IMG/VR virus record: IMGVR_UViG_3300029998_000013
Location: 114,321-178,320 of that record
Direction: 5' to 3' (one strand)
Length of the DNA: 64,000 bases
From: a virus
Shown: piece after piece, positions 1 to 64,000 of the stretch
How positions within the stretch are numbered: position 1 is the first letter of the stretch
Layout of the letters: the number at the start of each line of letters is the position of its first letter
Translations under genes and position numbers: made by a program
Notes under the pieces: model-generated
Seen by the model: the letters and a program-made list of their open reading frames with translations, nothing else
Database searches by the model: none
Told to the model about the DNA's origin: nothing

Positions 1-3000
1 CAATACTATAAGAAAAACTTTCAGGCGATACCTTATTAGATATAATTTTTATATTATCAAAAATTTTCTGAATACCTGGAACACCAATAACTACAAATTC
101 AAAACTGAATTTCTCTTGTTCTCCGTACCATTTGGTTGGATATATTAATTGTTGACCATCAATAATTCCAGCAAAGCCATGCTTTCAAACGCGACTTTTC
201 TTATCAGGTTTAAGAAATGCTAATCCATCTAATAATATGATATCTGTTTTATTGGAAAAACCATAAGCAGCTAAACTAACCCCTAAAATATAGGAACAGT
301 TTTTTATCATATTATTGTCAAAGGTATAAAAAATATTGTTAATATTTTCTGAAAATCCTGGAATTCATGAATATCTCGTTACAAACTTTTCTAAGATCTC
401 GTTAAAACAAATACTCCATTCTGTAAGTCCATTAATAAATGTAAAAATAACATCTTGCTTATTTGCATTATAATGTGTTTTAATATTTCTAAATCCAATA
501 ATTGGATACTTAGCAGATTCCGTTAAATCAATATTCTCATTTAGAAACTTCTGCAATTTTAAATCTGAAATTACTTCAAATTTTTGTCCATTGGTTCTCC
601 ATAATTTCTTAGCATTGGTATCAAAGCCATAGATATAATTAGGAGTTTTAATTATAGAATCTTTTCAAGTAGAGCCAAAAGTTTCGGACAAGACTTTTGG
701 ATTCTTTGGAAGAACATTTTCAGTATTAATGTAGACATTTTCTCCGTTTGCGTTAGTCATTAGTGCTCGTTCATTAATAGGAATTATAACAACCCCATTT
801 TCCATTACGCAGACTAATGATCCAAATCAATCTACTAATTTAACAATAGCGCCGTAATTCATTGTATAATCTTGATAATGTCCACTTCTAAATACTTGAT
901 ATCCATTACGATATAAGTCTGTAATATGAACATCGGAGTATGCAATTCTATTATAGAATTTTGTTTTTAAGTATTGTGATTCAGGTAATTCAAAATTATA
1001 TTTATCAGAAGTAGTTTTACTAATTCCTGAATTTATTACATTTGATTCTGGTAATGAATTATATCTATTACCTTTATCAAGAGGAAAGAAACTTCTTTTT
1101 CTTCTATGCAAAGCTTCCTCTTCAGCTCTTGAAAAGTCAACATCTCTTAAAGATAGATTTACATTACTAAAGATTTTAAAAGTAACTCAATGTCCTAATG
1201 GGACAGCATTAACATCAGGAGAACTAATTTTACTGCATCCAAAAGTTCCAACCTTATCAGAATATTTAGCATAATTACTATCTCCAGGTTCTAATATTTT
1301 AGTACCTTTTAATGTATATAAAGGAATAAGTCTTTTATAATTAATCAAACCTGTACCAGCAGTATCTTCAGCTGTTGTAGCCTCTAAATGACCTGTTGGA
1401 ACTATTGCATTTGAGGCAGATTCGCCTGTTATTCCAGCATTAGTATCAGTAATCCCAGGAGTAGAAGTTAAGTCCTTATAGTACTTAGTAACAACATGGT
1501 AATTTTTATGTCAGCCTAACTTATCTAATATTTTAGTATTAGTAGGCATTTGAGGATCAATAAAATTCCAGTTCATTCTATGTGTATAAGTACAAATATA
1601 ACAATCTCCTCTATATAAACTTGAAGTTATATAATTTTCAGAAGCTGTTATATTTTTTCAAGCAAAACGATCTGAGATTGCATTGAAAGGAGTTGCATCA
1701 TCATAACGAATTTTAAAATAATCATTTCAGTACTTATTAAAGTCATAATTACTTTGATAAATATTATAATAATGACAATCTAATAATGATTGAGAAACTC
1801 CTAAATAAGTATTAAACTCTCCTCTAATTAAGTATGGAGATTTAGATAATAAATTTGCATCTGCTTGCGAGTCAGTTGTAGTATAATCATCGACACTTCC
1901 ATACTTAATATCCTCAGCTTTATATGCTACATAGGGATCTCCAGCTTTTGAAGAGAAGTAATCAATACCATTTGTTGTTAAGTCAATACCAGGTTCTACT
2001 AAAGTTACTCTAGTAAGAATATCTGGAGTTGATTCTACTTCAGGACTTTTGACTATATCTTTTAAAGTAAAGCGATAATATTTTGTATTGGTTTTATCAG
2101 TACTTAATTGATCAAAAACTTTACTTCCTTGATACTTAGACAAACGTAATTTATAATTAGATGAGTTAAAGAAATTATTTAATATTGAAGTTCGAACACT
2201 TGCCTCAGGACAAAGTGCGGCTTTAGTTTCTACATATGTTGGAGAATTTAATAAAAAAGCATAACTGCCAATTGATAAAGTATTTTTATCAGATAGAGGA
2301 GTTAAAAAAGATTGGGCAAAATACTGTCCATTACTATTTTTAAGAACTGGAATATTTCCATTTTTAGTTTTAGCAATTGCAATTGTTTGGGCAATAATAT
2401 CTGGAATCCTTGGTTGTCTTACAACAAAGAATCCTTTAGTTAAAGATTGCAAACCTGATCGTATAATTTGTCCTGACTCATCTTTACAATCTGCCATAAT
2501 ATTAGATGGGATTGTAATTCCTAATCCAATAGGTTTAATTGGATCTGATTTATTTATAATTTTTACAGTATTAGAATTAATTTTAAAGACTCCTTTTGCA
2601 TTTTCTAATGGATTGACCTCAAGACTATAATTATCATTTACTTTTATTTTATAAATTCCTTGTGTGTTAGTGTCAATAATAGGAATTGAATTAAAGGTTG
2701 TAGAATCTGTTAATTCTTTAACACCTCTAATATTAAATACAGGAGATAATGAATAGTCATTCATAATATAAACAATACCTAGTCTATAAATCTCTTCATC
2801 CCAATATCCAAGTCTGTAATAAATATTATTTGGATTATAATACTCATATTTATTTCCAGTATTACTATTTGCAATTTCTTGATAATTAGGATCTAAATTT
2901 CCAATAGTTTCAGTATGAGTTAATCTTGGTGTAATTCGAAGACTTAGGTCTTTTAATTCTTCATAAGTACTGTAACTATTAGTTATATTTCCAAGAAATA

Positions 3001-3841
3001 GCATATTTTGAACTTGTGCTTGAGTCTTTACGGTATCAATTGTTTGAAATCCAGAATTAATATCAGTTATTGATACTTCTTCTATATCCTCATAACCATT
3101 AATAATGAGTTTAGTTGAAGTGCCCTTAACTTTATACGGTTCCTTAATTACAAAAGCCTTTAAGATTGATTGAATTGAGTCATTTCCAGTATTAATTGTA
3201 TAGTAAACCTTAATATAGGGAAATGATAAATCAATATTATTAAGAGTAAAAGAGATAAGTTTTTGACTATTTTCAAAATCTAATCCACCTCTAATTGATT
3301 CAGGTTCATTAACTGTTCCAATATAACAAACAACTTTTCCAGACTCTGATACAAAATCAGTCTCATTTCCATCCGCATCCGCATATTTAAAATAAAACGT
3401 ATAATTTCCAATTGATAATTTTCCGCCCGATTCAACTCCATTAAAAGTTAAAGTTGGAATCTCTTGAGCTACTTTTAATAAGCCTGCTTCTACTTCGAAA
3501 TAATTTTCATTATAGATGTTTGTATCAATATCTCCATTTCTGTCAGCTACATCAAATGTATTATCTTCACCTACAATAAATCTTGAATTTATTAATTTTG
3601 GTTTATTCTTATCATCATTCAGAATTAAATTTACAGAACCATCATAGGATGGCTGTACTTCAATATCAATGGGATTTGTTAATGATGCTCCAAATAATTT
3701 ATTATCTATTTTTAATTCTTTTAGTTGTCCATCACTTCCTAATAAATTATAGAAGTTAGCATAATTATACACAAGATTTCCAGATTTCTGTAAACCTTGT
3801 GTATAAGTAGTTAGGATAAATGATAATTTTGGTATCTTCAT
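1..3841 (-). CDS. Large tail protein, muzzle/stem-like, 3' end outside window (TGA=Trp)
   Basis: One frame stays open from the ATG at 3841 to the window edge if TGA is read as Trp. In-frame TGA codons lie at 1727, 827, 665, 365 and 185, and I find no TAA or TAG in the stretches checked. At least 1280 residues are present and the C-terminus lies to the left. The sequence is beta-rich, Asn/Thr/Tyr-rich, without Cys motifs or membrane segments. The segment around residues 340-370 (GYWDEEIYRLGIVYIMNDYS) resembles the large distal tail protein of crAss-like phages, often called muzzle or stem protein. It starts 2 nt after the stop of the preceding large protein, so the two are probably co-translated. 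Tail role follows from similarity and position; the precise structural name is inference. Confidence 0.6.
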
Positions 3842-3842
3842 A

Positions 3843-6635
3843 TTATATATTTACAATAGTGCTAAAAACTAATCCTATATTTGAGCCAGTATTTTTTATA
3901 TAGAATTCTACTCCAGCTAATAAGGTTGGCTCATCAATTTGATAAGCTTCTGCTTCTGAAATAAAATTCGATGCAAAAAGTTTATACTTATCATATCAGA
4001 GATAACGATCTAATGCTACAGGTTTTAATCTTAATAGTTCAACATCACTCATAAACCCAAGGTCTGTATTGTCAATCATTTTAAGATCTAAGAATAATGG
4101 TGCAGAATTAGGTGAATTCTCATCTCAAATTTTAACTACAGCTCCAGAAGTATAATTTATTGGGATCTCATTAATAGTTCCAATTAAATGTCCAGTTGGA
4201 AGTTCAGTGGTTAACTCTCCAATATTTTTTAAAGAAAATGTTTGTAAAGAAGTTATATAATCAATTCCTCCATATTTAAAATTTAATAAGAGTTCTGAAT
4301 TTGTTTCTAGTGGTTGTTTCATATATAGATAAACTTTCTTTAAAACATTTCCCACTTTAACTTTTACTAGATCAAATAAATTGCTTGATAAAATAAATTT
4401 ATCAGATTGTCCTGATAGATTAAATAAATTATAATCAAATAAATCTTCAGCTTGTTGTATTCCATTCAGAGTACGTTCGACAGCATATAAACCTGGAACT
4501 ATATCTTGGGAATAATTAGTTTCTTCAGTAAAAGAATAAGTTAATGCTTCATTTACATTACAAATTCTTGGATCATAATCATAACCAAAACTAATGCCAT
4601 TATGTAAAATAACGTCTGTTTTAGTCGAAGAATTAGGATTAATATCAAGATTATTAAATAATATTTTTGTAAAATTATATAAATGGAATGGATAGTTACC
4701 ACTATCAGGATCAACAACTCTTAATGCAGTTGAACTTTCAAATTCTAATTGTAATCCTAAATTTTGAAAACTATTATTATCCACATTTTCAGATGTAACT
4801 AAACTTGCCAATGATCCTATATATTTAAAATACGATAATAGTACATATCCATTAGGATATAAAGTTTCTAATGTTTGACTAGAAATTCCTAACTGTACAA
4901 AAATATTTGGTTTAGTAGCTTGAGAATATGTAATATCTATTAGATCTCCTCCGGAATTTCTTAATTCAACAATCGTAGCTTCTTTTATAGATAATTCTGG
5001 ATGTGTAATATTTGGAACTCTAGTTGTAGCTTTTGTAATAAATTGAAGTTTAGTTGTAGTAGATGTAGTAACTAGACTACCAGTTAATGTATATTTTTCA
5101 ATATATTTTTGAGGTATATTCTCATAATTAAATATAGGAATGATTTTATATGTAAAAGTTTTTCCGCTATCATTTTTTGATCGTTGAAATTGAATTACTT
5201 TTTGACCATTAATTAATTCAAATTCAGATACATTATTTTTATCTATATACAAAATATCATCAATATATAATGAACATTTTGTAATAGATATTAGAGAAGA
5301 CGTTGTTGTATTTACTCCTATTGTAACATCTCAAACTGGAGATGCCCCACTATAATTTGCAGTAATAGTAGGATCTGTTACTTCAAATAGATCAATATCT
5401 TCTAATTCTAATTTAGCTACTAATTTACCTTTAAAGCGATTTTGTATATAACTAGAATAAGAACTACCATCAGTTGCTGAACCATCAGAACCTGTATTAA
5501 ATCAATAGTATAAATTCCCTAATTGATAAGTTCTTTTAAAATTATTAGTAATATCAATAGATCCATTTGATAGAACTTGATATATTTTTAATTTAAATAG
5601 TTTTCTAACAATTGTATTATCTGTATCAGTTGAATAACTTGATAAATAATCATACAGTGTTGGATAATTTGGGTAGACTCCTTCAATTTTTTCTACTTCT
5701 CCAAGATAAGTTCCATGAATTAAAATCAAGTCCTCTAATTCGGTTAAACTATTATAATTAGCGATAAAACCATAATTAACTAAATAGAATTTTTTAATTG
5801 ATCCAAAATCAATACTTGCCATAGAGTGACCGCTGACATATTGTCCCGAACTTATAATAGGATTTTCAGTATATTCTCCTGGCAAATTAATTACAAACTC
5901 TAAATTATCACCACCTGAAATAGTTAGATTTCCAAATTGTTGTTGTAATTCTAAACTACCAAAAGTTGTAGTATTATCAATTGTTTGATCTAATAAATCT
6001 CAAGTATTAAATTGAACACTTGCTGTTTTTCCTAATGAATTTGCTTGCTCTGGTGCAGGGTAACTTCCAACCTGTGTTTCAATTAAAGTAAATTCAGTTG
6101 GAATATCTTTTGCAAATAATTTTCAATTAACTTGGATATCAGTAGTTAATAAGGGAGCATTATCACCACTTGAAATATTAGTCTTTGCTTTATAATATCA
6201 AACTACATCAAGATTTGTAATTAATCCTGTATTAATATCGGTGCTTTTAGTAATCTCCGTAATTTTAACGTAATCACCAGTAACATAAGATTTTAAAGAT
6301 GAGTATTCTTCAGGAATAGGAATAGTAATGCCTTGAGCTGTAATTGTTTGCACTCCTTTAGCTGATACTATATATAAAACTCCTCCATATTCTTTAACTC
6401 CCAAAGGAAAAAATCCTTCTCCTAAATTTACATCTTGCCAATTAGGATTATCTTCTGTGCCAGCATTATATTGAATAGGAATATTTCCCATATCATTTTG
6501 TAGCATCATTTCATCCCCATTAAAAGTTATAAAAGAGCCATTAAGAACATCTGTTAATACATTATCTGGAGTTACCAAAGGATTGAGGTCTTTTACCATC
6601 CCTCCATTAAATCGATTTACACTCTCCTTTTTCAT
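3843..6635 (-). CDS. Tail/neck structural protein, 930 aa (TGA=Trp)
   Basis: The frame runs from ATG 6635 to TAA 3843 and crosses TGA codons including 6198, 5502 and 4125. The N-terminus (NRFNGGMVKDLNPLVTP, then LNGSFITFNGDEMMLQNDMG) is a recognisable crAss-like tail signature: such proteins begin with an 'xxGMxxDLNPLxTPxNVLTxxLNG' pattern. The rest is beta-rich with low-complexity Ser/Thr/Asn stretches. It lies between the 346-aa protein upstream, which it overlaps by 29 nt, and the large distal tail protein downstream. Probable virion tail component; exact position in the tail is unknown. Confidence 0.65.
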
Positions 6636-7647
6636 ATTCTTTTATTAATTGTTTTCATGTTTTATCAGATGGGATAAAATTATGTTCATATGCCTCACCT
6701 AAATATTCTAAATCTCTAACTTTTAATGAATCTGCTCAATAAGCATAACCTTTAAATGTTTTTCTTTTAAATCTAAAAATATGTAAATGTTTAGCTTTAT
6801 AATATAATTCAGGTTTTAATTTTCTCGGAATTATATTAGTAAATCTTACAATACGTCTTGAAGATTCATTTTCTTGTACTCATCGTTCAAACCCTGTTGG
6901 ATTTAAACCAATATAATAATAACCATCGAATGGTTCTTTTTTTCACCCTGCGATTTTTCTTAATTTTCGATCACGGCGAATACTGTATTCCTTAATTTGT
7001 TGCTCTGGAGTTAAAGTTAATTTACCAATATATGTATAACAATTTATATTCTTATTTGAGGCAATTGTAATAGCACAGCCAAATTTAATAGCCGAATGCA
7101 TACGTCGAAAGCCATGTAATAAAAGACGTTTTAATTCTCCTTTAGGAATATCCATAAACCTTAAATGAACTTCGTCTAAAATATCATCTAATACTATATC
7201 TTTAGTTGTATAAAATTTAGTACCAGTATTAATTTTATTTAAAAATTTCTTTTTAAGATCTCCACCTAAGTAAATAGGAATTTCTTTTTGATAAGCTTTT
7301 GCTTTAAAGTAGTAATTAATTGCATAGCCAGTAAAATCTGATTCAATAAAGTCAATTTTGGAAAATCTTCCATTTTGACGTTGTTTTATAAATTTATCTC
7401 CAGATACAATTTCAAAATCAATATATGCTTCTGAATTAACTGGAATTTTAAACCTAATTTTATCATCAATTATTTTATTAATCACTAAACCTATGCAGTA
7501 TTTAAACGGAACAGAAATAGCATCTTCATATGAATTAGTACTTCCATAATTTCTAATTCATCATCTTCATGGTCTATTTGTGATTGACTTAGGAGTATTA
7601 GTATATAATTCTCCTGGAGTCAATCCATGATTAAATAAGATTCTCAC
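6607..7647 (-). CDS. Neck/tail-region protein, 346 aa, GTG start (TGA=Trp)
   Basis: The frame ends at TAA 6607 and contains TGA codons at 6655, 6943 and a cluster at 7558-7567 that would read as a Trp-rich RPWRWW patch. No ATG lies upstream of the conserved part. The best start is GTG at 7645-7647, which overlaps the TAG stop of the upstream gene (ATAGTGA). An internal GTG at 7485 would give a shorter protein but drop the Trp-rich segment. The C-terminal third is basic and aromatic (YYYIGLNPTGFERWVQ). I do not recognise a catalytic motif; context places it in the neck/tail assembly block. Confidence 0.6.
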
Positions 7648-8351
7648 TATCTTACTGGCTTAAATGATTTGCCAAATCGTTTTCTATCTCAAGAAGTTGC
7701 AACATTTAAGATTTCGTCCATTTCATTTTGATTAATGTAAATAGGAACTCTAGCTTGTGTACACTTAATCTTCCATTGTTGTTCTAACATTTGAGCCATT
7801 TGCATAGCAACTTGGTCTTTAGTCATTAATGCTTTTTTAAACATATTTGAATACATACAAAATGATGCAATTGCATCAACTTCTTTTTCATTTATATATG
7901 GAAGTCCTTCTTCATCAGCAATAAATCCTTTATATAGTACATTTAGTACATCAAATTTATCTGAAATATAAATACGATTTAATTCTTGTCTATATTTAAC
8001 ATATTTTCCACTAACATATAGTGTTCCAGTATTAAATTTTCTGGATTCAACATAACCTTCAATTCATCCATTTTGGTTATTTCCAGCTAAGTTTGTTGGG
8101 GTTGTTTTTTGATAATCTTCATAGTTAGTTGTAATTGCCTCAATTACATCACAATTACAAGGAAGATCAATGTAATATTGTCCTAATCCATCTAATAATG
8201 GAGTAGTTTGATATTTATATAATCTATAAGATTTATTTCCAATTTTATCTCAAGCAATTAGACCAATAGTTTCAAATTCATCTGGATTAAGTTCTAATCC
8301 ATATAATTCTCGAGCTTGAGTATATGCAGTTTTAAAGGAGTATTGAGCCAT
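7647..8351 (-). CDS. Neck (head-tail connector) protein, 234 aa (TGA=Trp)
   Basis: Starts with MAQYSFKTAYTQARELYGLE at 8351 and ends at TAG 7647. Internal TGA codons give Trp in contexts such as GLIAWDKIG, NQNGWIEG and ATSWDRKR. Helical N-terminus, mixed middle and a basic C-terminus (SFKPVR). Its ATG overlaps the TAA of the upstream gene by one base (TAATG), a translational coupling arrangement. Size and location between capsid genes and tail proteins fit a ring/connector or tail-stabilisation protein of crAss-like phages, but no residue-level motif proves that. Confidence 0.55.
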
Positions 8352-9016
8352 TATTTAGGAGCTTGAGTATTAGGTGTAGGCTGAGTAGCTAATTGTCTAT
8401 AATATCTTAATTTCTTTTCAGTTAGACGTTTTTTAATCTCAGCACTTAAAAAAGAATAATTTTCTAAATCATCGTCAGCACAGCAACTATAACTTTCTAA
8501 TTGTCTTGGATCTTTAAAGATTGCAATTACTGAAACTTTTTTTATGAATGGGGCATTAAAAATTCATACATCATAGAAATTATTTTCATTGGGTGTAGGC
8601 TCAATATAAACAAAAGGAATTTGAGCTCCACGACGCATAAATTTATGAAATTGAAATGCTGTACTTGTGTAAATTTTAAATTGAACTTCTCTATTTACTG
8701 AACCTATAAATTCGATAGCTTCATCAGCGAAGTCGTTAACTAGTTGTGGGATCTCAAAATGTAATTCTGGTTTAGTATAGGTTGTACCACAAGGGCATCT
8801 ATCTAATGATTTACAATCAACATCTACACAATTTATAGCCATTAACAAATCATTTCTTGGAATTAAGTTTTTTAAGGAGTATTCTTTAATAATCTGAAGT
8901 CTTTCATCAACTACATCATCTTCTAATTGTTCTAGAGACATTTTTGGTGTAGAAGTAATTCCAGCTAATCCGGTAACTACGTCATTATATATTGCAGATG
9001 CTAATTTATGTACCAT
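8351..9016 (-). CDS. Neck-region structural protein with Cys cluster, 221 aa (TGA=Trp)
   Basis: ATG 9016 to TAA 8351, with one clear TGA at 8564 (YDVWIFNAPF). Around residues 63-76 there is a Cys cluster, CVDVDCKSLDRCPCG, which could bind a metal or form disulfides; a pair CC occurs near residue 180. The C-terminus is Pro/Thr-rich (PTPNTQAPK). It is the first gene after the hairpin at 9032-9060, so it may head its own transcript or be read through. I assign it to the neck/ring group from gene order only. Confidence 0.5.
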
Positions 9017-9031
9017 ATGGTTTAAAATAAG

Positions 9032-9060
9032 AAAAGGCAGGCAAGTGCTGCCCGCCTTTT
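9032..9060 (-). terminator. Rho-independent-type hairpin between 9085 gene and neck genes
   Basis: A 12-bp stem (9032-9043 with 9049-9060) closes a 5-nt loop. On the minus-strand RNA it is fully paired with one G-U wobble; on the plus strand the same position is an A-C mismatch. The 3' arm ends in a U run on the minus RNA. It lies just after the stop of the 355-aa gene. Confidence 0.8.
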
Positions 9061-9084
9061 CAATTATTAAATAAGTAAGAAAGG

Positions 9085-10152
9085 TTATGCTTGAACAGTA
9101 ATAGTAACAGTTCCAGTATTTCCTACTGCATCTGTTGCTGTAATTACAGAAGTTCCGACTCCAACTAATGTTACTGCTCCAGTTGTAGCATTTACTGTAA
9201 CAACTGTTGGAGTTGCTGATACGAAAGCAAGGGCTCCTACTGCATTAGTAGCAGTAATTGTTGTACCTGTATCACCATCACTAACATCTAAAGTAGATTT
9301 AGCAGCAGTTAAAGCAACTTTAAAAGTTAAACTAGCATCAGTTAATTCTTGTTCAAATCCAGAAACTAAGTCAGATTTAACATAGAATACATGAGTTGTA
9401 ATTGCAGTTCCTCCAGATACGATTCCATCATCAATGTGTTTTTCAACTTGATAACGAAGTGTATATTGTGAATAGTTTCCGCCAATAATTGGTCTTTCTT
9501 CTTTGTTAGTTCCAAAATATCTTGAATTTTCGTATGTAGGAAGCATGATTGATTTAATCATGTATTCGTCATCTCCGAATCCAACTTTACCAGCTGTAGC
9601 AATATGGAAAGTTCCACCTGTTACATCTTCATATTTAGGTTCAACTAATGAGTTATTTGTATAACCAGCTTCTTTAAGAACTTTTACAGAGAAAAATGCT
9701 TGATTAGAAGTAATAGCGGTTAAGATAATATCTGCTCCATTTGTAGAAGCTGTAATATAGGAGAATCCCCATCTGTCTTTCATACCATTGATTTGTGCTG
9801 CTAAAGCAGTTGCATCAGTTGCAGGAGTTCCTGTAGCAAGAACTTCTACTACTACTGGTTTCTTGAAAAATTGAGAGAAGTTAGCGTATTCAGAATCAGT
9901 TTGGTTTTGAACTAGTCTTACTTCAACTTCTAATCTAGCAACTAGGCCAGAAGTAATTGCTGGAACAGTTACATGAGCAATTTCTAAAACACCAGCTTGA
10001 TAAGCTCTTTTATAAACACTAACAATGTTAGCTTTTTTGAAGGTCCCTACACGAGTTACTGTTAGACCTGCGGCACTTCCTGTATATCTGTCGGTTGTAC
10101 CATTTGAATCTTTGTTTGAATTTAGAATTGTTGTAGTCGTAAATTGATACAT
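9085..10152 (-). CDS. Virion structural protein with C-terminal Ig-like (Big_2-type) domain, 355 aa
   Basis: Complete in the standard frame (ATG 10152, TAA 9085); its single Trp is TGG. The last ~75 residues form an Ig-like Big_2-type repeat: Ala/Thr/Val-rich strands ending in SATPTVVTVNATTGAVTLVG and TDAVGNTGTVTITVQA. Such domains decorate many phage capsid and tail proteins and can bind cell-surface or mucus carbohydrates (known for other phages, inferred here). The first 270 residues are beta-rich and lack a motif I can name. It lies two genes downstream of the capsid gene and is isolated by a terminator. A head-decoration or tail protein are the main options. Confidence 0.65.
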   Translation of the reverse strand: MYQFTTTTILNSNKDSNGTTDRYTGSAAGLTVTRVGTFKKANIVSVYKRAYQAGVLEIAHVTVPAITSGLVARLEVEVRLVQNQTDSEYANFSQFFKKPVVVEVLATGTPATDATALAAQINGMKDRWGFSYITASTNGADIILTAITSNQAFFSVKVLKEAGYTNNSLVEPKYEDVTGGTFHIATAGKVGFGDDEYMIKSIMLPTYENSRYFGTNKEERPIIGGNYSQYTLRYQVEKHIDDGIVSGGTAITTHVFYVKSDLVSGFEQELTDASLTFKVALTAAKSTLDVSDGDTGTTITATNAVGALAFVSATPTVVTVNATTGAVTLVGVGTSVITATDAVGNTGTVTITVQA

Positions 10153-10185
10153 CTTGTATTAATTTTATGATTTAAAAATTTATAT

Positions 10186-11292
10186 CTATTTTTTGGGTTG
10201 TTGTTGTTCTGCTGGATTGGCAATAGTTGTATTAATTGGAATATGTGATTGTAATCTAGGATCACTAGCATTTTCCATTAATAATTTAATTAACTCATTG
10301 ACAATCTCCTGACAAACGTAATCTGGAAATTCTAATATTTGTGTATTATCTTCAACTTCATCTATCTGATCTTGCGAAAGTCTGATAAATTGTGGTGCTT
10401 TAAGATAATCAATAAAGATCTTTTGTAATTGAAATACGGAATCGTCTTTACCATAACGAACTTCCATTCTTACTTTTGACTTATTTCCATATCTTGTAGA
10501 GGCTTCTTTTTCAATAAAACTATGAGAACTTGTAGTTTTTAGTAATCCTGCAGTTACAGTTACATCATAAACTCCTGTAATATAAATACATGTTGGAGTT
10601 ACAGCATTATCCAAATAAACTTCTTCTGAAGTTAGTCCAATTTCTCGTTTAATAGCTACAACTAATGTTGCAAGCGTTGTTCAATCACCTGGATTAGCTA
10701 CAGTAATTCCATCAGCTTCAACTGTTCTTCTAACTGTTAAAGTAGTAGAATTAGTTGGAGTATTAAATGTAATTTTATAAGTTGGATTAATTACTGCTTG
10801 ATTTGTAGTAGTGGGAAAGGTACTACTTGTATTAACATTATTAATATAATAATAAGGTCTTTTATAACAAGGTCTTAAGTAATAGTTGTTAATAATTTGA
10901 GAGAACATGTCGGCTGTAAGTCTTACAGCTCCTTGATGCCATGTTGAATTCGCATCATAACATTTAAAAGTCTTTAAAAGTCTATATTCTACAACACAAT
11001 TTAGAACATGCAAATAGTCGTCTGGTAATTCAACTTCATACACTTTATCAAACAATGATGTAGTTCCATAGTCTGTGTTTCCAATAGCGCTAGGAGTAAG
11101 AACAGCTGAGCTCTTTAAAACACGTAGATCATCTGTCTTTTGTTGGTTGATATCATATACGTTGTATACGCGATTAATATATTGATTAACTGCCTTATTA
11201 ATAAAATAATTATAATCTTCAAGTATTAGACTTGGAGCCTCTCTTTTATTTAGTTCAATAAGTGCATATTCAAACATTTGTTTTGCAGTCAT
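10186..11292 (-). CDS. crAss-like ring/neck protein, 368 aa (TGA=Trp)
   Basis: The N-terminal 200 residues (MTAKQMFEYALIELNKREAP, then a helix ending NQQKTDDLRVLKSSAV) match the pattern of a conserved crAss-like neck/ring protein. In these, a helical N-terminus with '..Y.NKA..Q..N..Y...D.nQ...DDLR' precedes a beta-rich domain. A TGA at 10681 (NPGDWTTLA) joins the two halves; TTG at 10612 is internal, not a start. The C-terminus is acidic then Gln/Pro/Lys-rich. It follows the 298-aa gene by 8 nt. Acts in head-tail joining (inference from family and order). Confidence 0.65.
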
Positions 11293-11300
11293 TTATATTG

Positions 11301-12197
11301 CTATTTTTTAGGTTGTACTTTTTTTGGATTTTCAGTAACCACTGAGTCCTCAAAGTACGGAATATCTTTTGTAATTTCACTTTCCATTTCTGCAATAACT
11401 TGTTTAGGTTGCAATTCTGGATAAGTTTCACGTTTTATGGAATCTAATAGAGCCTTATATCTAAGATCTCTTAAGAATGTAATAGTAGCTTCCATAGAAC
11501 CACCAAGCATTTTATCGTCATATTTATAAATTCCATCAACTCTTCTAACAACATGTCTATCGACAGCATCCATTAGGAATAATTGCATCTTCCAATCTTC
11601 TCCTTCATAAAGATCCATGATCTTTTTAGGATTTTTTTCTGCAATTTCAATCAAGAAATCAAGAACATCAGCAGGAATAGCATTTGATAAATTACGACCT
11701 AATACTCTACATTTTTTAATTCTTTCGGCTTCAGGATCTTCGTAAATGTATTGCATTGCTTTGAATACAACTTGTTTTTTATTCATTTTAAATTGTGTAA
11801 TTTCACCAGGTCTTTCAACATATAAGTCAGCGACTCCATACTTTCTAGCCCCACCATCAACAATTAAGTTACCTTCTGCATCCCTTTGAAATCTATCTTT
11901 AGCTATTCAATTACAATATTCAATTGCTTCTCAATTAGCTTTATCAACAACATCGTCTAAATTATAACGTGTTCCATCAATAATTTCAAAAACATGATTT
12001 GCAGCAACAAAATGAATTTCACCTCTGCTCATTTGTCTAACATCTTCTTCGGATAAAATCATATCTCCGTTTGAATCAACCGTTCTTACACAGTCTGGAA
12101 GTCTTCCAGTTCTAGGGTTTGGACAAGGTTGTATAAAGTAGGTTTGATTAACTTTTCCGTAAGCACTTCTAAGAATTATTTCATTATTCATAATCAT
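11301..12197 (-). CDS. Conserved head-region protein downstream of capsid, 298 aa (TGA=Trp)
   Basis: ATG 12197 (a second in-frame ATG at 12191) to stop 11301. TGA codons at 11931 and about 11907 give VVDKANWEAIEYCNWIAKD. The N-terminal segment (SAYGKVNQTYFIQPCPNPRT) and acidic helical C-terminal half have no catalytic motif I recognise. It is the first gene after the capsid terminator and shares its cluster with the ring protein. Likely a virion or head-completion protein. Confidence 0.55.
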
Positions 12198-12238
12198 ATA
12201 TTTTGTATTTTCTAATTTCTATCTTTGTGTAAGAATCT

Positions 12239-12271
12239 AAATAAGGGAGAGGGCGAACCCTCCCCCTATTT
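12239..12271 (-). terminator. Terminator after major capsid gene
   Basis: Stem 12244-12253 with 12258-12267 around a four-base loop that is TTCG on the minus strand, extended by A/T pairs. One position is G-U on minus RNA and A-C on plus. The flank ends in TATTT on both sides. It lies 9 nt beyond the capsid stop. Confidence 0.8.
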
Positions 12272-12279
12272 GATTATTA

Positions 12280-13710
12280 TTAAACTTCTTCAATAATAAA
12301 TGATTTGTAAGGTGCAAATGCAGCAATACCAGAATAACCAGCTACGATCAATTTAGATCCTGCTACTGGGCTAGATACGATACCACTTGTGATACCATCT
12401 ACTCCACCAACACCTGGGTATTTAGAAGTAACGAATTCAGCTCCTTGAAGAGTGAATGCAGCAATTGCTGGTTGATTTGTAGAAATATCCGGAGACATGT
12501 CTAAGCAAATACCATAACCTTTTCTATCGTATTCTTTTGTAAGAGCACGATCCACCATGAAAGTAACCATATTACCGGCAATTTCATAAGATGTAAATGT
12601 TCCACCAACTTTAATAGGATTATCAGCTTTAACCATTGATTGCGTAGCTTTTGAATACATAACCGTTGGAGTTGATCCCCATAATTTTAACCAGTCACCC
12701 AGTGTTGAGTTAATTTGACCCCATAATCTATCATTTACGATAAATGTATAGCTATTACCTGTAGCATTTGCAGCTTTTTGGTTCATTTGATCAATAACTG
12801 TGTTGATTACATTTACGTTAAGTTTAGCGTATTTGTATTTAGAAGCAAATCTTTCGATTTGAGGAATAAGACCATCACCAGCAATCAAAGGACGTCCATC
12901 TTCAGTTAGAACTGTTGATTTACCATTAATATCCATGGTTGATTTACCTCATAATAGGTGATTGTTTTTAACTGTATTAAAGTTTTCTAACAAATCTTTT
13001 TCCATTTTATTTAATTTGAAAATCTTTTCTTTAAGTTCGCCTGCGCCATCGCCTTCAGCAATTTTAATGAATTGATCTTCCATCTGAGCGTAACGAGCAG
13101 AATAAGAAATGTCATTTCTATGTTCTGTAATCCACTGACGATGTTTTTCAATGTTAGATTGATATTTTGTATATCCTTCTTCATGGTATTCAGGCATGAT
13201 ATTTGACAAGAATCTTGTCGTCATTCCTAATTGACATGCTGTTGAGTCTAATACTGAAGAGAAATCACTGTCAATTAATTGAGCAGTATATTCCCAGAAG
13301 TTATCTGCTTTTCTGGTTGGGGTTGCTTTTACAATGCATTGCTGACGTGAGCCATCAATTTTGAAAGTATCATATTTTTCATAATATCTTTCTTTAAAAT
13401 ACATTGTGATATCTGCTCCTCCTGCGCCATTACCCGTAGGTGCGGCTGCAAATTCGATTCTTTTAACGAATTCAACATCAATTTCCCATTCGATCATGAG
13501 AGAATTAATTGGTTGAAATTTGTTAGCAGTTTTCGAGTTATAATAAATGTTCATTAAGGCTTCTGTTAAGAAGGTCGCTGTATTATGTGTATACATGCGA
13601 GCCATAACTCCCATTAATTTAGGTCTTGTGCCTAAAAGTTTGTAGAAATCTTCATAAGTTCTACTATGAGCCAATTCAGGCTTTACGTTAACGTAACTTG
13701 CTACTACCAT
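12280..13710 (-). CDS. Major capsid protein, 476 aa (one TGA=Trp)
   Basis: Two open stretches join at a single in-frame TGA (residue 254: NNHLLWGKST), giving 476 aa, the usual size for a crAss-like major capsid protein with the HK97 fold. The N-terminal part includes LAHSRTYEDFYKLLGTRPKL and a WEIDVEFVKRIEF strand. The C-terminal half has SYTFIVNDRLWGQIN, VMYSKATQSMVKADN and a Gly/Ala-rich end. Six other Trp are TGG, so the most highly expressed gene nearly avoids the reassigned codon. It follows the scaffold-like gene by 11 nt and ends at a strong terminator. Forms the capsid shell. Confidence 0.85.
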
Positions 13711-13721
13711 TGTAATCTAGT

Positions 13722-14699
13722 TTAAATTAAGTCGTGAATACTATTTATTTTTCGTTCGTTGTTTTTGTGAACAACAGTTGGTTTATTATCTGGTTTTTTT
13801 AGTTTAGCAATCTCGGTTTCATATGCATTTTTTAGAGCATCAAAAGATTCTTTGCCATAACGCAAGAACCACGCAGCTTCATATAACTTTTTAGGATCAT
13901 TTAGAGTCTTATAAAAGGTACTCGTACCATTGTCATCTAAATCCAATAAAAATGAAAGAACCTCATTCTTTTCATCATCTTCTAACTCAATCCCATAGAA
14001 TTCTGGAGTTTCTAAGGCAACATTCACCATTGTTTCAGAGAAGCGATTATACTGCTCTTCTTGTTGCTGTGCAAATTCTTGTTTTTGAGTTTCTTTGTAT
14101 TGATCTTCTAATTGTTTATATTCTGCTCTAAGAATATCAACCTTTTTCTTAAAAAGATTTTCATCTTGTAATTCTTTGTCTAGCTCTTTAACTAGTTCCT
14201 CATCAGTTAGATCATATTTATTTTTTAGATCTAAAAGAAACAGTTCTTGATCGTCATAAGCATCAATATCGTAGTTTTGATCACTAGTATTGCCTAAAGA
14301 ATCAATAATAGATTGTTTATAGTTTTCTAAAAAGTCTTCAACAGTTCAATTATTTTCGCGCAAACGATTTATTAAATCAATTTCTGAATCATCAAGATTA
14401 TTATCTTCAGGTTCAGCAATAGGATTCAATATCTCCAGCTGCTCTTCTTTACTTAAATCATTAAAGTTAACTTTTTGTTCTACTCCCTTTTCATCTATTA
14501 TAGTAATCTCAGAATTAGTAATTCCTTTTGCTTTAAGAAGCTCAGTTAAGATAGAATTATCTTCTTTAATCAGTTCTGTGGGTTCTCCGAAAAGATCCTC
14601 CTCAACTGACACTGGTTCTATTATGTCGGTACCACTATCTGGTAAATCCTCTAAGTTTAATTCGTCATCAAAAATGTCGTCTAATTCATTCATAATCAT
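13722..14699 (-). CDS. Putative capsid scaffold protein, acidic coiled coil, 325 aa (TGA=Trp)
   Basis: ATG at 14699 or 14693; TGA at 14346 gives RENNWTVEDF. Residues 1-115 are strongly acidic (DDIFDDELNLEDLPD). Residues 150-230 are predicted coiled coil rich in Glu, Lys and Gln, and the C-terminus is basic (KPTVVHKNNERKINS). This acidic-coil-basic-tail layout immediately upstream of a major capsid gene is typical of tailed-phage scaffolding proteins. No protease motif is visible. A TAATTTTG box about 85 nt upstream could be the promoter for scaffold plus capsid. Confidence 0.65.
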
Positions 14700-14955
14700 T
14701 TATCATTTACAATTGTTTGGTATTTAATATCTATTTTAATCTTATATCTATATTTTAATTTTAGTAATACTCTACTATTTTGTACAAAATTACAACTAAT
14801 ATTCTGATTAATTTTCATAAATGAGAAATATTTTTAAATTTTATACCTAGAATACTTTTAGATAAGATTTCTTAAAAAATATATTCATACTAAATCAATA
14901 GTTACGAGTAGCCAATAATTAGCTACTCATAACTAAGATTTGTAAATTTAATAAT
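14700..14955. promoter_or_regulatory. Non-coding leader of the capsid operon with TAnnTTTG box and hairpin
   Basis: This 256-nt AT-rich gap contains a minus-strand TAATTTTG (14785-14792) matching the TAnnTTTG -7 box of Bacteroidota promoters, 85 nt before the scaffold ATG. A good -33 TTTG is not obvious. It also holds the hairpin at 14901-14933. I see no gene in it. Confidence 0.5.
14901..14933 (-). terminator. Hairpin at end of tail-fibre transcript
   Basis: A 12-bp stem (14901-14912 with 14922-14933) closes a 9-nt loop. One G-U pair forms on the minus RNA, where the plus strand would have C-A. There is no U-run directly after it, so termination is likely but less certain than for the other hairpins. 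Confidence 0.55.
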
Positions 14956-15165
14956 TTATTCTTTTTTATTTATTAAACTTGGATCATCTATTTCAGTAAA
15001 ATACTCAGGTTTTTCAAGAAATGGTTCATCTAATAATCTTCCACCTATATAATAAGTATATCCTAAATGAATTACACTTCCACACAGTTGATTGTCAAAT
15101 ATTCTTTTAAATACTTTACCTTCATCTGCAATAATCTTTAATGTTGTTATTGTTTCTATTGTCAT
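14956..15165 (-). CDS. Small conserved-type protein after fibre gene, 69 aa
   Basis: ATG 15165 to stop 14956, no TGA codons and no Trp. The sequence (EGKVFKRIFDNQLCGSVIHLGYTYYIGGRLLDEP) is a compact beta-like domain with an acidic C-terminus. It starts 12 nt after the stop of the giant fibre gene and precedes a terminator-like hairpin, so it is the last gene of the fibre operon. Small proteins in this position often act as fibre chaperones, but nothing here proves that. Confidence 0.6.
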   Translation of the reverse strand: MTIETITTLKIIADEGKVFKRIFDNQLCGSVIHLGYTYYIGGRLLDEPFLEKPEYFTEIDDPSLINKKE

Positions 15166-15176
15166 ATTATTAATTA

Positions 15177-18100
15177 TTAAGGAATAGCTGAAATAATTGT
15201 TGATTTAGCACTTCAGTTTGTTGCTACTTTATAAGCATTTACACTTGCAGTTGGTACATAAATATGAATTAAATTATTAGTGTAAAGAAAATTACCTGCG
15301 TCTAATGTAGGCGGAATAACAGTTTTAATAGTAACTGTATTTAACATTGACTGATTAAAAAATATAGATTGTAAAATAGTTTTAACTAGTCTTCCAAAAG
15401 TAACTGTTTGTAAATTAGAATTACTTCCTACAAAACCATCTTGAAATGTTGCACATATATTAGGTAATATAAAAGTTTGTAACCTATTTAAACTATCAAA
15501 TGAATATTTAGGCATTACATTATCTTTCGTTATTCAATATTTATTTCCACTAACATTATAATAATTTCCATATGAAGTTATTCTAACTCCTGAAATATCA
15601 ATATTTTGAAGATTTCCTCCAGTAGTAGAAGATGCCATTATTTTAAGACAACTAATATCATCACCGTCAATTGTTCCAAATAAATTTATAGACGTTAAAC
15701 TTAAATAATTACTTCCTAAAACAGATCGTAATGTTCCAAATTTTGTAACAACCGTCATTGCTAATCCGAGAATTAAAGAAGAATAAGTACTTCAATTAGT
15801 TTGATAGTTTGAAACACTTGTAGTTCTAACATTAATAGTAGTTAAAGCAGGACAATTATTAAAAATTGTTGTTCCAATTGCAGGAGCACTACTCGGAAGA
15901 GATTTAACTTTTAACAATCCTGTACAACCATTAAAAACATTGTTTCCTAAAGTCGTAGTATTATTTGGAATAATTACTTCAGTTAAACTAGTACAGCCTG
16001 CAAAAGCAGAATCTCCAACTGTTGTGCAATTATCAGATATGAATATATCAGTTAATCCCGTACAACCATTGAAAGCGTTTGCTCCAATTGAAGTTACTCA
16101 ATTTGGTATTATTAAATACCTTAATCCAGTGCATCCATTAAAAGCATTTGCTGGAATTGTTGTAATTCCTTTAAAAAACTCAAACTCAGGAAATGTAGTT
16201 ATTGTAGTTTGTCCTTGAAATACAGTTCCAATTGTTGTAGCAGTGTTTAAATCGTCTGGTTGAATTACTCCATCAACATTTGTATCAAAATTATTTAAAC
16301 ATAAAGTTCCAGTTGCACTATCCTCAAAAGACATTGTTGTTACCATTCAAGATGATTGCGTACTTCAATTTGATGCAGATTGGTAAGCTGCTAAATTTGC
16401 AAGCGGAACATATATTTTAATTGGACTCATTGCATTAAATACACCAGTTCCTAATGTTGGTGGTGTTGCACTTTTACAAATTATATATTCTAGGTTAGAA
16501 CTTGATTGAAAAGCATAACTACTAATTGAAGTTACACTACTTGGAATCACCACTCTTCTAAGATTAATACAAGATGAAAATGCATTATCACTAATATTTG
16601 TTATAGAATTTGGAATTATAATCGAACTAAGTTTAGTACAACCTTGAAAAAATGCCTGAGATAACATAGGAACATTGTTTGGTAAAACAACATTTATTAA
16701 TTTTTCACAACTTTGACAAACACCTCTATTTAAATTAGTTATATTATTATTAAAAAGAATAGTTTCTAATTTTGTATAAGAAAACATTACTGAACCAAGA
16801 GTATTATTAATATCAATAGAATATCCGTTATAATATGATCTTCCGCCAGCTTTAACATTAGCAGCAGATATATCAAGATAATATAATTTGTATAATTTTG
16901 ATAATTCTCTTATTACATAAACATCATCTCCATTAAAATCTCCTGTAAGTTTTAAGAAAGTTAAATTATAAAAATCATTAATTTTACTTTCTAAAGTTCC
17001 TGCAGAAGCTACAGTTATTGTTCCAATTGGAAAAATAATACTTGCATAACTTGACCATGTTGTTTTATATAAATCTATACTTTCGTAAGGTACATATATG
17101 GCCGTTAAATTAGTCCCACTAAATACATTAGAACCTAAAGTAGGTGGAGTAGAAGATCAAAAAGATATATTAGTTAATGCTATACAATTAAGAAATGCAT
17201 TATCTCCAACATTTGTTATACCACTTGGTAAAACAATTGAATTTAATAAAGAACATCCAGAGAATGTATTATTATTAATTATTGTTAATCCAGAAGGTAA
17301 TTTGATATTTGTTAATCCACAATTTTCAAAAGCATTTGTTCCAATAGTTAAAATATTATTAGGTAATATAATACTTCCAATTAGATTAGTACAGCCACTA
17401 AATTCAGAATTATTTAATAAAGTTAATCCAATAAAGTGATTAATTTCACTAAATGAAGTAATTCCAGTATTTCCTTGAAAATGATTAGCCAAAGTTGTAA
17501 TTGCAGCAACTTCATTTCCATCAACTATTCCATTAACATTTGTATCTCAATAAGTATTAAATACAGTATTTACAGCAGATGATTGAAAATAAGCAGTTCC
17601 AATTGTTATTGGGATTGATTTATATTTTACTCCATTATAATAAGCATTTAATATTTCAACTCCACTCATCGAATTAAAACTTGTGGTACCATTACCATTA
17701 ATAGTAATTTTACTATTTGTTGCAGTTCAAGTAGTTCCTGTTGATACGCCAACTGTTACAACACTTTTTACATCAGTATAATCTTCAGAAGATTGTATTA
17801 TTACAGGTTCAGAACTACCAATTATGGCATCATAAGTTTCTAATCCTTTTGGAATTGGATATCTTCCAGAATTAAATACTCAGTTTGTATCAGTAAAACC
17901 AACTCCAGAACTTCCAGTTCTCAGGGCTGTACCTATTAATTGCAGAGTTGTTTTTTCTTCAATTTGATTAGTAATATCTAATTGTCTTCCTGGATTTTTA
18001 GCTACTTGTTTATCATAATAATTTGACAATAGTGTGCTAGATACTATTGTTTCATTAAATAATCCGATGATACTACTACTGTAAGTATAATATAAATCTC

Positions 18101-21100
18101 CATAAACTTTTCCTAAATTTAAATTGTAACGAATAGTTCCATTAACAGAATCCCCACTTATAACTTTTCCCACAATTCCACCTATATATTCAGCAGTTGA
18201 ATAAATTAGCCCATAATTAGTATTGTATTCAACAGTGCCAAATCTTATACTTCCTAAAATTCCACCACTTCCTTTACCTGAAACATTTCCCAGATTTGAG
18301 CAATATCTAACTCCACAACCATCACCAACAATTCCCCCTGCTATACCTGTAGTTGCATTTATATTTCCAAGATTTATACAATATTCAACTCTTATAGAAT
18401 TATTTTGAGAACCTCCTGAACTAGTTCCTAAAATTCCACCTGATCCATATTGTGAAGTAATATTAACTTCATTTATACAATTACTTACTATTATATTTAG
18501 TTCTCCAGCAGATCCTACTATTCCAGCAACATTAGAATAACCACTTATTGTTCCAGAAGAATAACAATTATTAATTAGTGAATTTATTTTAACACATCCA
18601 CATATAGCCGACATATAAGGTTGAGTAGTGGTAGATAAATTAACATTTGTTACTTTTAGATTTTGTATAACTGTATCAGATACAAAACCAAATAAAGCAT
18701 TTCCATTAACGCTAGGATTCTTAATATAAAGATTACTTATCGTGTGATTATTTCCATTAAATTGTCCTAAAAAACAATAAGAATAATCATTTCCAATGGG
18801 TAACCAATTTCCAATTCCTACACCACAAACAGTATTTAAATTTATGTCAGTAGTTAAATTAAAAATAACAGAGGCCGCCATTGCAGGTAAATTAAATCCC
18901 TTATAATTAAACCCTATATGAGAATTTACTCCATCTCTAAGAGATACTAAATCTGATACAGAATCAACAGTTGTAGTTAATAGTATAGATAACTGAGTTG
19001 ATTTATAAATAATTCCATTTTTTGCTGTGGTTATAATTTCAGTTCCTGCACCAGTTATATTAACTGTGCCTAATGTATTGTTAATTTCGAGTGTATTATT
19101 AGTGTCATTTCATTCCACATTATCACCAACTCCTACAGTAAAAGCATTTACATTAGTGTAGTTAATCGAAGAATCTAAAAGTATAGTTTTAGATCCTGCG
19201 ATGGCATCATCATAAGTTTCTAATCCTTTTGGAATAGGATAAGCTCCAGTAGTAAATATTCAATTATCGTCAGTTCATCCAGCTCCAGTAGATCCACTTC
19301 TTAATGAAGTCCCAATTAACTCAGAGGTTAATTTACCTAAGCAGTTTACAGTATCAACATTAGCTAATCCTTTTAATAAAGTAAATTGTTTATCATAATA
19401 ATTTAATATTGCATCACTTACTGTTTCTGCAATACTACCTCCAGATGTAGTACTATAACCAGATGTATTAACAAAATTAGTATTTAAACAAAATTTAATA
19501 CGACCAGAATACCCAGCCCCATTAATATATCCTGCAATACCACCATATCTTCAATTACTAGCAGCAGTTATAATACGTCCATTATTTATACTATATTCAA
19601 TATATTCTAAATACGTAGCCATACCAATAATTCCTCCTATACTATATGCACTACTATTAGTTGTTGTTATTGCTCCATTATTAATACATTTAGATATTTT
19701 TAATCATTGACTTATAGTATTTCCACTAATTCCTCCCATATAAGGACTACTATTATTACTTGACAAAGAAGCATTATTAATACATTTCGAAATATTTAAA
19801 GTAGTTCCTCCTAGACTACCTATTAATCCTCCTATATATTGAGCTGCTGAAATGGTTCCACTTACTCTGCAATTTGTTATTAATGCTCCTGCAATTGCGT
19901 CCATTTGTCCAATTAATCCTCCAACATAATATTGAGCATTAATCATAACATTTGTTAATGTAATATCTTGTATAATACTACTACCTGATACATATCCAAA
20001 TAAACCTATATAATTACCGCCTGTATTATTAAAATATAAATTACTAATAGTATATCCATTTCCATAAAATTTTCCTTTAAAATTATTCGTAGCATTACCA
20101 ATGGGAATTCAATTTCCAATTCCAGAGCCACAAATCGTACTTAGATTTAGGTTATTCATTAAATAAAATGGAGTATTTAAAGCATAAGCTGGAACAGTTG
20201 CACCATTATAATTAAACGATACTCCAGAATTTACTCCATCTCTAAATGCAATTAAGTCTGCAGTTGTATAAATTTCAAATTTTAATTCTAAACCTATATT
20301 ATAAGTAGTATCAATAAGAGAAGATGCATAATTAAATGTTTTAGTTACAGCAGCATTTCCTCCAACATTTCCATTAAGAGCTGCATTTGAGCGTAATGTA
20401 ACTACTCCTGAGCCATTAGCATATACTTTTTCACTTCCATTTAATTGTATTCATGAATTAGTAGGAACTCCTCCTAAATCATATGTAATATTAAAAGTTC
20501 GAAGTGCTAAAGTTGTTACAGTTGTATTAATAGTTCTATTAATTGTAGAAGTAAAACTTCCACTATAGGATTCATGAATATCTGCACCATATGTAAATGT
20601 TACATTAGCACTTACTTCAGTATAAATTTTATAAATAGAATCAGAAATTTTTACAAAAGTTTGATTAGAACTAAAATTAGAATTTGTTAATGTTAAACCT
20701 CTAGATGAAGTAAAAGTTAATGTTGTTTCAACTAATCCTCCTCAATCTGTGGGAATTGTATAATAATCAGTTAATCCTGAGCAGTGATAAAAACAACCAG
20801 TATGATTTGTGATTGCTGTTCCTCTTTCTCATAGTTGAGTAGTTCCATTATGAGGTGATGCAGAAGTAATAGTAGAACAACTACTAAAACAATCAGTGAC
20901 ATCAGTCATAGTTAAACTAGCAATAAAGTAATTTTCAATATTAGATAATAATCCGCAATTTTTAAATGTACTATTAGCTGTTGTAAGAGTTGAGATATCA
21001 TCAAAAGAAGTACAATATCTTAAACTACTATTTTTAAATGCTGAATTAGCATTAATTAAACCGCTGTTTCCAAAGAAATGTGTTCCAATAGTATCTATTT

Positions 21101-24100
21101 TAGTGCTATTTTCAAATAATGAGGCAATTGAAGTTACTCTAGTAGATTGATACATAAAGTAATTACCAATTGTAGTAATATTAGTTCCTGTAAATATTCC
21201 ACTAATTGTAGTAAGTCCTGTATTTCCTCTTAAAAAATTATCACTAACATTTATAATAGCATTGTTAGAGAAAACTCCAGCTAAACTATTAATTAAATGA
21301 GACGCATATACAAAGTTTATAGGTGTAGTGACAAAAGCAGTTCCATTAAATACATCAGTTATTGTTACCAATAAAGGACAATTAGATAGTAAATTACTTT
21401 CAACTGAAGTTAAATTATTAGCTCCCATAAATAATCCAGAAACTGTTGTAAGTTTAGGACAACTTTGTAAGAAATTATTTCCGACTGAAGTTAGTCCAGT
21501 ATTATTTTGAAAAGCATTAATAGCTGATAATAACTCAGATGAATTTTGCATTACATTATTTCCAACATCGAATGATCTTGTAATTCCAGCAAATGCTGAA
21601 TTTAAAGAAGTAATTTTATTATTAATTAAGAAATTATCTCCAATAGTGCTTATAATACTATTTGCAAGCATATTTGTTGCACTATTAATAGATGGATTTG
21701 TACTTAAAAAATTATTAGGAATATTAGCAATTTGAGTATTACTAAATAAATTATTAATATTTTCTAATATATTGTTTATAGATCCACCAACTGAATCACT
21801 TAATAATATGTCTGAGTTAATTATAGATAAATTAGTTAATCCTAAATCAGAAAATTTAAAACTGCTTAATTGTGTAGATCTTAGAAATCCTGATGGTAAA
21901 GTATTAATATTTAATCCATTAAAAACTCCAAAAATTGTATTTAATGATCCGAGTTCAGAGATAATACCTGATGGAATAGACGTAATATTTGTTCCACCAA
22001 AAGCATAACTTAAATCTTCTAAATTAGAAGCTGTTTCAAATATAGAACTAGGAATAGTAGATAAACTAGAATTATTAAATAAATTACTAGCATTTAGTAA
22101 TTCTGGACAAGTTTGAAATAAATTAGATTGTGTTGAAGCAATTCTACTATTTTCAAACATACTTGAAGCATCTCTTAAATCTGGATTATTTACAAATAAA
22201 GATCCTGTAACATTTAAACCTAAATAAGTTCCATCAAATTCACTATTTGTATTTACAATGTTTGCAAAACAATTAATAGCAGTAGTGATTGGCGATGTTA
22301 AAAATAAATTAGCAGGAATATTAATTAATTCAGCCCCATTAAATGCATCATCAATTGTTCTTAATTTAGGACATTCTGAAAATACATTTCCAAATGTAGA
22401 TTTAAATACATTATGTGAAGTAATTCCTGTAATAACATCTCCTGTATAAACTGGAGTATATGTTTGAAGTCTTGCTCCCATAAATATTTCAGAAATATCT
22501 TCTAAATTATCAAATTTAACTAAAGCTCCACTCGGAATATTTGTTAAATAGGTACAATTTTTAAATAATCCCTTCATTTCAACTAAAGCAGTACAACCTT
22601 TTAAGAATGACGTGCTAATTGAAGAAATTTTAGAGCCCTCAAACAAGTAATTTAAGCTTGTTAATCCAATACAATTTTCTAAAAAATTATCATTAATTAC
22701 TACAGCATTTTCTCTATTTCTAAATAGATTTTCAACAGTAGTTAAATTAGGACAATTTGATATATTTAACGAATTTAAACTTGTAAAGGATGTTTCATCA
22801 AAAGTTAAATTAGTTAAACCTGTATTATTTATAATTGTTAATGTTTGTAAAGCAGTATATACATTAGCTAAGTTAAATCCTAATGCTGTTTCAGTTATAG
22901 AAGTGTTAGATATATTTAATGATGTAATTATATTTTTAGTAAATAATAATGAGGTTAAAGAGTTTAGTCCATCTACATTAATAGCTTGTTGAAAATTACA
23001 ATTAGTTACATTAATAATCTCTAATCTTGGATTAGTTGAGAAACTTGTTACTTGTACAGCAGAACTTGCAGCGTAAAATTCTTTAAGTCTTAAGCAAGTA
23101 TTTAAACCTACTAAGAAAGGAGTTTGACGTCCTAATCCACAACCTGTTAAATTAAGAATTTCAAGATTAGTTGTTCCAGTTAAATTTAAATAAGAGTTTT
23201 GATCTGTAAAATTAGATATACCACTTAAGTTTAAAACTTTTAAATTAGGGCAACTACTAAACTTACCAGTTTTTAAAGCTATATCATTTAGTCCTTCTAT
23301 TTCAGTAATTACTCCACTATTATAAATTCTTAAAATATGTTGAGTAGTATTTGAGTAGCTATAAGAAAATTCAACTACTGCATCACCACCAGCACAATGT
23401 TTAGACATTACTTGGTTTTGAGCAAATGAAACTCGTATAAATGAGGCTATAGCAGTTTTAATTCTTAAAGTAACAGTTCCATTATAGAAATGTTCAACAT
23501 AAGCCATATCATCAGCATCAGGAACATATCCCATAATACCATCAACATAGTCTAGTCTTTTCTTTAAGAAGTTCTTCATAAACATTAATTTATTACCTCT
23601 AGCATTAGAGATATAATTGCGTTTATTGTTTATATCAGGATCTCCATCAAAACCAATATATTTATATACTGCATCTTTATTAAAATATCTTTCTCCAATA
23701 CGAGCAACCATTTGTTTACTATATGTTTGAAGAATACTTGAATAATCAAAAGGTGCAGAAATTCATGAACTTGGTTCTCTTGTTCCTTTTAATGGGTCAT
23801 ATGTACCAGAACGTAATTCTTGATAACGTCTTGATAATGCAGGTCCATAACATTTTGACATCCTTTTGAAGAAGTTAGTACCAAAACAGTTATATTCCCA
23901 ACCTGAAGTTGGTGTTGCTGTAAAATAGTTTTGATTAGGATCTTCTCTATTAGCTCCAGCAATTGTATAAGGTCATTCAATATAAGGAGTTGCATATAGT
24001 CCCCCTTGTACGTTAGTACCAAAGGCAGTATCTATATCATAGAATACAGGATGAAATTTAATTCTTTCTCTATTCATTACTCCAGGAGTTTCTGTTTCAA

Positions 24101-27100
24101 CAGAGTTTTCATCCCAACCTAACATAGTTAAGTTACGACCAACACTATCAGTTAAACAGAATGTAAAACAACATAAAACATAATCAATACAATTTCTTAA
24201 ATCAAAGAATTTTTCAAATGTTAAACTATCAGCAAAAGCTTCATCAGTTGCATTTGCCATCCAATAAATTGCATTCAAAAAGTCAGTATGTTGTTGTGTA
24301 GCAAATATTGCCTTATTTTTATTAATTCTATAAAAAGTTGATCCAGGATTAGTTAATGAAGGAAGTGTTGGACTATACGTTTCAGTTCTTTCGGACTCAT
24401 TTGCTAAAAGTGAAGTATAGTAATCAACTACTTGATTTCCCGATCTATCAGCTTTTCCTGTCGTTTCTAATTTATCTCAAACTCAACGTAATGTTTTTGT
24501 AGAATTAGGAGCATTTAAATCAAGTTCATGAGGATTAATTAAATTATAAGTTCTTGTTCAAACTCCATTTAAATATTCTTCTCAATGTCCAATTCCAAAA
24601 TCACCCGGATCTCTACATTCTCAGTCCATTACTAATTCAGCACCTTGTCTTCAAGCTAATTCTTGAGCATCATTTGTCTTATTTCAATAGTCTACTCCTT
24701 GTTGCCAAATGTGTTTTTCAGCATTATAAATTATTCCTACATGAGATTTATTAGTTGGGGAAGTTCCTAAATTCGAACCTTGATCATCAGTTGCATATCT
24801 GATTAAAGTATATGTCCCATGAGAATTTGAAATACCTTCAGAAATACTAATAGAAGATCATGTATAATCATGATAATCAGTTGATTTAATATTAGTTGTT
24901 TTATCAACAGCTATGCCAATATATAAGTTACCAATAGGACTATTTTCGAATTGTGTATTAGTTTTCGAAACAGAGTATACAACTCATGTATATTTTCCAT
25001 TTGATTGTAGTAAACCTTCTGATGAATTAATTGGAAATCAAGTATAATCAGATGCTACTTTATTTTCAAAGAGTTCATTATTTTGAGCTGTTTCAATATA
25101 TGATGTTGATAAAACTCTTCCATAATAATCAACTAATAACTGTTCAGAACGCATATCAAGAAATTTACAATAACCAGATCTTAATTCTTCATGAACAGAG
25201 TCACCATTAGATTCAGAACGATAAATATAATATCTTCTATTAGGATCACTCTTTTCACTAGGCATTGAATATAACTTTCTATGCTGCTTTAAATTCCAAG
25301 TATATAATCCGGTAAATCGTTTTGAGTATCAAGTTTGATCAATTTTATAATCTCCATTCATAATAAATGGAAATCCATCAACAGCTAATCTTAATGGATA
25401 TACTGGATATCTACTTAAGTTATCAACTACTGTATCAGGACGTGTTACTGTATAATTTATAAAAGGATTAGCTCTACCAAACACAGGAGTGAATTGTTCT
25501 GCACCTTCTGAATTTTCTCAGTTAAATGGATATCTAAAGACTTGTTCTGATAATTTTGCTATAATTAGATTATTACAATGTGAACTATCAATATAGTTTG
25601 CTTTTAAATGATAAGAATCCCAATCTGGTCATGGTCTAACAATAGGATCTCCATTATTATAAACCATATTATAAAATTTTGGTGTTTTAGTTTGAGTTAG
25701 ATCTCAAGCTTGACCATCAAAAATATCAATACCATAATTCTTAATAGGATAAGATAATGATGAATTACCTTGTAAGTCAACATCAACTGGAAAAGGCATA
25801 ACCATAGTTTGATAAGCTCCATCAAATTCTCCTATAGCTTGAGGATCAGGGATATAAGTATCAGCAATGTTTTCTTCGTTACCAGGATTAAAACTTAATT
25901 CTAGTTGAGTCATAATATCTTTTTGTATAGCACTTCGATCACCCTCCATATAACCAGAGGAAAGAATTGGGGTAGCTACACTATTAAGTTCTTCTAATAA
26001 TGCCCGTCCCCCATCTTCAGGATAACATGCAATATAATTAGCTAAAATGTCATCAGTTGTTAAACAAGTCTTATAAACTCTTAAAAATCTAATTTTTGTT
26101 TCAGCAATTCCTACAACTTCTCCTAATAAATTTTTATAACCATTAATATAAATATGTTCGTCAGCTTGAGTTAAGAATAATTCTTGATCAACAAATGTTC
26201 CAAATGATGAAATAACACCATTTAAATAAACATATACTTCTTTAGTATCTATATTAAAAGTAATAACAACATGAGCATATTCTTGACCTTCAACTCATTC
26301 TCCATTCTTAGTAAGTACTCTACTATCACAGATAATAGGAACACTAATATTTGTTGATAATCCATTAATTCTTAACTCATTTGCAGTTACATAAATACCT
26401 ACAGATGGAGTAATTTCTGGTCTACCAATACTTAATTGATAAACCCCTTCTCCAACTAAAGCACCCTCTCTAATTGAGAATTCAATAGTTAAACCAGTTG
26501 TATTATTTTCAAATCCTGCAAGTGGTGCATAATTAACTTCAACATAAGCTGAACCATTCATTGAAAGATCATCACCTAAATGTTGATTTGCTCCAGTAAT
26601 TTCTCAACCATTTAATTCAGTATTAAATCCGTTAAGAACTGCATAATTATCTGGTAAATTTAATGTATATTTATTTTCTCATAATCCTCAATTTGGAGAA
26701 TTATTAGTTTTACCTTTAGCATTTAGATATAATTCTAATTTAGATATTGGTGTTTCTAATACAATATAAGAAGATTTTTGTTGTAATGATAGATTTAATA
26801 AATTAGTATTAGCCCAATAGGTTTCATTTTCAGGTAACTCTAATAGCTCTGACGTGTATCTTATTGAGATACTATTTCCACTATCAGGTAGTAATAATAC
26901 TACTTCATTACCTTTTTGTGAAAGACTTGGTGCAGAAATATAATAAGGACTAACTCTTAATCCATTAATTTCTAACCATGCTTTAGATTGATAAGTATAT
27001 TGGCCAATATATTCTGAATTTTCATCATAATAAATGTTTACGGGAAGTACAATAGTATCTCCAACATAATATGATAAATTAGTATTAAAATCTGTAGAAG

Positions 27101-28082
27101 AATATAAAATTCCTGATTTATTTACAACAATGTTAATAGTAAGAGTATTAGAAATAACTCCTAATCCAGTTGCTGAGATTGTTAAATTATAATCACCAAT
27201 TTCTGTAAACTCTCTAGGTATAGTATAGTTAACAAAGAATACTTGACCTGATATAAAATTTGCATCATTTGGAGTAAGTTTGTAATTAGAAACTTTATCA
27301 ACTACAGCTGCATAATCTTGATAAACTAAATGTCCAGAATTATTTGGATCATCTACTAACATTCTTCCAGATAATGTATAAGTTAAATCAATTGTATTTA
27401 TAATAGAAGACACTCCAAAACCAACAACAATAGGTGTATTTTGTCTATATGTTTGTTCAGACAAAAAGTTTGAAGTTAATGTAATTGTTCCAACTATAAT
27501 AGTTAAGTTTAAAGTTGCAACTGAAGACTTTCCAAATTTATCTGTTACGTGAACATCAGAAAATACATAAGTACCTTCTGGTAATGTTACTTGATATAAA
27601 TCTGAATCAGGATTATAGTACTCACTTCCATAAATTAAAGCTGTTAAGTTTAGAGTATTATTTCCATTATGTAATCCTGATAAAATAAAGGAAGTTTGTC
27701 CTTGTGCAATGTTAGGATTAGTTCCGGTTAAAGTTAACTCTCCTCCTTCGGCATCGAATAACTCAATGTCTAAAAGTAACTCATCACCTATTTTATAAAT
27801 AAATGTTGAGTTTTTAATTTTAATTATTGGTGCTGTATTATTTGTTGGAGTTGCTGCACCATATTCTGCTATATATTCAATTAATGCTTCAATAGAGTCA
27901 ATTACAACACTAGTATTAGAATCAACAATAATAGTTGTTCTTCCTAATTTATTTGTTAAAGCATCAAATGTCTGTTGTAAGGTATCTGCATTTTCATTAA
28001 TTGCTATAACTACAGCATTAAATTCAGGTGCTGTTAAAGTGCTACCTTCTACTTTTGTTGGTATGTTTAAATGTGTTGTCAT
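15177..28082 (-). CDS. Giant multidomain tail fibre/adhesin, 4301 aa (many TGA=Trp)
   Basis: A dozen open fragments share one frame from ATG 28082 to TAA 15177, separated only by TGA; the long gaps I checked base by base hold no TAA/TAG. Residues 1-60 resemble phage fibre attachment regions (PTKVEGSTLTAPEFNAVVIA). Residues ~85-460 are Ig/cadherin-like beta repeats. Residues ~470-660 are ConA/LamG-like. Residues ~900-1440 include a CotH-like motif (DSVGRN near 1304, FYDIDTAFG near 1350). Residues ~1457-2420 are ~25-residue leucine-rich repeats of BspA type. Residues ~2600-3400 are two GLUG-like modules. Residues ~3400-4301 are BspA-type repeats with two DTNxDG EF-hand/dockerin-like loops. Probable receptor-binding fibre; N-terminus would attach to the tail. 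Fusion of bacterial-surface-protein modules suggests transfer from Bacteroidota. Confidence 0.8.
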
Positions 28083-28084
28083 TT

Positions 28085-28363
28085 CTATCTTGTTAAATAA
28101 TCATTTTCAGTATTAGTATCACCTGATAAGTTCAAAGTAAACGAATAAGTAAAAGCTCCAGATCCAGCAGATCCAAGTTTTTTAAATCCTCCATTAAATC
28201 TTACATATACGTTTTCATCTTCTTTACAAGCTACAATTAATCCATCATATGCATTCTCTATTGTATCTAATTCATCAACTGTTTCACATAATGTGCGAAC
28301 ATCAATTGGGGATTCGCTTTTTACATCGAATCCCGCAATTATTTCAATTCCTTGTTTAGCCAT
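28085..28363 (-). CDS. Small fibre-operon protein, 92 aa
   Basis: ATG 28363, TAG 28085; ends 2 nt before the giant fibre starts. The sequence (IIAGFDVKSESPIDVRTLCE, then DGLIVACKEDENVYVRFNGG) resembles short baseplate/fibre-adaptor proteins that carry a 'xxR...TV.eld.i..aYdGLiv.v' pattern in Bacteroidota phages. No Trp. Its start overlaps the stop of the upstream 401-aa protein. Likely a fibre-attachment component. Confidence 0.6.
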   Translation of the reverse strand: MAKQGIEIIAGFDVKSESPIDVRTLCETVDELDTIENAYDGLIVACKEDENVYVRFNGGFKKLGSAGSGAFTYSFTLNLSGDTNTENDYLTR

Positions 28364-29561
28364 TTCTTGAACTTTTTATTTCTGCTGTAACTGTTGTTGA
28401 ATCTGTTAATAAACCTATGTTTAGAGATTCAAAATCAATTGCGTTATTATTTGTATCTTGATATATATTAGATACTTTCTTTCTATTTCAAAGTGTATTT
28501 TTACTATTTCCACTTATTACAGTTCCTTCATATGCAGATGCTGTAAACTCATCTGCTTGTATTCCAACCATATCTACATATCCAGCTAAGCTTGTTGTTG
28601 GATTTATTGGAATTGTTCCTGCTTCAATATCTCTATCTGTAAGTAATACAGATCCTGATTTACTTGCTAAGAAGAATATATTTTGAGATAATGCTCAAGT
28701 AACTTTATCACCAACTGCTTGTGCTCAATTTACAGATAAATCTAAATCTGGAACTGCTATAGCTCAATCTGATAATATTACTACATCAGAAGCAATTGCT
28801 GTTGGACTTAATCCTCTAATTAAAAAGTACTTATTTGCTCCAATAGTTCCTGATAAATTAGCTTTAATTCAACCAGTTTGATCAGCATTCTTTCAATAAA
28901 GTTTTGCATTATTTAAACTTAAACTAGTATTAGAAGAATTATATAAAGTAATAAAAGAATGACTAATTTTAATCTTAGTTTGTTCATTATCAATAATTGA
29001 AGTTGGTGAGAATACTTGTACTATTCTTACTACTTCAGCAACTGTTGGTAATGATTGTCCTGTAGTTACACTTAAAATAGAACTATCTGCATGATTGCCA
29101 TCTAAATCGTAAACTCTAATAACAACATTATAAGTAGCATTAGTTGTTAATCCTGATATAGTTGCTGTTAAATCACTAGTTGTCGTGCGTGATACACCAT
29201 TTATTAATACATCATAATAGTCAATTCCATTATCATCCGTTGAAGCACCTCAAACTATAGTAAATCCTGTTGTTGTTACTATTGTAGCCATTACATTAGT
29301 AGGAGCTGTTGGTATAACACTTGTTGGATTTAAAGTATATCTAAAAGTTTCTTGATAAACAGTAGATAAATTATAGGGATTTTTTAATTGAAAATATACA
29401 ATATAATCTCCCTCCGCATTTGGAAGGGAGAATTCTACTGTATAATCTTCTGGCAATAACTGCCATTCAGCCTCTTCTATATTTGTTAATGATGTTCTAT
29501 AATGTGTAGCACCTAATCCTTTTAGTGTACCCTTTATAAAAATATCATTAAACTGGAACAT
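28356..29561 (-). CDS. Fibre-associated protein with FN3 and lamin-tail-like domains, 401 aa (TGA=Trp)
   Basis: ATG 29561 to TAA 28356. TGA codons give Trp at TIVWGAS, LYWKNADQTGWIK, DWAIAV, NWAQAV, VTWALS and LWNRKK. Residues ~95-180 are a fibronectin type III domain (APTNVMAT, then ATISGLTTNATYNVVIRVYD). Residues ~205-370 resemble a lamin-tail (LTD) beta domain (SFITLYNSSNTSLSLNNAKL, then KYFLIRGLS). Such domains occur on bacterial secreted proteins. It overlaps both neighbours by a few bases. Probably an accessory tail/fibre protein. Confidence 0.6.
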
Positions 29562-30639
29562 ATAAAGAATTTCTAGGTCTCATTGTAGGTGTAGCAATAA
29601 TAACTGATGCAGTCTTACTCTTAATACTTGTTGCAGTATAATCAGTTAAGTTATCAATTGAAGCTACAGTTGGATTAATAATTGTTTTAAGTTTCTGCTT
29701 TGAGTTATCATTATAATAATGAGCAATATTTTGAGGAACCAAATAATCTTCAACTAATGGAAGTATATTTGCTGTAGCACCATATAAATCAATAAAGTGA
29801 GGAGTTAATGAACCTGTATTAAATATTGTTGATGGAGGAGTAACTAATGCATTATCAGCTACAAATATTTCTGTCATTTTACTTGATACAAAAATTGTAG
29901 GAGCATCTAAATCATAATAAAATTTTACTCCTGCATTTGCAGCATCTTCTCCTGCAATTGAAGTAAATTTAATACCAAAATTAAATGTAGCATCATCTAT
30001 TGGATTACCATTAAGAATATCATAAAAATGATTATTCATAATCTTGGCTCCTCTAATTAAGAAATATCTTCCAGGTTGAATTGTTCCACTTAAAGTAGTC
30101 TTAACTCAATTTGTCGCTAATGCAGGATAATCCGGAATAGTTGTATATTCTGTAGCAGGTGCAACAATTGTTGATGTTGCATTTTGATGTCTTGTCCAAA
30201 TAGCAACTGAACTTAAATCTATTGGACTTGCTGAATTATTATATAATGAAATTCATGAGTAATTACAATTAATTCCATCAGCATAAGTATCAGCATCAGC
30301 ATTACAACCATATGATTGTGCTATTCTTAATTTAGAATATAATGTAGAAACTGAAGGATTTAAAGATCCTAATAAAAGAACTTCTGAAGAAGCAATATCT
30401 GATTCATCTAATGAATTATTTAATTTACATTTTACATAATATGTTCCAGGAACATTTGGTAAATCATGTCTAACAACAAAAGTGCCATCTTCTTCAGGAA
30501 CTGGAAGTCTTGTTGCAGTTGTAATTGCGTCTAAATTTGTAGTAGACTCAACGCTAGTTTCATGAGAAACTTTATAATGGGTTGCCCCAGTGCCATTAAT
30601 TCTAACGGCTAAGAATGGATCATTTACTTGTGTTGCCAT
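29548..30639 (-). CDS. Fibre-associated protein with lamin-tail-like domain, 363 aa (TGA=Trp)
   Basis: Two open stretches join at TGA 30253 (NCNYSWISLYNNSASPIDL). It has an N-terminal beta domain (residues 1-90) and an LTD-like domain (residues ~110-240, RYFLIRGAK) followed by a repetitive C-terminus. Its first domain (INGTGATHYKVSHETSVEST) parallels that of the downstream 401-aa protein (LKGLGATHYRTSLTNIEEAE), so the two are paralogues. Stop overlaps the next start. Likely tail or fibre component. Confidence 0.6.
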
Positions 30640-30642
30640 GCT

Positions 30643-31650
30643 TTAATTTCAATTATTTGTTGTTATGTTATTTAATATTGCTTTAATTCCTGTTGAGACA
30701 GTAATATCAGTTAATAATGTATCTCCCCCTTTTTCTATGGATAATCCTCATATCTCTGCATAAATACCTTTTAGAATAGTCATTGAATTAAGAATAGCAG
30801 GAAGATTAGCATTTTCTCCAATTACTTCATTTATAATGGCCTCAACATTTAAAGCTTCTATTGAAATTGAAGTTAATAATGTTTCTACAAATACTGTAGA
30901 AATACTTAACGAATTTACAATCGCTTTTAAACCCTCAGTAATAGTTAATGCAGTTATAATTGGTTTAATATGATTTATTTCAAATGTTCCAGAAGTTAAA
31001 ATTACTTGTACTGGTGGTCCTATTTTAGTAGTAAATGTAAGTTCTAATTCAGAATTATATTTTAATTTTGGAGTTACATATACATTATAAATATCAGGTT
31101 CATTATTAACTTCAATTGACTTATAGATTAATTCAAAAGCATTAACAATATTTATCCCATTTGAATCTTCAATTCTTTTTAAATATCATGTGGCTGGAAG
31201 AGCTACAATTATATAGCCTTCTGTTGTTAATTCATGATAATCAAAAGAACTATAGTCATCTATTTTAGTAAGATTATTAATTATTGTAATTGTTGGATAC
31301 TCTTCAGAAAATCCTAAATAAACTGATTTATTTGGGAATTCATTATCATAGTTTGGATATAAGATTTTATTAAAAAGATCTGAATATGTTATATTTGATA
31401 AATCAGATCCTTTTAATAAACCTCCTAATTTTTCTAATGATAGAATAGAAGAATTGTAAACTCCACCACCTCCACTTGAGCCAGAACCAAGAGTAACATA
31501 ATCTTGATTATTTAATGCAAAGTATAAAGATGCTAAATGAGTTTCACTATCTATAATGACAACATATAATCCACCAGTAGTTAATCTTCTTTTAAATACT
31601 AAGTCATTAAAAGCAGATTGGGTTCTTATATAATGTATTGTTGTATTCAT
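30643..31650 (-). CDS. Fibre-operon protein with Gly-rich hinge, 335 aa (TGA=Trp)
   Basis: ATG 31650 to TAA 30643; TGA at 31186 gives LPATWYLKRIE. Residues 52-63 form a Gly/Ser hinge (LGSGSSGGGGVYN). The part after the hinge (LGGLLKGSDLSNITYSDLFN) resembles a fibre segment found in several Bacteroidota phages. The C-terminal third is Ile/Asn/Thr-rich with short repeats. Probable fibre-related structural protein; function unproven. Confidence 0.55.
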
Positions 31651-31979
31651 TAAATATTATCTAAAATTGGCATTTTTACATAAAGCTCGCCTGCAGCATT
31701 TCTCATTACAGGAAGATGTCCTAATAATAGAGTATCATCTGTGGGAACTTCTAATTTAATAATGTTTGTAGTTGCTACTGAAACAATAGAGTTATCTATA
31801 AAGTATCCAGTTACCTCTAAATTATCTATATAATATTGAGTTAATGCTGGATTATTTACACCACTCTTTGCATATATTACAGCTTCATATAATAAATCAT
31901 ATTCTGGAAATATTCCTAAATTTAGTTTTCCTATATGCTCACTAAAACAATTTGTTAGTTGTGTTAAAAAACTATCCAT
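31650..31979 (-). CDS. Small fibre-operon protein, 109 aa
   Basis: ATG 31979, stop TAA 31650 which shares its A with the next ATG. No Trp codons. Helical N-terminus followed by a beta-rich part ending LYVKMPILDNI. Overlaps the upstream gene by 8 nt. No recognisable domain; context suggests a structural or assembly role. Confidence 0.5.
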   Translation of the reverse strand: MDSFLTQLTNCFSEHIGKLNLGIFPEYDLLYEAVIYAKSGVNNPALTQYYIDNLEVTGYFIDNSIVSVATTNIIKLEVPTDDTLLLGHLPVMRNAAGELYVKMPILDNI

Positions 31980-32568
31980 TACAATTACATTGAAGGTTAT
32001 TAACTAAATCATTAAAATTTCCACAGATTTGTAGATTATGAACTAAAATATTTGCTGTATTTCATTGAGAGTTTAATACAAGTGTATCTATAACATAAAT
32101 TCCCATCATTAATGTATTATTAATTAAACTTAAGGATTTATCAATTGAACAACCACTAATATTCTTAGCAATTGTCTTTTTAATAGTATTATAGTTTCTA
32201 ACTATATTATATTTATGAATTATGAATCTTTCTTCAACATCATTAGCAAAACTAGTTTGACTAAAGTCCATGTTTAATAAATCTACAGCTGTATACTCAG
32301 TAGAATCATTATATTGTAATATTACATTATTATGAATATAAAACACACCTGATTCAGTAGGAGTTATAGTAGGTAATTTAATTGATACAATATAATATAA
32401 ACTATCTGCATTTAACGTAAAGGTTGATGTAGAGTTAATTATATTACTGTCAACTAATGAGGCAGTTGAAAAATCTACTTTAACTACAGTATGTAAATAT
32501 GCAAAACCATTACTAATTGGATTTGCGACTGTAATTACTTTGCTGGTATCAGATTGTGTAATAGTCAT
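31972..32568 (-). CDS. Fibre-operon protein of unknown function, 198 aa (TGA=Trp)
   Basis: ATG 32568 to TAG 31972. TGA at 32062 (LNSQWNTAN) extends the frame by 30 codons and leads to a C-terminus with three Cys (LQICGNFND, QCNCNG). The N-terminal half is beta-rich Ser/Thr. Not recognised. It lies between lysozyme and fibre genes. Confidence 0.5.
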
Positions 32569-32572
32569 AAAC

Positions 32573-33073
32573 TTAATTATAAAATTTTAATTCTCCAGTT
32601 GTAAATAATACTGCTTCTGATTTTCTTCTATACACTAATCCAGTCAATGGAATTCCACCACCTGTTACATAGTGAGTAGTTCACCAATCATATAACTGTG
32701 GTGAGCTAGAATTAATTAATGAGAATAGAGTTGCACTTCCACCAGTATTATAAATAAAAGAGGCTAATGCTGCAATCTGATTATCATTTAATTTTACTTT
32801 AATCTTTCTTTGGATAATTGCTAGAATTGGATTCATATCAACTTCTAATTGATGATTAGCTTCATCTAATGTGTGAATAATGGATAATTGATATGCTAGA
32901 ACTTTATTTTTTGGTCCCTTTACAAACTGTTTATCTGAATCTAATATTGCATGACCCCATCCCTCAGTTCATATCCCTATGGGATCCATTTTAGGTTGTA
33001 AACCTATTTCATGTAAATCTCCATCATGAAGGGATTCATAATGAGAGATTAGTTTTATAAGATTATTTATCAT
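32573..33073 (-). CDS. Endolysin, GH24 phage lysozyme type, 166 aa (TGA=Trp)
   Basis: The frame opens only when TGA is Trp (at GIWTEGWGH and DWWTTHY). The motif set matches T4/P21-type lysozymes: Glu13 in the first helix (ISHYESLHD), Asp30 and Thr36 in DPIGIWTEGWGHA, and the helix QIAALASFIYNTGGS. The Asp-to-Thr spacing equals that of T4 lysozyme; the Glu-Asp spacing is 8 longer. Hydrolyses the peptidoglycan glycan strand. No signal peptide is visible, and a holin-like gene precedes it with TAATG overlap, forming a lysis cassette inside the fibre cluster. Confidence 0.85.
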
Positions 33074-33309
33074 TATTGTTTTGTAATTTGAGCTGATAAT
33101 CCAATTGCATAACAAGCAGCAATAGCGTATCCAGCAATTGTAAATATAATTGCAGGAACTCCTAAAGCAACTAATCCAAATGTAGCATTTGCAGTTACTA
33201 AGGCTACTCCAATTGTTCCCAAAGATACAGAAATATTACGAACTTTTTTTCAAAAGATAGGACTTTCTGCATTTCAGCGTTCTACTAATTCTAAAAATAG
33301 TTTTTTCAT
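33073..33309 (-). CDS. Holin-like membrane protein, 78 aa (TGA=Trp)
   Basis: ATG 33309 to TAA 33073, with two TGA-coded Trp (VERWNAESPIFWKKV). A charged N-terminus is followed by two hydrophobic stretches (residues ~25-45 and ~48-68, AIIFTIAGYAIAACYAIG). The stop overlaps the lysozyme start. Size, two membrane segments and location next to an endolysin fit a class II holin; this is inference. Confidence 0.65.
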
Positions 33310-33336
33310 TGTTTTATATATTATTTATTAAATTAA

Positions 33337-35787
33337 TTACTTTGTGGCTATTTGTCTTGAACCTATTGTATCTGATTGATAATGTACTCCAATAGAGTGT
33401 ACAAACGCATTACCTGTAAAAGCATCTCCCGTTGGTCTACTTAAAGCGAATACGCAAATATCCCCAATCTTCTTTCCAGTTCCTACAATAACTGAAGCAG
33501 CATTTGCTAATTGATGTGTACCAATGACTCCACTTCCAGCTTGAGAAATAGCCATTGATGTTGAAGTTGGAAAAACTGCATTTACATTAGTTATACTATA
33601 TTCAAAAGTAAAATCACAACTTCCAGTATTAGTTGACTCTGGAGATCAGTGTAAATGTACATGTAGATCAGTTCCCTCTTTATATCCATGGGGTAATTCA
33701 AAGGATCCATAAACAGTTTCTGTAGATGCGTTTTCAAATAAAACACCATAGATTCCATTTTTAAAGATAGCCATTGGAGGAACAGTTGCTCCACCACGTA
33801 AATTTGCCGCATGAATTATAATATCATTTCAAACAACTGTATCTAAAACCATAGTTTTTTCTGCACCTGTTGTAACATATAAATCCGTTGGTGCTGCAGC
33901 ATTAGTTTTTATATTTGGAGTATTGATAATATGAGAATAAACAGCAGAGAATTGTTTTGATACACTTCCCATTGGTATTAAATTATCAAATGGGGGTAGT
34001 AGATCATCTCTTGTATATTTAGATTCTGAAAATGTCTCAGATGAATAATCATCATTCATTATTACTGCATTAATAATGCCATTTCCATTCATATTTTTAC
34101 TACCATAATTATTTGTATCAATATGACTCTTAACAATTTGTCCTTGAGTTATATCAAACATATTATATGCAAATAAATCGCTATAATAAACACTATTTAG
34201 AGTACAAGTAGCAATACTTCCACGAATATTGTTTCCATATAGAGAGCCATTATCAATAGTAGAATTGTATAATTTAGATGGTAATATACCATTTAAAAGA
34301 AAGTTATTTCCAATAATTGATGCTGTATTTGTTAAACTAATATTATAAATTATACCATACCCAATATTATTTAAAATAGAATAAGTTCCGCCACCAAATT
34401 CAGTATCAATTATTACATTATAAAGACGTTCTAAATTATTATTTTCAAATTTACAATATCCTTCCGCATTTAAGTTTCAATCATTATATTCAACCAAGAA
34501 TCCATCACTAGGAACAGCGGCTTCACCAAGAGAGTTTCCCTTATTATCCCATTGTCTTGAGACATAACCATAAGTTCCTTGAGTAATATCATAAGTGCAA
34601 TTAAAAATTTTATCTACATATCAATTAGTAGATGTATTAAGTAAAGTTCACTCAGTTGAATTTAGTGTTCAGGTATTAGTGGCATTTAAAGTATTGGTAT
34701 TGCCTTTAGCTTCTCATAATCTTCCGCCCCAAATAGTCAGTGCGCCAGCAAATACAGTAGTATTTTTAACTCATACTCCAATAGAACTAGTCATTATTGG
34801 AGTTCCACTAACTGTTCCATAGGATCCCTTCATATATGTATATGGAACACGTCCAATACGTAATCCATTCGTAAAGAAACTAGTTGTAGTTGCTGCTTGA
34901 ATAATAATTCCACTGTCGTTGGGACGTCCCATAATTTTATATAATCGACCAGGTCTTAATGTTCCACCATTAGCAGCAGTTTTTGCATCACTTACTGTAA
35001 TATTAACAATTGATGGCATAACTAAAGTTGATGTTCAAGTAAATGCAGGTTCTGTAACAGTTCCTTTAATCATATATAATCCTGAATCTTGTAGTTGTAA
35101 ACCACCTTCTCCAAAGTTAACATAATATCCTGGGATTGTTGTTAAATAAAAGCAATTTTTTACTGAAGTTGGCACTGTAGTTGGAGTTGCCATACCAATA
35201 AATGTATAGCCAGCGGTATCAGCTAAGACTCCTAAGTTATTAAGAAAGGATGCTTTATAAAAATCAGAAACAGGATTTTGATATGAAAGATATGTACTTA
35301 AATCATCTCCTACTCAAGTTCAATTACTTCAGGTATTATTTTCAACATCAACTAAATTACGCATATAAATTTTACCAGTCTCAATATACTGAATTTGAAT
35401 TGATCCAGTAGTTTCTATTAAGTTACTAAATACAATTAATTTTAAATTTATTGTGTTATTTAGAGTAGTTTCTAAAGTGCCTTCATATAACCCAGATTCA
35501 GTTAAGTTATCTAAGGACTCAATAGTAAGTAATCCAACTAATTTAGCATTAACTAATGAATTAATATTAATTCTTGCTTGTCTTTTTTCATTTGATGTAA
35601 AAATTTGATTTTCGTTAACTCCTACTTTCTTATCTAAAATTTCTGTAGTATTTGTTAAATCATCAACAACATCAATAATATCATTAATTTTACTAACAAT
35701 AGCATTTACTTCTGTTGAAGTTAAGCCGTATTCTGTATTAGGTAATGATTGTCTAGATCTTTTTTCTGTTATATTTAATGTTTCCAT
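33337..35787 (-). CDS. Tail/head appendage with beta-helix-like body, 816 aa (TGA=Trp)
   Basis: Fragments in one frame join through TGA codons from ATG 35787 to 33337. N-terminus is a helical trimerisation-like segment (SLPNTEYGLTSTEVNAIVSK, then a coiled coil to ~70). The middle (residues ~200-540) is Asn/Gly-rich with short strands typical of right-handed parallel beta-helices. The C-terminal ~150 residues (DLHVHLHWSPEST, ending DTIGSRQIATK) form a jelly-roll-like cap seen in other phage structural proteins. It starts 2 nt after the portal gene. Probably a spike, head fibre or tail appendage. Confidence 0.65.
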
Positions 35788-35789
35788 TC

Positions 35790-38012
35790 TTATTCATTTT
35801 TAATTTCATCATTACGAGGATTAGTATCAAGTAATTGAATAGCCTCTAACTGAACACGTTTCTTTTCCCACTCTAATTTTTCTTCATTATATTTACTTTC
35901 ATCCTTAGCTTTAAATCATTCTAATTCTTTAGTAAATTGAAGACGATCTTGCTCTAATTTAATTTTCTCTTGATTTAAGAATTCAACTTGTTGTTTAAGT
36001 TTTTGAGCTTCAGAAGATACTTGTTGAAGTTGTTGATTTAATTGTTGAGCTTGTTGTTGTAATTTATTTAATTGATCATCCTCTTTCTTTTTCTTCTCAA
36101 TAGATGTTTTAACATCTTCTTTCATTTTTGTTAAGCCAGTTGCAGTAACGATTTCTATCAATGTTACTGGATCAATTAAATTATTCTTTGTTAACTCCAT
36201 ACCTAGTTGCTTAATAATTTCTTGTTCCTTAATTACTTCAGAACTATCAGAAATATTAATATCATAATCAGTTACTGAGTAATGTTCGGGAAGTGCTGTA
36301 AAGATTTTATTTAATTTTTCACCTAAAACTAAAGTTCCAGAAATACCATTTTTATAGACACTCTTAGTTAAATTTAATATATCTAAAAGAATTTCTCGTG
36401 TTAATAAGTCCATTACTTGATAATATTGTTTTGTAATATATCCAGATTGACGAACTCCTACTTGAACATTTGTAACAGCATCTTTTTGTTCAATTCCACC
36501 AAGTTTTTCTTTAAACACACCTGTAATCATAGAACAAGTTTCTTCATTTCTTTGAATAGCTAGATCAATAGCTTGAATAGTTTCTAATTTAATCGTATCA
36601 TCATAACCATTAAAAGAAGTGTTTCCCATAGGTAATCCTTCTTGAGAGGAATCAAATAATGCAATTCCAGATTTCTTATAAGCTTTTCACTTCATAAGTC
36701 TGTCTGCAGTTGTAGCTCCTAAAAATATAGGAAGATGAGCAACATCTAATCAATCTCCAGTTCCACCGGATTCAGAAATAACGTTATCTCTATAAAAATA
36801 AAGAACATCATTCTTATCTTGTAAATTAGCAGTCTTTAAAATTAATGAATATGGATCTCCATTTCTATCTGAATAGAATAGACCATTTACAGATAGATCA
36901 CATTCATATGGACTATCCATACTACGAATTGGATTCTCAATTTTACCTGTTGTAATATAAATTAAAGTTCCTATACGAGTCCCTTCATATCTATTAACTA
37001 CTCAGTTATCTCCCTCTTTTTCAGTTTTTAATCACTCTACATCATAGACTGGAAACAATCTAAAATATTTGGATGTATTGCGTTCAAATGGCAATAGAGG
37101 AGTTATTTCAAATCCACCTAGAATACCATCTGATATGGTATTTCCAGTTGTACTATCATAACTTCTCAAATATGTAGTTGTTGATCCATCAACAGAATAG
37201 TCTTGTAAATTTTCAAGCTCAGCTAAGTCCTCTCTTTTAAGATCTTTTCCATATTTAGCTAAGATCTGATCTTTAGTCATATAACGACGAATAACAGATC
37301 TATAAGACTTTTTAAGGTATGGTGACTCAGGATTTCTATCAATAAAAGTATTAATTGGATTAAGTACTTCTAATTCAATGTTAGTGTTACTTGGTGAAGC
37401 AAAGACTTTATAATAACTTGTTCCACTAATTAATAGATCAGTTAATAATAATTTTCTTTTATTACTAAAGTCTACTGCTCTTGATTGCATTGTTCAATCG
37501 GTAATATTTTGTCCAGCAATCTCATAATCTGAAATAAAATTTCTCTCAGTAGATTGTTGTAATTCATCTAATTTAGATCCAACTTCTGCATTTGGGCCAG
37601 CTGGTCCAGGAGTTCCTGGGCCTTGTTGATCATTAATAGCACTATATAATGTAGTTTTTAGATGGCGATTTAATTCAGCAGCCATTACATTATTTACTTG
37701 GATTTGTCTATCCTTAAAGATACTTGATAATGTTTCTTTATCTTTACAAGACACTCTAGGAAGAACAGGTGTTGATAAGTATTCACCAATTAATACATCA
37801 ATATGTTTTCTAGTAAGAGGAACAAATTCTACTGAAGTAGGAGTTCCAATTCCATAATTTTCTTCCAGATGTCTAAATTGTTCTGGATCTCGTTTACCAT
37901 GATAATAATTATATGCCTTAATGATTTGAGTCTTTTCATAGACTAATTCATTAATTGCTCTATCAATATTTTCAATGATTTCTTGTTCTGTATTATTCTT
38001 CTTTTGAGTCAT
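35790..38012 (-). CDS. Portal protein, 740 aa (TGA=Trp)
   Basis: ATG 38012 to TAA 35790 with TGA at 37494 (AGQNITDWTMQSRAVDFSN), 37032 and several others. Features fit a crAss-like portal: helical N-terminus with AYNYYHGKRDPEQFRHLEEN, the segment GTPTSVEFVPLTRKHIDVLIGEYLS, a basic central region, and a long C-terminal coiled coil rich in Gln/Lys/Glu (residues ~620-735) as in portal barrels. It lies directly downstream of terminase and one small gene. It would form the dodecameric DNA channel at the capsid vertex. Confidence 0.75.
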
Positions 38013-38265
38013 TTGTTCTAATTACTTTATAAATGTCTAGTCTCATATAATTTCTACTTCGTAATTCTGCATATATGAAATCTAAAAACTCTTCGTCTGT
38101 TTCACAGTCAATATTTAAAGTAGTTGGTGTCATATAACTTGGAATACCAATAGAAAATTTATATCCAGGATTTAATTTTTCTACAGTTAATAAGCCAATA
38201 TAATCAGCTTTATACCAAGTCTTTATATATTCACGAATCGTCTGAATTAATTCTTGTTCTTGCAT
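37993..38265 (-). CDS. Small protein between terminase and portal, 90 aa
   Basis: ATG 38265, TAA 37993. It overlaps the terminase 3' end by 56 nt and the portal 5' end by 20 nt in different frames. Acidic C-terminus (RTNDSKEE), one TGG Trp (YIKTWYKADYIGLL). Conserved position suggests a packaging or portal-associated role, but I do not recognise it. Confidence 0.55.
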   Translation of the reverse strand: MQEQELIQTIREYIKTWYKADYIGLLTVEKLNPGYKFSIGIPSYMTPTTLNIDCETDEEFLDFIYAELRSRNYMRLDIYKVIRTNDSKEE

Positions 38266-40297
38266 CTCGTTCTTCTATTGTTTTTGGTATTATACCATAA
38301 TGTTTATAACCTTTACTATCTTTATATCAACCTATGTCTTCGAATTTTTTACCAATTGGTTCTCTTGCAACAGGTTTCCTAACTGATAATTCTTCATCAC
38401 CTAATTCCGCCATACCCATTGCTGCTACAATATCAAACTCTTTTTTCTTTTCATCAGAATATTCTAGCAACTGTTCTACAATTTCTCTATAAGCAATTGT
38501 ATAACAATAATCTAAACAAAAATCGTAAATTAATTCTCGATAATGATCAATAACTTTAGGACTTGTTGGAGCTCCATACATATTTGCATTACCTTTTGTA
38601 ACGTCAGACATTGTAGATCTCGGCCTTTTCATTAATAAATGAAGTAATTTTTGATCTCTAAAGTGAGTTAAGATAGCAGTTCTCGAAGATTCTAATACTG
38701 CTTGGCAGCCATAATGAGTTAACATCTTTGCAGCTATCTCATAAGCCTCTCTAGGATCTCTTGGTCTATCTTTATATAGTGCAACATAACATGGATCTGA
38801 AGTTCCAAATACCCTTTTCTTAATTACTATACAAAATTGTGATGGCTTTTTATCAGTTCCAGTAGAGTCTGCAGTTCCTATATCAATGGAGTCAATGCCA
38901 CCAACATATAAATTTCTATAAGATGTTTCTGCTTCTGAGACTAATGGTTGTTCTAATATAAGAATCTTTCCATTCTCATCATCTCGAACTCACTTTGTTC
39001 CAATAATTTGATCGTGTTGATCTCGAGTTCAAATTAAATGTCCTCTAATAGGTACTGGAACATTTTTATAAATATCAATTCGAGCGGCTTGTTCTGCTAA
39101 TTCTTCACGAGGAAACATATTATCACCTTGTTGAATTAAAGCCTCTTCAATTGTAAAACAATATTCAGCTTTATAAATTAATAATCCCTTAGGATCTTCA
39201 GCCTTTAATCGTCTTTGATATTCATAATATTCTTTAGCTTTCTGTGGATCGCACCATCCGCGCTTATCAAGTAAACTAATTACCATTCGATAAGCTGGAA
39301 TAAACATTGCAGTTTCTATTGTGCGACCATCAGGAGTATAATTATGTCTATAACGTAATACATTATATGCATCAGGCTTAGTAACAATATCTTTAATACC
39401 TTCAAGTGCTGGACCTTCGTCTCCTCCAGTTCCTCATACAATTCTAGTTCCTACACGCTCTCCTCCTAATACAGTTATTAAAGCTTCTCCTTGTAGATAT
39501 TTTTTCTTTAAAACTTTATCAGATCCTGCTTCTTCAAAGAATAATCGTTCAACACGGTCACCTCTAATTTTTTCTGGAGAATCGGCAATTACACCCTCAA
39601 TTTCTGACATATGTCCCATCTCAACTCCATCTCGTGTTTTTACAGAAGCTCTCTTATGACTATTTGTATTAATAACCATACGAACTCTTTTAAATGCACC
39701 TTCAGTTTCTTCATTTAAATAATCAAGTTGAAGCCAAATTTTTGTTAGCAATGGTTTAAGATGTTTTTCAGAATAGGCTGACGCAAGCACACGATAGTTT
39801 GGCGTCGTTACAAATGGTCGAGCACATAATTCTGCTGCCATTTCCGAAAAGCCCAAGGCACGAGCCTTAACGAGTGCTACATCTTTTCCCAAATATTCAC
39901 ATAATTCAACATAATGAAAATATTCATATTGAAAAACTAAGAACATTGGGAAGCTAATCTTTCTACCAGCTGACGCTTTAGCTCCTTCAACAGATGATTT
40001 TAATCTATAGAAATTTAATCAAAAATAATTATCACCAGTAATTCTATAACCATTGATAGTTAACCCTTCAGTACATCGTTTAAATCTTTCTTTTCAAAAT
40101 TCGATGTATCCTCGAGAACCATAAACAGTTTTACTATATTTACCTGTTTTAACTTTAGTAATTGCATCTTCACGAAACAAATCAGGATCAAAATCAAGTC
40201 CTTGAGATTCGTTTATAGGTCTATAACCAGTTATTTCATATGATAGTGTAGGATCAAAACATTCAATCGAATCACCCAATTTTATATCTCAGTCCAT
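38210..40297 (-). CDS. terL: Terminase large subunit (TerL), 695 aa (TGA=Trp)
   Basis: Five open stretches join through TGA from MDWDIKLGDS at 40297 to TAA 38210. The ATPase part has a Walker A-like KARALGFS (residues 144-151), a Walker B with catalytic Glu in LFFEEAGS (252-259), and the coupling-type motif VWGTGGD (288-293), whose Trp is a TGA. The nuclease part includes GGIDSIDIGTADSTGTD with the expected acidic residues. About eight Trp are TGA and two TGG, so TGA is the preferred Trp codon. Motor that packages DNA into the prohead. Follows the 197-aa gene by 2 nt. Confidence 0.9.
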
Positions 40298-40299
40298 AA

Positions 40300-40893
40300 T
40301 TAAAATCTTATTTGACCTTGATCAAAGAATCCTGCTTCAGTACCACCACGTAATCCACTATCAGGTTCTAATTCTTTTTTAACTTGAGTTTCTAATTCAT
40401 TTAAACTAGCAACAAGTTCTTTAGCATTTTTAATATTACTAATTAAATCCTTAGAACTAAAAATTGGTTTCCCAGTTACAGCATCTCGTTCATTAATATC
40501 AACCGTCTCAAAGTAAAAAATTAATTTTTCTACCGCTGACATACATGCTCTAAGCATTCTAATATTAATACCTCCATTTTGTATAGATTCATACATTCTG
40601 CAAGCACTTTTAAATTCTGGATCTTCAAATTCTTCGTCTGTTAATCCAGAATTCTCCAGTGAACGTTGATGCCTATCTTGTTCAGGCTCATTAAAGAATG
40701 GACTTTCCCAATCAAAGAAAAGGAAAATGTATGCAAATTCTTTGTAAGCTCTTATTTTATTTTTTCCTAATGGATCGGCTGTACATTTATTACGTTGCTC
40801 ATTCATTAATATAGCAAATTCCTTAACAAGAAGAATTCCTTCTCTATTAATTACTACTTGCTCATTTACATTATCATATATAAAAAATTTCAT
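40300..40893 (-). CDS. Conserved packaging-region protein, 197 aa
   Basis: Complete with TGG Trp only (FFDWESPFFNEPEQDRHQRS). The protein is helical and acidic in the middle, and the C-terminus is Gly/Gln-rich (LRGGTEAGFFDQGQIRF). It lies immediately before terL with a 2-nt gap. A small terminase subunit is the obvious candidate role, but I see no DNA-binding helix-turn-helix to support it, so it stays unassigned. Confidence 0.6.
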   Translation of the reverse strand: MKFFIYDNVNEQVVINREGILLVKEFAILMNEQRNKCTADPLGKNKIRAYKEFAYIFLFFDWESPFFNEPEQDRHQRSLENSGLTDEEFEDPEFKSACRMYESIQNGGINIRMLRACMSAVEKLIFYFETVDINERDAVTGKPIFSSKDLISNIKNAKELVASLNELETQVKKELEPDSGLRGGTEAGFFDQGQIRF

Positions 40894-40928
40894 ATTTGTT
40901 GTATTAAATTAACTATTAATTTTGTATC

Positions 40929-42491
40929 TTATTTTTTAAGTCTATTTTTAACTTTACCACCACATTTATCAACGCTTGGATTTGGTTTATTAATATCTCC
41001 ACCAGATTGTTTCTTCTTCATCTTAGCTTTTACTTTACCACCACATTTAAATTCTTGTGGCCAAGTATTTAATTGATTTGCTAATACATTTGGAATTTGT
41101 ACTTGTGGAGTATTTATTCTAGGTGTTGACATCAGAACATTTGGATTAATAGGTCTAGTATCATTATAAGTAACCATTCTTGAAATTGGGGGAGCAACTA
41201 AAGCTGTTGCAGGATTTGCTTGAGCATTATTCGTAAGCATCGCTTGTCTAGTTTGTGCCCCAATAATTCCATCAGCTGTTAATCCATGTGCTTGTTGAAA
41301 AGCAATAATTCCAGCTTTAGTATTTTTTCCATAAATACCATCAGTCTTACCTGTATTATAGCCTAAATTATTTAATGTTTGTTGGTCCTGTTTTAACTTA
41401 GCATCTACAGCAATTCTATTAACAACTGGCTTTGTATTCGTTGTTGCTTTTGGTGCAACTGTTTTAGTAGTTGGTTTATTAACTACAGGAGTTGTTTTAT
41501 TTGATGTTGATGTAGTTGATGTAGTTGATGCAACTCTATTTGGAACAGTTTTATTACTTGGAGTTGATTGTGTTGGTTGTGTTGATTGTCCTGGCTTAGT
41601 AGTTGACTTAATAACTGGCTTAGAAGTAGGTGCAGTTTTAGTTGAAGTTGGGGCTGAATTTGATTTTTGTGTAGGAGCCTGAGGAGCCTGAGGGGCTGGT
41701 CTTTGAACGCCAGGTCCAAAAGTAGGTGCTGTAGATGCTCCTGGTCTAGCAGTTCCTTTAGCAGTTACAACTGTATCAGGTAATGTTACATTATTAACAG
41801 TAGTTGGACGCATAGGAGATCTAACACCAGTAACGGCCATGGGTGGTTTATATGGATTAAAAGGAGCTACACTATCAAATTGTCTTGCAACCTGTACATT
41901 TGGTTTAGAAGGTCCTTGAGGTATATGATTTTGATGTTGTGGAGTAGCAGCAACAATTGATGGTGTAAACATACGTTCAATTAATGGACGATGTTCAGCA
42001 CGTAATCTTTGTGATTCTGCATTACTTCTATCTATAAATCCTTGTGGAGCTTGAGCACCATCTTTAGCTTTTAGAACTAATCCACCATTTTCTTTTTTAG
42101 CCACTTTCTTTTTAACTTTACCTCCGCCACAATTACAAGCACATCTTTCCTCCATTTTACCACCAACTTTTCTTGATAGGATGTCACATCCACAAGCACA
42201 TTTCTTTGACTTTGGTTTTGCTTTTAGTTTCTTTAACTTTGCACCTTTGGCAGCAAATTGTGCAGTAGCTTGTTGTGTTTGAGCTGTATATTGCTCATCT
42301 AATTTGTTCCAGTCGTCGTCAGATAAATTATCTGCTGCAGCTGAGATTGCATTAATATCATCTTCGTTAGACTGGATTAAGCTTGTCCATTCTTCGATAG
42401 AAGATGTGTTGCCATACTTCTCTGGATCCATTTGTTGTGAATATATATAAGCAAAGTATGGAAATAATTCTTGTTTCTTTGTGTCGTCCAT
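40929..42491 (-). CDS. Cys-cluster and peptidoglycan-binding protein with Thr/Pro-rich linker, 520 aa
   Basis: ATG 42491, single frame, Trp all TGG. Residues 1-80 acidic helical. Residues ~85-130 hold KKCACGCDILSRKVGGK and CACNCGGGKVKKK, a metal-binding-like Cys cluster typical of a conserved crAss-like protein. Residues ~150-360 are a Pro/Thr/Ser/Lys low-complexity linker. Residues ~362-420 are a PG_binding_1 domain (LNNLGYNTGKTDGIYGKNTK, then GLTADGIIGAQTRQAM). The end repeats CGGKVKAKMKKK and CGGKVKNRLKK. Very basic C-terminus could bind DNA. Possibly a packaged protein contacting the cell wall at entry (inference). Confidence 0.7.
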   Translation of the reverse strand: MDDTKKQELFPYFAYIYSQQMDPEKYGNTSSIEEWTSLIQSNEDDINAISAAADNLSDDDWNKLDEQYTAQTQQATAQFAAKGAKLKKLKAKPKSKKCACGCDILSRKVGGKMEERCACNCGGGKVKKKVAKKENGGLVLKAKDGAQAPQGFIDRSNAESQRLRAEHRPLIERMFTPSIVAATPQHQNHIPQGPSKPNVQVARQFDSVAPFNPYKPPMAVTGVRSPMRPTTVNNVTLPDTVVTAKGTARPGASTAPTFGPGVQRPAPQAPQAPTQKSNSAPTSTKTAPTSKPVIKSTTKPGQSTQPTQSTPSNKTVPNRVASTTSTTSTSNKTTPVVNKPTTKTVAPKATTNTKPVVNRIAVDAKLKQDQQTLNNLGYNTGKTDGIYGKNTKAGIIAFQQAHGLTADGIIGAQTRQAMLTNNAQANPATALVAPPISRMVTYNDTRPINPNVLMSTPRINTPQVQIPNVLANQLNTWPQEFKCGGKVKAKMKKKQSGGDINKPNPSVDKCGGKVKNRLKK

Positions 42492-42504
42492 TTTTTAAGA
42501 AAAA

Positions 42505-42729
42505 TTAAAGTTTTATTAAATCTTTTGTATTGAAGATACTTTCTTGAAGTTCTCCGTTTGCTGTGAATCATTTACATAGAATGCCTTGAAAGTAATCATT
42601 CTTTACATCTTGAGTTCGAATAGTTTTAGTAACTTTACGAACTACCAACATTGTTGGTTTATTAGGAAGTTCTTGTCTTAGAGTCACAACGTCTCCAGGT
42701 AAGAAAAATTGTTTTGTGTCATTAATCAT
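42505..42729 (-). CDS. Conserved crAss-like small protein, KOW/YodC-like, 74 aa (TGA=Trp)
   Basis: ATG 42729 to TAA 42505. The pattern FFLPGDVVTLRQELPNKPTM, then ILCKWFTANGELQES and FNTKDLIKL matches a small crAss-like protein with 'GDvV.Lk..lpNkP.M.V' and 'C.WF....lQe..F...dL'. The Trp in CKWF is a TGA, at a position normally Trp in such proteins. Fold resembles small barrel regulators of the YodC/DUF2158 kind. Function unknown. Confidence 0.7.
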
Positions 42730-42783
42730 ATTTTATTATTTTGCATTTCGGTTATAAAAAATAACCATTCGTTTGTATACATA

Positions 42784-43335
42784 TTATTCCATATTTAAAC
42801 GTTCTTTTAATTTGTCATTTAAGAAACATAGAATTTGTGGTTCACTAGTTAGGATATACCCAAGAGACATAAAGGGAATTGGATAAACTGTTCGTGTATC
42901 ATAGAATACATCATCATTTGGTTTAACAAATTTACAATCAGGCCCTACTTCAATAACTTTAGCACAAGCTACAAGTTCTTTTAAGTTATCATTCTCTCCA
43001 GAATCGGGATTTAAGAATTGTCCTTTATACTCTCCAATAAATAAGCCACCTTGCGATAAGGTTTTCTTATATGGATTAGAAGGATAGGGAAGTAAGATAA
43101 CTTTATTACCCATTGGTAACATCTCTAGAGTTTGAATTCTTGCTTCTAATTCTTTTTGTTTTTCTAATTCTAGTTCGTATTTTAATTTACGTGCCTCTTC
43201 TTTAACCTTATTATCTTTCTCTAGTTCTAATTCTAATTTCTCTTTTGCAAAAGGTTCAGCCATTTGAATTAAATTCTTACCCATAAAATAACTTCCATTT
43301 GCTTCATTTAAAGTCTTATCCATAATCATTATCAT
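42784..43335 (-). CDS. GroES-like co-chaperonin candidate with coiled-coil N-terminus, 183 aa
   Basis: Three close ATGs (43335, 43329, 43323) are possible starts. Residues 25-70 form a charged coiled coil (Glu/Lys/Leu). Residues ~72-175 resemble a Cpn10 barrel: LPMGNKVILLPYPSNPYKK, TLSQGGLFIGEY, then VACAKVIEVGPDCKFVKPNDDVFYD. The order 'GNkVlllp / GGi / a.VievG / v..gD.V.yd' is that of GroES and of the T4 gp31 type. If right, it would help fold the capsid protein with host GroEL. The coiled-coil extension is unusual, and a different small barrel is possible. Confidence 0.5.
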   Translation of the reverse strand: MIMIMDKTLNEANGSYFMGKNLIQMAEPFAKEKLELELEKDNKVKEEARKLKYELELEKQKELEARIQTLEMLPMGNKVILLPYPSNPYKKTLSQGGLFIGEYKGQFLNPDSGENDNLKELVACAKVIEVGPDCKFVKPNDDVFYDTRTVYPIPFMSLGYILTSEPQILCFLNDKLKERLNME

Positions 43336-43601
43336 TTATTTATTATACATTTTTCTTCATCTACTCTAGTCTTACTTCCTAATACACATCCACATCCTTG
43401 AATAAATCCAGGTTGTTCAATTCTAGAAACATTTCCATCTTTATTTATATATTTAGATGCATCACACATCTCTCCTCATAATTTATCTACTTTATGTAAA
43501 GGACATTCTCGACAAATCGTTATACGACTTTTATAAAGTTCATCTTTTTTATTTAGTAGATTATTATAAAAGCCTTCTGCTATTTGAGTAATAGAAGACA
43601 T
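43329..43601 (-). CDS. Conserved Cys-rich small protein, 90 aa (TGA=Trp, incl. last residue)
   Basis: ATG 43601 to TAA 43329. Two TGA codons: KLWGEMC and the final sense codon (CIINKW then TAA). Cys pairs CRECPLH, MC and GCGCVLGSK and a last Cys form a zinc-site-like arrangement. This family in crAss-like phages usually ends in a 'CP..KW' pattern, so the terminal TGA as Trp is well supported. The TGATAATGATT junction also contains the ATGs of the next gene. Function unknown. Confidence 0.7.
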
Positions 43602-44035
43602 GCTCCAACAAAGCCTACTACTGTACCTCCACCAAGCCAAGCTGGCCATAAGGACGCACGTTTTTTATATTTTATCTTTAGATTAGTTTCTTTTTCTATT
43701 CTAGCATCAGCTTTTTTTAGTTCTGATTTTTGAAAAGTAACAGCATCTTCTGCTATCTTTACAGATTCATCTCTATTCTTAACTTGAATTCTTAAATTGC
43801 CAATTTCTTTAGATTGTGCTTCAATAGATTCTTGTCCAACATAATATAATTGTGAAGTTTCTTCAAGATTAGTGATATAAATTCTTAAGTCCATTAACTC
43901 TTGCTTAGTAAATGTATATACTATTGTTGTATCTTTTCCATCTGTACTAATTTTCCAAGTTATTGATGATTGAGTCCAACCATTTAGCGTGGTTAGCAGC
44001 AGAAGCATCATGGATAATATTAATTTCTTGATCAT
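43580..44035 (-). CDS. Membrane/secreted coiled-coil protein, spanin-like, 151 aa
   Basis: N-terminal signal-like segment (KKLILSMMLLLLTTLNGWTQ), a periplasmic region with coiled coil (residues ~60-115), and a hydrophobic C-terminus (LGGGTVVGFVGACLLLLK). Trp all TGG. It overlaps the upstream membrane coiled-coil gene by 89 nt in another frame, an arrangement like Rz/Rz1 spanin pairs that fuse inner and outer membranes. No lipobox Cys is present, so assignment as an outer-membrane partner is uncertain. Confidence 0.5.
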   Translation of the reverse strand: MIKKLILSMMLLLLTTLNGWTQSSITWKISTDGKDTTIVYTFTKQELMDLRIYITNLEETSQLYYVGQESIEAQSKEIGNLRIQVKNRDESVKIAEDAVTFQKSELKKADARIEKETNLKIKYKKRASLWPAWLGGGTVVGFVGACLLLLK

Positions 44036-44309
44036 GCTTAATAAGTATTTGTTGTTTAACTTTTTCTAATGAATCTAATTTGACTTCTAAAGTCTTTTGT
44101 TCCAATTTTAACTCAGTATAAATACTATCTTTATCATGAATTTGCTTCATGTATAATTGAATAATTAAGTCCCTATCACTACGATATTCAATATCTTTAT
44201 GATTAATTATATATGCTGTTCCACCTATAACTAATAGTAGACCTACCATATGTAATCCAAGTTTAGAACGTAATTTTTTCCCTAATTCTTTTAAATTCAT
44301 CATATTCAA
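43947..44309 (-). CDS. Inner-membrane coiled-coil protein, i-spanin-like, 120 aa
   Basis: Basic N-terminus followed by one membrane segment (residues ~19-36, LHMVGLLLVIGGTAYIIN) and a long periplasmic coiled coil (residues 45-110). This is the topology of an Rz-type inner-membrane spanin. The start lies inside the end of the nuclease gene (47-nt overlap), and its 3' end lies inside the next membrane gene. Lysis role inferred. Confidence 0.5.
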   Translation of the reverse strand: MNMMNLKELGKKLRSKLGLHMVGLLLVIGGTAYIINHKDIEYRSDRDLIIQLYMKQIHDKDSIYTELKLEQKTLEVKLDSLEKVKQQILIKHDQEINIIHDASAANHAKWLDSIINNLEN

Positions 44310-45195
44310 TTTGTTTTCTATAAAATGTTAACATTCTCTCAACGTCATTCTTTAAATACTCACATTCATATGTTGTACATCCACCATCGTGATCATAGTG
44401 TACAAGAATTAATTCTTTAATAGTAACTCCTGGGAATTGTTTTTCAATCATCCAAGCATAAGTAGATAATTGTAAACTGTAATGCCAAAAGTTAGTATCT
44501 TGTAAGTTGTTTAAAGGATACTTCATCATTTGAGACTTCTTAGTTTTTCTATCAAAATAAGAAGCCTTTTTAATTTCTTTATTTGTTTTATAATCTAAAA
44601 TATAAACATCAGTTCCATCAATAATAACTAAGTCTGCTTGACCTGCAATTCTTAAAACTCTATCTTCTGATACTCGAGATAATAATAATTCAGGATATAC
44701 TCCTTGTTCTCCTAAGCATATTTGATTCGTTAATCTTGGAGTAAATTTTCCACCCAATCCAAGATGTTGTAATTCTTTAGTATTACCAGCCATATGTTCC
44801 AATTCTTGAAGTCTATGGATTGCTGTCCCTCGCATACAAGAAGCCTCACGTTTGGAGGCCCACTCTTGAAGAATTTCTGCCCTAGCTTCATTAAACTCAT
44901 CCTCAGTTACAGCAACTTCATCTAAGTATTTTAAATGAAATCTTTTTGTATTTAATAAGGCAGGTTTAATATTTATAAAAGCGTCAGGTACTAAAGACTC
45001 TAATGCTTTGTAAGCTGACCAAAACTCTTCGTCAAATGTTGTAAATTGATGTATTAAAGTTGTTACTGAGATACAAGGTTCTCTGGAACTCTTTGTCCAG
45101 TATTTATGCATTTTATCATTATAACTAACAGCTGAATTTTCTTTATCAATTTCTAATTCACCATAGTTAATTTCATTTTCATTTATCATTATCAT
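44263..45195 (-). CDS. PD-(D/E)XK nuclease (Cas4/RecB-like), 310 aa
   Basis: Motifs of the PDDEXK_1 superfamily are visible in order: RGTAIHRLQE with His127, a Glu near 169 (YPEL), GQADLV with Asp188, DYKTNK with Asp201 and Lys203, and the following HYSLQLSTYAWMIE helix with Gln. These residues form the metal-dependent active site. Such a nuclease is common in crAss-like genomes and is thought to act in recombination or DNA processing. All five Trp are TGG, unlike terL nearby. Confidence 0.85.
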   Translation of the reverse strand: MIMINENEINYGELEIDKENSAVSYNDKMHKYWTKSSREPCISVTTLIHQFTTFDEEFWSAYKALESLVPDAFINIKPALLNTKRFHLKYLDEVAVTEDEFNEARAEILQEWASKREASCMRGTAIHRLQELEHMAGNTKELQHLGLGGKFTPRLTNQICLGEQGVYPELLLSRVSEDRVLRIAGQADLVIIDGTDVYILDYKTNKEIKKASYFDRKTKKSQMMKYPLNNLQDTNFWHYSLQLSTYAWMIEKQFPGVTIKELILVHYDHDGGCTTYECEYLKNDVERMLTFYRKQIEYDEFKRIREKITF

Positions 45196-45199
45196 TATT

Positions 45200-45892
45200 T
45201 TAATTTACAAGTTCTTCCCAATTTTCTAAACAAAGAAGTCCACTAATTTTTTGAGATGCTTCAGCGATATTAGCTATTACATCATCTACACTAAATATGT
45301 GCCCTTCTTTAACTGTTAACAATAGAACTCCTAATAATTGATCCACTCCATAAATAGCATAAAATACTGCCGATCCACAAGTATGTTGTTTTAATAAGTT
45401 ATAAATAGCTGGAAAAGTAAGTCTAATATCTTCTGAATGCCCAATATAAATATAACCAATATTTTCAACTTCCAGTAAAAAATCTGCAAAGAGAGATACA
45501 TTAACTCGTTGATATGCATATGCTATGCTTGTTGAGCCAACTGCAAAACATTCACATGTAGCATTTACAAATAAAAAAGGTAAGCCTGCTAAATTTGAAC
45601 TGCCGTTTGAAAATTCAAAAAGTATAGCTCTATTAATCTTTGTATTCACAATTAAATCAGAAAGAGTTCGTGATACTTCGGCAGCTATATTTTTTCTTTT
45701 AAGATTTGCTTTAACATGTTCTTGGGCTTGTTGTGTTTCTCGTCTATCTATATACTTCTCAATTAAAGTCGGAGACGCTTTAATAAGAGTATGTATTCCA
45801 AAGAAGACGCCTCCTAATAATAAGCACGCGATTGCAGTAGTCATTCCATAAGTTTCAGCAATCTGTTTAAAAAAAGTAAGTAGGTGTTCCAT
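45200..45892 (-). CDS. Membrane-anchored GAF-like protein, 230 aa
   Basis: Residues ~17-37 are a membrane segment (TTAIACLLLGGVFFGIHTLI), followed by a basic helix (~45-70) and a GAF/PAS-like globular domain (~80-225; NRAILFEFSNGSSNLAGLPF and the C-terminal LLGVLLLTVKEGHIF strand). GAF-fold proteins of this layout occur in crAss-like and other Bacteroidota phages; no ligand is known. Terminates 5 nt before the nuclease start, so both share a transcript from the promoter box at 45937. Confidence 0.6.
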   Translation of the reverse strand: MEHLLTFFKQIAETYGMTTAIACLLLGGVFFGIHTLIKASPTLIEKYIDRRETQQAQEHVKANLKRKNIAAEVSRTLSDLIVNTKINRAILFEFSNGSSNLAGLPFLFVNATCECFAVGSTSIAYAYQRVNVSLFADFLLEVENIGYIYIGHSEDIRLTFPAIYNLLKQHTCGSAVFYAIYGVDQLLGVLLLTVKEGHIFSVDDVIANIAEASQKISGLLCLENWEELVN

Positions 45893-45936
45893 TAATTGTC
45901 GTTGGTTTAAAGTGAGTACACTATTTATTATTTATA

Positions 45937-45944
45937 CAAAGGTA
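45937..45944 (-). promoter_or_regulatory. Bacteroidota-type promoter -7 box (TACCTTTG)
   Basis: The minus strand reads TACCTTTG about 45 nt before the ATG of the GAF-like gene, with a TTTTTG about 16 nt upstream that could serve as the -33 element. Position suits the GAF-nuclease-spanin transcript. Confidence 0.5.
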
Positions 45945-46040
45945 TTAATAAATTTTACAACAAAAATAAGATTCAATAAAAATCTTAAACAGAATTAATC
46001 TCGTTATTGTCATTGAAATTTTTTTGCATATTAACAAAAA

Positions 46041-46063
46041 AGGAGGCAAATTAATTGCCTCCT
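46041..46063 (-). terminator. Terminator after PhoH gene
   Basis: A perfect 9-bp stem (46041-46049 with 46055-46063) closes a 5-nt loop and is followed on the minus strand by six Ts. It lies 5 nt beyond the PhoH stop. Confidence 0.9.
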
Positions 46064-46068
46064 CACTT

Positions 46069-46761
46069 TTATATTTGGTGTTCTCGTAAAACTGCTAAAA
46101 TATCTTTAATAATTGGATTCCTAACACTATCACTATCTTCAAATTCTACTACTGAAACTACAGAACTATCTTGAAAAATCTTTGCAACTTTTAATAAACA
46201 AGATTCTTCAATTTTTTTTCTATCTACTTGTTCAGTATCACCTAGAAAAATAAATTTACAATTACTTCCGATACGAGTAATTAAAGATTTAAATGTATGG
46301 GTATCTATGTTCTGCGTTTCATCAACAATTACTATACAATCGTCTTGTGTAACTCCACGTACATAAGCTATAGGGAGAATATCTATCAGACCTTTCTTAA
46401 TAAAGTCATTTGATACACCTTTTTTGGCAAATAATTTATCTATGTTACCTGTAAAAGAAACAATATAAGGTTCCATTTTTTCTTCCATAGATCCTGGAAG
46501 ATAACCAATGTTTTCACCTGTAATAGTTTGGACTGATTTTACAATTACAATACGTTTATACTTGTTTCCAAGTAATCCAAATGCTGTTCCTAAAGCACAA
46601 TACGTTTTTCCCGTACCTGCTGGACCTGTGCAGATTGTTATTTCGCTGCTAGTAATAGCATCACGAAACTCTTCTTGTTTGTCGTTCAGACAGTGAAACC
46701 TGTGTAAATTCTGAACTTGTTCGTCTGGGACTCGTCCCTTTTCTTTGCCTTCTTTTCTCAT
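46069..46761 (-). CDS. phoH: PhoH-like P-loop ATPase, 230 aa
   Basis: Walker A GPAGTGKT (residues 46-53), Walker B IVIVDETQN (144-152), and the conserved PhoH segments RIVIVKSVQT, GYLPGSMEEKMEPY and RIGSNCKFIFLGDTEQVD are all present. Length is that of the PhoH core domain. PhoH proteins are RNA-binding ATPases and are frequent in phages of Bacteroidota. A phosphate role is not demonstrated. The gene is bracketed by terminators on both sides, so it likely has its own promoter in the 46762-46820 gap, where a palindrome is present. Confidence 0.9.
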   Translation of the reverse strand: MRKEGKEKGRVPDEQVQNLHRFHCLNDKQEEFRDAITSSEITICTGPAGTGKTYCALGTAFGLLGNKYKRIVIVKSVQTITGENIGYLPGSMEEKMEPYIVSFTGNIDKLFAKKGVSNDFIKKGLIDILPIAYVRGVTQDDCIVIVDETQNIDTHTFKSLITRIGSNCKFIFLGDTEQVDRKKIEESCLLKVAKIFQDSSVVSVVEFEDSDSVRNPIIKDILAVLREHQI

Positions 46762-46787
46762 AAGTTGTTGTTTAGTTCACTAAAAAT

Positions 46788-46803
46788 ATCTATCGCTATA
46801 GAT
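46788..46803. promoter_or_regulatory. Palindrome upstream of PhoH
   Basis: A 6-bp inverted repeat, ATCTAT-CGCT-ATAGAT, lies 27 nt before the PhoH start. It could be an operator or a small RNA hairpin; nothing else supports either. Confidence 0.3.
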
Positions 46804-46821
46804 AAGTAGTTTTAAAAAGTA

Positions 46822-46846
46822 GGGCCGCCTAATAACTAAGCGGCCC
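46822..46846 (-). terminator. Terminator downstream of tRNA
   Basis: GC-only 7-bp stem (46822-46828 with 46840-46846) with an 11-nt loop, followed on the minus strand by TACTTTTTAAAA. It would end the transcript carrying the 70-aa gene and the UCA tRNA. Confidence 0.85.
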
Positions 46847-46857
46847 GATGGTTAATG

Positions 46858-46869
46858 CGAGATATCTCG
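46858..46869. repeat. 12-bp perfect palindrome CGAGATATCTCG
   Basis: It lies between the tRNA 3' end and its terminator. Could be a processing hairpin or a protein-binding site; no other copy noticed. Confidence 0.4.
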
Positions 46870-46921
46870 TTATGCATATATATATTTATTACATCATGTG
46901 TCGCATACCATTTAAATTTCT

Positions 46922-47017
46922 TGGCACGGGTATCAGGACTCGAACCCGAATAATGAAGTTTGGACCTCCACGTGTGGTTTTGAAGACCACTTCTATTCCC
47001 AATAGGAAAGTACCCGC
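46922..47017 (-). tRNA. tRNA with UCA anticodon and long variable arm, probable opal (TGA) decoder
   Basis: The 96-nt minus-strand fold has a 7-bp acceptor (47011-47017 with 46926-46932), discriminator G, encoded CCA (46922-46924), T-arm with TTCGAGT loop and 5-bp stem, and a perfect 5-bp anticodon stem (46986-46990 with 46974-46978) around CTTCAAA. Anticodon is TCA (46981-46983), which reads UGA. A 24-nt variable region forms a 5-bp arm, making it class II (as tRNA-Ser, -Leu, -Sec), not the class I form of tRNA-Trp. The D-arm can pair in more than one way. It lies 7 nt after the 70-aa gene, on the strand of the recoded genes. Confidence 0.85.
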
Positions 47018-47024
47018 ATATTGT

Positions 47025-47237
47025 TTAATTTAAACTATCAATATAATCAATGTCTTTAAGTAGTTCCTCAAAGTCAATCTTACTAATTGGCCCAATATAA
47101 TATTTTCCAACAGTCTTGTCCGGATCATTAAATACTTCCATAGTATTTCCATCTATTCTTACCGTCCAGTCATTTCTAGTCCATTCATTTTCATCTATAT
47201 CCTTTGTAAAGCCATTTTTTCTTAAAATCATTTCCAT
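47025..47237 (-). CDS. Small acidic protein preceding the tRNA, 70 aa
   Basis: ATG 47237 (or 47231) to TAA 47025; two TGG Trp (NEWTRNDW). Beta-rich centre (VRIDGNTMEVFNDPDK) and acidic helical C-terminus (FEELLKDIDYID). Not recognised. It is the only gene on the transcript that also makes the UCA tRNA, so it could be linked to the code switch, although nothing in the sequence shows this. Confidence 0.55.
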   Translation of the reverse strand: MEMILRKNGFTKDIDENEWTRNDWTVRIDGNTMEVFNDPDKTVGKYYIGPISKIDFEELLKDIDYIDSLN

Positions 47238-47259
47238 ATCATTCTCTAATTTTATAATA

Positions 47260-47267
47260 CAAATATA
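47260..47267 (-). promoter_or_regulatory. Promoter -7 box (TATATTTG) for 70-aa gene and tRNA
   Basis: Minus strand TATATTTG matches TAnnTTTG and lies 23 nt before the ATG. No clear -33 element. It would drive synthesis of the UCA tRNA. Confidence 0.45.
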
Positions 47268-47496
47268 CGAGATTATTTTTAGAAAAAATCTACATTTTTT
47301 GCTTATCTAAAAATTCTTTATTTAAAACTAATTACGTTAAGTTTTTTCTAAAAAAAGAGAGATCTTTAAACTACACGTAACATGAGTGACATTTAATATC
47401 ATCCAATAAATAAAATTTAATAAAGATAAATTTTTTTAAAATATTTGTTATAACTTTGTGCATTAAACAAGATTATAAATAAAATCATTATAAGTT
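47268..47496. promoter_or_regulatory. Divergent intergenic region with plus-strand TAACTTTG box
   Basis: AT-rich gap between divergent genes. TAACTTTG at 47451-47458 on the plus strand, 38 nt before the ATG of the 603-aa gene, matches the Bacteroidota -7 box. No coding potential seen. Confidence 0.5.
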
Positions 47497-49308
47497 ATGC
47501 CAAAACTATTAATCAATAAATCAAAGGAAAGACAAATTGCTCCGCCTGATAATATTGTCTCGCCAAATAAATTTGTTATACCTGAGGCTAAAGTATTAAC
47601 TAAGACACCTATAGGTCAAGGAATACGAATGAATTATGTGGATGCTAGTAAAGCTCCATATCAGGATCGTTATGCTGCAGAAAAAGAAGCACAAATGGCA
47701 AGAGCAAATGCTCCACTAGAAAATGTATATCCAGAATTTGATATTATTACTATGGCTGGCGGATTAGGAGAAGTAGGCAAATCTTTATTACAGAATACTT
47801 ATAAAATTAATCCTCTTGCTAAGAGAGTTGTTGGGGAAGGAGATTTCTTAATGAATCCAAAACCTAATTGACTTACAGGATATAAAGTAGCACCAACTCT
47901 TGACGATATTATTGCTCGAAATCAAGGACTTAGACCTAAGTTAAATAAGTTATTAGTTAAAGATCGTGGTATGGTGTATGGCAATGATGAAGCTTTAGTA
48001 AATTCTGCACCTATAGCATATGAAACTCATCCTAAAGGTGAGATGATTCTATATCAAGACATGGCTAATCCAGCACATCATTTCTTTGATGCTAATATGC
48101 CAGGCCAACCTTTACAAGCAGGAAGATCTTTTAATAGATTAATGACTAAAGTTCCTGTAGATGGTTATGTTGAAGAGGCTGGGACATTAAGTTTAGATGC
48201 CCTTAAGACAACTCTTAAACAAACTACAAAACCTGGCTTTAAAGGTGAATTACCTGGCACTAAAATTTCCTTAAATAATTCTGCCTTTATAAAGAAGCTG
48301 CCTGGTACTATTGATAATGGTAAAAGTCCTATTACATTTGACTCTTATTTTAAAGCAAGGGCTGGAGCTAAAGAAGTTACTAAGATGTATCAAGAATTTG
48401 GATTTCCTAAAGCTAAAGCCACTTTATATAGAAGTAATATGGATACTCAGTTTGGAATTAATGTTCCTAATATTCGTTTATCTCGAGTTCCACCAGTTAA
48501 AGATGTATCAGGAATAACTTTAGAAGATTTTAAGAAAGTTAATTGATATAAAGAGTTAACCGCTATTCCTAATGGCGCCGCTAAAAATGCAAGAACACTT
48601 CTTGGAGAAGTCCAAGATCGTTTAAGAACTCCTGAAGGAATTCGTCGAGCTAAATCATTGGGAGTGGATTCTAGAGATTTAAATAGTAGTGTTGTAATAG
48701 ATAGTTATTTAAGTCCAGCCTATCATGGTACAACTTCAATTGGAAATGGAAATGTTTTTGGCATTAGTCCAATATTAAAGAACCCAGATGTTCGTCCTAT
48801 TATGCGACATGAAATTGAACACTCTTTCCAAAAGGTTAATAGTTTAGATACTAAAATGCCTACAGTTATTGATGATATATTAAAAGACTTAGAACTACAA
48901 GAGCCATTAAAAAATGTAACTCAATTAGAAAAGGCTCCAACATTAAAACAAGAGTCGTATCTAACTAAGTTACGAAATGATGAAAATGCCGCAGATTATT
49001 TTAATTTTGGAAATAGGAAAGGGCCTTCATTAGAAAGAGCGCCTATGTTAGCAGAAGTGCAACAATATGCTTTAGATCAAGGATTAACAAAGCACCCATA
49101 TGATCCAGTTACACCTGATAAAGTTAGAGAAATATTTAACTTCTATCAATCTTCTCCCAAAGAATTTCCATTAAGAATCTTTAATATAATGCAGCCGTCA
49201 GATAATAATATGTATACTATAGCTAAAGGATTGAATAGAATGTTATCTGTTCCTGCAGCTGGTTTAGCAGCCAAAACATTAATACCAAAAAAGAAAGCCG
49301 AGCAGTAA
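47497..49308 (+). CDS. Zincin-like protein on the opposite strand, 603 aa (TGA=Trp)
   Basis: Three open stretches share a frame across TGA codons at 47872 (KPNWLTGY) and 48544 (KVNWYKEL). Near residue 440 there is RHEIEHSFQ, an HExxH zinc-peptidase motif; ENAADYFN about 55 residues later could give the third ligand of a Glu-zincin. N-terminal segment VYPEFDIITMAGGLGEVGKS and a Lys-rich C-terminus (LIPKKKAEQ) are present. The late code places it with late genes despite its orientation. May be a virion-carried or cell-wall-modifying metallopeptidase; catalysis is inference from the motif only. Confidence 0.65.
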
Positions 49309-49319
49309 TGCCCGGCTTT
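49294..49319. terminator. Bidirectional terminator between convergent genes
   Basis: An 11-bp stem (49294-49304 with 49309-49319) closes a GTAA loop. The plus-strand gene's TAA stop lies in the loop. On minus RNA the stem has a G-U pair, on plus RNA an A-C mismatch, so it suits minus transcription from the 52.3-49.3 kb operon best; T-runs flank both sides. Confidence 0.8.
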
Positions 49320-49321
49320 TT

Positions 49322-49564
49322 CTATTTAGTCTCACCACAACATGTAGTTGTAAAAGGTGGATAAAATGGAGATGCTGTTGATGATCTATTATATATGTAT
49401 GTAGGATATTGTTGCCAAGAAGGTTGTGCTGGTTCTGATGTCCACCATCCTTGTATCTTCCATCCTTGTAGATTAAATTCTTCTATAAACTTACTTAACT
49501 CTGTAAGTGTAGTTAGAGATTTTAATTTAATTACTTTATCGTTTGTGTCTATTTCTACTAGCAT
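49322..49564 (-). CDS. Small protein, 80 aa, last gene of operon
   Basis: ATG 49564 to TAG 49322, overlapping the upstream TAG stop (ATGCTAG). Helical N-terminal half with KLKSLTTLTELSKFIEEFN, then Trp-rich NLQGWKIQGWWTSEPAQPSW (all TGG) and a Tyr/Ser/Pro tail ending CCGETK. Not recognised. Confidence 0.5.
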   Translation of the reverse strand: MLVEIDTNDKVIKLKSLTTLTELSKFIEEFNLQGWKIQGWWTSEPAQPSWQQYPTYIYNRSSTASPFYPPFTTTCCGETK

Positions 49565-49947
49565 TGATCAAATTGTATATTAATATGTATATCATTATCT
49601 ACTAAGTTGTCATTTATCTTAGTTTGTTCTTGAATAGTAAAGGCTTCATTAATTCGAATAAGTTTTAAGAGCTCTTTCTTAATAACTTTAAGCATCTCTT
49701 CTAATTCTTCATTAAGATTTTTTATAATCTCTTCAGTTGTAAACTCTGATTCTTCTAAGTTTTCTGTAAAGACCATCTTAGATGGTTTTCTTGTGCTATC
49801 AAAGAAGGGTGGTATTGTAACTAGTACCATTATTTCAGTACATGATGTTACTTGAGTAATAAAAAAGTCTCGAGGTTTGCCGACATTTTCCAGGAGATCA
49901 TTAAGATCATCCAATAGTTTATAATTTTTGGGAGTTACTAGTTCCAT
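49558..49947 (-). CDS. Unknown helical protein, 129 aa
   Basis: ATG 49947 to TAG 49558. Two halves: an N-terminal mixed domain (LLENVGKPRDFFITQVTSCT) and a helical Glu/Lys-rich C-terminal part. No Trp, so it says nothing about the code. Stop overlaps the next start. Not recognised. Confidence 0.5.
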   Translation of the reverse strand: MELVTPKNYKLLDDLNDLLENVGKPRDFFITQVTSCTEIMVLVTIPPFFDSTRKPSKMVFTENLEESEFTTEEIIKNLNEELEEMLKVIKKELLKLIRINEAFTIQEQTKINDNLVDNDIHINIQFDQC

Positions 49948-49948
49948 A

Positions 49949-50110
49949 TTATTTGTATAGTATTTTAAAGATTTCTAATGGTTCATGTTTTTTAAATGTT
50001 TGATAGAAGTATCAATTTTCATATCAATCTTCTATATACGCTAGTGTTTTAGGTTGAGGATCTATTAAATCCAACAATTTAATAATTTGTTGTAGTTCTA
50101 CTTTATCCAT
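49949..50110 (-). CDS. Small protein visible only with TGA=Trp, 53 aa
   Basis: ATG 50110 to TAA 49949. Sequence MDKVELQQIIKLLDLIDPQP, then IEDWYENWYFYQTFKKHE. Both Trp are TGA codons, so this gene is invisible in the standard code. It overlaps the upstream gene by 8 nt and lies 2 nt before the next, filling an otherwise empty gap in a tightly packed operon. Function unknown. Confidence 0.65.
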
Positions 50111-50534
50111 TATTACATTCTTTAAATTTTGCTATACAGTATTTTAAGGTTTTTCTCAAATATTTTAGAGTAGTTTCATAGAATGGAAATGCTCTAGACG
50201 AGTTTGCATTATTCATTACACTCATTGTAGTATCTATTTCCATCTGTGCATGTTCTATGGCTGCAGCTAATGATTGTGAATCAGATCCAAATTCATATGA
50301 TTGAAATTGTTCTGACCATGGAGAAGAAATTGTTAGGTATGGGGTTAACATAAGTTTAATAATTTCCATCTCTGGTAATTCTATAAGAGATGCTGGCACA
50401 AATACATTACTAAATGCGCATCCATTTAAATTAACTAATCCCATAACTATTGTGGCAAAATCTAACTCGTCTATATAGAGGGATACGATTGCTATCTTCC
50501 CATCACCTGAAGTTTCACTTCTAAGTATTTCCAT
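50103..50534 (-). CDS. Unknown protein, 143 aa
   Basis: ATG 50534 shares its A with the upstream TAA. N-terminal half is beta-rich (IAIVSLYIDELDFATIVMG, FVPASLIELPEMEI); the C-terminal half is helical with CIAKFKECNNG. One TGG Trp. The segment VFVPASLIELPEMEIIKLML parallels IFLPAFIKPDVKKVVLEILS of the 97-aa protein two genes upstream, suggesting a duplicated domain. Confidence 0.5.
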   Translation of the reverse strand: MEILRSETSGDGKIAIVSLYIDELDFATIVMGLVNLNGCAFSNVFVPASLIELPEMEIIKLMLTPYLTISSPWSEQFQSYEFGSDSQSLAAAIEHAQMEIDTTMSVMNNANSSRAFPFYETTLKYLRKTLKYCIAKFKECNNG

Positions 50535-50833
50535 TATTTAATGTATAATAGTAAATTATAATCATCTGTATTTATTACTACGCCGCCCTCTATTACTTCG
50601 CTTTGCTGCAGTAGATAAGGTCGCGGGAGAGTTAGACATTGGAGAATAACTGTTATAACATGGTTCATAGTTTCAAGAGTTTCCTTACGGTATTCTATTT
50701 CTTGATTCTGTTCTGGCGTTGCCATGCGGTAATTATGGAATTCTATAGATTCTATATATTCTCTCTTACGTCTTATTCTTGCTATTAGTTCTTGCTCAAG
50801 AGCACTAATTATCTTTTCTATCTCTGTATCCAT
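50534..50833 (-). CDS. Unknown small protein, 99 aa
   Basis: ATG 50833 to TAA 50534. N-terminal long helix (EKIISALEQELIARIRRKRE) then a second helix and a short beta tail. No Trp. Context: fifth of nine genes in the operon led by the winged-helix regulator. Not recognised. Confidence 0.5.
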   Translation of the reverse strand: MDTEIEKIISALEQELIARIRRKREYIESIEFHNYRMATPEQNQEIEYRKETLETMNHVITVILQCLTLPRPYLLQQSEVIEGGVVINTDDYNLLLYIK

Positions 50834-50838
50834 TTTCT

Positions 50839-51132
50839 TTATAATAAATTAGTTAAAATTGTATCAGTAGGAACTAGTTCTACTTCTGATCTTATTAAAG
50901 ATGTGTATTCATAGATGTGTGCAAACATAATTCCATTAACTTCATAAGTTGGGCTTAAAATTTCTAGTACTACTTTTTTGACATCAGGTTTTATAAATGC
51001 AGGTAAAAATATCTGATTAAATCTCTGACCTCTAAATTGATCTTTATAGTTATTAGGATTACGAGCAATATAAATACAATCTATTAGATTTAATACTAAA
51101 TCCTTGACTTCACTATTCTCCACTATTTGCAT
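50839..51132 (-). CDS. Unknown small protein, 97 aa
   Basis: ATG 51132, stop 50839. Contains RFNQIFLPAFIKPDVKKVVL and LSPTYEVNGIMFAHIYEYTS, similar in layout to part of the 143-aa protein. No Trp. Overlaps the upstream gene by 10 nt. Function unknown. Confidence 0.5.
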   Translation of the reverse strand: MQIVENSEVKDLVLNLIDCIYIARNPNNYKDQFRGQRFNQIFLPAFIKPDVKKVVLEILSPTYEVNGIMFAHIYEYTSLIRSEVELVPTDTILTNLL

Positions 51133-51341
51133 GGCTCTAATAAGGATAAAATGTTAAATTCTTCTGATGGTTTTGTATCTACTAATTCTGCTGGCATAAT
51201 CTGAGCAGTCTTCATTGGATTAATAATCCCAACGCCCTGTATTTTATGTGGTCCTAATCGTTCTGCCATTACTTCTTCTCATTCTGAAGCATTGTCATAT
51301 AGTGCTAAGTGTTCCCACTTTCCGTTATGATACATTTTCAT
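51123..51341 (-). CDS. Small protein visible only with TGA=Trp, 72 aa
   Basis: ATG 51341 (second ATG 51335) to TAG 51123. Sequence MKMYHNGKWEHLALYDNASE, then W (TGA) EEVMAERLGPHKIQGVGI. One Trp TGG and one TGA. The gene overlaps both neighbours (17 and 10 nt). Not recognised. Confidence 0.6.
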
Positions 51342-51549
51342 TATTTTCTTTATTTGGTTCACTAAGCTTCCTTAGATTAAATTGTTTAATTTCACTTCCA
51401 TCTTCTGTCTTAATAATAGTAAGGTAGCCCTTGGCTATTAATGATTTGTGGTATTTCTTTATTGTCTGAACACTCATTCCAATCTTCTGACTTATTTCTT
51501 CGTCCGACAATAATACATAACCAAATTCTAATTTGTTTTCTTCTTCCAT
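51325..51549 (-). CDS. Winged-helix DNA-binding protein, 74 aa
   Basis: The whole protein is one winged helix-turn-helix: LLSDEEISQKIGMSVQTIKK, then SLIAKGYLTIIKTEDGSEIK. It resembles the second HTH of the 255-aa protein directly upstream (EQLSEKLNISARTISRLDNS, LVRKGYLNIVKTE), so it probably arose by partial duplication. Likely a transcription regulator that may compete with or modulate the larger protein. TAATGG start overlap. Confidence 0.65.
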   Translation of the reverse strand: MEEENKLEFGYVLLSDEEISQKIGMSVQTIKKYHKSLIAKGYLTIIKTEDGSEIKQFNLRKLSEPNKENNENVS

Positions 51550-52316
51550 TATAATAATATTTCATCATTATTTTCTAAATCTCCTGTCTCTAAACGATAT
51601 ATTCGTTTCTTGAGCTCTTCCATCTCTAATTTAAGATTATCATTCTCTCTTAATACTACCTTTAAATCCTTAGTATTAGATTCTGTGACTTCTTTTAGTT
51701 CCTCAATATCTTCTTCATGCTTCTGAAGTGTCCAAATAATAGCCTGGCCTAGCTCATCTAAGTGAAAGAACTTCTCATTAATATGAAGGCCTGTAATTGG
51801 ATCTTTAGACTCGGTCTTTACTATATTCAGGTATCCTTTCCTCACTAAAGAGTTATCAAGTCTGGATATAGTTCTGGCTGAAATATTTAGTTTCTCACTA
51901 AGCTGCTCGTTTGTAAATGTAGTCTTGCCAAATCCATCTTGATCCTTCATCATAAATTGTTGATGTGCAATTAAATAAGCTTTTTCATTTGTCTCTAAAG
52001 TCTTATTCTCTAGAAACTTATAACTAAATGGCTCAAAGTTTTTATGAGGATTAAACTTATAGATATTTCTTCGGCCGTCTTTACGAATTGAGATGTAATT
52101 ATCTGCGGATAGTAACGAGATTGCATTCCTAATAGTATTAATACTATATCCAGTATCCTTTGATAAAGTTGCCAAGGAAGGAAAGCACTCTTTTGTTTCA
52201 TTATTCATATACTTTCGAAGTGTCGCATAAACTAATAAATCTTTAGGCTCTAAACCGTCCTTTTTAGTCATATTATTTGGCACCTGAATATGTTGTTTGT
52301 TTAGTTTTTCACCCAT
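51549..52316 (-). CDS. Dual winged-helix regulator/replication-initiator-like protein, 255 aa
   Basis: Residues ~25-85 form a first helix-turn-helix (LLVYATLRKYMNNETKECFP, SLATLSKDTGYSINTIRNAI). Residues ~130-180 form a second one (TTFTNEQLSEKLNISARTIS). Residues ~200-245 are a coiled coil. Such 'helix-turn-helix 36'-type proteins act as plasmid/phage replication initiators or transcription regulators. It is the first gene of its operon, next to the palindrome and iteron-like repeats at 52337-52560, which are its likely targets (inference). Single Trp is TGG. Confidence 0.65.
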   Translation of the reverse strand: MGEKLNKQHIQVPNNMTKKDGLEPKDLLVYATLRKYMNNETKECFPSLATLSKDTGYSINTIRNAISLLSADNYISIRKDGRRNIYKFNPHKNFEPFSYKFLENKTLETNEKAYLIAHQQFMMKDQDGFGKTTFTNEQLSEKLNISARTISRLDNSLVRKGYLNIVKTESKDPITGLHINEKFFHLDELGQAIIWTLQKHEEDIEELKEVTESNTKDLKVVLRENDNLKLEMEELKKRIYRLETGDLENNDEILL

Positions 52317-52813
52317 TCTTAATTTTTATTATAAGACAAATTTAATACAATTGTATCAATAAAATTGTATAATCGTATCAATTTTTAAATTAAGAAATTT
52401 AGAGTATTCTCTAAAGAAGAATTAAAGTTTTCTATATGTCTTCTCTAAAATAAATAAAGTAAGTAAATGTTTCAAAGTATGAGGACAAAAATGATACAAT
52501 CTTTTGACAAAAGTGATTGAGCTTTTGGACAAAATTGATATGATGGCGAACAAAATTGATATCTAACTATACTTATACTATACTTACTAAAACTATACAT
52601 AATGACCTCCGGCCCAAAAAAATCTTGGCAGCCATCCATTTTAGAAAGAAAGAAAGTTGGGATAACCATGATGTGCATAAATTTTTAAAAAAATTTTTTA
52701 TATTTTTTCTGAGAACGAGTGGCCTGTTTCCCCATTTACCCCCTGCCTCAAAGGGCGAGAAACCGTGTTCGAATCCCAAAATCCAATTTTCAAAATCTAA
52801 AAAATTAAGCGTC
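52317..52813. promoter_or_regulatory. Divergent control region between minus and plus blocks
   Basis: Holds, on the minus side, a TAAATTTG box (52337-52344) beside a perfect 12-bp palindrome ATACAATTGTAT (52345-52356) and further TGATAC repeats to 52380. Next come four iteron-like repeats at 52484-52560, then ACTATACTTA repeats at 52562-52583 and a longer leader to the first plus-strand gene at 52814. I see no gene in it. It could be the early promoter, an origin, or both. Confidence 0.6.
52484..52560 (+). repeat. Four iteron-like direct repeats, GACAAAAnTGAT
   Basis: Units begin at 52484, 52506, 52528 and 52549, spaced 22, 22 and 21 nt, i.e. two helical turns each. The first continues as TGATACAAT, the same core as the palindromic operator at 52345-52359. 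Regular helical phasing suggests protein binding on one DNA face. Confidence 0.7.
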
Positions 52814-53311
52814 ATGGCTGAAATTAAAGTTTTCACAAAAGAAGAACTCAAAGGCTACGCCAATGGTTCGACCAAAAACATGGGCAAGGTCACTTTGCCG
52901 AGTGGTAAGTATCGGGTTGAAAGACTTGAACTCCGTGAACAAATGATTAAAGGTGCAGATGGCACCGAAGACAACCGTAAATGGGTTGATGTTCATTTGT
53001 CAGGTGTTGCCAAGTCAGGTGTCATCAGTGGTTCACGTTTTGCTACAGCAGGATTCGCCAAAGAACCCGTCAAAGGGAACACATCAGGCAATTATTACTT
53101 CCCGTCAGTTGCCATTGGTAGCTGTTACGAAGGTGATTTGGCTGACATGTTGGTGGACATCCAAGGCAAAGACATTGAAATTGTCATTGTTGAAGGCAAC
53201 ACTCCGAAGTTTACATTGAAGTCTTGGAAGACCAAAGAAGAAGCAAAAACAGCTTCTGCTGCTGGTTGGAATGCCAAACAATTTATGCGTGTTTCAAAGA
53301 TTCACGCCTAA
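52814..53311 (+). CDS. First early-block protein, 165 aa, GC-rich codon use
   Basis: Start chosen at ATG 52814; the open frame upstream is leader. Begins MAEIKVFTKEELKGYANGST; middle has ASGR-type basic/aromatic strands and NYYFPSVAIGSCYEGDLADM; ends SAAGWNAKQFMRVSKIHA. Predominantly beta with Gly/Lys. Codon use is clearly richer in G/C than in the late genes, as expected of a strongly expressed gene or one of separate origin. An OB-type nucleic-acid-binding role is possible, but I see no proof. Trp are TGG. Confidence 0.6.
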   Translation: MAEIKVFTKEELKGYANGSTKNMGKVTLPSGKYRVERLELREQMIKGADGTEDNRKWVDVHLSGVAKSGVISGSRFATAGFAKEPVKGNTSGNYYFPSVAIGSCYEGDLADMLVDIQGKDIEIVIVEGNTPKFTLKSWKTKEEAKTASAAGWNAKQFMRVSKIHA

Positions 53312-53328
53312 AATTTGGGCATTAAGAG

Positions 53329-53350
53329 GATACACCCTTCGGGGTGTATC
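53329..53350 (+). terminator. UUCG-capped hairpin after 165-aa gene
   Basis: Perfect 9-bp stem with a TTCG loop (53338-53341), extended by AGAG/CTCT. It is not followed by a T-run on the plus strand, so it may be an attenuator or mRNA-stabilising structure rather than a strong terminator. Confidence 0.6.
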
Positions 53351-53390
53351 TCTCTCTTAAAAAATAGTATATTCACTAAAGCTTATTAGT

Positions 53391-53597
53391 ATGATCACAG
53401 TGCTTGGCACATTTGGTGATTACAATATTCTCAAAGGCGATGATGGACAAGAATATAATGCTTATCCATATGCTCTTGATGCGGATAGAGTTAGTCACAA
53501 GCATGGGTTCTTCCTTTTAAATAAGAAGAATTTTGCAGATGGTACAGAGGGGTATGTAATCACAAACTACCTTGTTGACGAAGATAACAACCAATAG
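53391..53597 (+). CDS. Small acidic protein, 68 aa
   Basis: ATG 53391 to TAG 53595. Compact beta-rich sequence (ITVLGTFGDYNILKGDDGQE, then GYVITNYLVDEDNNQ). No Trp. Stands alone between a UUCG hairpin and a long hairpin, so it may be separately transcribed. Not recognised. Confidence 0.55.
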   Translation: MITVLGTFGDYNILKGDDGQEYNAYPYALDADRVSHKHGFFLLNKKNFADGTEGYVITNYLVDEDNNQ

Positions 53598-53607
53598 ATA
53601 ATTTTAT

Positions 53608-53674
53608 CAATTTTGGTTGAGTGTTAAAAGAGTAAGTGGTCTAGCAATCCTTATTCTACACTCACCAAAAATTG
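53608..53674 (+). ncRNA. Long hairpin, candidate small RNA
   Basis: Outer arms 53608-53624 and 53658-53674 pair with one slip. Inner arms AGAGTAAG (53629-53636) and CTTATTCT (53650-53657) pair with one wobble. The rest of 53675-53902 is non-coding with shorter repeats (AACTCAGC-type) and no gene I can support. Confidence 0.4.
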
Positions 53675-53902
53675 TATAATCACAAGCTCTCATTTTCAAC
53701 CCAATAAAATTCGCTATATCATAATGAACACAAATGATTGGATGGTTGCCATATAATAACTGATTAAAAGTTTGTCAGTATAATCTAAAAAGAATCGCAA
53801 GGCTAGTGCTATGTTTGAAACAACATAAGCAGCTCAACTTGAAAACTCAGCATAACTGAGTGCAAAGTAAAAATATTATCAACCAACTTAAACTCAGCTA
53901 AA

Positions 53903-54343
53903 GTGAAAGTACAATCAACAATCGGTGAAGGCCTATTAGGTCAGACCATATCTTTGAACATTCAAGAAATGATTATTTTGGCAGATTTGCTTCAAGTATT
54001 TGATGCAAGGATCTCAAAAGAATCTGATCTTGCTTTCCATAACGTCTCAGCCTTCTTGCACAAAGCTCTTGGCAATGATGTCAAAACTTTGGATCAAACA
54101 ACGGAAGAAATGTTTGGTAATGCCATTCAGTTCTCATACAACCAGAAAATCAAGTGTTTGGCCAATCGTTATCAAAGCAAATCATCCCTGTTGGCCAGAG
54201 TAGAATCTACCTTTGGCAAGGATGCAATTTTCGAAAAAGAAGAAGCTCTTAACGGAATGATGTATGTCTCTTATCAAAAGAGTAAAGATGAGCTTGAATA
54301 CAGATTCTGTGCTTGTTATCCTATTCCTCCTGTTGAAAAATAG
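53903..54343 (+). CDS. Early protein of unknown function, 146 aa
   Basis: ATG 53903 to TAG 54341. Helical first two thirds (ISLNIQEMIILADLLQVFDA; KALGNDVKTLDQTTEEMFGN) and a beta end with CACYPIPPVEK. No Trp. Ends 2 nt before the next ATG. No recognised domain. Confidence 0.55.
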   Translation: MKVQSTIGEGLLGQTISLNIQEMIILADLLQVFDARISKESDLAFHNVSAFLHKALGNDVKTLDQTTEEMFGNAIQFSYNQKIKCLANRYQSKSSLLARVESTFGKDAIFEKEEALNGMMYVSYQKSKDELEYRFCACYPIPPVEK

Positions 54344-54345
54344 CC

Positions 54346-54687
54346 ATGGAATCAGATACAAAAGATATCATGCTTGTATTAGGGAGACTCAACGCCGTTG
54401 TGCCTGAGTCTACCCTACAAGCAATTCAAGATGGAAAGCCTCTTATCATTTTTATAGACGATGAAGTAGCATTTAATAATACTGATTTGTCTGATGAAGA
54501 CGCTCTTGCATTAAGAAAGATCACAGAGCAACCAGCTCTTGCACCCATAGTGAGAAGAACTTTATCAACTCACAGAATGGAACCTCTTGAGATGCCTCCA
54601 TTGTATGATGTATCTCATGATAATTTTCGTGAGCTTCAGCCTTGGCAAAAGCATGGTAAACACTGTAAACGTGGAAGATCTTACTAA
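54346..54687 (+). CDS. Early protein of unknown function, 113 aa
   Basis: ATG 54346 to TAA 54685. Acidic first half (PLIIFIDDEVAFNNTDLSDE) and a basic His/Arg/Lys-rich end (WQKHGKHCKRGRSY). The last 35 nt overlap the next gene in another frame. Not recognised. Confidence 0.55.
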   Translation: MESDTKDIMLVLGRLNAVVPESTLQAIQDGKPLIIFIDDEVAFNNTDLSDEDALALRKITEQPALAPIVRRTLSTHRMEPLEMPPLYDVSHDNFRELQPWQKHGKHCKRGRSY

Positions 54688-54892
54688 GCCTCTTAGCACA
54701 CTCTTTACTCCATTAGAAGTTGAGAGTTGTGAGATGCATACTTACGTTAGTAAAGTTGATGCTTATAATTATGCGCACAAGTGTATTCCTCATGGTATGA
54801 ACCTTCAAAAGATTGAAGCCATAGGACACACCACATACTACTTATTTGGTAACAATGACTGCAAATGCTATTGTTGTCTTATCGATAAGTGA
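54653..54892 (+). CDS. Small Cys-rich early protein, 79 aa, TGA stop
   Basis: I choose ATG 54653 over an upstream ATG at 54587 because the upstream part is inside the 113-aa gene. Sequence MVNTVNVEDLTKPLSTLFTP and a Cys-rich tail NNDCKCYCCLIDK. It ends at TGA 54890. The frame stays open beyond it if TGA were Trp, see findings. Confidence 0.55.
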   Translation: MVNTVNVEDLTKPLSTLFTPLEVESCEMHTYVSKVDAYNYAHKCIPHGMNLQKIEAIGHTTYYLFGNNDCKCYCCLIDK

Positions 54893-54898
54893 TCTCGT

Positions 54899-55045
54899 TT
54901 GAACGCACGGAAACGTTATAACGAGAGTCTGCTTCCCCATGACTGGCAGGCAACAATGATAGATGAGTGTATCGACTCAACGGCACATTTCCGAAAACAT
55001 AAACATTTTCTTACCTCAATATCTATTTGTACATTTGAACGATGA
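54899..55045 (+). CDS. Possible small protein with TTG start, 48 aa
   Basis: In frame with the preceding gene and just after its TGA, TTG 54899 opens a protein-like sequence (NARKRYNESLLPHDWQATMI, then DECIDSTAHFRKHKHF) ending at TGA 55043. The mix of charged, Trp and Cys residues looks coding, but there is no ATG or clear ribosome site. It may instead be a readthrough extension of the 79-aa protein. Confidence 0.35.
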   Translation: MNARKRYNESLLPHDWQATMIDECIDSTAHFRKHKHFLTSISICTFER

Positions 55046-55056
55046 ACAAAAGGGCC

Positions 55057-55084
55057 ACTCATCGCGTTGTGAAACGCGGTGAGT
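55057..55084 (+). ncRNA. GUGA-capped hairpin, copy 1
   Basis: A 12-bp stem (one T-G pair) closes a GTGA tetraloop (55069-55072), a GNRA type. The apical part CGTT-GTGA-AACG recurs at 60015-60026. Lies 32 nt before the next ATG, so it may sit in that gene's leader. Confidence 0.5.
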
Positions 55085-55115
55085 TTTCCAATTCACTAAA
55101 CAATAATACTCTACA

Positions 55116-55379
55116 ATGCAAAAGGTCAGAACTCTCACGGATGTTGAGATAAAAGTCATAAAGACTAATCATCCGAAGTCCAACATTAAGACTCCTGAAG
55201 AAGGTTTGGAAGAAATCAAAGATCTGTTGGATCCAATAGTTTACGAGCGCTTGAGAAATGCGCCTGAACTCAAACTAGCTCTTAGAGAAGAGTTAAAGAA
55301 AGCCTATAATGTGAATTTAGACTGGGTATACGCGTTATATCACCAGTATTCATTACTTAAGAAAATAGAACTCAAGTAG
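55116..55379 (+). CDS. Early helical protein, 87 aa
   Basis: ATG 55116 to TAG 55377. Almost entirely helical and charged (PEEGLEEIKDLLDPIVYERL, ALREELKKAYNVNLDWVYAL). One TGG Trp. Next ATG follows after one base, so the two are coupled. Could be a small DNA- or protein-binding factor; not recognised. Confidence 0.55.
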   Translation: MQKVRTLTDVEIKVIKTNHPKSNIKTPEEGLEEIKDLLDPIVYERLRNAPELKLALREELKKAYNVNLDWVYALYHQYSLLKKIELK

Positions 55380-55380
55380 C

Positions 55381-55626
55381 ATGAAACAATTCAATAATCT
55401 TCATATCAAAGAACTCACAGGTTTTACTAGTGAGACTATCGTTGCCTCTTATGCTTTTGTTATAGATATGAAGACAACAAAATCTGCTCGAATCATCATT
55501 CTGAATTCTATCAATGTATTCCGTCAGCTCTCATCAATATTAGTTGTTGAGAGGGATAACGTTGCTGTTTACAGAACACACTCTTTGCCTAAGGCTCTCA
55601 AAGTCTATAACGCAATTATACATTAA
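55381..55626 (+). CDS. Early protein, 81 aa
   Basis: ATG 55381 to TAA 55624. Alpha/beta sequence (KQFNNLHIKELTGFTSETIV, ARIIILNSINVFRQLSSILV) without Trp or Cys. Last gene before about 1.1 kb of structured non-coding DNA. Not recognised. Confidence 0.55.
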   Translation: MKQFNNLHIKELTGFTSETIVASYAFVIDMKTTKSARIIILNSINVFRQLSSILVVERDNVAVYRTHSLPKALKVYNAIIH

Positions 55627-56762
55627 AACAATCCTGGTGATAAATGGTCTTAGCTGAGTGCCAAATATCTTTATTCGCAATATGCGTTACAGGAGGCTCA
55701 TACGACAACATCCAATCGTCGAGAACACTACACGCGCAAACAATATTTTTGAATGAAATGAATGAAGAACGTGATGTAGCCGTGTAAGTCGGCAGTATTT
55801 GAACTAGATAGTTTAGTGCTAATTTTCAAGTCCTACTGGGTATGCTCATATTGAGTACGGTAATGATACTAGAGATTGGTTAAATAGCTAGTTCTTGGGT
55901 AGGGCAAACACACACGTAGTGGTGGTGAACACTGATAGAGGTAAAAAGGCTCGGGATGGGGCTACATTTGTCGGCAGTGGAGTTAATGGCATCCTATTGC
56001 TCCATGTATTAAAGTCCGGTCTGAAGACACCTTCCTTACCCATTCCCATTTCTCTCCACAATTAATCAAGACACGAAGTCTGACGACGATTCGCCTTGGA
56101 TCACTTCACTAAGATACTTTGCTAAAGCCGAGTAGCTCAGAGCGTGGAGTATGGAGAGAGAAATCTCATTTAGTTGTACGCAACTACACATAGTAAGAAT
56201 GAGGTACGAAACGTATTAAATTGTAGCGGTAGATTTAAGGCTTAGGATAAGTCCTTATCTAAAAGTATGTCTTTGACATATATACTAATTCAGACAATTA
56301 AGTAGTACGCAATATCACCACTATGTGATGAACTTTTAAGCTAGTTTTTAGAAAACAGCAACCATTGTAAACCACCGGCGCTGCAAGCTCGGACTCGGAT
56401 AGATGGAACGGTGTGATTCCCAATGCGCTAATTTGTTGAGATACTATCATGTTTGGATTATTCTGGGTAATGTTAATTCATTCTTGGGATGGACAAGACC
56501 ACGAAATTCGCGGTGGCCATGATTGATATGTGGCGAGCAATTCTCAACAACCTGTGGTGGCCCATTTACTTGCGCCGATCTCCACAATGCGTTTGGCAGT
56601 CGATTAACATTCTCTAACGAGTCTAAACATCCTCTCCCTGACACCGTTAAGCCGGGACCAGCTGCTGTAGTCATCCATCGATCTCGTGCGCTTAGCATGA
56701 GCCCATCCTTGGATGACCGGCAGTTTTTAGTTGCCACTTCAAACCTAAAACATGTTGCCTAT
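55627..56762 (+). ncRNA. Candidate large structured RNA region A (~1.1 kb)
   Basis: No convincing gene. GC content is higher than in the late genes, and perfect hairpins follow one another: TAGTTG-TACG-CAACTA (56171-56186, a UNCG loop) nested in CTCATT/AATGAG (56165-56170, 56198-56203); GATAAG/CTTATC (56246-56259); TATGTC/GACATA (56266-56280); ATCAC/GTGAT (56314-56329); TGGAG/CTCCA near 55978-56004. GTCGGCAGT occurs twice (near 55788 and 55970). The 5' end of the next ORF's open frame, back to 56523, probably belongs to this RNA. Exact ends unknown. Confidence 0.45.
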
Positions 56763-57374
56763 ATGATTAAGATTGGATTTACCCCTCTTGAACAAGAACT
56801 CATGAAAGAGTATAATGCAGCTAATCGCTTGCATCTGCTCTTTATCCAACACCCTGAATGCGAAGAAATGATGCGTAACACAATTGAAGAACACTTTACT
56901 TGTGCTACTTTTGAAAACATCAAAGCTCGCGTTGTTGGTGTCCTTACTGGCGAAATGAATCGCCTTCATGGTACTAAGTGTCTAATCAATGATACCTTAA
57001 CAGGTGTTATTCGTGCAGGCGCAGCAGTATCTGTATCATTTTCCTTTAACGAATCAGGTGATTACGAATTGGAACTCTATGTAGATACTGCGAATAAGTA
57101 TACCTCTCGTATGTACAAGGTGAGCGAACTAACTATTGATGAATCCGTGTTGACAATTGCCAAGGTGGTGATTGGACAATATTCTAGTTACGCAGACTGT
57201 ATTCGTGACCTAAGGCTACAAGGTTGTAAAGATCTTGGTTGGCTAAATTCTGATAACTTCACAATGCCAGCGGGCGCACACTTCACAGTGGCTTATCACA
57301 CGGATCGTGCTAAGTCGGACGTGTATTGTGATGTAATTCGGAGATTGTATTATTCAGTGGATGAAGGCGACTAA
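56763..57374 (+). CDS. Early protein, 203 aa
   Basis: The frame is open from 56523, but residues before the ATG at 56763 look like RNA-region sequence, not protein; ATG 56697 is an alternative. Begins MIKIGFTPLEQELMKEYNAA; ends with a domain (VVIGQYSSYADCIRDLRLQG, then VTVAYH-like strands and VYCDVIRRLYYSVDEGD). That C-terminal ~70 residues match the 73-aa protein at 59421 in layout (GQYKNLDECLSDLHQQ ... VDCYYGLFYTVNN). Contains a TGG Trp. Function unknown. Confidence 0.55.
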   Translation: MIKIGFTPLEQELMKEYNAANRLHLLFIQHPECEEMMRNTIEEHFTCATFENIKARVVGVLTGEMNRLHGTKCLINDTLTGVIRAGAAVSVSFSFNESGDYELELYVDTANKYTSRMYKVSELTIDESVLTIAKVVIGQYSSYADCIRDLRLQGCKDLGWLNSDNFTMPAGAHFTVAYHTDRAKSDVYCDVIRRLYYSVDEGD

Positions 57375-57386
57375 TCGTTTAATACT

Positions 57387-57818
57387 ATGACTAAGACACA
57401 ATTCAAAATCATGGCTGGCGTTCTATTGACACTAGCCATGGTTGCTTTAGTGGGATGCAGATCTCAAAAAAGCAACGAAACTCAAATCATGGAGTTGTTT
57501 AATGCTTATGATTATCATACAATTGATATGTCACCAGCAATCAATAACTTTCAACTTGAGTTTATTGAGGGCAAGTTAACTGTCCTGGACTCAACCCAAT
57601 CTCGAGTGAATTCCACATCATGTGATTTTCATCAGAGCCGGTTTACCTACGTAGTATCATGCCGTAATGAGGCTTTCCTCATAAAGCAAAATCGACACAG
57701 TTTGTTATTCACCTTTCCAGATAGTATCTTATTAGGTGGAAGAATTTACTTTAAAAACTCGTGGGCTCAGCCCGATGGACATCATCAAAACAGCTCAGTG
57801 CTAGCCTTAGGATCGTAA
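57387..57818 (+). CDS. Putative lipoprotein, 143 aa
   Basis: N-terminus KTQFKIMAGVLLTLAMVALV followed by GCRS gives a basic n-region, hydrophobic core and lipobox-like LVGC with Cys24, so it is likely exported and lipidated. The mature part has two further Cys (TSCDFHQ, VSCRNE) that could form a disulfide. Starts 12 nt after the preceding gene. Phage lipoproteins in early regions often act in superinfection exclusion; no direct evidence here. Confidence 0.6.
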   Translation: MTKTQFKIMAGVLLTLAMVALVGCRSQKSNETQIMELFNAYDYHTIDMSPAINNFQLEFIEGKLTVLDSTQSRVNSTSCDFHQSRFTYVVSCRNEAFLIKQNRHSLLFTFPDSILLGGRIYFKNSWAQPDGHHQNSSVLALGS

Positions 57819-57888
57819 GATCTACATACCTCTAACGAGGATGATGAATGCACACTATTGCCCGCGTAATCGTATCCGTGGGCACCTT

Positions 57889-57985
57889 TTGACAGTAGCT
57901 CAGCTTGGTTAGAGTGCAACATGGACAAAATCCTTGAGGAGTTTGGTCTATGTTGAGGTCACAGGTTCAAATCCTGTCTGTCAAT
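57889..57985 (+). tRNA. tRNA-like element with 29-nt anticodon loop
   Basis: 7-bp perfect acceptor (57889-57895 with 57978-57984), D-arm GCTC/GAGT, 5-bp anticodon stem CAACA/TGTTG (57917-57921, 57951-57955), 5-nt variable loop, and a T-arm ACAGG-TTCAAAT-CCTGT (57961-57977) are canonical. The anticodon loop is 29 nt instead of 7. It folds into a continuation of the stem capped by TTGA. No CCA is encoded. It is either a tRNA with a short intron-like insertion or a non-decoding tRNA mimic. Confidence 0.6.
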
Positions 57986-58627
57986 CAATATTATAACAAT
58001 TACTACCAGTTCCATGGCGGACCGAAGGATGCTATCTGGTAGGGTAACTCTTGCACGTACGGGGCAAGGGAGTCAGATTATTGTTATTGTTTTCTTTAGC
58101 GTGCTGCTAGCTTCACTAGGCTCAGTAGACAATAGAGAGAGCATAAATCCCCGACGCAGCTTTTAGGGACTTATTGCGCTAGCTGCTATGACAACCACTC
58201 CAGGTTGAAGTGCGTGAAACTCGTAACTTACAAATCTATGGCATTCTAAACCATGAGGATTTGTAATCCGTAACAAGCCCTGCCCACATGATGGGATTTG
58301 CGCAAGAGTCGGACCTATAAAGCAAAGTAGATACAACTTGAAGAGAGCCTATGAATTCCTTCTCTTGAGGGTGAAAAGGTGGAAATATTATCATAACCTA
58401 GGAAGTGTGGTACTAAAGTAAATGTAATCTAATGTGTCAATTCATACCTGCATTAGTGCATTTGTTTTTGCTTTTAACTATTAGAAAGGACGTGATCATC
58501 GTCGTATCCCTAAGCAAGGAGAAAAACTGCAGTTACAGGTTGGGCGTCTTTAGATTATATCTAAGGAAGTCCTCATAGAAGTCAGCGATGCGCAAGCTAG
58601 CTGTGCCCAGTAACAAAAAAATTCTGG

Positions 58628-58697
58628 TTGGGGTGTCGTCTAGTGGTTAGGACGGGCATCGCGAGCTAAACATGGGTTCGAATCCCAGCTCCTCCTC
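58628..58697 (+). tRNA. Degenerate tRNA-like element
   Basis: D-arm GTC-TAGTGGTTA-GGAC and T-arm TGGG-TTCGAAT-CCCA are typical of tRNA-Glu/Gln types. The acceptor pairs poorly (about 5 of 7), and no 5-bp anticodon stem exists in GGGCATCGCGAGCTAAAC. An alternative GAGCT/AGCTC pairing encloses the T-arm. Probably not a working tRNA. Confidence 0.4.
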
Positions 58698-58816
58698 AAA
58701 GTCAGAGACCTCGAAAGAGCTCTGTGCCAGAACTCATTAAAATCGTTTATTTGTGTGGTCACATGGTGCAACACGAATGGACTTAGTGAAGTATATTGAA
58801 CAAAATCTATAAAATC

Positions 58817-59116
58817 ATGAAAAATACTAAAGAATTATTGCAGCTGGTTCTTAAAGAACTTGAGGAGGGTGAACTTTTTACCTCTGGATTGTGCATGTTA
58901 GTTGTTAATATGAAAGGTGCTAATGTATTTACTTTTAAAGAAGAAATGCAGATGTATCATTATATTCACAAGTATGGCGCACCAAAAAGGTTTACAAAAC
59001 GTGCATCTGATCAACGTGGTTCTGCTTATTACTGGCCCATGGGTCAGAAAGCTCCCAGAATTGCTTGGCTTAAGAGAAGAATTAAATGGTATAAATTCCT
59101 AAATCATATAGTATGA
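58817..59116 (+). CDS. Early basic protein, 99 aa, TGA stop
   Basis: Start at ATG 58817; an upstream TTG at 58796 is less likely. Sequence MKNTKELLQLVLKELEEGEL, CMLVVNM, then YYWPMGQKAPRIAWLKRRIK. It resembles the next protein in both ends (KELLQLVL / KVLFQLLL; APRIAWLKRRI / APRKRWLKKQI), so the pair is a tandem duplication. The TGA stop overlaps the next ATG (ATGA), which shows TGA is a stop here. Confidence 0.65.
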   Translation: MKNTKELLQLVLKELEEGELFTSGLCMLVVNMKGANVFTFKEEMQMYHYIHKYGAPKRFTKRASDQRGSAYYWPMGQKAPRIAWLKRRIKWYKFLNHIV

Positions 59117-59424
59117 ATACTCCAAAAGTATTATTTCAATTGTTGTTAGACAACGTTGATATGATTGCAAATGAATGTCCTGGATTATGCTCATTAATTC
59201 ATGCTTTATGTCGCAAAGGATATATTGATCCAGAAGAATCAAACTTTCTATTTGATGTAATATATGATCATGCTCCAAGATGGTACATGCTTCGATATTA
59301 TGTTGAAGATGGTATGTTTCAAAGACGTGATTGGGATAATGCTAAGAACTATGCTTTCTATTGGAAGAAACATTCAGTGGCTCCAAGAAAAAGGTGGTTA
59401 AAGAAACAAATTGCTAAGCTATGA
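59113..59424 (+). CDS. Early basic protein, 103 aa, paralogue, TGA stop
   Basis: Begins MNTPKVLFQLLLDNVDMIAN and ends FYWKKHSVAPRKRWLKKQIA, paralogous to the preceding protein. All Trp are TGG. TGA stop overlaps the next ATG by four bases. The Trp/Lys/Arg-rich tail could contact nucleic acid; the rest is helical. Not recognised beyond that. Confidence 0.65.
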   Translation: MNTPKVLFQLLLDNVDMIANECPGLCSLIHALCRKGYIDPEESNFLFDVIYDHAPRWYMLRYYVEDGMFQRRDWDNAKNYAFYWKKHSVAPRKRWLKKQIAKL

Positions 59425-59642
59425 AAAGTTTAATCTTTGAAGCTCGGCTAATAGCCCTTGGTCAATACAAAAATCTTGATGAGTGTTTGTCTGATTTACA
59501 TCAGCAAAATGCTGTTGAACTTAGTGGTAATAAACCATTCCTTCCCAAGGCAGTATTTACTTGTGCATATAAAGATCCAAAAGGAGAAATATGTGTATAT
59601 GTTGATTGCTATTATGGATTGTTTTACACTGTAAACAATTAA
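59421..59642 (+). CDS. Early protein, 73 aa
   Basis: Start ATG 59421 in the ATGA overlap. IALGQYKNLDECLSDLHQQN followed by a beta part (AVFTCAYKDPKGEICVYVDC YYG) matches the C-terminal domain of the 203-aa protein at 56763, suggesting duplication or fusion. Function unknown. Confidence 0.6.
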   Translation: MKSLIFEARLIALGQYKNLDECLSDLHQQNAVELSGNKPFLPKAVFTCAYKDPKGEICVYVDCYYGLFYTVNN

Positions 59643-59644
59643 GT

Positions 59645-59920
59645 ATGTTTAAAATTATCAAATTCTTAGACAAGATCTCTATTTGGACTGATGATGCAAA
59701 TCAAATTTTCAACATAGAATACCGTTATACAAAATTTGTGCCTTTATTACCTAAAGAGCATCTTATTGAGTTAAATTGCTTTGAAAGCGAGTTGTGGATA
59801 GCGGCACAACACAATCGTTACCAGTTTGAATCAAAGCTCAAAGAAAGCTTTGTTCCTGAACTTACTATTGCTTACTTAAAACAAGTGCATAGTAGACTTC
59901 AAACAGTAACATCTGAATGA
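59645..59920 (+). CDS. Early protein, 91 aa, TGA stop
   Basis: ATG 59645 follows the previous TAA by two bases; an in-frame upstream ATG lies inside the previous gene. MFKIIKFLDKISIWTDDANQ, then YTKFVPLLPKEHLIELNCFE. Ends SE-TGA. Not recognised. Confidence 0.55.
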   Translation: MFKIIKFLDKISIWTDDANQIFNIEYRYTKFVPLLPKEHLIELNCFESELWIAAQHNRYQFESKLKESFVPELTIAYLKQVHSRLQTVTSE

Positions 59921-60157
59921 TCTCTGTGTTTTCAATTATAAGGTGCAATCGTGAGATTGCTTTTCAATTGTCATAGGCATTGTCTATGATATACAAAAGG
60001 TTAGGTCGTGATGGCGTTGTGAAACGAAATCACCTCATCAAGGTTAGTAATCCTTGACAACGAAAGTGGGGCTGGTATTAGATTCTGGAAACAGTACTAA
60101 ACATGAAAATGTAATCTAAACTTAGTGCGGAGAATATGTTATTTAATTGGAAAACAC
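59921..60157 (+). ncRNA. Candidate structured RNA region C
   Basis: Contains GCAATC-GTGA-GATTGC (59945-59960), GUGA hairpin copy 2 (60008-60033), TCAAGG/CCTTGA (60038-60057), and a three-way junction: TTAGATT/AATCTAA (60078-60084, 60113-60119) enclosing CTG-GAAA-CAG and ACAT-GAAA-ATGT. Four GNRA loops in about 170 nt. No gene. Confidence 0.5.
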
Positions 60158-60661
60158 ATGACAGTAAGAGATGAAATTATGAAAATCTGTCTCAATGAAA
60201 GATTGGAAGGGCTTGACTTTGTAAAAGCTGTTGAGAAACAGTTAAAAGAAGTGTGCCCTTATAACCATTCTTTAGAAGGGACTTCTGAAAGCTGTGGAAT
60301 TACAGGTGAATCTATGAGATTTGCTTTGGATGCTAATGGCAAAGTTTCAGAAGTAATTGAGCGTATCGAAGACCAGGCAACAAAAAGAGAATTAGCATTA
60401 GCTAACTTCCATCTCTTAATTGAGGCTGGCAAAATTCCTGACCCAAGGAAAAGTAAATCTAGTCTGAATCAATTCGTAGCTAGTATTATGGGACAAAGAA
60501 AATCCTCAGTCCATTCTATCTCTAGCAGAGATATGCCTCCTGAGTTATTAGACATGTTATCAAAGCTTGCAGGTCATGAAGATGAGAATGAAGATCCTGA
60601 TTGTGATGACGGCGAATGTTGGAAATGTTCTAAACGTGATGGCTGTAAGAAAAAGAAATAA
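60158..60661 (+). CDS. Early protein with C-terminal Cys cluster, 167 aa
   Basis: Start ATG 60158; an upstream GTG at 60125 lies in the structured spacer. N-terminal helical domain (VRDEIMKICLNERLEGLDFV, KAVEKQLKEVCPY), central region, and an acidic then Cys-rich/basic end, DPDCDDGECWKCSKRDGCKKKK, which looks like a small zinc-binding tail. Could be nucleic-acid or protein binding. Not recognised. Confidence 0.6.
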   Translation: MTVRDEIMKICLNERLEGLDFVKAVEKQLKEVCPYNHSLEGTSESCGITGESMRFALDANGKVSEVIERIEDQATKRELALANFHLLIEAGKIPDPRKSKSSLNQFVASIMGQRKSSVHSISSRDMPPELLDMLSKLAGHEDENEDPDCDDGECWKCSKRDGCKKKK

Positions 60662-60905
60662 AAGTTTTTGGTAACAACCACTGAGAGGTAACCAACCCAA
60701 AGTTAAAAAGCGAGTGCCCCTAGACTCGAGACTATCGGCAGCAACTGACAGCATAATATCCCTTGGTAAAGGATGGCTGGCACCAAGAACTTTTACCTAG
60801 TTGGACACTTAGTTCAACTAGTCGCCTATTAGATAGGGAATCTGCAACAGGCGTAATACATACAAGCGAGTATGTTAATCGTGCGGAAATAGCAGACAAA
60901 GAACG
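60662..60905 (+). ncRNA. Candidate structured RNA region D
   Basis: Five perfect hairpins in a row: CGAGT/ACTCG (60711-60728), CTTGGT/ACCAAG (60762-60787), CTAGTTG/CAACTAG (60797-60821), CCTAT/ATAGG (60825-60837), ACATAC/GTATGT (60858-60875). An open frame crosses it, but its codon pattern is unlike a gene. Confidence 0.5.
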
Positions 60906-60915
60906 TGTGAGAAGC

Positions 60916-61044
60916 ATGGATAAAGTTTTTATTAGATTTATGATTGCCCACCTTGAAAACCTGCGAAGGCAAGTAGAGGTTTCTTTGAAACCTAATACAC
61001 AAATATATGTCGCCATCCATTCTAATTATTGCAAAGGATTATGA
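60916..61044 (+). CDS. Small early protein, 42 aa, TGA stop
   Basis: ATG 60916 is the first start after structured region D. MDKVFIRFMIAHLENLRRQV, then LKPNTQIYVAIHSNYCKGL and TGA. Its 3' part overlaps the next gene by 38 nt. Short, so only moderately sure. Confidence 0.45.
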   Translation: MDKVFIRFMIAHLENLRRQVEVSLKPNTQIYVAIHSNYCKGL

Positions 61045-61243
61045 ACTGTTAGTTGATTCTCTTATGTGTCATATTGGTTTAGACCAATCTCTGATTGTAA
61101 AGATTCGACCTGCAATTCATCCAACTGTAACCAATCATTATCAGGAACTTATTCGAAAGAATTATGTTAAACGCCTCTCTATTGTGGGCGGAGAATTTCT
61201 GTCGATTGCATTAGACTCTGGATATGAGGTGCAATTGAAATAA
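61007..61243 (+). CDS. Small early protein, 78 aa
   Basis: ATG 61007 to TAA 61241. Alpha/beta sequence (SILIIAKDYELLVDSLMCHI, NHYQELIRKNYVKRLSIVGG). No Trp. Followed by a 9-bp hairpin. Not recognised. Confidence 0.5.
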   Translation: MSPSILIIAKDYELLVDSLMCHIGLDQSLIVKIRPAIHPTVTNHYQELIRKNYVKRLSIVGGEFLSIALDSGYEVQLK

Positions 61244-61247
61244 TGTT

Positions 61248-61290
61248 TTAGGTTCCGAACTGGAGATAATATCAAAGGGGAGGAACCTAA
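61248..61290 (+). ncRNA. Hairpin TTAGGTTCC/GGAACCTAA in 5' leader
   Basis: Perfect 9-bp stem with a 25-nt loop, 16 nt before the next ATG. Could be a leader element or weak terminator. Confidence 0.5.
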
Positions 61291-61306
61291 TCTAACTTAA
61301 CATCCT

Positions 61307-61603
61307 ATGACAAAAAAGGACCTGATTGAAAAACGAACAAACTATGAAAGCCTCATTATCAAAATGATTAATGAGATTGAAAGTGGTGCCCAAGACACTA
61401 TTATTGGTATCTGTATGCGAATCACAAATAACCCACGTGATTTACTAAACTTATTTAACTATTTATTTCATTGGTACATGATGTTGAAACATAACTCTGT
61501 TATAATTTCAAGTGATGCTACCGAGTTGGGTTACAAAAATGAATTTAATTTAAGCACTGAACAAGTGCCGTTTCTTCAGCAAATTTTGATCACTGATAAA
61601 TAA
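61307..61603 (+). CDS. Early protein, 98 aa
   Basis: ATG 61307 to TAA 61601. Helical (KKDLIEKRTNYESLIIKMIN; LLNLFNYLFHWYMMLKHNSV) with one TGG Trp. C-terminal TEQVPFLQQILITDK. Preceded by a 9-bp hairpin. Not recognised. Confidence 0.55.
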   Translation: MTKKDLIEKRTNYESLIIKMINEIESGAQDTIIGICMRITNNPRDLLNLFNYLFHWYMMLKHNSVIISSDATELGYKNEFNLSTEQVPFLQQILITDK

Positions 61604-61630
61604 CTTTTTGTCAATTAAACCTAAAACAAA

Positions 61631-62137
61631 ATGACTAAGAGCCCTTCTTCAACAGCTTTTCAAATTTCATCAGCTGTTAAACTCCTTTCTAATTTGGATA
61701 AAAAAGACTTTGATGCTAAATCTCTAACTAAGATGCTTCAAAGTGCTGGTTGTCCATACATTCAAGCTGTGCAACCTGCTTTAATTGTATCAGGGTATAT
61801 TGCCAAGTTTCGCCCGAAGCATGGTGTGCCTTATTATAATTTTACAGGTAAAACTGCCTACATCAATGACTTTATTGATATGGCAGCAAAAGCTCGTGGT
61901 TCTGCGACTACAGCTACGAAAAAGTCAAAGAAAAAACTTGCACTTGTTGAAATTCCAACTGAAGATCTGGTAACAGAAATTATGTTGAGAGTTGAGAAAG
62001 TGGAGGATCTTCTCATGGATGGCCCACTCAAGCAATTGTTTGGTGAATTTTGTAAAAGAACTAATTGTGAAGTATTCCAAAAGACTCCTCCACAATATGG
62101 TTTATTACCACCATCCTATCAACAAGTAAGATTTTAA
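61631..62137 (+). CDS. Early protein, 168 aa
   Basis: ATG 61631 to TAA 62135. Residues 10-75 resemble a small winged-helix-like domain (SSAVKLLSNLDKKDFDAKSL, TKMLQSAGCPYIQAVQPALI, SGYIAKFRPKHGVPYYNF). A basic Ala/Thr/Lys linker (~90-105) and an acidic helix follow, then a Pro/Gln-rich end. Possible DNA-binding regulator. No Trp. Confidence 0.5.
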   Translation: MTKSPSSTAFQISSAVKLLSNLDKKDFDAKSLTKMLQSAGCPYIQAVQPALIVSGYIAKFRPKHGVPYYNFTGKTAYINDFIDMAAKARGSATTATKKSKKKLALVEIPTEDLVTEIMLRVEKVEDLLMDGPLKQLFGEFCKRTNCEVFQKTPPQYGLLPPSYQQVRF

Positions 62138-62140
62138 CAT

Positions 62141-62220
62141 AAGAGAGAGGACGACAAGGTCGTGGTTGCGGATGTGGCTTAGGCCCTATGAGGTGGCCTA
62201 AGGAGTAGTTGTCCTCTCTT
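62141..62220 (+). ncRNA. Structured RNA element with three-way junction
   Basis: Closing stem AGAGAGGAC/GTCCTCTCT (62144-62152 with 62211-62219) encloses CGAC/GTCG and CTTAGGCC/GGCCTAAG (62178-62185, 62195-62202). GC-rich and compact, 17 nt before the next ATG. May be a terminator, leader switch or ncRNA. Confidence 0.5.
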
Positions 62221-62236
62221 CTTAAAAATTAACAAG

Positions 62237-62386
62237 ATGAAACAAGAAGATAAGAGCAAGAGCTCTAGCTTTGTGAAAGAAAAGCATGATCCGTTTATTT
62301 TTGAGGGAAGTAAACTTCCTAAAGAATTGCAAAACAAAAATGTACAAGAAAAAAAGCCTAAAGAAATACATGAACATTTCTTTTAG
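62237..62386 (+). CDS. Small hydrophilic protein, 49 aa
   Basis: ATG 62237 to TAG 62384. Lys/Glu/Ser-rich (MKQEDKSKSSSFVKEKHDPF, ending EIHEHFF). Follows a structured RNA element. Short and of low complexity; coding supported by spacing and AAC-rich leader only. Confidence 0.45.
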   Translation: MKQEDKSKSSSFVKEKHDPFIFEGSKLPKELQNKNVQEKKPKEIHEHFF

Positions 62387-62412
62387 GATTACCTAACCTT
62401 ATAACTGAAAAC

Positions 62413-62559
62413 ATGAATCCTTTTGACGAAATTTTGAACAAGATTTTAGATTCTCCACTACCTGTGGAGATTTTTACTGATGTGTTTACTAACTTAGGTC
62501 TTGAACCCTCTGCAGTCATCAAGCAACTTGAAGAAACTTATGATGACTGGGATAAATAA
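62413..62559 (+). CDS. Small acidic protein, 48 aa
   Basis: ATG 62413 to TAA 62557. MNPFDEILNKILDSPLPVEI, then TNLGLEPSAVIKQLEETYDD WDK. Helical, acidic, TGG Trp. Ends 5 nt before the next ATG. Not recognised. Confidence 0.5.
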   Translation: MNPFDEILNKILDSPLPVEIFTDVFTNLGLEPSAVIKQLEETYDDWDK

Positions 62560-62564
62560 TTACT

Positions 62565-62915
62565 ATGGAAAATCCAATTTGGACTACGTTATGTGTTATT
62601 GCATTAATTTTTCTGTATAGTTTTTTAACTAATCGACCTGTACTGTATCGGCATGAACTGAAAAGAATGATTGGATTATTCCGTAGACATCCTGAATTGG
62701 ATGCTATGTCAGCATGCAGACAAGTGACCCATTTAGACATACAAGCTCGTAAACTCTTTCAATTTTTGGATGAGTTGTTTGTATTGTTTGACTATAATTC
62801 CAGTGCTTTTCATTGGGATGAATTGATTGAATACAAATCCCGAGAGAAATTCTTGAAGGATGCAATGGCTTATATCAAATCTACTAAGTTACCTCCTAAA
62901 AAATCTATTATTTAA
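62565..62915 (+). CDS. Membrane-anchored early protein, 116 aa
   Basis: Residues ~6-22 are a membrane segment (WTTLCVIALIFLYSFL), followed by a basic then mixed helical domain (LKRMIGLFRRHPELDAMSAC) and a Lys/Pro-rich end. Probably an inner-membrane protein facing the cytoplasm. Not recognised. Confidence 0.6.
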   Translation: MENPIWTTLCVIALIFLYSFLTNRPVLYRHELKRMIGLFRRHPELDAMSACRQVTHLDIQARKLFQFLDELFVLFDYNSSAFHWDELIEYKSREKFLKDAMAYIKSTKLPPKKSII

Positions 62916-62945
62916 TATGGATTACACTAAACTTAAATTAATAGT

Positions 62946-63428
62946 ATGTGGACGATGATTATTGTCGGCATTATTGCTGTGATTATTTTCTTTATCTGTG
63001 TTGCTATTTGCAGTCCTGTAGAAGAAATTGGATGTGTTCCAGCTATTATTGTTCTAATTATAGGTTTTATAATTGGAATTTGGATTGATGGAACTATCGT
63101 TCAAAAGACAACTAGGTATGAAATACTTTCTTTACAAGATGTAAGTCAAGTAAAAGGTAGATTCTTCTTAGGGTCTGGAACTATTAATGGTCAGATGGTT
63201 TATACCTTCTACTATAAAAGTGGTCAAGACATTGTGGGTCAACAATTAAATTGGGGTGAGGTAACTCTTAGGGAAACTACAGATAAACCTCATTTTGATA
63301 TCATTACTTACAAGCAAGGAGATACTCCTAAAGATGCTTTCGCTATTGATCATATTCCTTCGGATCAGTACATTATTTACATTCCTAAGGGCACTATCAA
63401 ACAAGATTTTGTCCTTGATGCCTTATAG
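62946..63428 (+). CDS. Membrane protein with two TM segments, 160 aa
   Basis: ATG 62946 to TAG 63426. Two hydrophobic stretches (residues ~4-24 and ~30-50, IIVLIIGFIIGIWIDG) are followed by a beta-rich soluble domain (~55-155). Could be a superinfection-immunity-type envelope protein, but no motif shows this. Confidence 0.6.
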   Translation: MWTMIIVGIIAVIIFFICVAICSPVEEIGCVPAIIVLIIGFIIGIWIDGTIVQKTTRYEILSLQDVSQVKGRFFLGSGTINGQMVYTFYYKSGQDIVGQQLNWGEVTLRETTDKPHFDIITYKQGDTPKDAFAIDHIPSDQYIIYIPKGTIKQDFVLDAL

Positions 63429-63489
63429 TGAGAACTTAACCAATTCTTACTATCTTAAGTATTCTGCCAATATTTAAGTATTTTACCGG

Positions 63490-63600
63490 ATGGAAGTGGC
63501 AGCTTCACAAGAACAAATAAAACTTAATGAAACAGCAAGTTCACTTCCTATTACAATCGCAATGATGAGTGCACCAAGTTCGGTAATAAGCTTCGGCTGA
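63490..63600 (+). CDS. Short ORF ending at TGA, possible readthrough gene, 36 aa
   Basis: MEVAASQEQIKLNETASSLP, TIAMMSAPSSVISFG, then TGA 63598. If TGA codons at 63598 and 63616 were Trp, the frame would continue through a membrane-like stretch (WIIPIIWSLADYF) into the next gene. Either a small gene or the 5' part of a longer one. Confidence 0.35.
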   Translation: MEVAASQEQIKLNETASSLPITIAMMSAPSSVISFG

Positions 63601-63660
63601 ATAATTCCGATAATTTGAAGTTTAGCTGATTATTTTTACAACCTTAGAAAACACAGAAAG

Positions 63661-64000
63661 ATGGGTAAAATTTGGAGATTAAAGAACCAAGAAGAATTTA
63701 CAAGTACAGGGCGCTGGGACGTAGCAAAAGGAATGCCAGTTGGTTGGAATTCTGAGAAGAAAATGAACTATTTATTAGGTAAAAGACTTCCTAACTCTCA
63801 ATACAGCGCTTGCCGTAATAGTGAAGTAGTGGTTGTTGATAACTGGAAAATTGGTCCATTGGATTATATTCAAGATGAAGAACCGTTTGCAGTTACAGGA
63901 ACACCTGAAGCTCCGCATTTTGACTTTGATCGTTTGTCTAAAGAGATTAATACTATGTTTCAGAGTAAGCTTGATAAAGCTAAGGCTGATCATACCACTC
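63661..64000 (+). CDS. Early/middle protein, 3' end outside window
   Basis: ATG 63661; 113 codons are present. GKIWRLKNQEEFTSTGRWDV and AKGMPVGWNSEKKMNYLLGK start the protein; all Trp are TGG. It continues beyond the right edge with a charged helix (LDKAKADHTT). Not recognised. Confidence 0.55.
   Translation, partial: MGKIWRLKNQEEFTSTGRWDVAKGMPVGWNSEKKMNYLLGKRLPNSQYSACRNSEVVVVDNWKIGPLDYIQDEEPFAVTGTPEAPHFDFDRLSKEINTMFQSKLDKAKADHTT

Follow-up and report, generated by a model that had tools for sequence, protein, structure and literature searches.

A phage opal tRNA with a second, tRNA-Trp-type anticodon loop in its variable arm

Introduction

How does a UCA tRNA with the outline of a serine or selenocysteine tRNA serve a phage whose genes appear to use TGA for Trp? 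The question is raised by a tRNA gene in a 64,000-nt stretch of virus DNA, positions 114321–178320 of the 178,320-bp record IMGVR_UViG_3300029998_000013 (this whole stretch is called the window). A first-pass annotation described the gene as the only clear UCA tRNA, with G as discriminator and a 24-nt variable region that has its own stem. An opal tRNA-Trp was expected there to be class I, and two options were offered: recruitment of an unusual TrpRS substrate, or a tRNA of the Ser or Sec type that decodes TGA.

Opal suppressor tRNAs that insert Trp are already known from recoded phages that use genetic code 4, crAss-like ones among them (PMC7886860; PMC12386605). Some opal-recoded zeta crAss genomes are reported to have no detectable suppressor tRNA (PMC12386605). 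The main determinants for bacterial TrpRS are the anticodon (CCA) and G73, with acceptor pairs of lesser weight (PMC9976931; PMC12135181). The UCA anticodon of the window tRNA lacks C34; according to a structure paper on E. coli TrpRS, the enzyme need not distinguish C34 from U34 (PMC12135181).

Results

The window's minus-strand late genes are rich in in-frame TGA, and TAG is nearly absent from them. There are eight in-frame TGAs in the gene for the terminase large subunit (38210–40297, minus strand; PHROG 6681), six in the portal protein gene (35790–38012, minus strand; PHROG 6547), and 39 in a late ORF of 4301 aa (15177–28082, minus strand). Both the terminase and the portal hits are to PHROGs of the head and packaging class; the best database relatives are crAss-like phages, and INPHARED contained no close DNA relatives of this phage. 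In an alignment with 54 related IMG/VR terminases, the eight TGA columns showed TGA or TGG, then Phe, Tyr, Leu (one column) and single odd residues; Ser was found in none of them. In those non-overlapping ORFs of the window that have relatives, the most frequent alternative residue at TGA was Trp at 8 sites, Phe at 3, Tyr at 2, Lys at 1 and Ser at 0, most of the relatives compared being recoded too. Because TGA and TGG swap freely and the substitutes are aromatic (again among relatives that are mostly recoded), these alignments indicate that this is a crAss-like phage in which TGA is Trp. The TGA columns imply a Trp tRNA, not a Ser or Sec one. No phage-encoded RF2 was found in this record.

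The opal tRNA gene lies at 46922–47017 on the minus strand and spans 96 nt, including an encoded CCA end, as identified by ARAGORN, by RNA folding (z = -1.9) and by a covariance model of relatives (R1). The molecule has five arms, all given here in minus-strand sense: an acceptor stem, a D arm, an anticodon arm (hp1), a variable arm (hp2) and a T arm. The 5' acceptor strand GCGGGUA (47011–47017) pairs with UACCCGU (46926–46932), starting with G1·U72, C2-G71, G3-C70 and G4-C69. The D arm, CUAUU-GGG-AAUAG (46993–47005), has a 5-bp stem and a 3-nt loop that retains GG, and this form is matched, with compensatory changes, in L188, L194, L157 and L314. Another D-arm register, UUUCC-UAUU-GGGAA, is the MFE solution for the single sequence; it was dropped because the relatives covary in CUAUU-GGG-AAUAG. 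The anticodon arm is GUGGU-CUUCAAA-ACCAC (46974–46990), with UCA at 46981–46983. The variable arm is GUGGAG-GUCCAAA-CUUCAU (46953–46971). The T arm, UCGGG-UUCGAGU-CCUGA (46933–46949), includes the G51·U63 wobble typical of the two-arm family described below, and the discriminator G73 (46925) and encoded CCA complete the gene (46922–46925).

Bacterial tRNA-Trp has a class I variable loop of 4–5 nt; the UCA tRNA has 24 nt instead, folded into a 6-bp stem and a 7-nt loop, with stem pair probabilities of 0.62–0.70 in single-sequence folding. Judged by its sequence, the loop (46959–46965) is a tRNA-Trp anticodon loop, a point overlooked in the first-pass annotation: it equals CUCCAAA save for one change, at position 32. 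CCA is thus absent from the anticodon position and sits in the variable-arm loop, at 46961–46963. The tRNA scored 38 bits against the Rfam tRNA-Sec model (RF01852; gathering cut-off 47) and 25.2 bits against the generic tRNA model (gathering cut-off 29), and Rfam misses it because both scores are below the cut-offs. ARAGORN labels it Sec, but its stems have 7+5 acceptor/T pairs, versus 8+5 for tRNA-Sec. R1, built from 42 relatives without this sequence, retrieved it with 77.6 bits (E = 6e-17), which means that the variable arm did not arise by chance in folding. The earlier description of the gene was therefore accurate in its structural points: ARAGORN, folding and R1 all give the 24-nt variable region with its own stem, the discriminator is G, and no second UCA tRNA, class I or other, was found in the 178-kb record, which may be incomplete.

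Upstream, a 70-aa ORF (47025–47237, minus strand) ends 7 nt before the tRNA, and the two are likely on one transcript. Downstream, a strong terminator-like hairpin (46822–46846, minus strand; 11 bp, then TACTTTTT) lies between the tRNA and the next gene, which encodes a PhoH-like protein (46069–46761, minus strand; Pfam PhoH, E = 2e-52). Two such hairpins were found in the region versus 0.2 expected, and the other one overlies the anticodon arm.

For an unbiased view of variable arms, we scanned IMG/VR for a UCA anticodon arm followed 22–42 nt later by a T loop, leaving the variable arm unconstrained. UCCA was present in the variable arm of 41 of the 55 distinct long-armed UCA tRNAs accepted by ARAGORN. 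The other 14 consisted of 13 tRNA-Sec with 8-bp acceptor stems, none of which has a UCCA variable loop, and the irregular L142 (Fisher p about 3e-12). Among 74 distinct long-armed Leu, Ser and Tyr tRNAs on the same contigs, none has UCCAA in the variable region. Under equal search constraints in IMG/VR, UCA tRNAs with a long arm and UCCA loop are no less frequent than short-armed ones, so the expectation that an opal tRNA-Trp be class I is no rule in phages. A second scan, which required UCCAAA, added further members and brought the family to 55 distinct two-arm UCA tRNAs, which at 80% identity form about 30 clusters; that the unconstrained scan also gave 55 is a coincidence. Separately, one long-armed, non-Sec UCA tRNA of the unconstrained scan that was not accepted by ARAGORN (L191:2905-3002) has a variable arm without UCCA on a body otherwise like the Trp type.

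All 55 two-arm tRNAs have G73, and 48 have A-U or G·U at 1-72. Their hp2 loops are GUCCAAA (24), CUCCAAA (15), UUCCAAA (6) and close variants, so that U33 and CCA are retained, as is A37 in almost every case. Canonical pairs in the hp2 stem average 4.5 of 5, versus 2.5 when the 3' strands were shuffled among molecules, and none of 2000 shuffles reached 4.5. RNAalifold, given 42 members and not the window tRNA, predicted the five-arm fold unaided, and 23 of the 25 pairs showed double compensatory changes; it recovered the hp2 arm with 4–24 double changes per pair. The NUCCAAN loop is constant across three architectures while stems, linkers and D arms vary. The covariation and the constant loop argue that hp2 is a real, selected hairpin. 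The window tRNA has the features that define the family, namely a UCA hairpin, a covarying NUCCAAN variable hairpin, 7+5 stems and G73.

In the T stem, 49 of the 55 two-arm UCA tRNAs have the G51·U63 wobble, as do 7 of 9 phage UCA tRNAs of class I, whereas few tRNA-Sec have it; the wobble may serve to tune binding to EF-Tu. When genome contigs were scanned with the UCCAAA motif required, the matches listed were mostly chance hits and alphaproteobacterial tRNA-Sec, at least five of which (L285, L293, L356, L371, L378) have UCCAAA in the variable-arm region, together with at least three carriers of the family (L314, L347, L351).

A crAss-like terminase was found in 10 of the 49 carrier records and was not seen in the rest, several of which exceed 100 kb; the two-arm tRNA therefore probably occurs outside the crAss-like phages as well. 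Taken together, the carriers use TGA for Trp: the majority other residue at TGA was Trp at 97 sites, Tyr at 31, Phe at 22, Leu at 15, Thr at 9 and Ser at 6. L072, whose two-arm tRNA has a Ser-like body, gave Trp 12, Tyr 4, Phe 2, Leu 1 and Ser 0, and Trp enrichment at TGA was absent from contigs with tRNA-Sec. No gene with a TrpRS/TyrRS fold was found in the 49 carrier records or in this record, so the two-arm tRNA is presumably charged by host TrpRS. One carrier, L314, is located in the genome of Bacteroides neonati, whose tRNA-Trp has G73 and the acceptor ACGGGAG. Compared with it, the window acceptor GCGGGUA is equal at 2-71, 3-70 and 4-69 and differs at 1-72 (G·U versus A-U), although Bacteroides may not be the host.

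In relatives of this phage, UCA tRNAs lie some kilobases upstream of the terminase gene. Several of them are class I, of 72–75 nt. Long-armed UCA tRNAs occupy this place in three lineages, of which this phage and L035, its near-identical sibling, form one; the others are L050/L054 (100 nt) and L072 (93 nt). TGA is Trp in all these relatives, whether the UCA tRNA is class I or long-armed. As a side note, one relative (record G012) has a second, different UCA tRNA of 76 nt (L107:1500-1575, L427:184-259) beside its class I opal tRNA, and A73 with a differing body is seen in further class I UCA tRNAs of phages (L405, L409, L415, L418, L436). To judge by the latter, not every phage UCA tRNA need be a Trp tRNA.

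BLAST searches of phage genomes pointed to an origin for part of the family. In tRNAs of the L158 type, positions 47/50-96 (hp2, linker, T arm and acceptor) align unbroken to ordinary phage tRNA-Trp(CCA). One of these matches, the tRNA-Trp(CCA) of L442, is 74 nt long, and L158 (96 nt) corresponds to such a 74-nt tRNA plus a 22-nt UCA hairpin between the D arm and the CCA arm. By this alignment, each of the best-preserved members is a tRNA-Trp(CCA) that has gained a UCA hairpin in front of its CCA arm. The commonest, Trp-like architecture (26 members) has a canonical D arm and a CCA arm about 4 nt from the T stem, a spacing that resembles a class I variable loop. The window type has the 5-bp/3-nt D arm and linkers of 1–2 and 2–3 nt. 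In a third, small architecture (L072, L138, L150), both the D arm and the linkers, of 1 and 1, are Ser-like. Recent copying of hp1 into hp2 within each molecule was excluded, as the two stems are no more alike within one molecule than between different molecules. That one loop occurs in such unlike tRNA bodies suggests repeated invention or strong selection.

Discussion

We favor the view, and consider it probable, that the window encodes an opal tRNA-Trp with two anticodon-type hairpins, in which the UCA loop of hp1 reads UGA while the CCA loop of hp2, together with G73, lets host TrpRS accept the molecule. The hp1 hairpin, in the anticodon position, would read UGA as Trp in the recoded phage genes. 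The hp2 hairpin, which replaces the variable arm, would display the tRNA-Trp anticodon loop U33-C-C-A-A37 to host TrpRS, and with G73 would compensate the enzyme for the C34 lost from the decoding anticodon. In the Trp-like architecture, the distance of about 4 nt from hp2 to the T arm is kept, as in a normal variable loop, so hp2 could take up the position beneath the D arm, where TrpRS would treat it as the anticodon arm, with hp1 swinging out. The sequences themselves establish the second loop, its conservation, the stem covariation and the Trp meaning of TGA; decoding by hp1, contact of hp2 with TrpRS and a swap of the two arms that sets the hairpin under the D arm in each complex are inferred. 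More broadly, the family may represent tRNAs that split the jobs of the anticodon, with a UCA loop for the ribosome and a CCA loop for TrpRS, possibly by a hairpin swap, and that arose repeatedly, including in Ser-like bodies; we find this wider proposal evenly balanced between acceptance and doubt.

The contribution of hp2 has limits. Some relatives whose UCA tRNA at this location is an ordinary class I molecule also have TGA as Trp, so the second arm is not indispensable, class I UCA tRNAs being sufficient in some of them. The need for help from hp2 is further weakened because E. coli TrpRS may tolerate U34 (PMC12135181). The gain from hp2 may be quantitative, or may consist in protection against mischarging. 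Given that linkers in the window tRNA and in the Ser-like members are shorter than in the Trp-like members, the arm-swap geometry may be limited to some of the family. A further point against the proposal is that at least five alphaproteobacterial tRNA-Sec have UCCAAA in the arm too, although the scan that gave them demanded this motif.

Could hp2 itself decode? One molecule with two alternative stackings might read UGA with hp1 and UGG with hp2, as would fit the continuity of hp2 with the sequence of tRNA-Trp(CCA) and its class I distance to the T arm in Trp-like members. Yet UGG reading is already supplied by a separate, ordinary tRNA-Trp(CCA) in this phage and in no fewer than 12 further carrier stretches, and the ribosome would have to tolerate hp1 between the D and anticodon stems; we regard such dual decoding as unlikely. 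A duplication or insertion origin is also suited by this continuity, and hp2 might be the remnant of the anticodon-arm duplication that made the suppressor, with a long arm that is structurally useful and a CCA loop that is idle. A neutral loop, however, should drift at the pace of its stems. The hp1 and hp2 stems have fully diverged, yet NUCCAA persists across about 30 clusters and across architectures, which makes an idle loop quite improbable.

Phages face tRNA-cleaving defenses, and the CCA loop retains U33 and A37-A38, features typical of the targets of modification enzymes and nucleases. The loop might accordingly be meant for another partner, either as a decoy for anticodon nucleases or modification enzymes that act on tRNA-Trp or as a competitor for TrpRS. 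We think this quite unlikely, as the CCA arm is tied to UCA tRNAs and is found in none of the 74 long-armed Ser, Leu and Tyr tRNAs of the same contigs. Least probable by far is a Ser- or Sec-type tRNA that puts Ser (or Sec) at TGA, which we rejected even though UCA, a long arm and G73 occur in tRNA-Sec or tRNA-Ser and the top Rfam match is tRNA-Sec: the score is below the cut-off, the stems are 7+5, TGA sites in the terminase and the window have Trp and aromatics and no Ser, and tens of TGA per genome, dozens of them in structural genes, speak against Sec. Of the two options offered in the first pass, recruitment of an unusual TrpRS substrate is thus the one that gains support, and the Ser/Sec option loses it.

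The window tRNA shares with known phage opal suppressors the UCA anticodon, TGA as Trp in late genes, a phage-encoded gene and the presumed use of host TrpRS. It differs in that its variable arm bears a second, CCA anticodon-type loop, a feature unmentioned in the accessible portions of PMC7886860 and PMC12386605. Bacterial tRNA-Trp(CCA) and the Trp-like members align unbroken through hp2, a short linker, the T arm and the acceptor, and share G73 and A1-U72 or G1·U72, but the two-arm tRNA has a UCA hairpin before the CCA hairpin, and the CCA arm thus becomes the variable arm. With bacterial tRNA-Sec (RF01852), the window tRNA has in common the UCA anticodon, long variable arm, G73 and tight D arm, whereas its 7+5 rather than 8+5 stems, sub-cut-off score, UCCA variable loop and TGA as Trp set it apart. 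The allo-tRNAs (PMC7590224) are likewise non-canonical class II tRNAs from metagenome mining; in contrast, they have 9/3 acceptor/T stems and Ser identity, and no copy of the anticodon in the arm is described for them. mRNA anticodon mimics are known to bind aminoacyl-tRNA synthetases, for example in a report by Levi and Arava cited in PMC9976931, and they share the principle of drawing a synthetase to an anticodon-like hairpin that lies elsewhere than in the anticodon position. Those mimics reside in mRNA and regulate translation, whereas the hairpin described here is within a tRNA and would serve charging. We found no tRNA described whose variable arm bears a second anticodon loop in the open-access literature searched, including reviews on unusual tRNAs (PMC7609411) and on tRNA identity (PMC9976931).

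If the division of labor were proved, this would be a new kind of tRNA. Synthetases like TrpRS read the same anticodon as the ribosome, and this is the main obstacle to assigning new codons to such amino acids. The two-arm tRNA, if it works as proposed, would be a natural solution and would offer a simple design rule for codon reassignment with anticodon-dependent synthetases. Opal-recoded phage genomes that lack a known suppressor tRNA (PMC12386605) may also be explained in this way, as the window tRNA scores below both the tRNA and the tRNA-Sec cut-offs; the zeta crAss genomes of this sort were absent from our INPHARED matches. With one transcript and one enzyme, both mechanism and evolution are directly testable.

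About 25 further tRNAs are encoded in the 178-kb record, including tRNA-Trp(CCA) and a CUA tRNA. The latter is a class I amber tRNA (L030:6197-6271; record 24197-24271), though the late genes are nearly without in-frame TAG. Elsewhere in the window, at 57889–57986 (plus strand), and also in L100, there is a 98-nt tRNA-like gene that scores 49.5 bits as a generic tRNA. ARAGORN calls it tRNA-Cys(ACA); its body is normal but for an insertion of about 20 nt in the anticodon arm, and the ACA anticodon call is therefore uncertain. The tRNA-Trp(CCA) of this phage (L030:7326-7409) and that of a relative, G002 (L123:10043-10124), have variable regions of 12–14 nt that contain a small stem but lack a CCA loop, a form of variable region that is unusual for tRNA-Trp.

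Follow-up and report, generated by a model that had tools for sequence, protein, structure and literature searches.

What can a tRNA fold do in a phage when a hairpin takes the place of its anticodon loop? The question is raised by a tRNA-like gene at positions 57,889–57,985 (+ strand) of a 64,000-nt stretch of phage DNA, here called the window, which forms the final 64 kb of a 178,320-base IMG/VR record (G000). To our knowledge, the presence of tRNAs in phages is nearly always attributed either to codon usage or to resistance against anticodon nucleases.

The body of the element is that of a canonical tRNA. The acceptor stem (TTGACAG/CTGTCAA) pairs in 7/7 positions and the T arm (ACAGG-TTCAAAT-CCTGT) in 5/5, so the broken acceptor or T stem by which a tRNA pseudogene is recognised was not found. 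The D stem (GCTC/GAGT) contains one G-U wobble, the bases T8, A9 and G26 are present, and the segment AGGTC forms the variable loop between the anticodon domain and the T arm. The canonical acceptor, D and T arms proposed in an earlier, sequence-only reading of this DNA were thus recovered. All 32 drawn pairs are standard. The Rfam tRNA model (RF00005) gave 49.5 bits, compared with a gathering threshold of 29, and ARAGORN called a tRNA with the meaningless anticodon 'aca'; both results, like the sequence itself, confirm a tRNA fold in which a hairpin replaces the anticodon loop. The minimum free energy of the whole element was −32.7, with a z-score of −3.3 against dinucleotide shuffles. At the 3′ border, U73 is followed by CAA at 57,986–57,988. 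This border is of the same type as in the ordinary tRNAs of the phage, in which base 73 is followed by C in 25/25 cases and by CAA in 14/25. Two further IMG/VR contigs carry the locus with 100% identity across 11–12.8 kb, which makes an assembly slip unlikely. These identical contigs add no comparative information, and the locus is known as one distinct sequence; a search with the flanking genes returned the identical population only and no diverged orthologue. We also considered that the element is what remains of a tRNA and is retained at the DNA level, for instance as a site of integration or recombination, since tRNA genes are common attachment sites. Such sites keep one host-identical half of a tRNA, whereas the two halves of the element pair perfectly with each other and enclose a foreign loop, and we regard this explanation as extremely improbable. 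An attachment-site remnant would not give a whole tRNA and was rejected.

The hairpin occupies positions 57,917–57,955 (+). The anticodon stem CAACA/TGTTG encloses an insert of 29 nt that continues the stem and ends in a TTGA cap, as had been noted earlier, whereas the length of about 17 bp given at that time had to be corrected to 16 bp, interrupted by a single bulge and a single mismatch. The helix consists of 10 contiguous base pairs, CAACAUGGAC/GUCUAUGUUG (one of them G-U), followed by a bulged G, AAA/UUU, an A·G mismatch, UCC/GGA and the UUGA cap. The predicted folding energy was −15.4 kcal/mol. When the insert was shuffled, an equally stable hairpin was obtained in 0.3% of trials, and a stem continued by at least 5 bp in 1.3%. 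The 7-nt anticodon loop with U33 that marks a decoding tRNA is replaced by the 29-nt hairpin and G33. Moreover, any excision of 22 nt that would leave a 7-nt loop places G at position 33, never U, which means that by the usual rule the RNA is non-decoding, spliced or unspliced. This supports the earlier statement that the fold cannot decode as such. No bulge-helix-bulge was found in this copy, and a group I or group II intron was rejected because the insert is far too short.

The remainder of the phage genome supplies a decoding apparatus of its own. Terminase and portal matches were found in the record, and late open reading frames of 4311, 3313 and 3054 codons are open only when UGA is read through; the largest contains 41 UGA and 10 UGG codons. 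In early genes, UGA is mostly not read as sense. The genome is therefore clearly split into an early region that uses the standard code and a late region, located at window positions 1–42,500 (−) and at 71–155 kb of G000, with UGA as sense. The recoding of UGA in late genes is a known trait of crAss-like phages (PMC7886860). Judged by the terminase and portal matches, the giant late reading frames and the code split, the phage is probably crAss-like. A cluster of 25 tRNAs at 19.8–33.6 kb (G000) covers all 20 amino acids, and thus the element at 57,889–57,985 is not needed for decoding. A UGA-readthrough gene running across the element was also rejected, as the table-4 frames at this position are not gene-like. 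Outside this question, a tRNA with UCA anticodon and a long variable arm was found at 46,922–47,017 (−) of the window; it was called tRNA-Sec by ARAGORN and is probably a UGA suppressor. Its anticodon arm is almost the same as the one in a CCA-anticodon class II tRNA of the array (G000: 25,326–25,409), itself an odd gene because tRNA-Trp is normally class I. The array also holds a tRNA with CUA anticodon (G000:C1:24197-24270; L012 8198-8272), and UAG readthrough is hardly apparent in the phage.

The element stands apart from the tRNA cluster, in a gene-free kilobase bordered by a small lipoprotein-like reading frame and a run of small reading frames. Just 5′ of the tRNA fold, the sequence and window folds revealed a GC-rich hairpin, GCCCGCG...CGTGGGC (57,860–57,883, +), a putative leader or terminator-like structure that separates the element from the upstream reading frame. 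On the 3′ side lies a stretch of 643 nt (57,986–58,628, +) in which the ORF scan found no convincing gene, the longest ATG/GTG/TTG frames being about 50 amino acids, and which matched no Rfam family. Its GC content is 42%, compared with 31% for the window; the upstream genes also have 42%. The hairpin tRNA stands at the start of this stretch, and a second, weaker tRNA-like element (58,629–58,696, +) at its end. The latter was scored by the Rfam tRNA model at 24.8 bits, below gathering, and has tRNA-Glu-like D and T arms, a shortened anticodon arm, a poor acceptor stem and the U73-CAA border. It is possible that the 643 nt are a non-coding RNA bounded by two tRNA folds. A large structured RNA between the folds was rejected: the stretch is not unusually structured overall, its window z-scores were ordinary, and the searches yielded no relative. 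GOLLD, ROOL, tmRNA and Y RNA gave no Rfam match in the window.

These surroundings bear on a further explanation, namely that the element is a functionless former decoding tRNA with a Met/Ile-like body, left in a degrading tRNA island after a quasi-palindromic insertion into its loop. The tRNA-like sequence 640 bp downstream is clearly degenerate, which makes decay more possible for this copy, and the stretch between the two folds is without a convincing gene. In addition, across 19 nt the body of the element is similar to other tRNAs of the same phage, and no orthologue shows conservation. However, pairing is complete in the acceptor, T and anticodon stems, the hairpin surpasses 99.7% of shuffled inserts, and acceptor pairing persists throughout the class of phage genes described below. 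Decay is an unlikely account of the element.

This class was collected from IMG/VR with a search pattern in which the letters of the D and T loops were fixed and a long gap separated the two loops. The strict form of the pattern yielded three further sequences. From the looser form came at least 116 distinct phage tRNAs in which the anticodon domain is enlarged, with hairpins as well as a pseudoknot family; the counts from the pattern searches are lower bounds and not frequencies, and IMG/VR includes some non-viral contigs. Such patterns demand intact D and T loops and are thus biased towards well-kept or young copies, so recently altered tRNAs are favoured and young pseudogenes could look intact. 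A perfect 7-bp acceptor, which the pattern does not require, was present in 98 of 122 among the matches listed. The 5-bp anticodon stem was kept in 37 of the 116 distinct sequences among the matches listed, compared with 0.9% expected by chance. The hairpins of different phages have no common sequence. Among the side observations from phage sequences is a tRNA with an extra arm between the D and anticodon arms (L015 5560-5655). Another is a tRNA-Ile(UAU) whose variable arm is unusual and long, with conserved CTGATAAG and a covarying stem; this tRNA is common to phages (L077, L082, L116) and Actinomyces genomes (L145, L170, L176, L214).

The enlarged anticodon domains allowed us to assess the earlier suggestion of a tiny anticodon-loop intron, cut out and ligated to give a working tRNA. 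A like pattern, restricted to longer gaps, was run as a control on genomes of 84,980 species and found mainly archaeal intron-bearing tRNAs. In the control tRNAs with a 5-bp stem (n = 77), U33 was present in 74 and A38 in 73. In contrast, among the matches listed, the 37 phage cases with an intact stem had U33 in 12 and A38 in 16, and 25 were without U33. The scarcity of U33 indicates that the phage set consists mostly of tRNAs other than intron-bearing decoders. The case in favour of an intron comes from seven Aeromonas T4-like genomes (PX29, AsFcp2, avDM12-TAAL, Ah1, Aeh1, AsFcp4 and phiWae14), in which gene 57B is followed by an otherwise normal tRNA that carries, after the anticodon, a 25–28-nt hairpin inserted as CTTCT^...^AA; in most of these genomes the tRNA precedes tRNA-Leu. 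In phiAS5 the orthologue is an ordinary tRNA-Arg(UCU) with the loop CTTCTAA, and Ahp1_CNU-2021 carries another variant, whose hairpin and flanks differ in sequence. The insert tRNAs show compensating changes in the arms and the hairpin, and their acceptor helix (L261-L268, L373) is extended by about 8–11 covarying base pairs into the flanks. In the PX29 record the insert tRNA is annotated as a joined tRNA, and three further loci (L118, L121, L127) resemble this architecture. The 57B product is labelled RNA ligase in several records; its position beside the insert tRNA is suggestive and may be due to chance. As the arrangement of these genes stands, the Aeromonas insert may be a true mini-intron. 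The Aeromonas inserts pass the excision test; the window element does not, since it has G at position 33 after every excision and no bulge-helix-bulge. For this copy the intron suggestion is unsupported, and we consider it very unlikely.

In a sub-family of at least 11 phage tRNA-like loci (L025, L039, L042, L061, L078, L119, L367, L369-L372), the anticodon arm is replaced by a pseudoknot. Its second stem covaries (AAAGG/CCTTT, AATGGA/TCCATT, AAACGAT/ATCGTTT, AAAGACT/AGTCTTT and AAGCGGT/ACCGCTT), and no Rfam family beyond tRNA was matched. Covariation in a displayed structure speaks for the view that the tRNA body is a nuclease-resistant scaffold or decoy and the hairpin the active part, binding an RNA or a host protein such as a defence RNase. 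The long hairpin of the window element, continuous with its anticodon stem, would be such a display, like an engineered tRNA scaffold, and most phage genes of this kind are lone, outside tRNA arrays. Against this, the hairpin sequences differ between phages, there is no known partner, and forms without an anticodon arm display nothing. We rate this role for the hairpin as rather unlikely.

The armless forms were found close to the window phage itself. Its crAss-like relatives (TerL 60–68% identical) contain armless tRNA folds of 56 and 59 nt, squeezed between codirectional genes, and one such relative has a tRNA fold with an 18-nt anticodon loop. The IMG/VR search for armless forms gave at least 105 distinct sequences, with at least 94 armless tRNAs from phages. 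Among the matches listed, the acceptor paired in 7/7 positions in 73/105 and in at least 6/7 in 95/105, and the T stem in 5/5 in 99/105; the acceptor sequences themselves were diverse. The armless pattern was found 0 times in 297 Bacteroidota genomes, each of which has ordinary tRNAs bearing the same arms; this indicates that the class is virus-enriched, at least in comparison with the phylum to which the host of the window phage presumably belongs. The region of one armless family, 'GCGCCAT', was absent from the E. coli genomes and annotated phages searched. Together, enlarged and armless forms amount to at least two hundred tRNAs without a reading head in phage sequences. In the part of the open literature covered by our search, we found no account of armless tRNAs in phages, and the class as a whole seems to be undescribed there.

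The positions of the armless forms point to a possible role. In a Streptococcus prophage (L433, 6773-7223), an armless tRNA-Phe begins 3 nt past a full-length GOLLD RNA. In related Streptococcus phages (L496-L500), the same slot is taken by tRNA-Phe(GAA), tRNA-Ser(GCU), a tRNA with UUA anticodon or scrambled tRNA sequence. The position is kept and the decoding identity is not, so it is the tRNA fold that seems to be wanted there. Other armless tRNAs lie directly behind Pseudomonadales-1 and abiF RNAs. Together with the gene junctions of the crAss-like relatives, these positions favour a role in processing or punctuation through RNase P and RNase Z. Placement behind a non-coding RNA is clear for GOLLD in another phage only; the window copy has no known non-coding RNA in front, and its 3′ side is not a tight gene junction.

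RNase P and RNase Z recognise the acceptor-T half of a tRNA. The most likely reading of the window element, to which we assign a probability of roughly 0.45, is a non-decoding tRNA module seen by these two enzymes and used to cut or cap phage transcripts. The fold, the missing decodable loop, the recurrence of such genes in phages and their places at gene junctions and immediately after phage non-coding RNAs are observed; recognition by RNase P and RNase Z, and processing as the selected function, are what we infer. Transcripts running through the locus would fold into the tRNA elbow and acceptor stem. Host RNase P would then cut on the 5′ side, and RNase Z or exonucleases on the 3′ side, perhaps with CCA addition. 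Such cutting would part the upstream mRNA from the downstream non-coding stretch and leave a stable tRNA-like RNA, and the 643-nt stretch between the folds at 57,889–57,985 and 58,629–58,696 would be released by the same processing. Since the RNA need not decode, its anticodon domain can turn into a hairpin or a pseudoknot, or be deleted. With the full tRNA set of the phage and the wide spread of non-decoding tRNA folds in phage contigs, the mimic and scaffold options of the sequence-only reading are the ones that fit best.

For the class, we tentatively propose, at a little under even odds, that phages of many lineages keep 'anticodon-free tRNAs'. Their selected acceptor, T and D arms would form a module for maturation and protection with a free anticodon slot, which may be deleted or hold a hairpin, a covarying pseudoknot or a removable mini-intron. 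The module would end or separate RNAs such as GOLLD and perhaps display anti-defence decoys. Virus-enriched tRNA genes unable to decode imply that the tRNA shape serves a further purpose in phages. The module reading predicts an RNase P cut at the 5′ end of non-decoding tRNAs and offers a mechanism for the 3′ ends of GOLLD-type phage RNAs. It follows that 'undetermined' tRNAs in phage annotations are not simply to be discarded as pseudogenes.

Several known systems share features with the element. Irregular allo-tRNA polycistrons from soil data contain irregular tRNA-like genes that failed translation tests (Mukai et al., reviewed in PMC7609411); unlike the window element, they retain an anticodon and have 12-bp acceptor domains. 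The GOLLD and ROOL RNAs of phages have neighbouring or embedded tRNAs (PMC12286853), and the likeness lies in a phage non-coding RNA beside a tRNA fold. However, tRNAs and tRNA islands are described there, not non-decoding ones, and neither RNA is in the window. As in tmRNA, the acceptor/T half of a tRNA is kept and the anticodon domain replaced, but the element is without a tag ORF, has a normal D arm, and pair 3-70 is G-C and not G-U; a tmRNA was rejected, with no ARAGORN call, no Rfam match and no tag reading frame. The bacterial Y RNA YrlA likewise joins a tRNA mimic to a long hairpin. Y RNA, a circularly permuted molecule that binds Ro60, was rejected as well, as there was no Rfam match and the TROVE (Ro60) protein is absent from the window phage. 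In the case of MALAT1, a nuclear lncRNA of animals, RNase P cuts at a tRNA-like module, mascRNA, and thereby generates the 3′ end of the preceding RNA. The phage elements are of unrelated origin, their cleavage is predicted, and the anticodon arm is enlarged in the window element and reduced in mascRNA. Nevertheless, the window element, like mascRNA, is a tRNA fold without decoding competence and with a non-decoding anticodon arm, and the armless tRNA 3 nt behind GOLLD compares with mascRNA in its placement.
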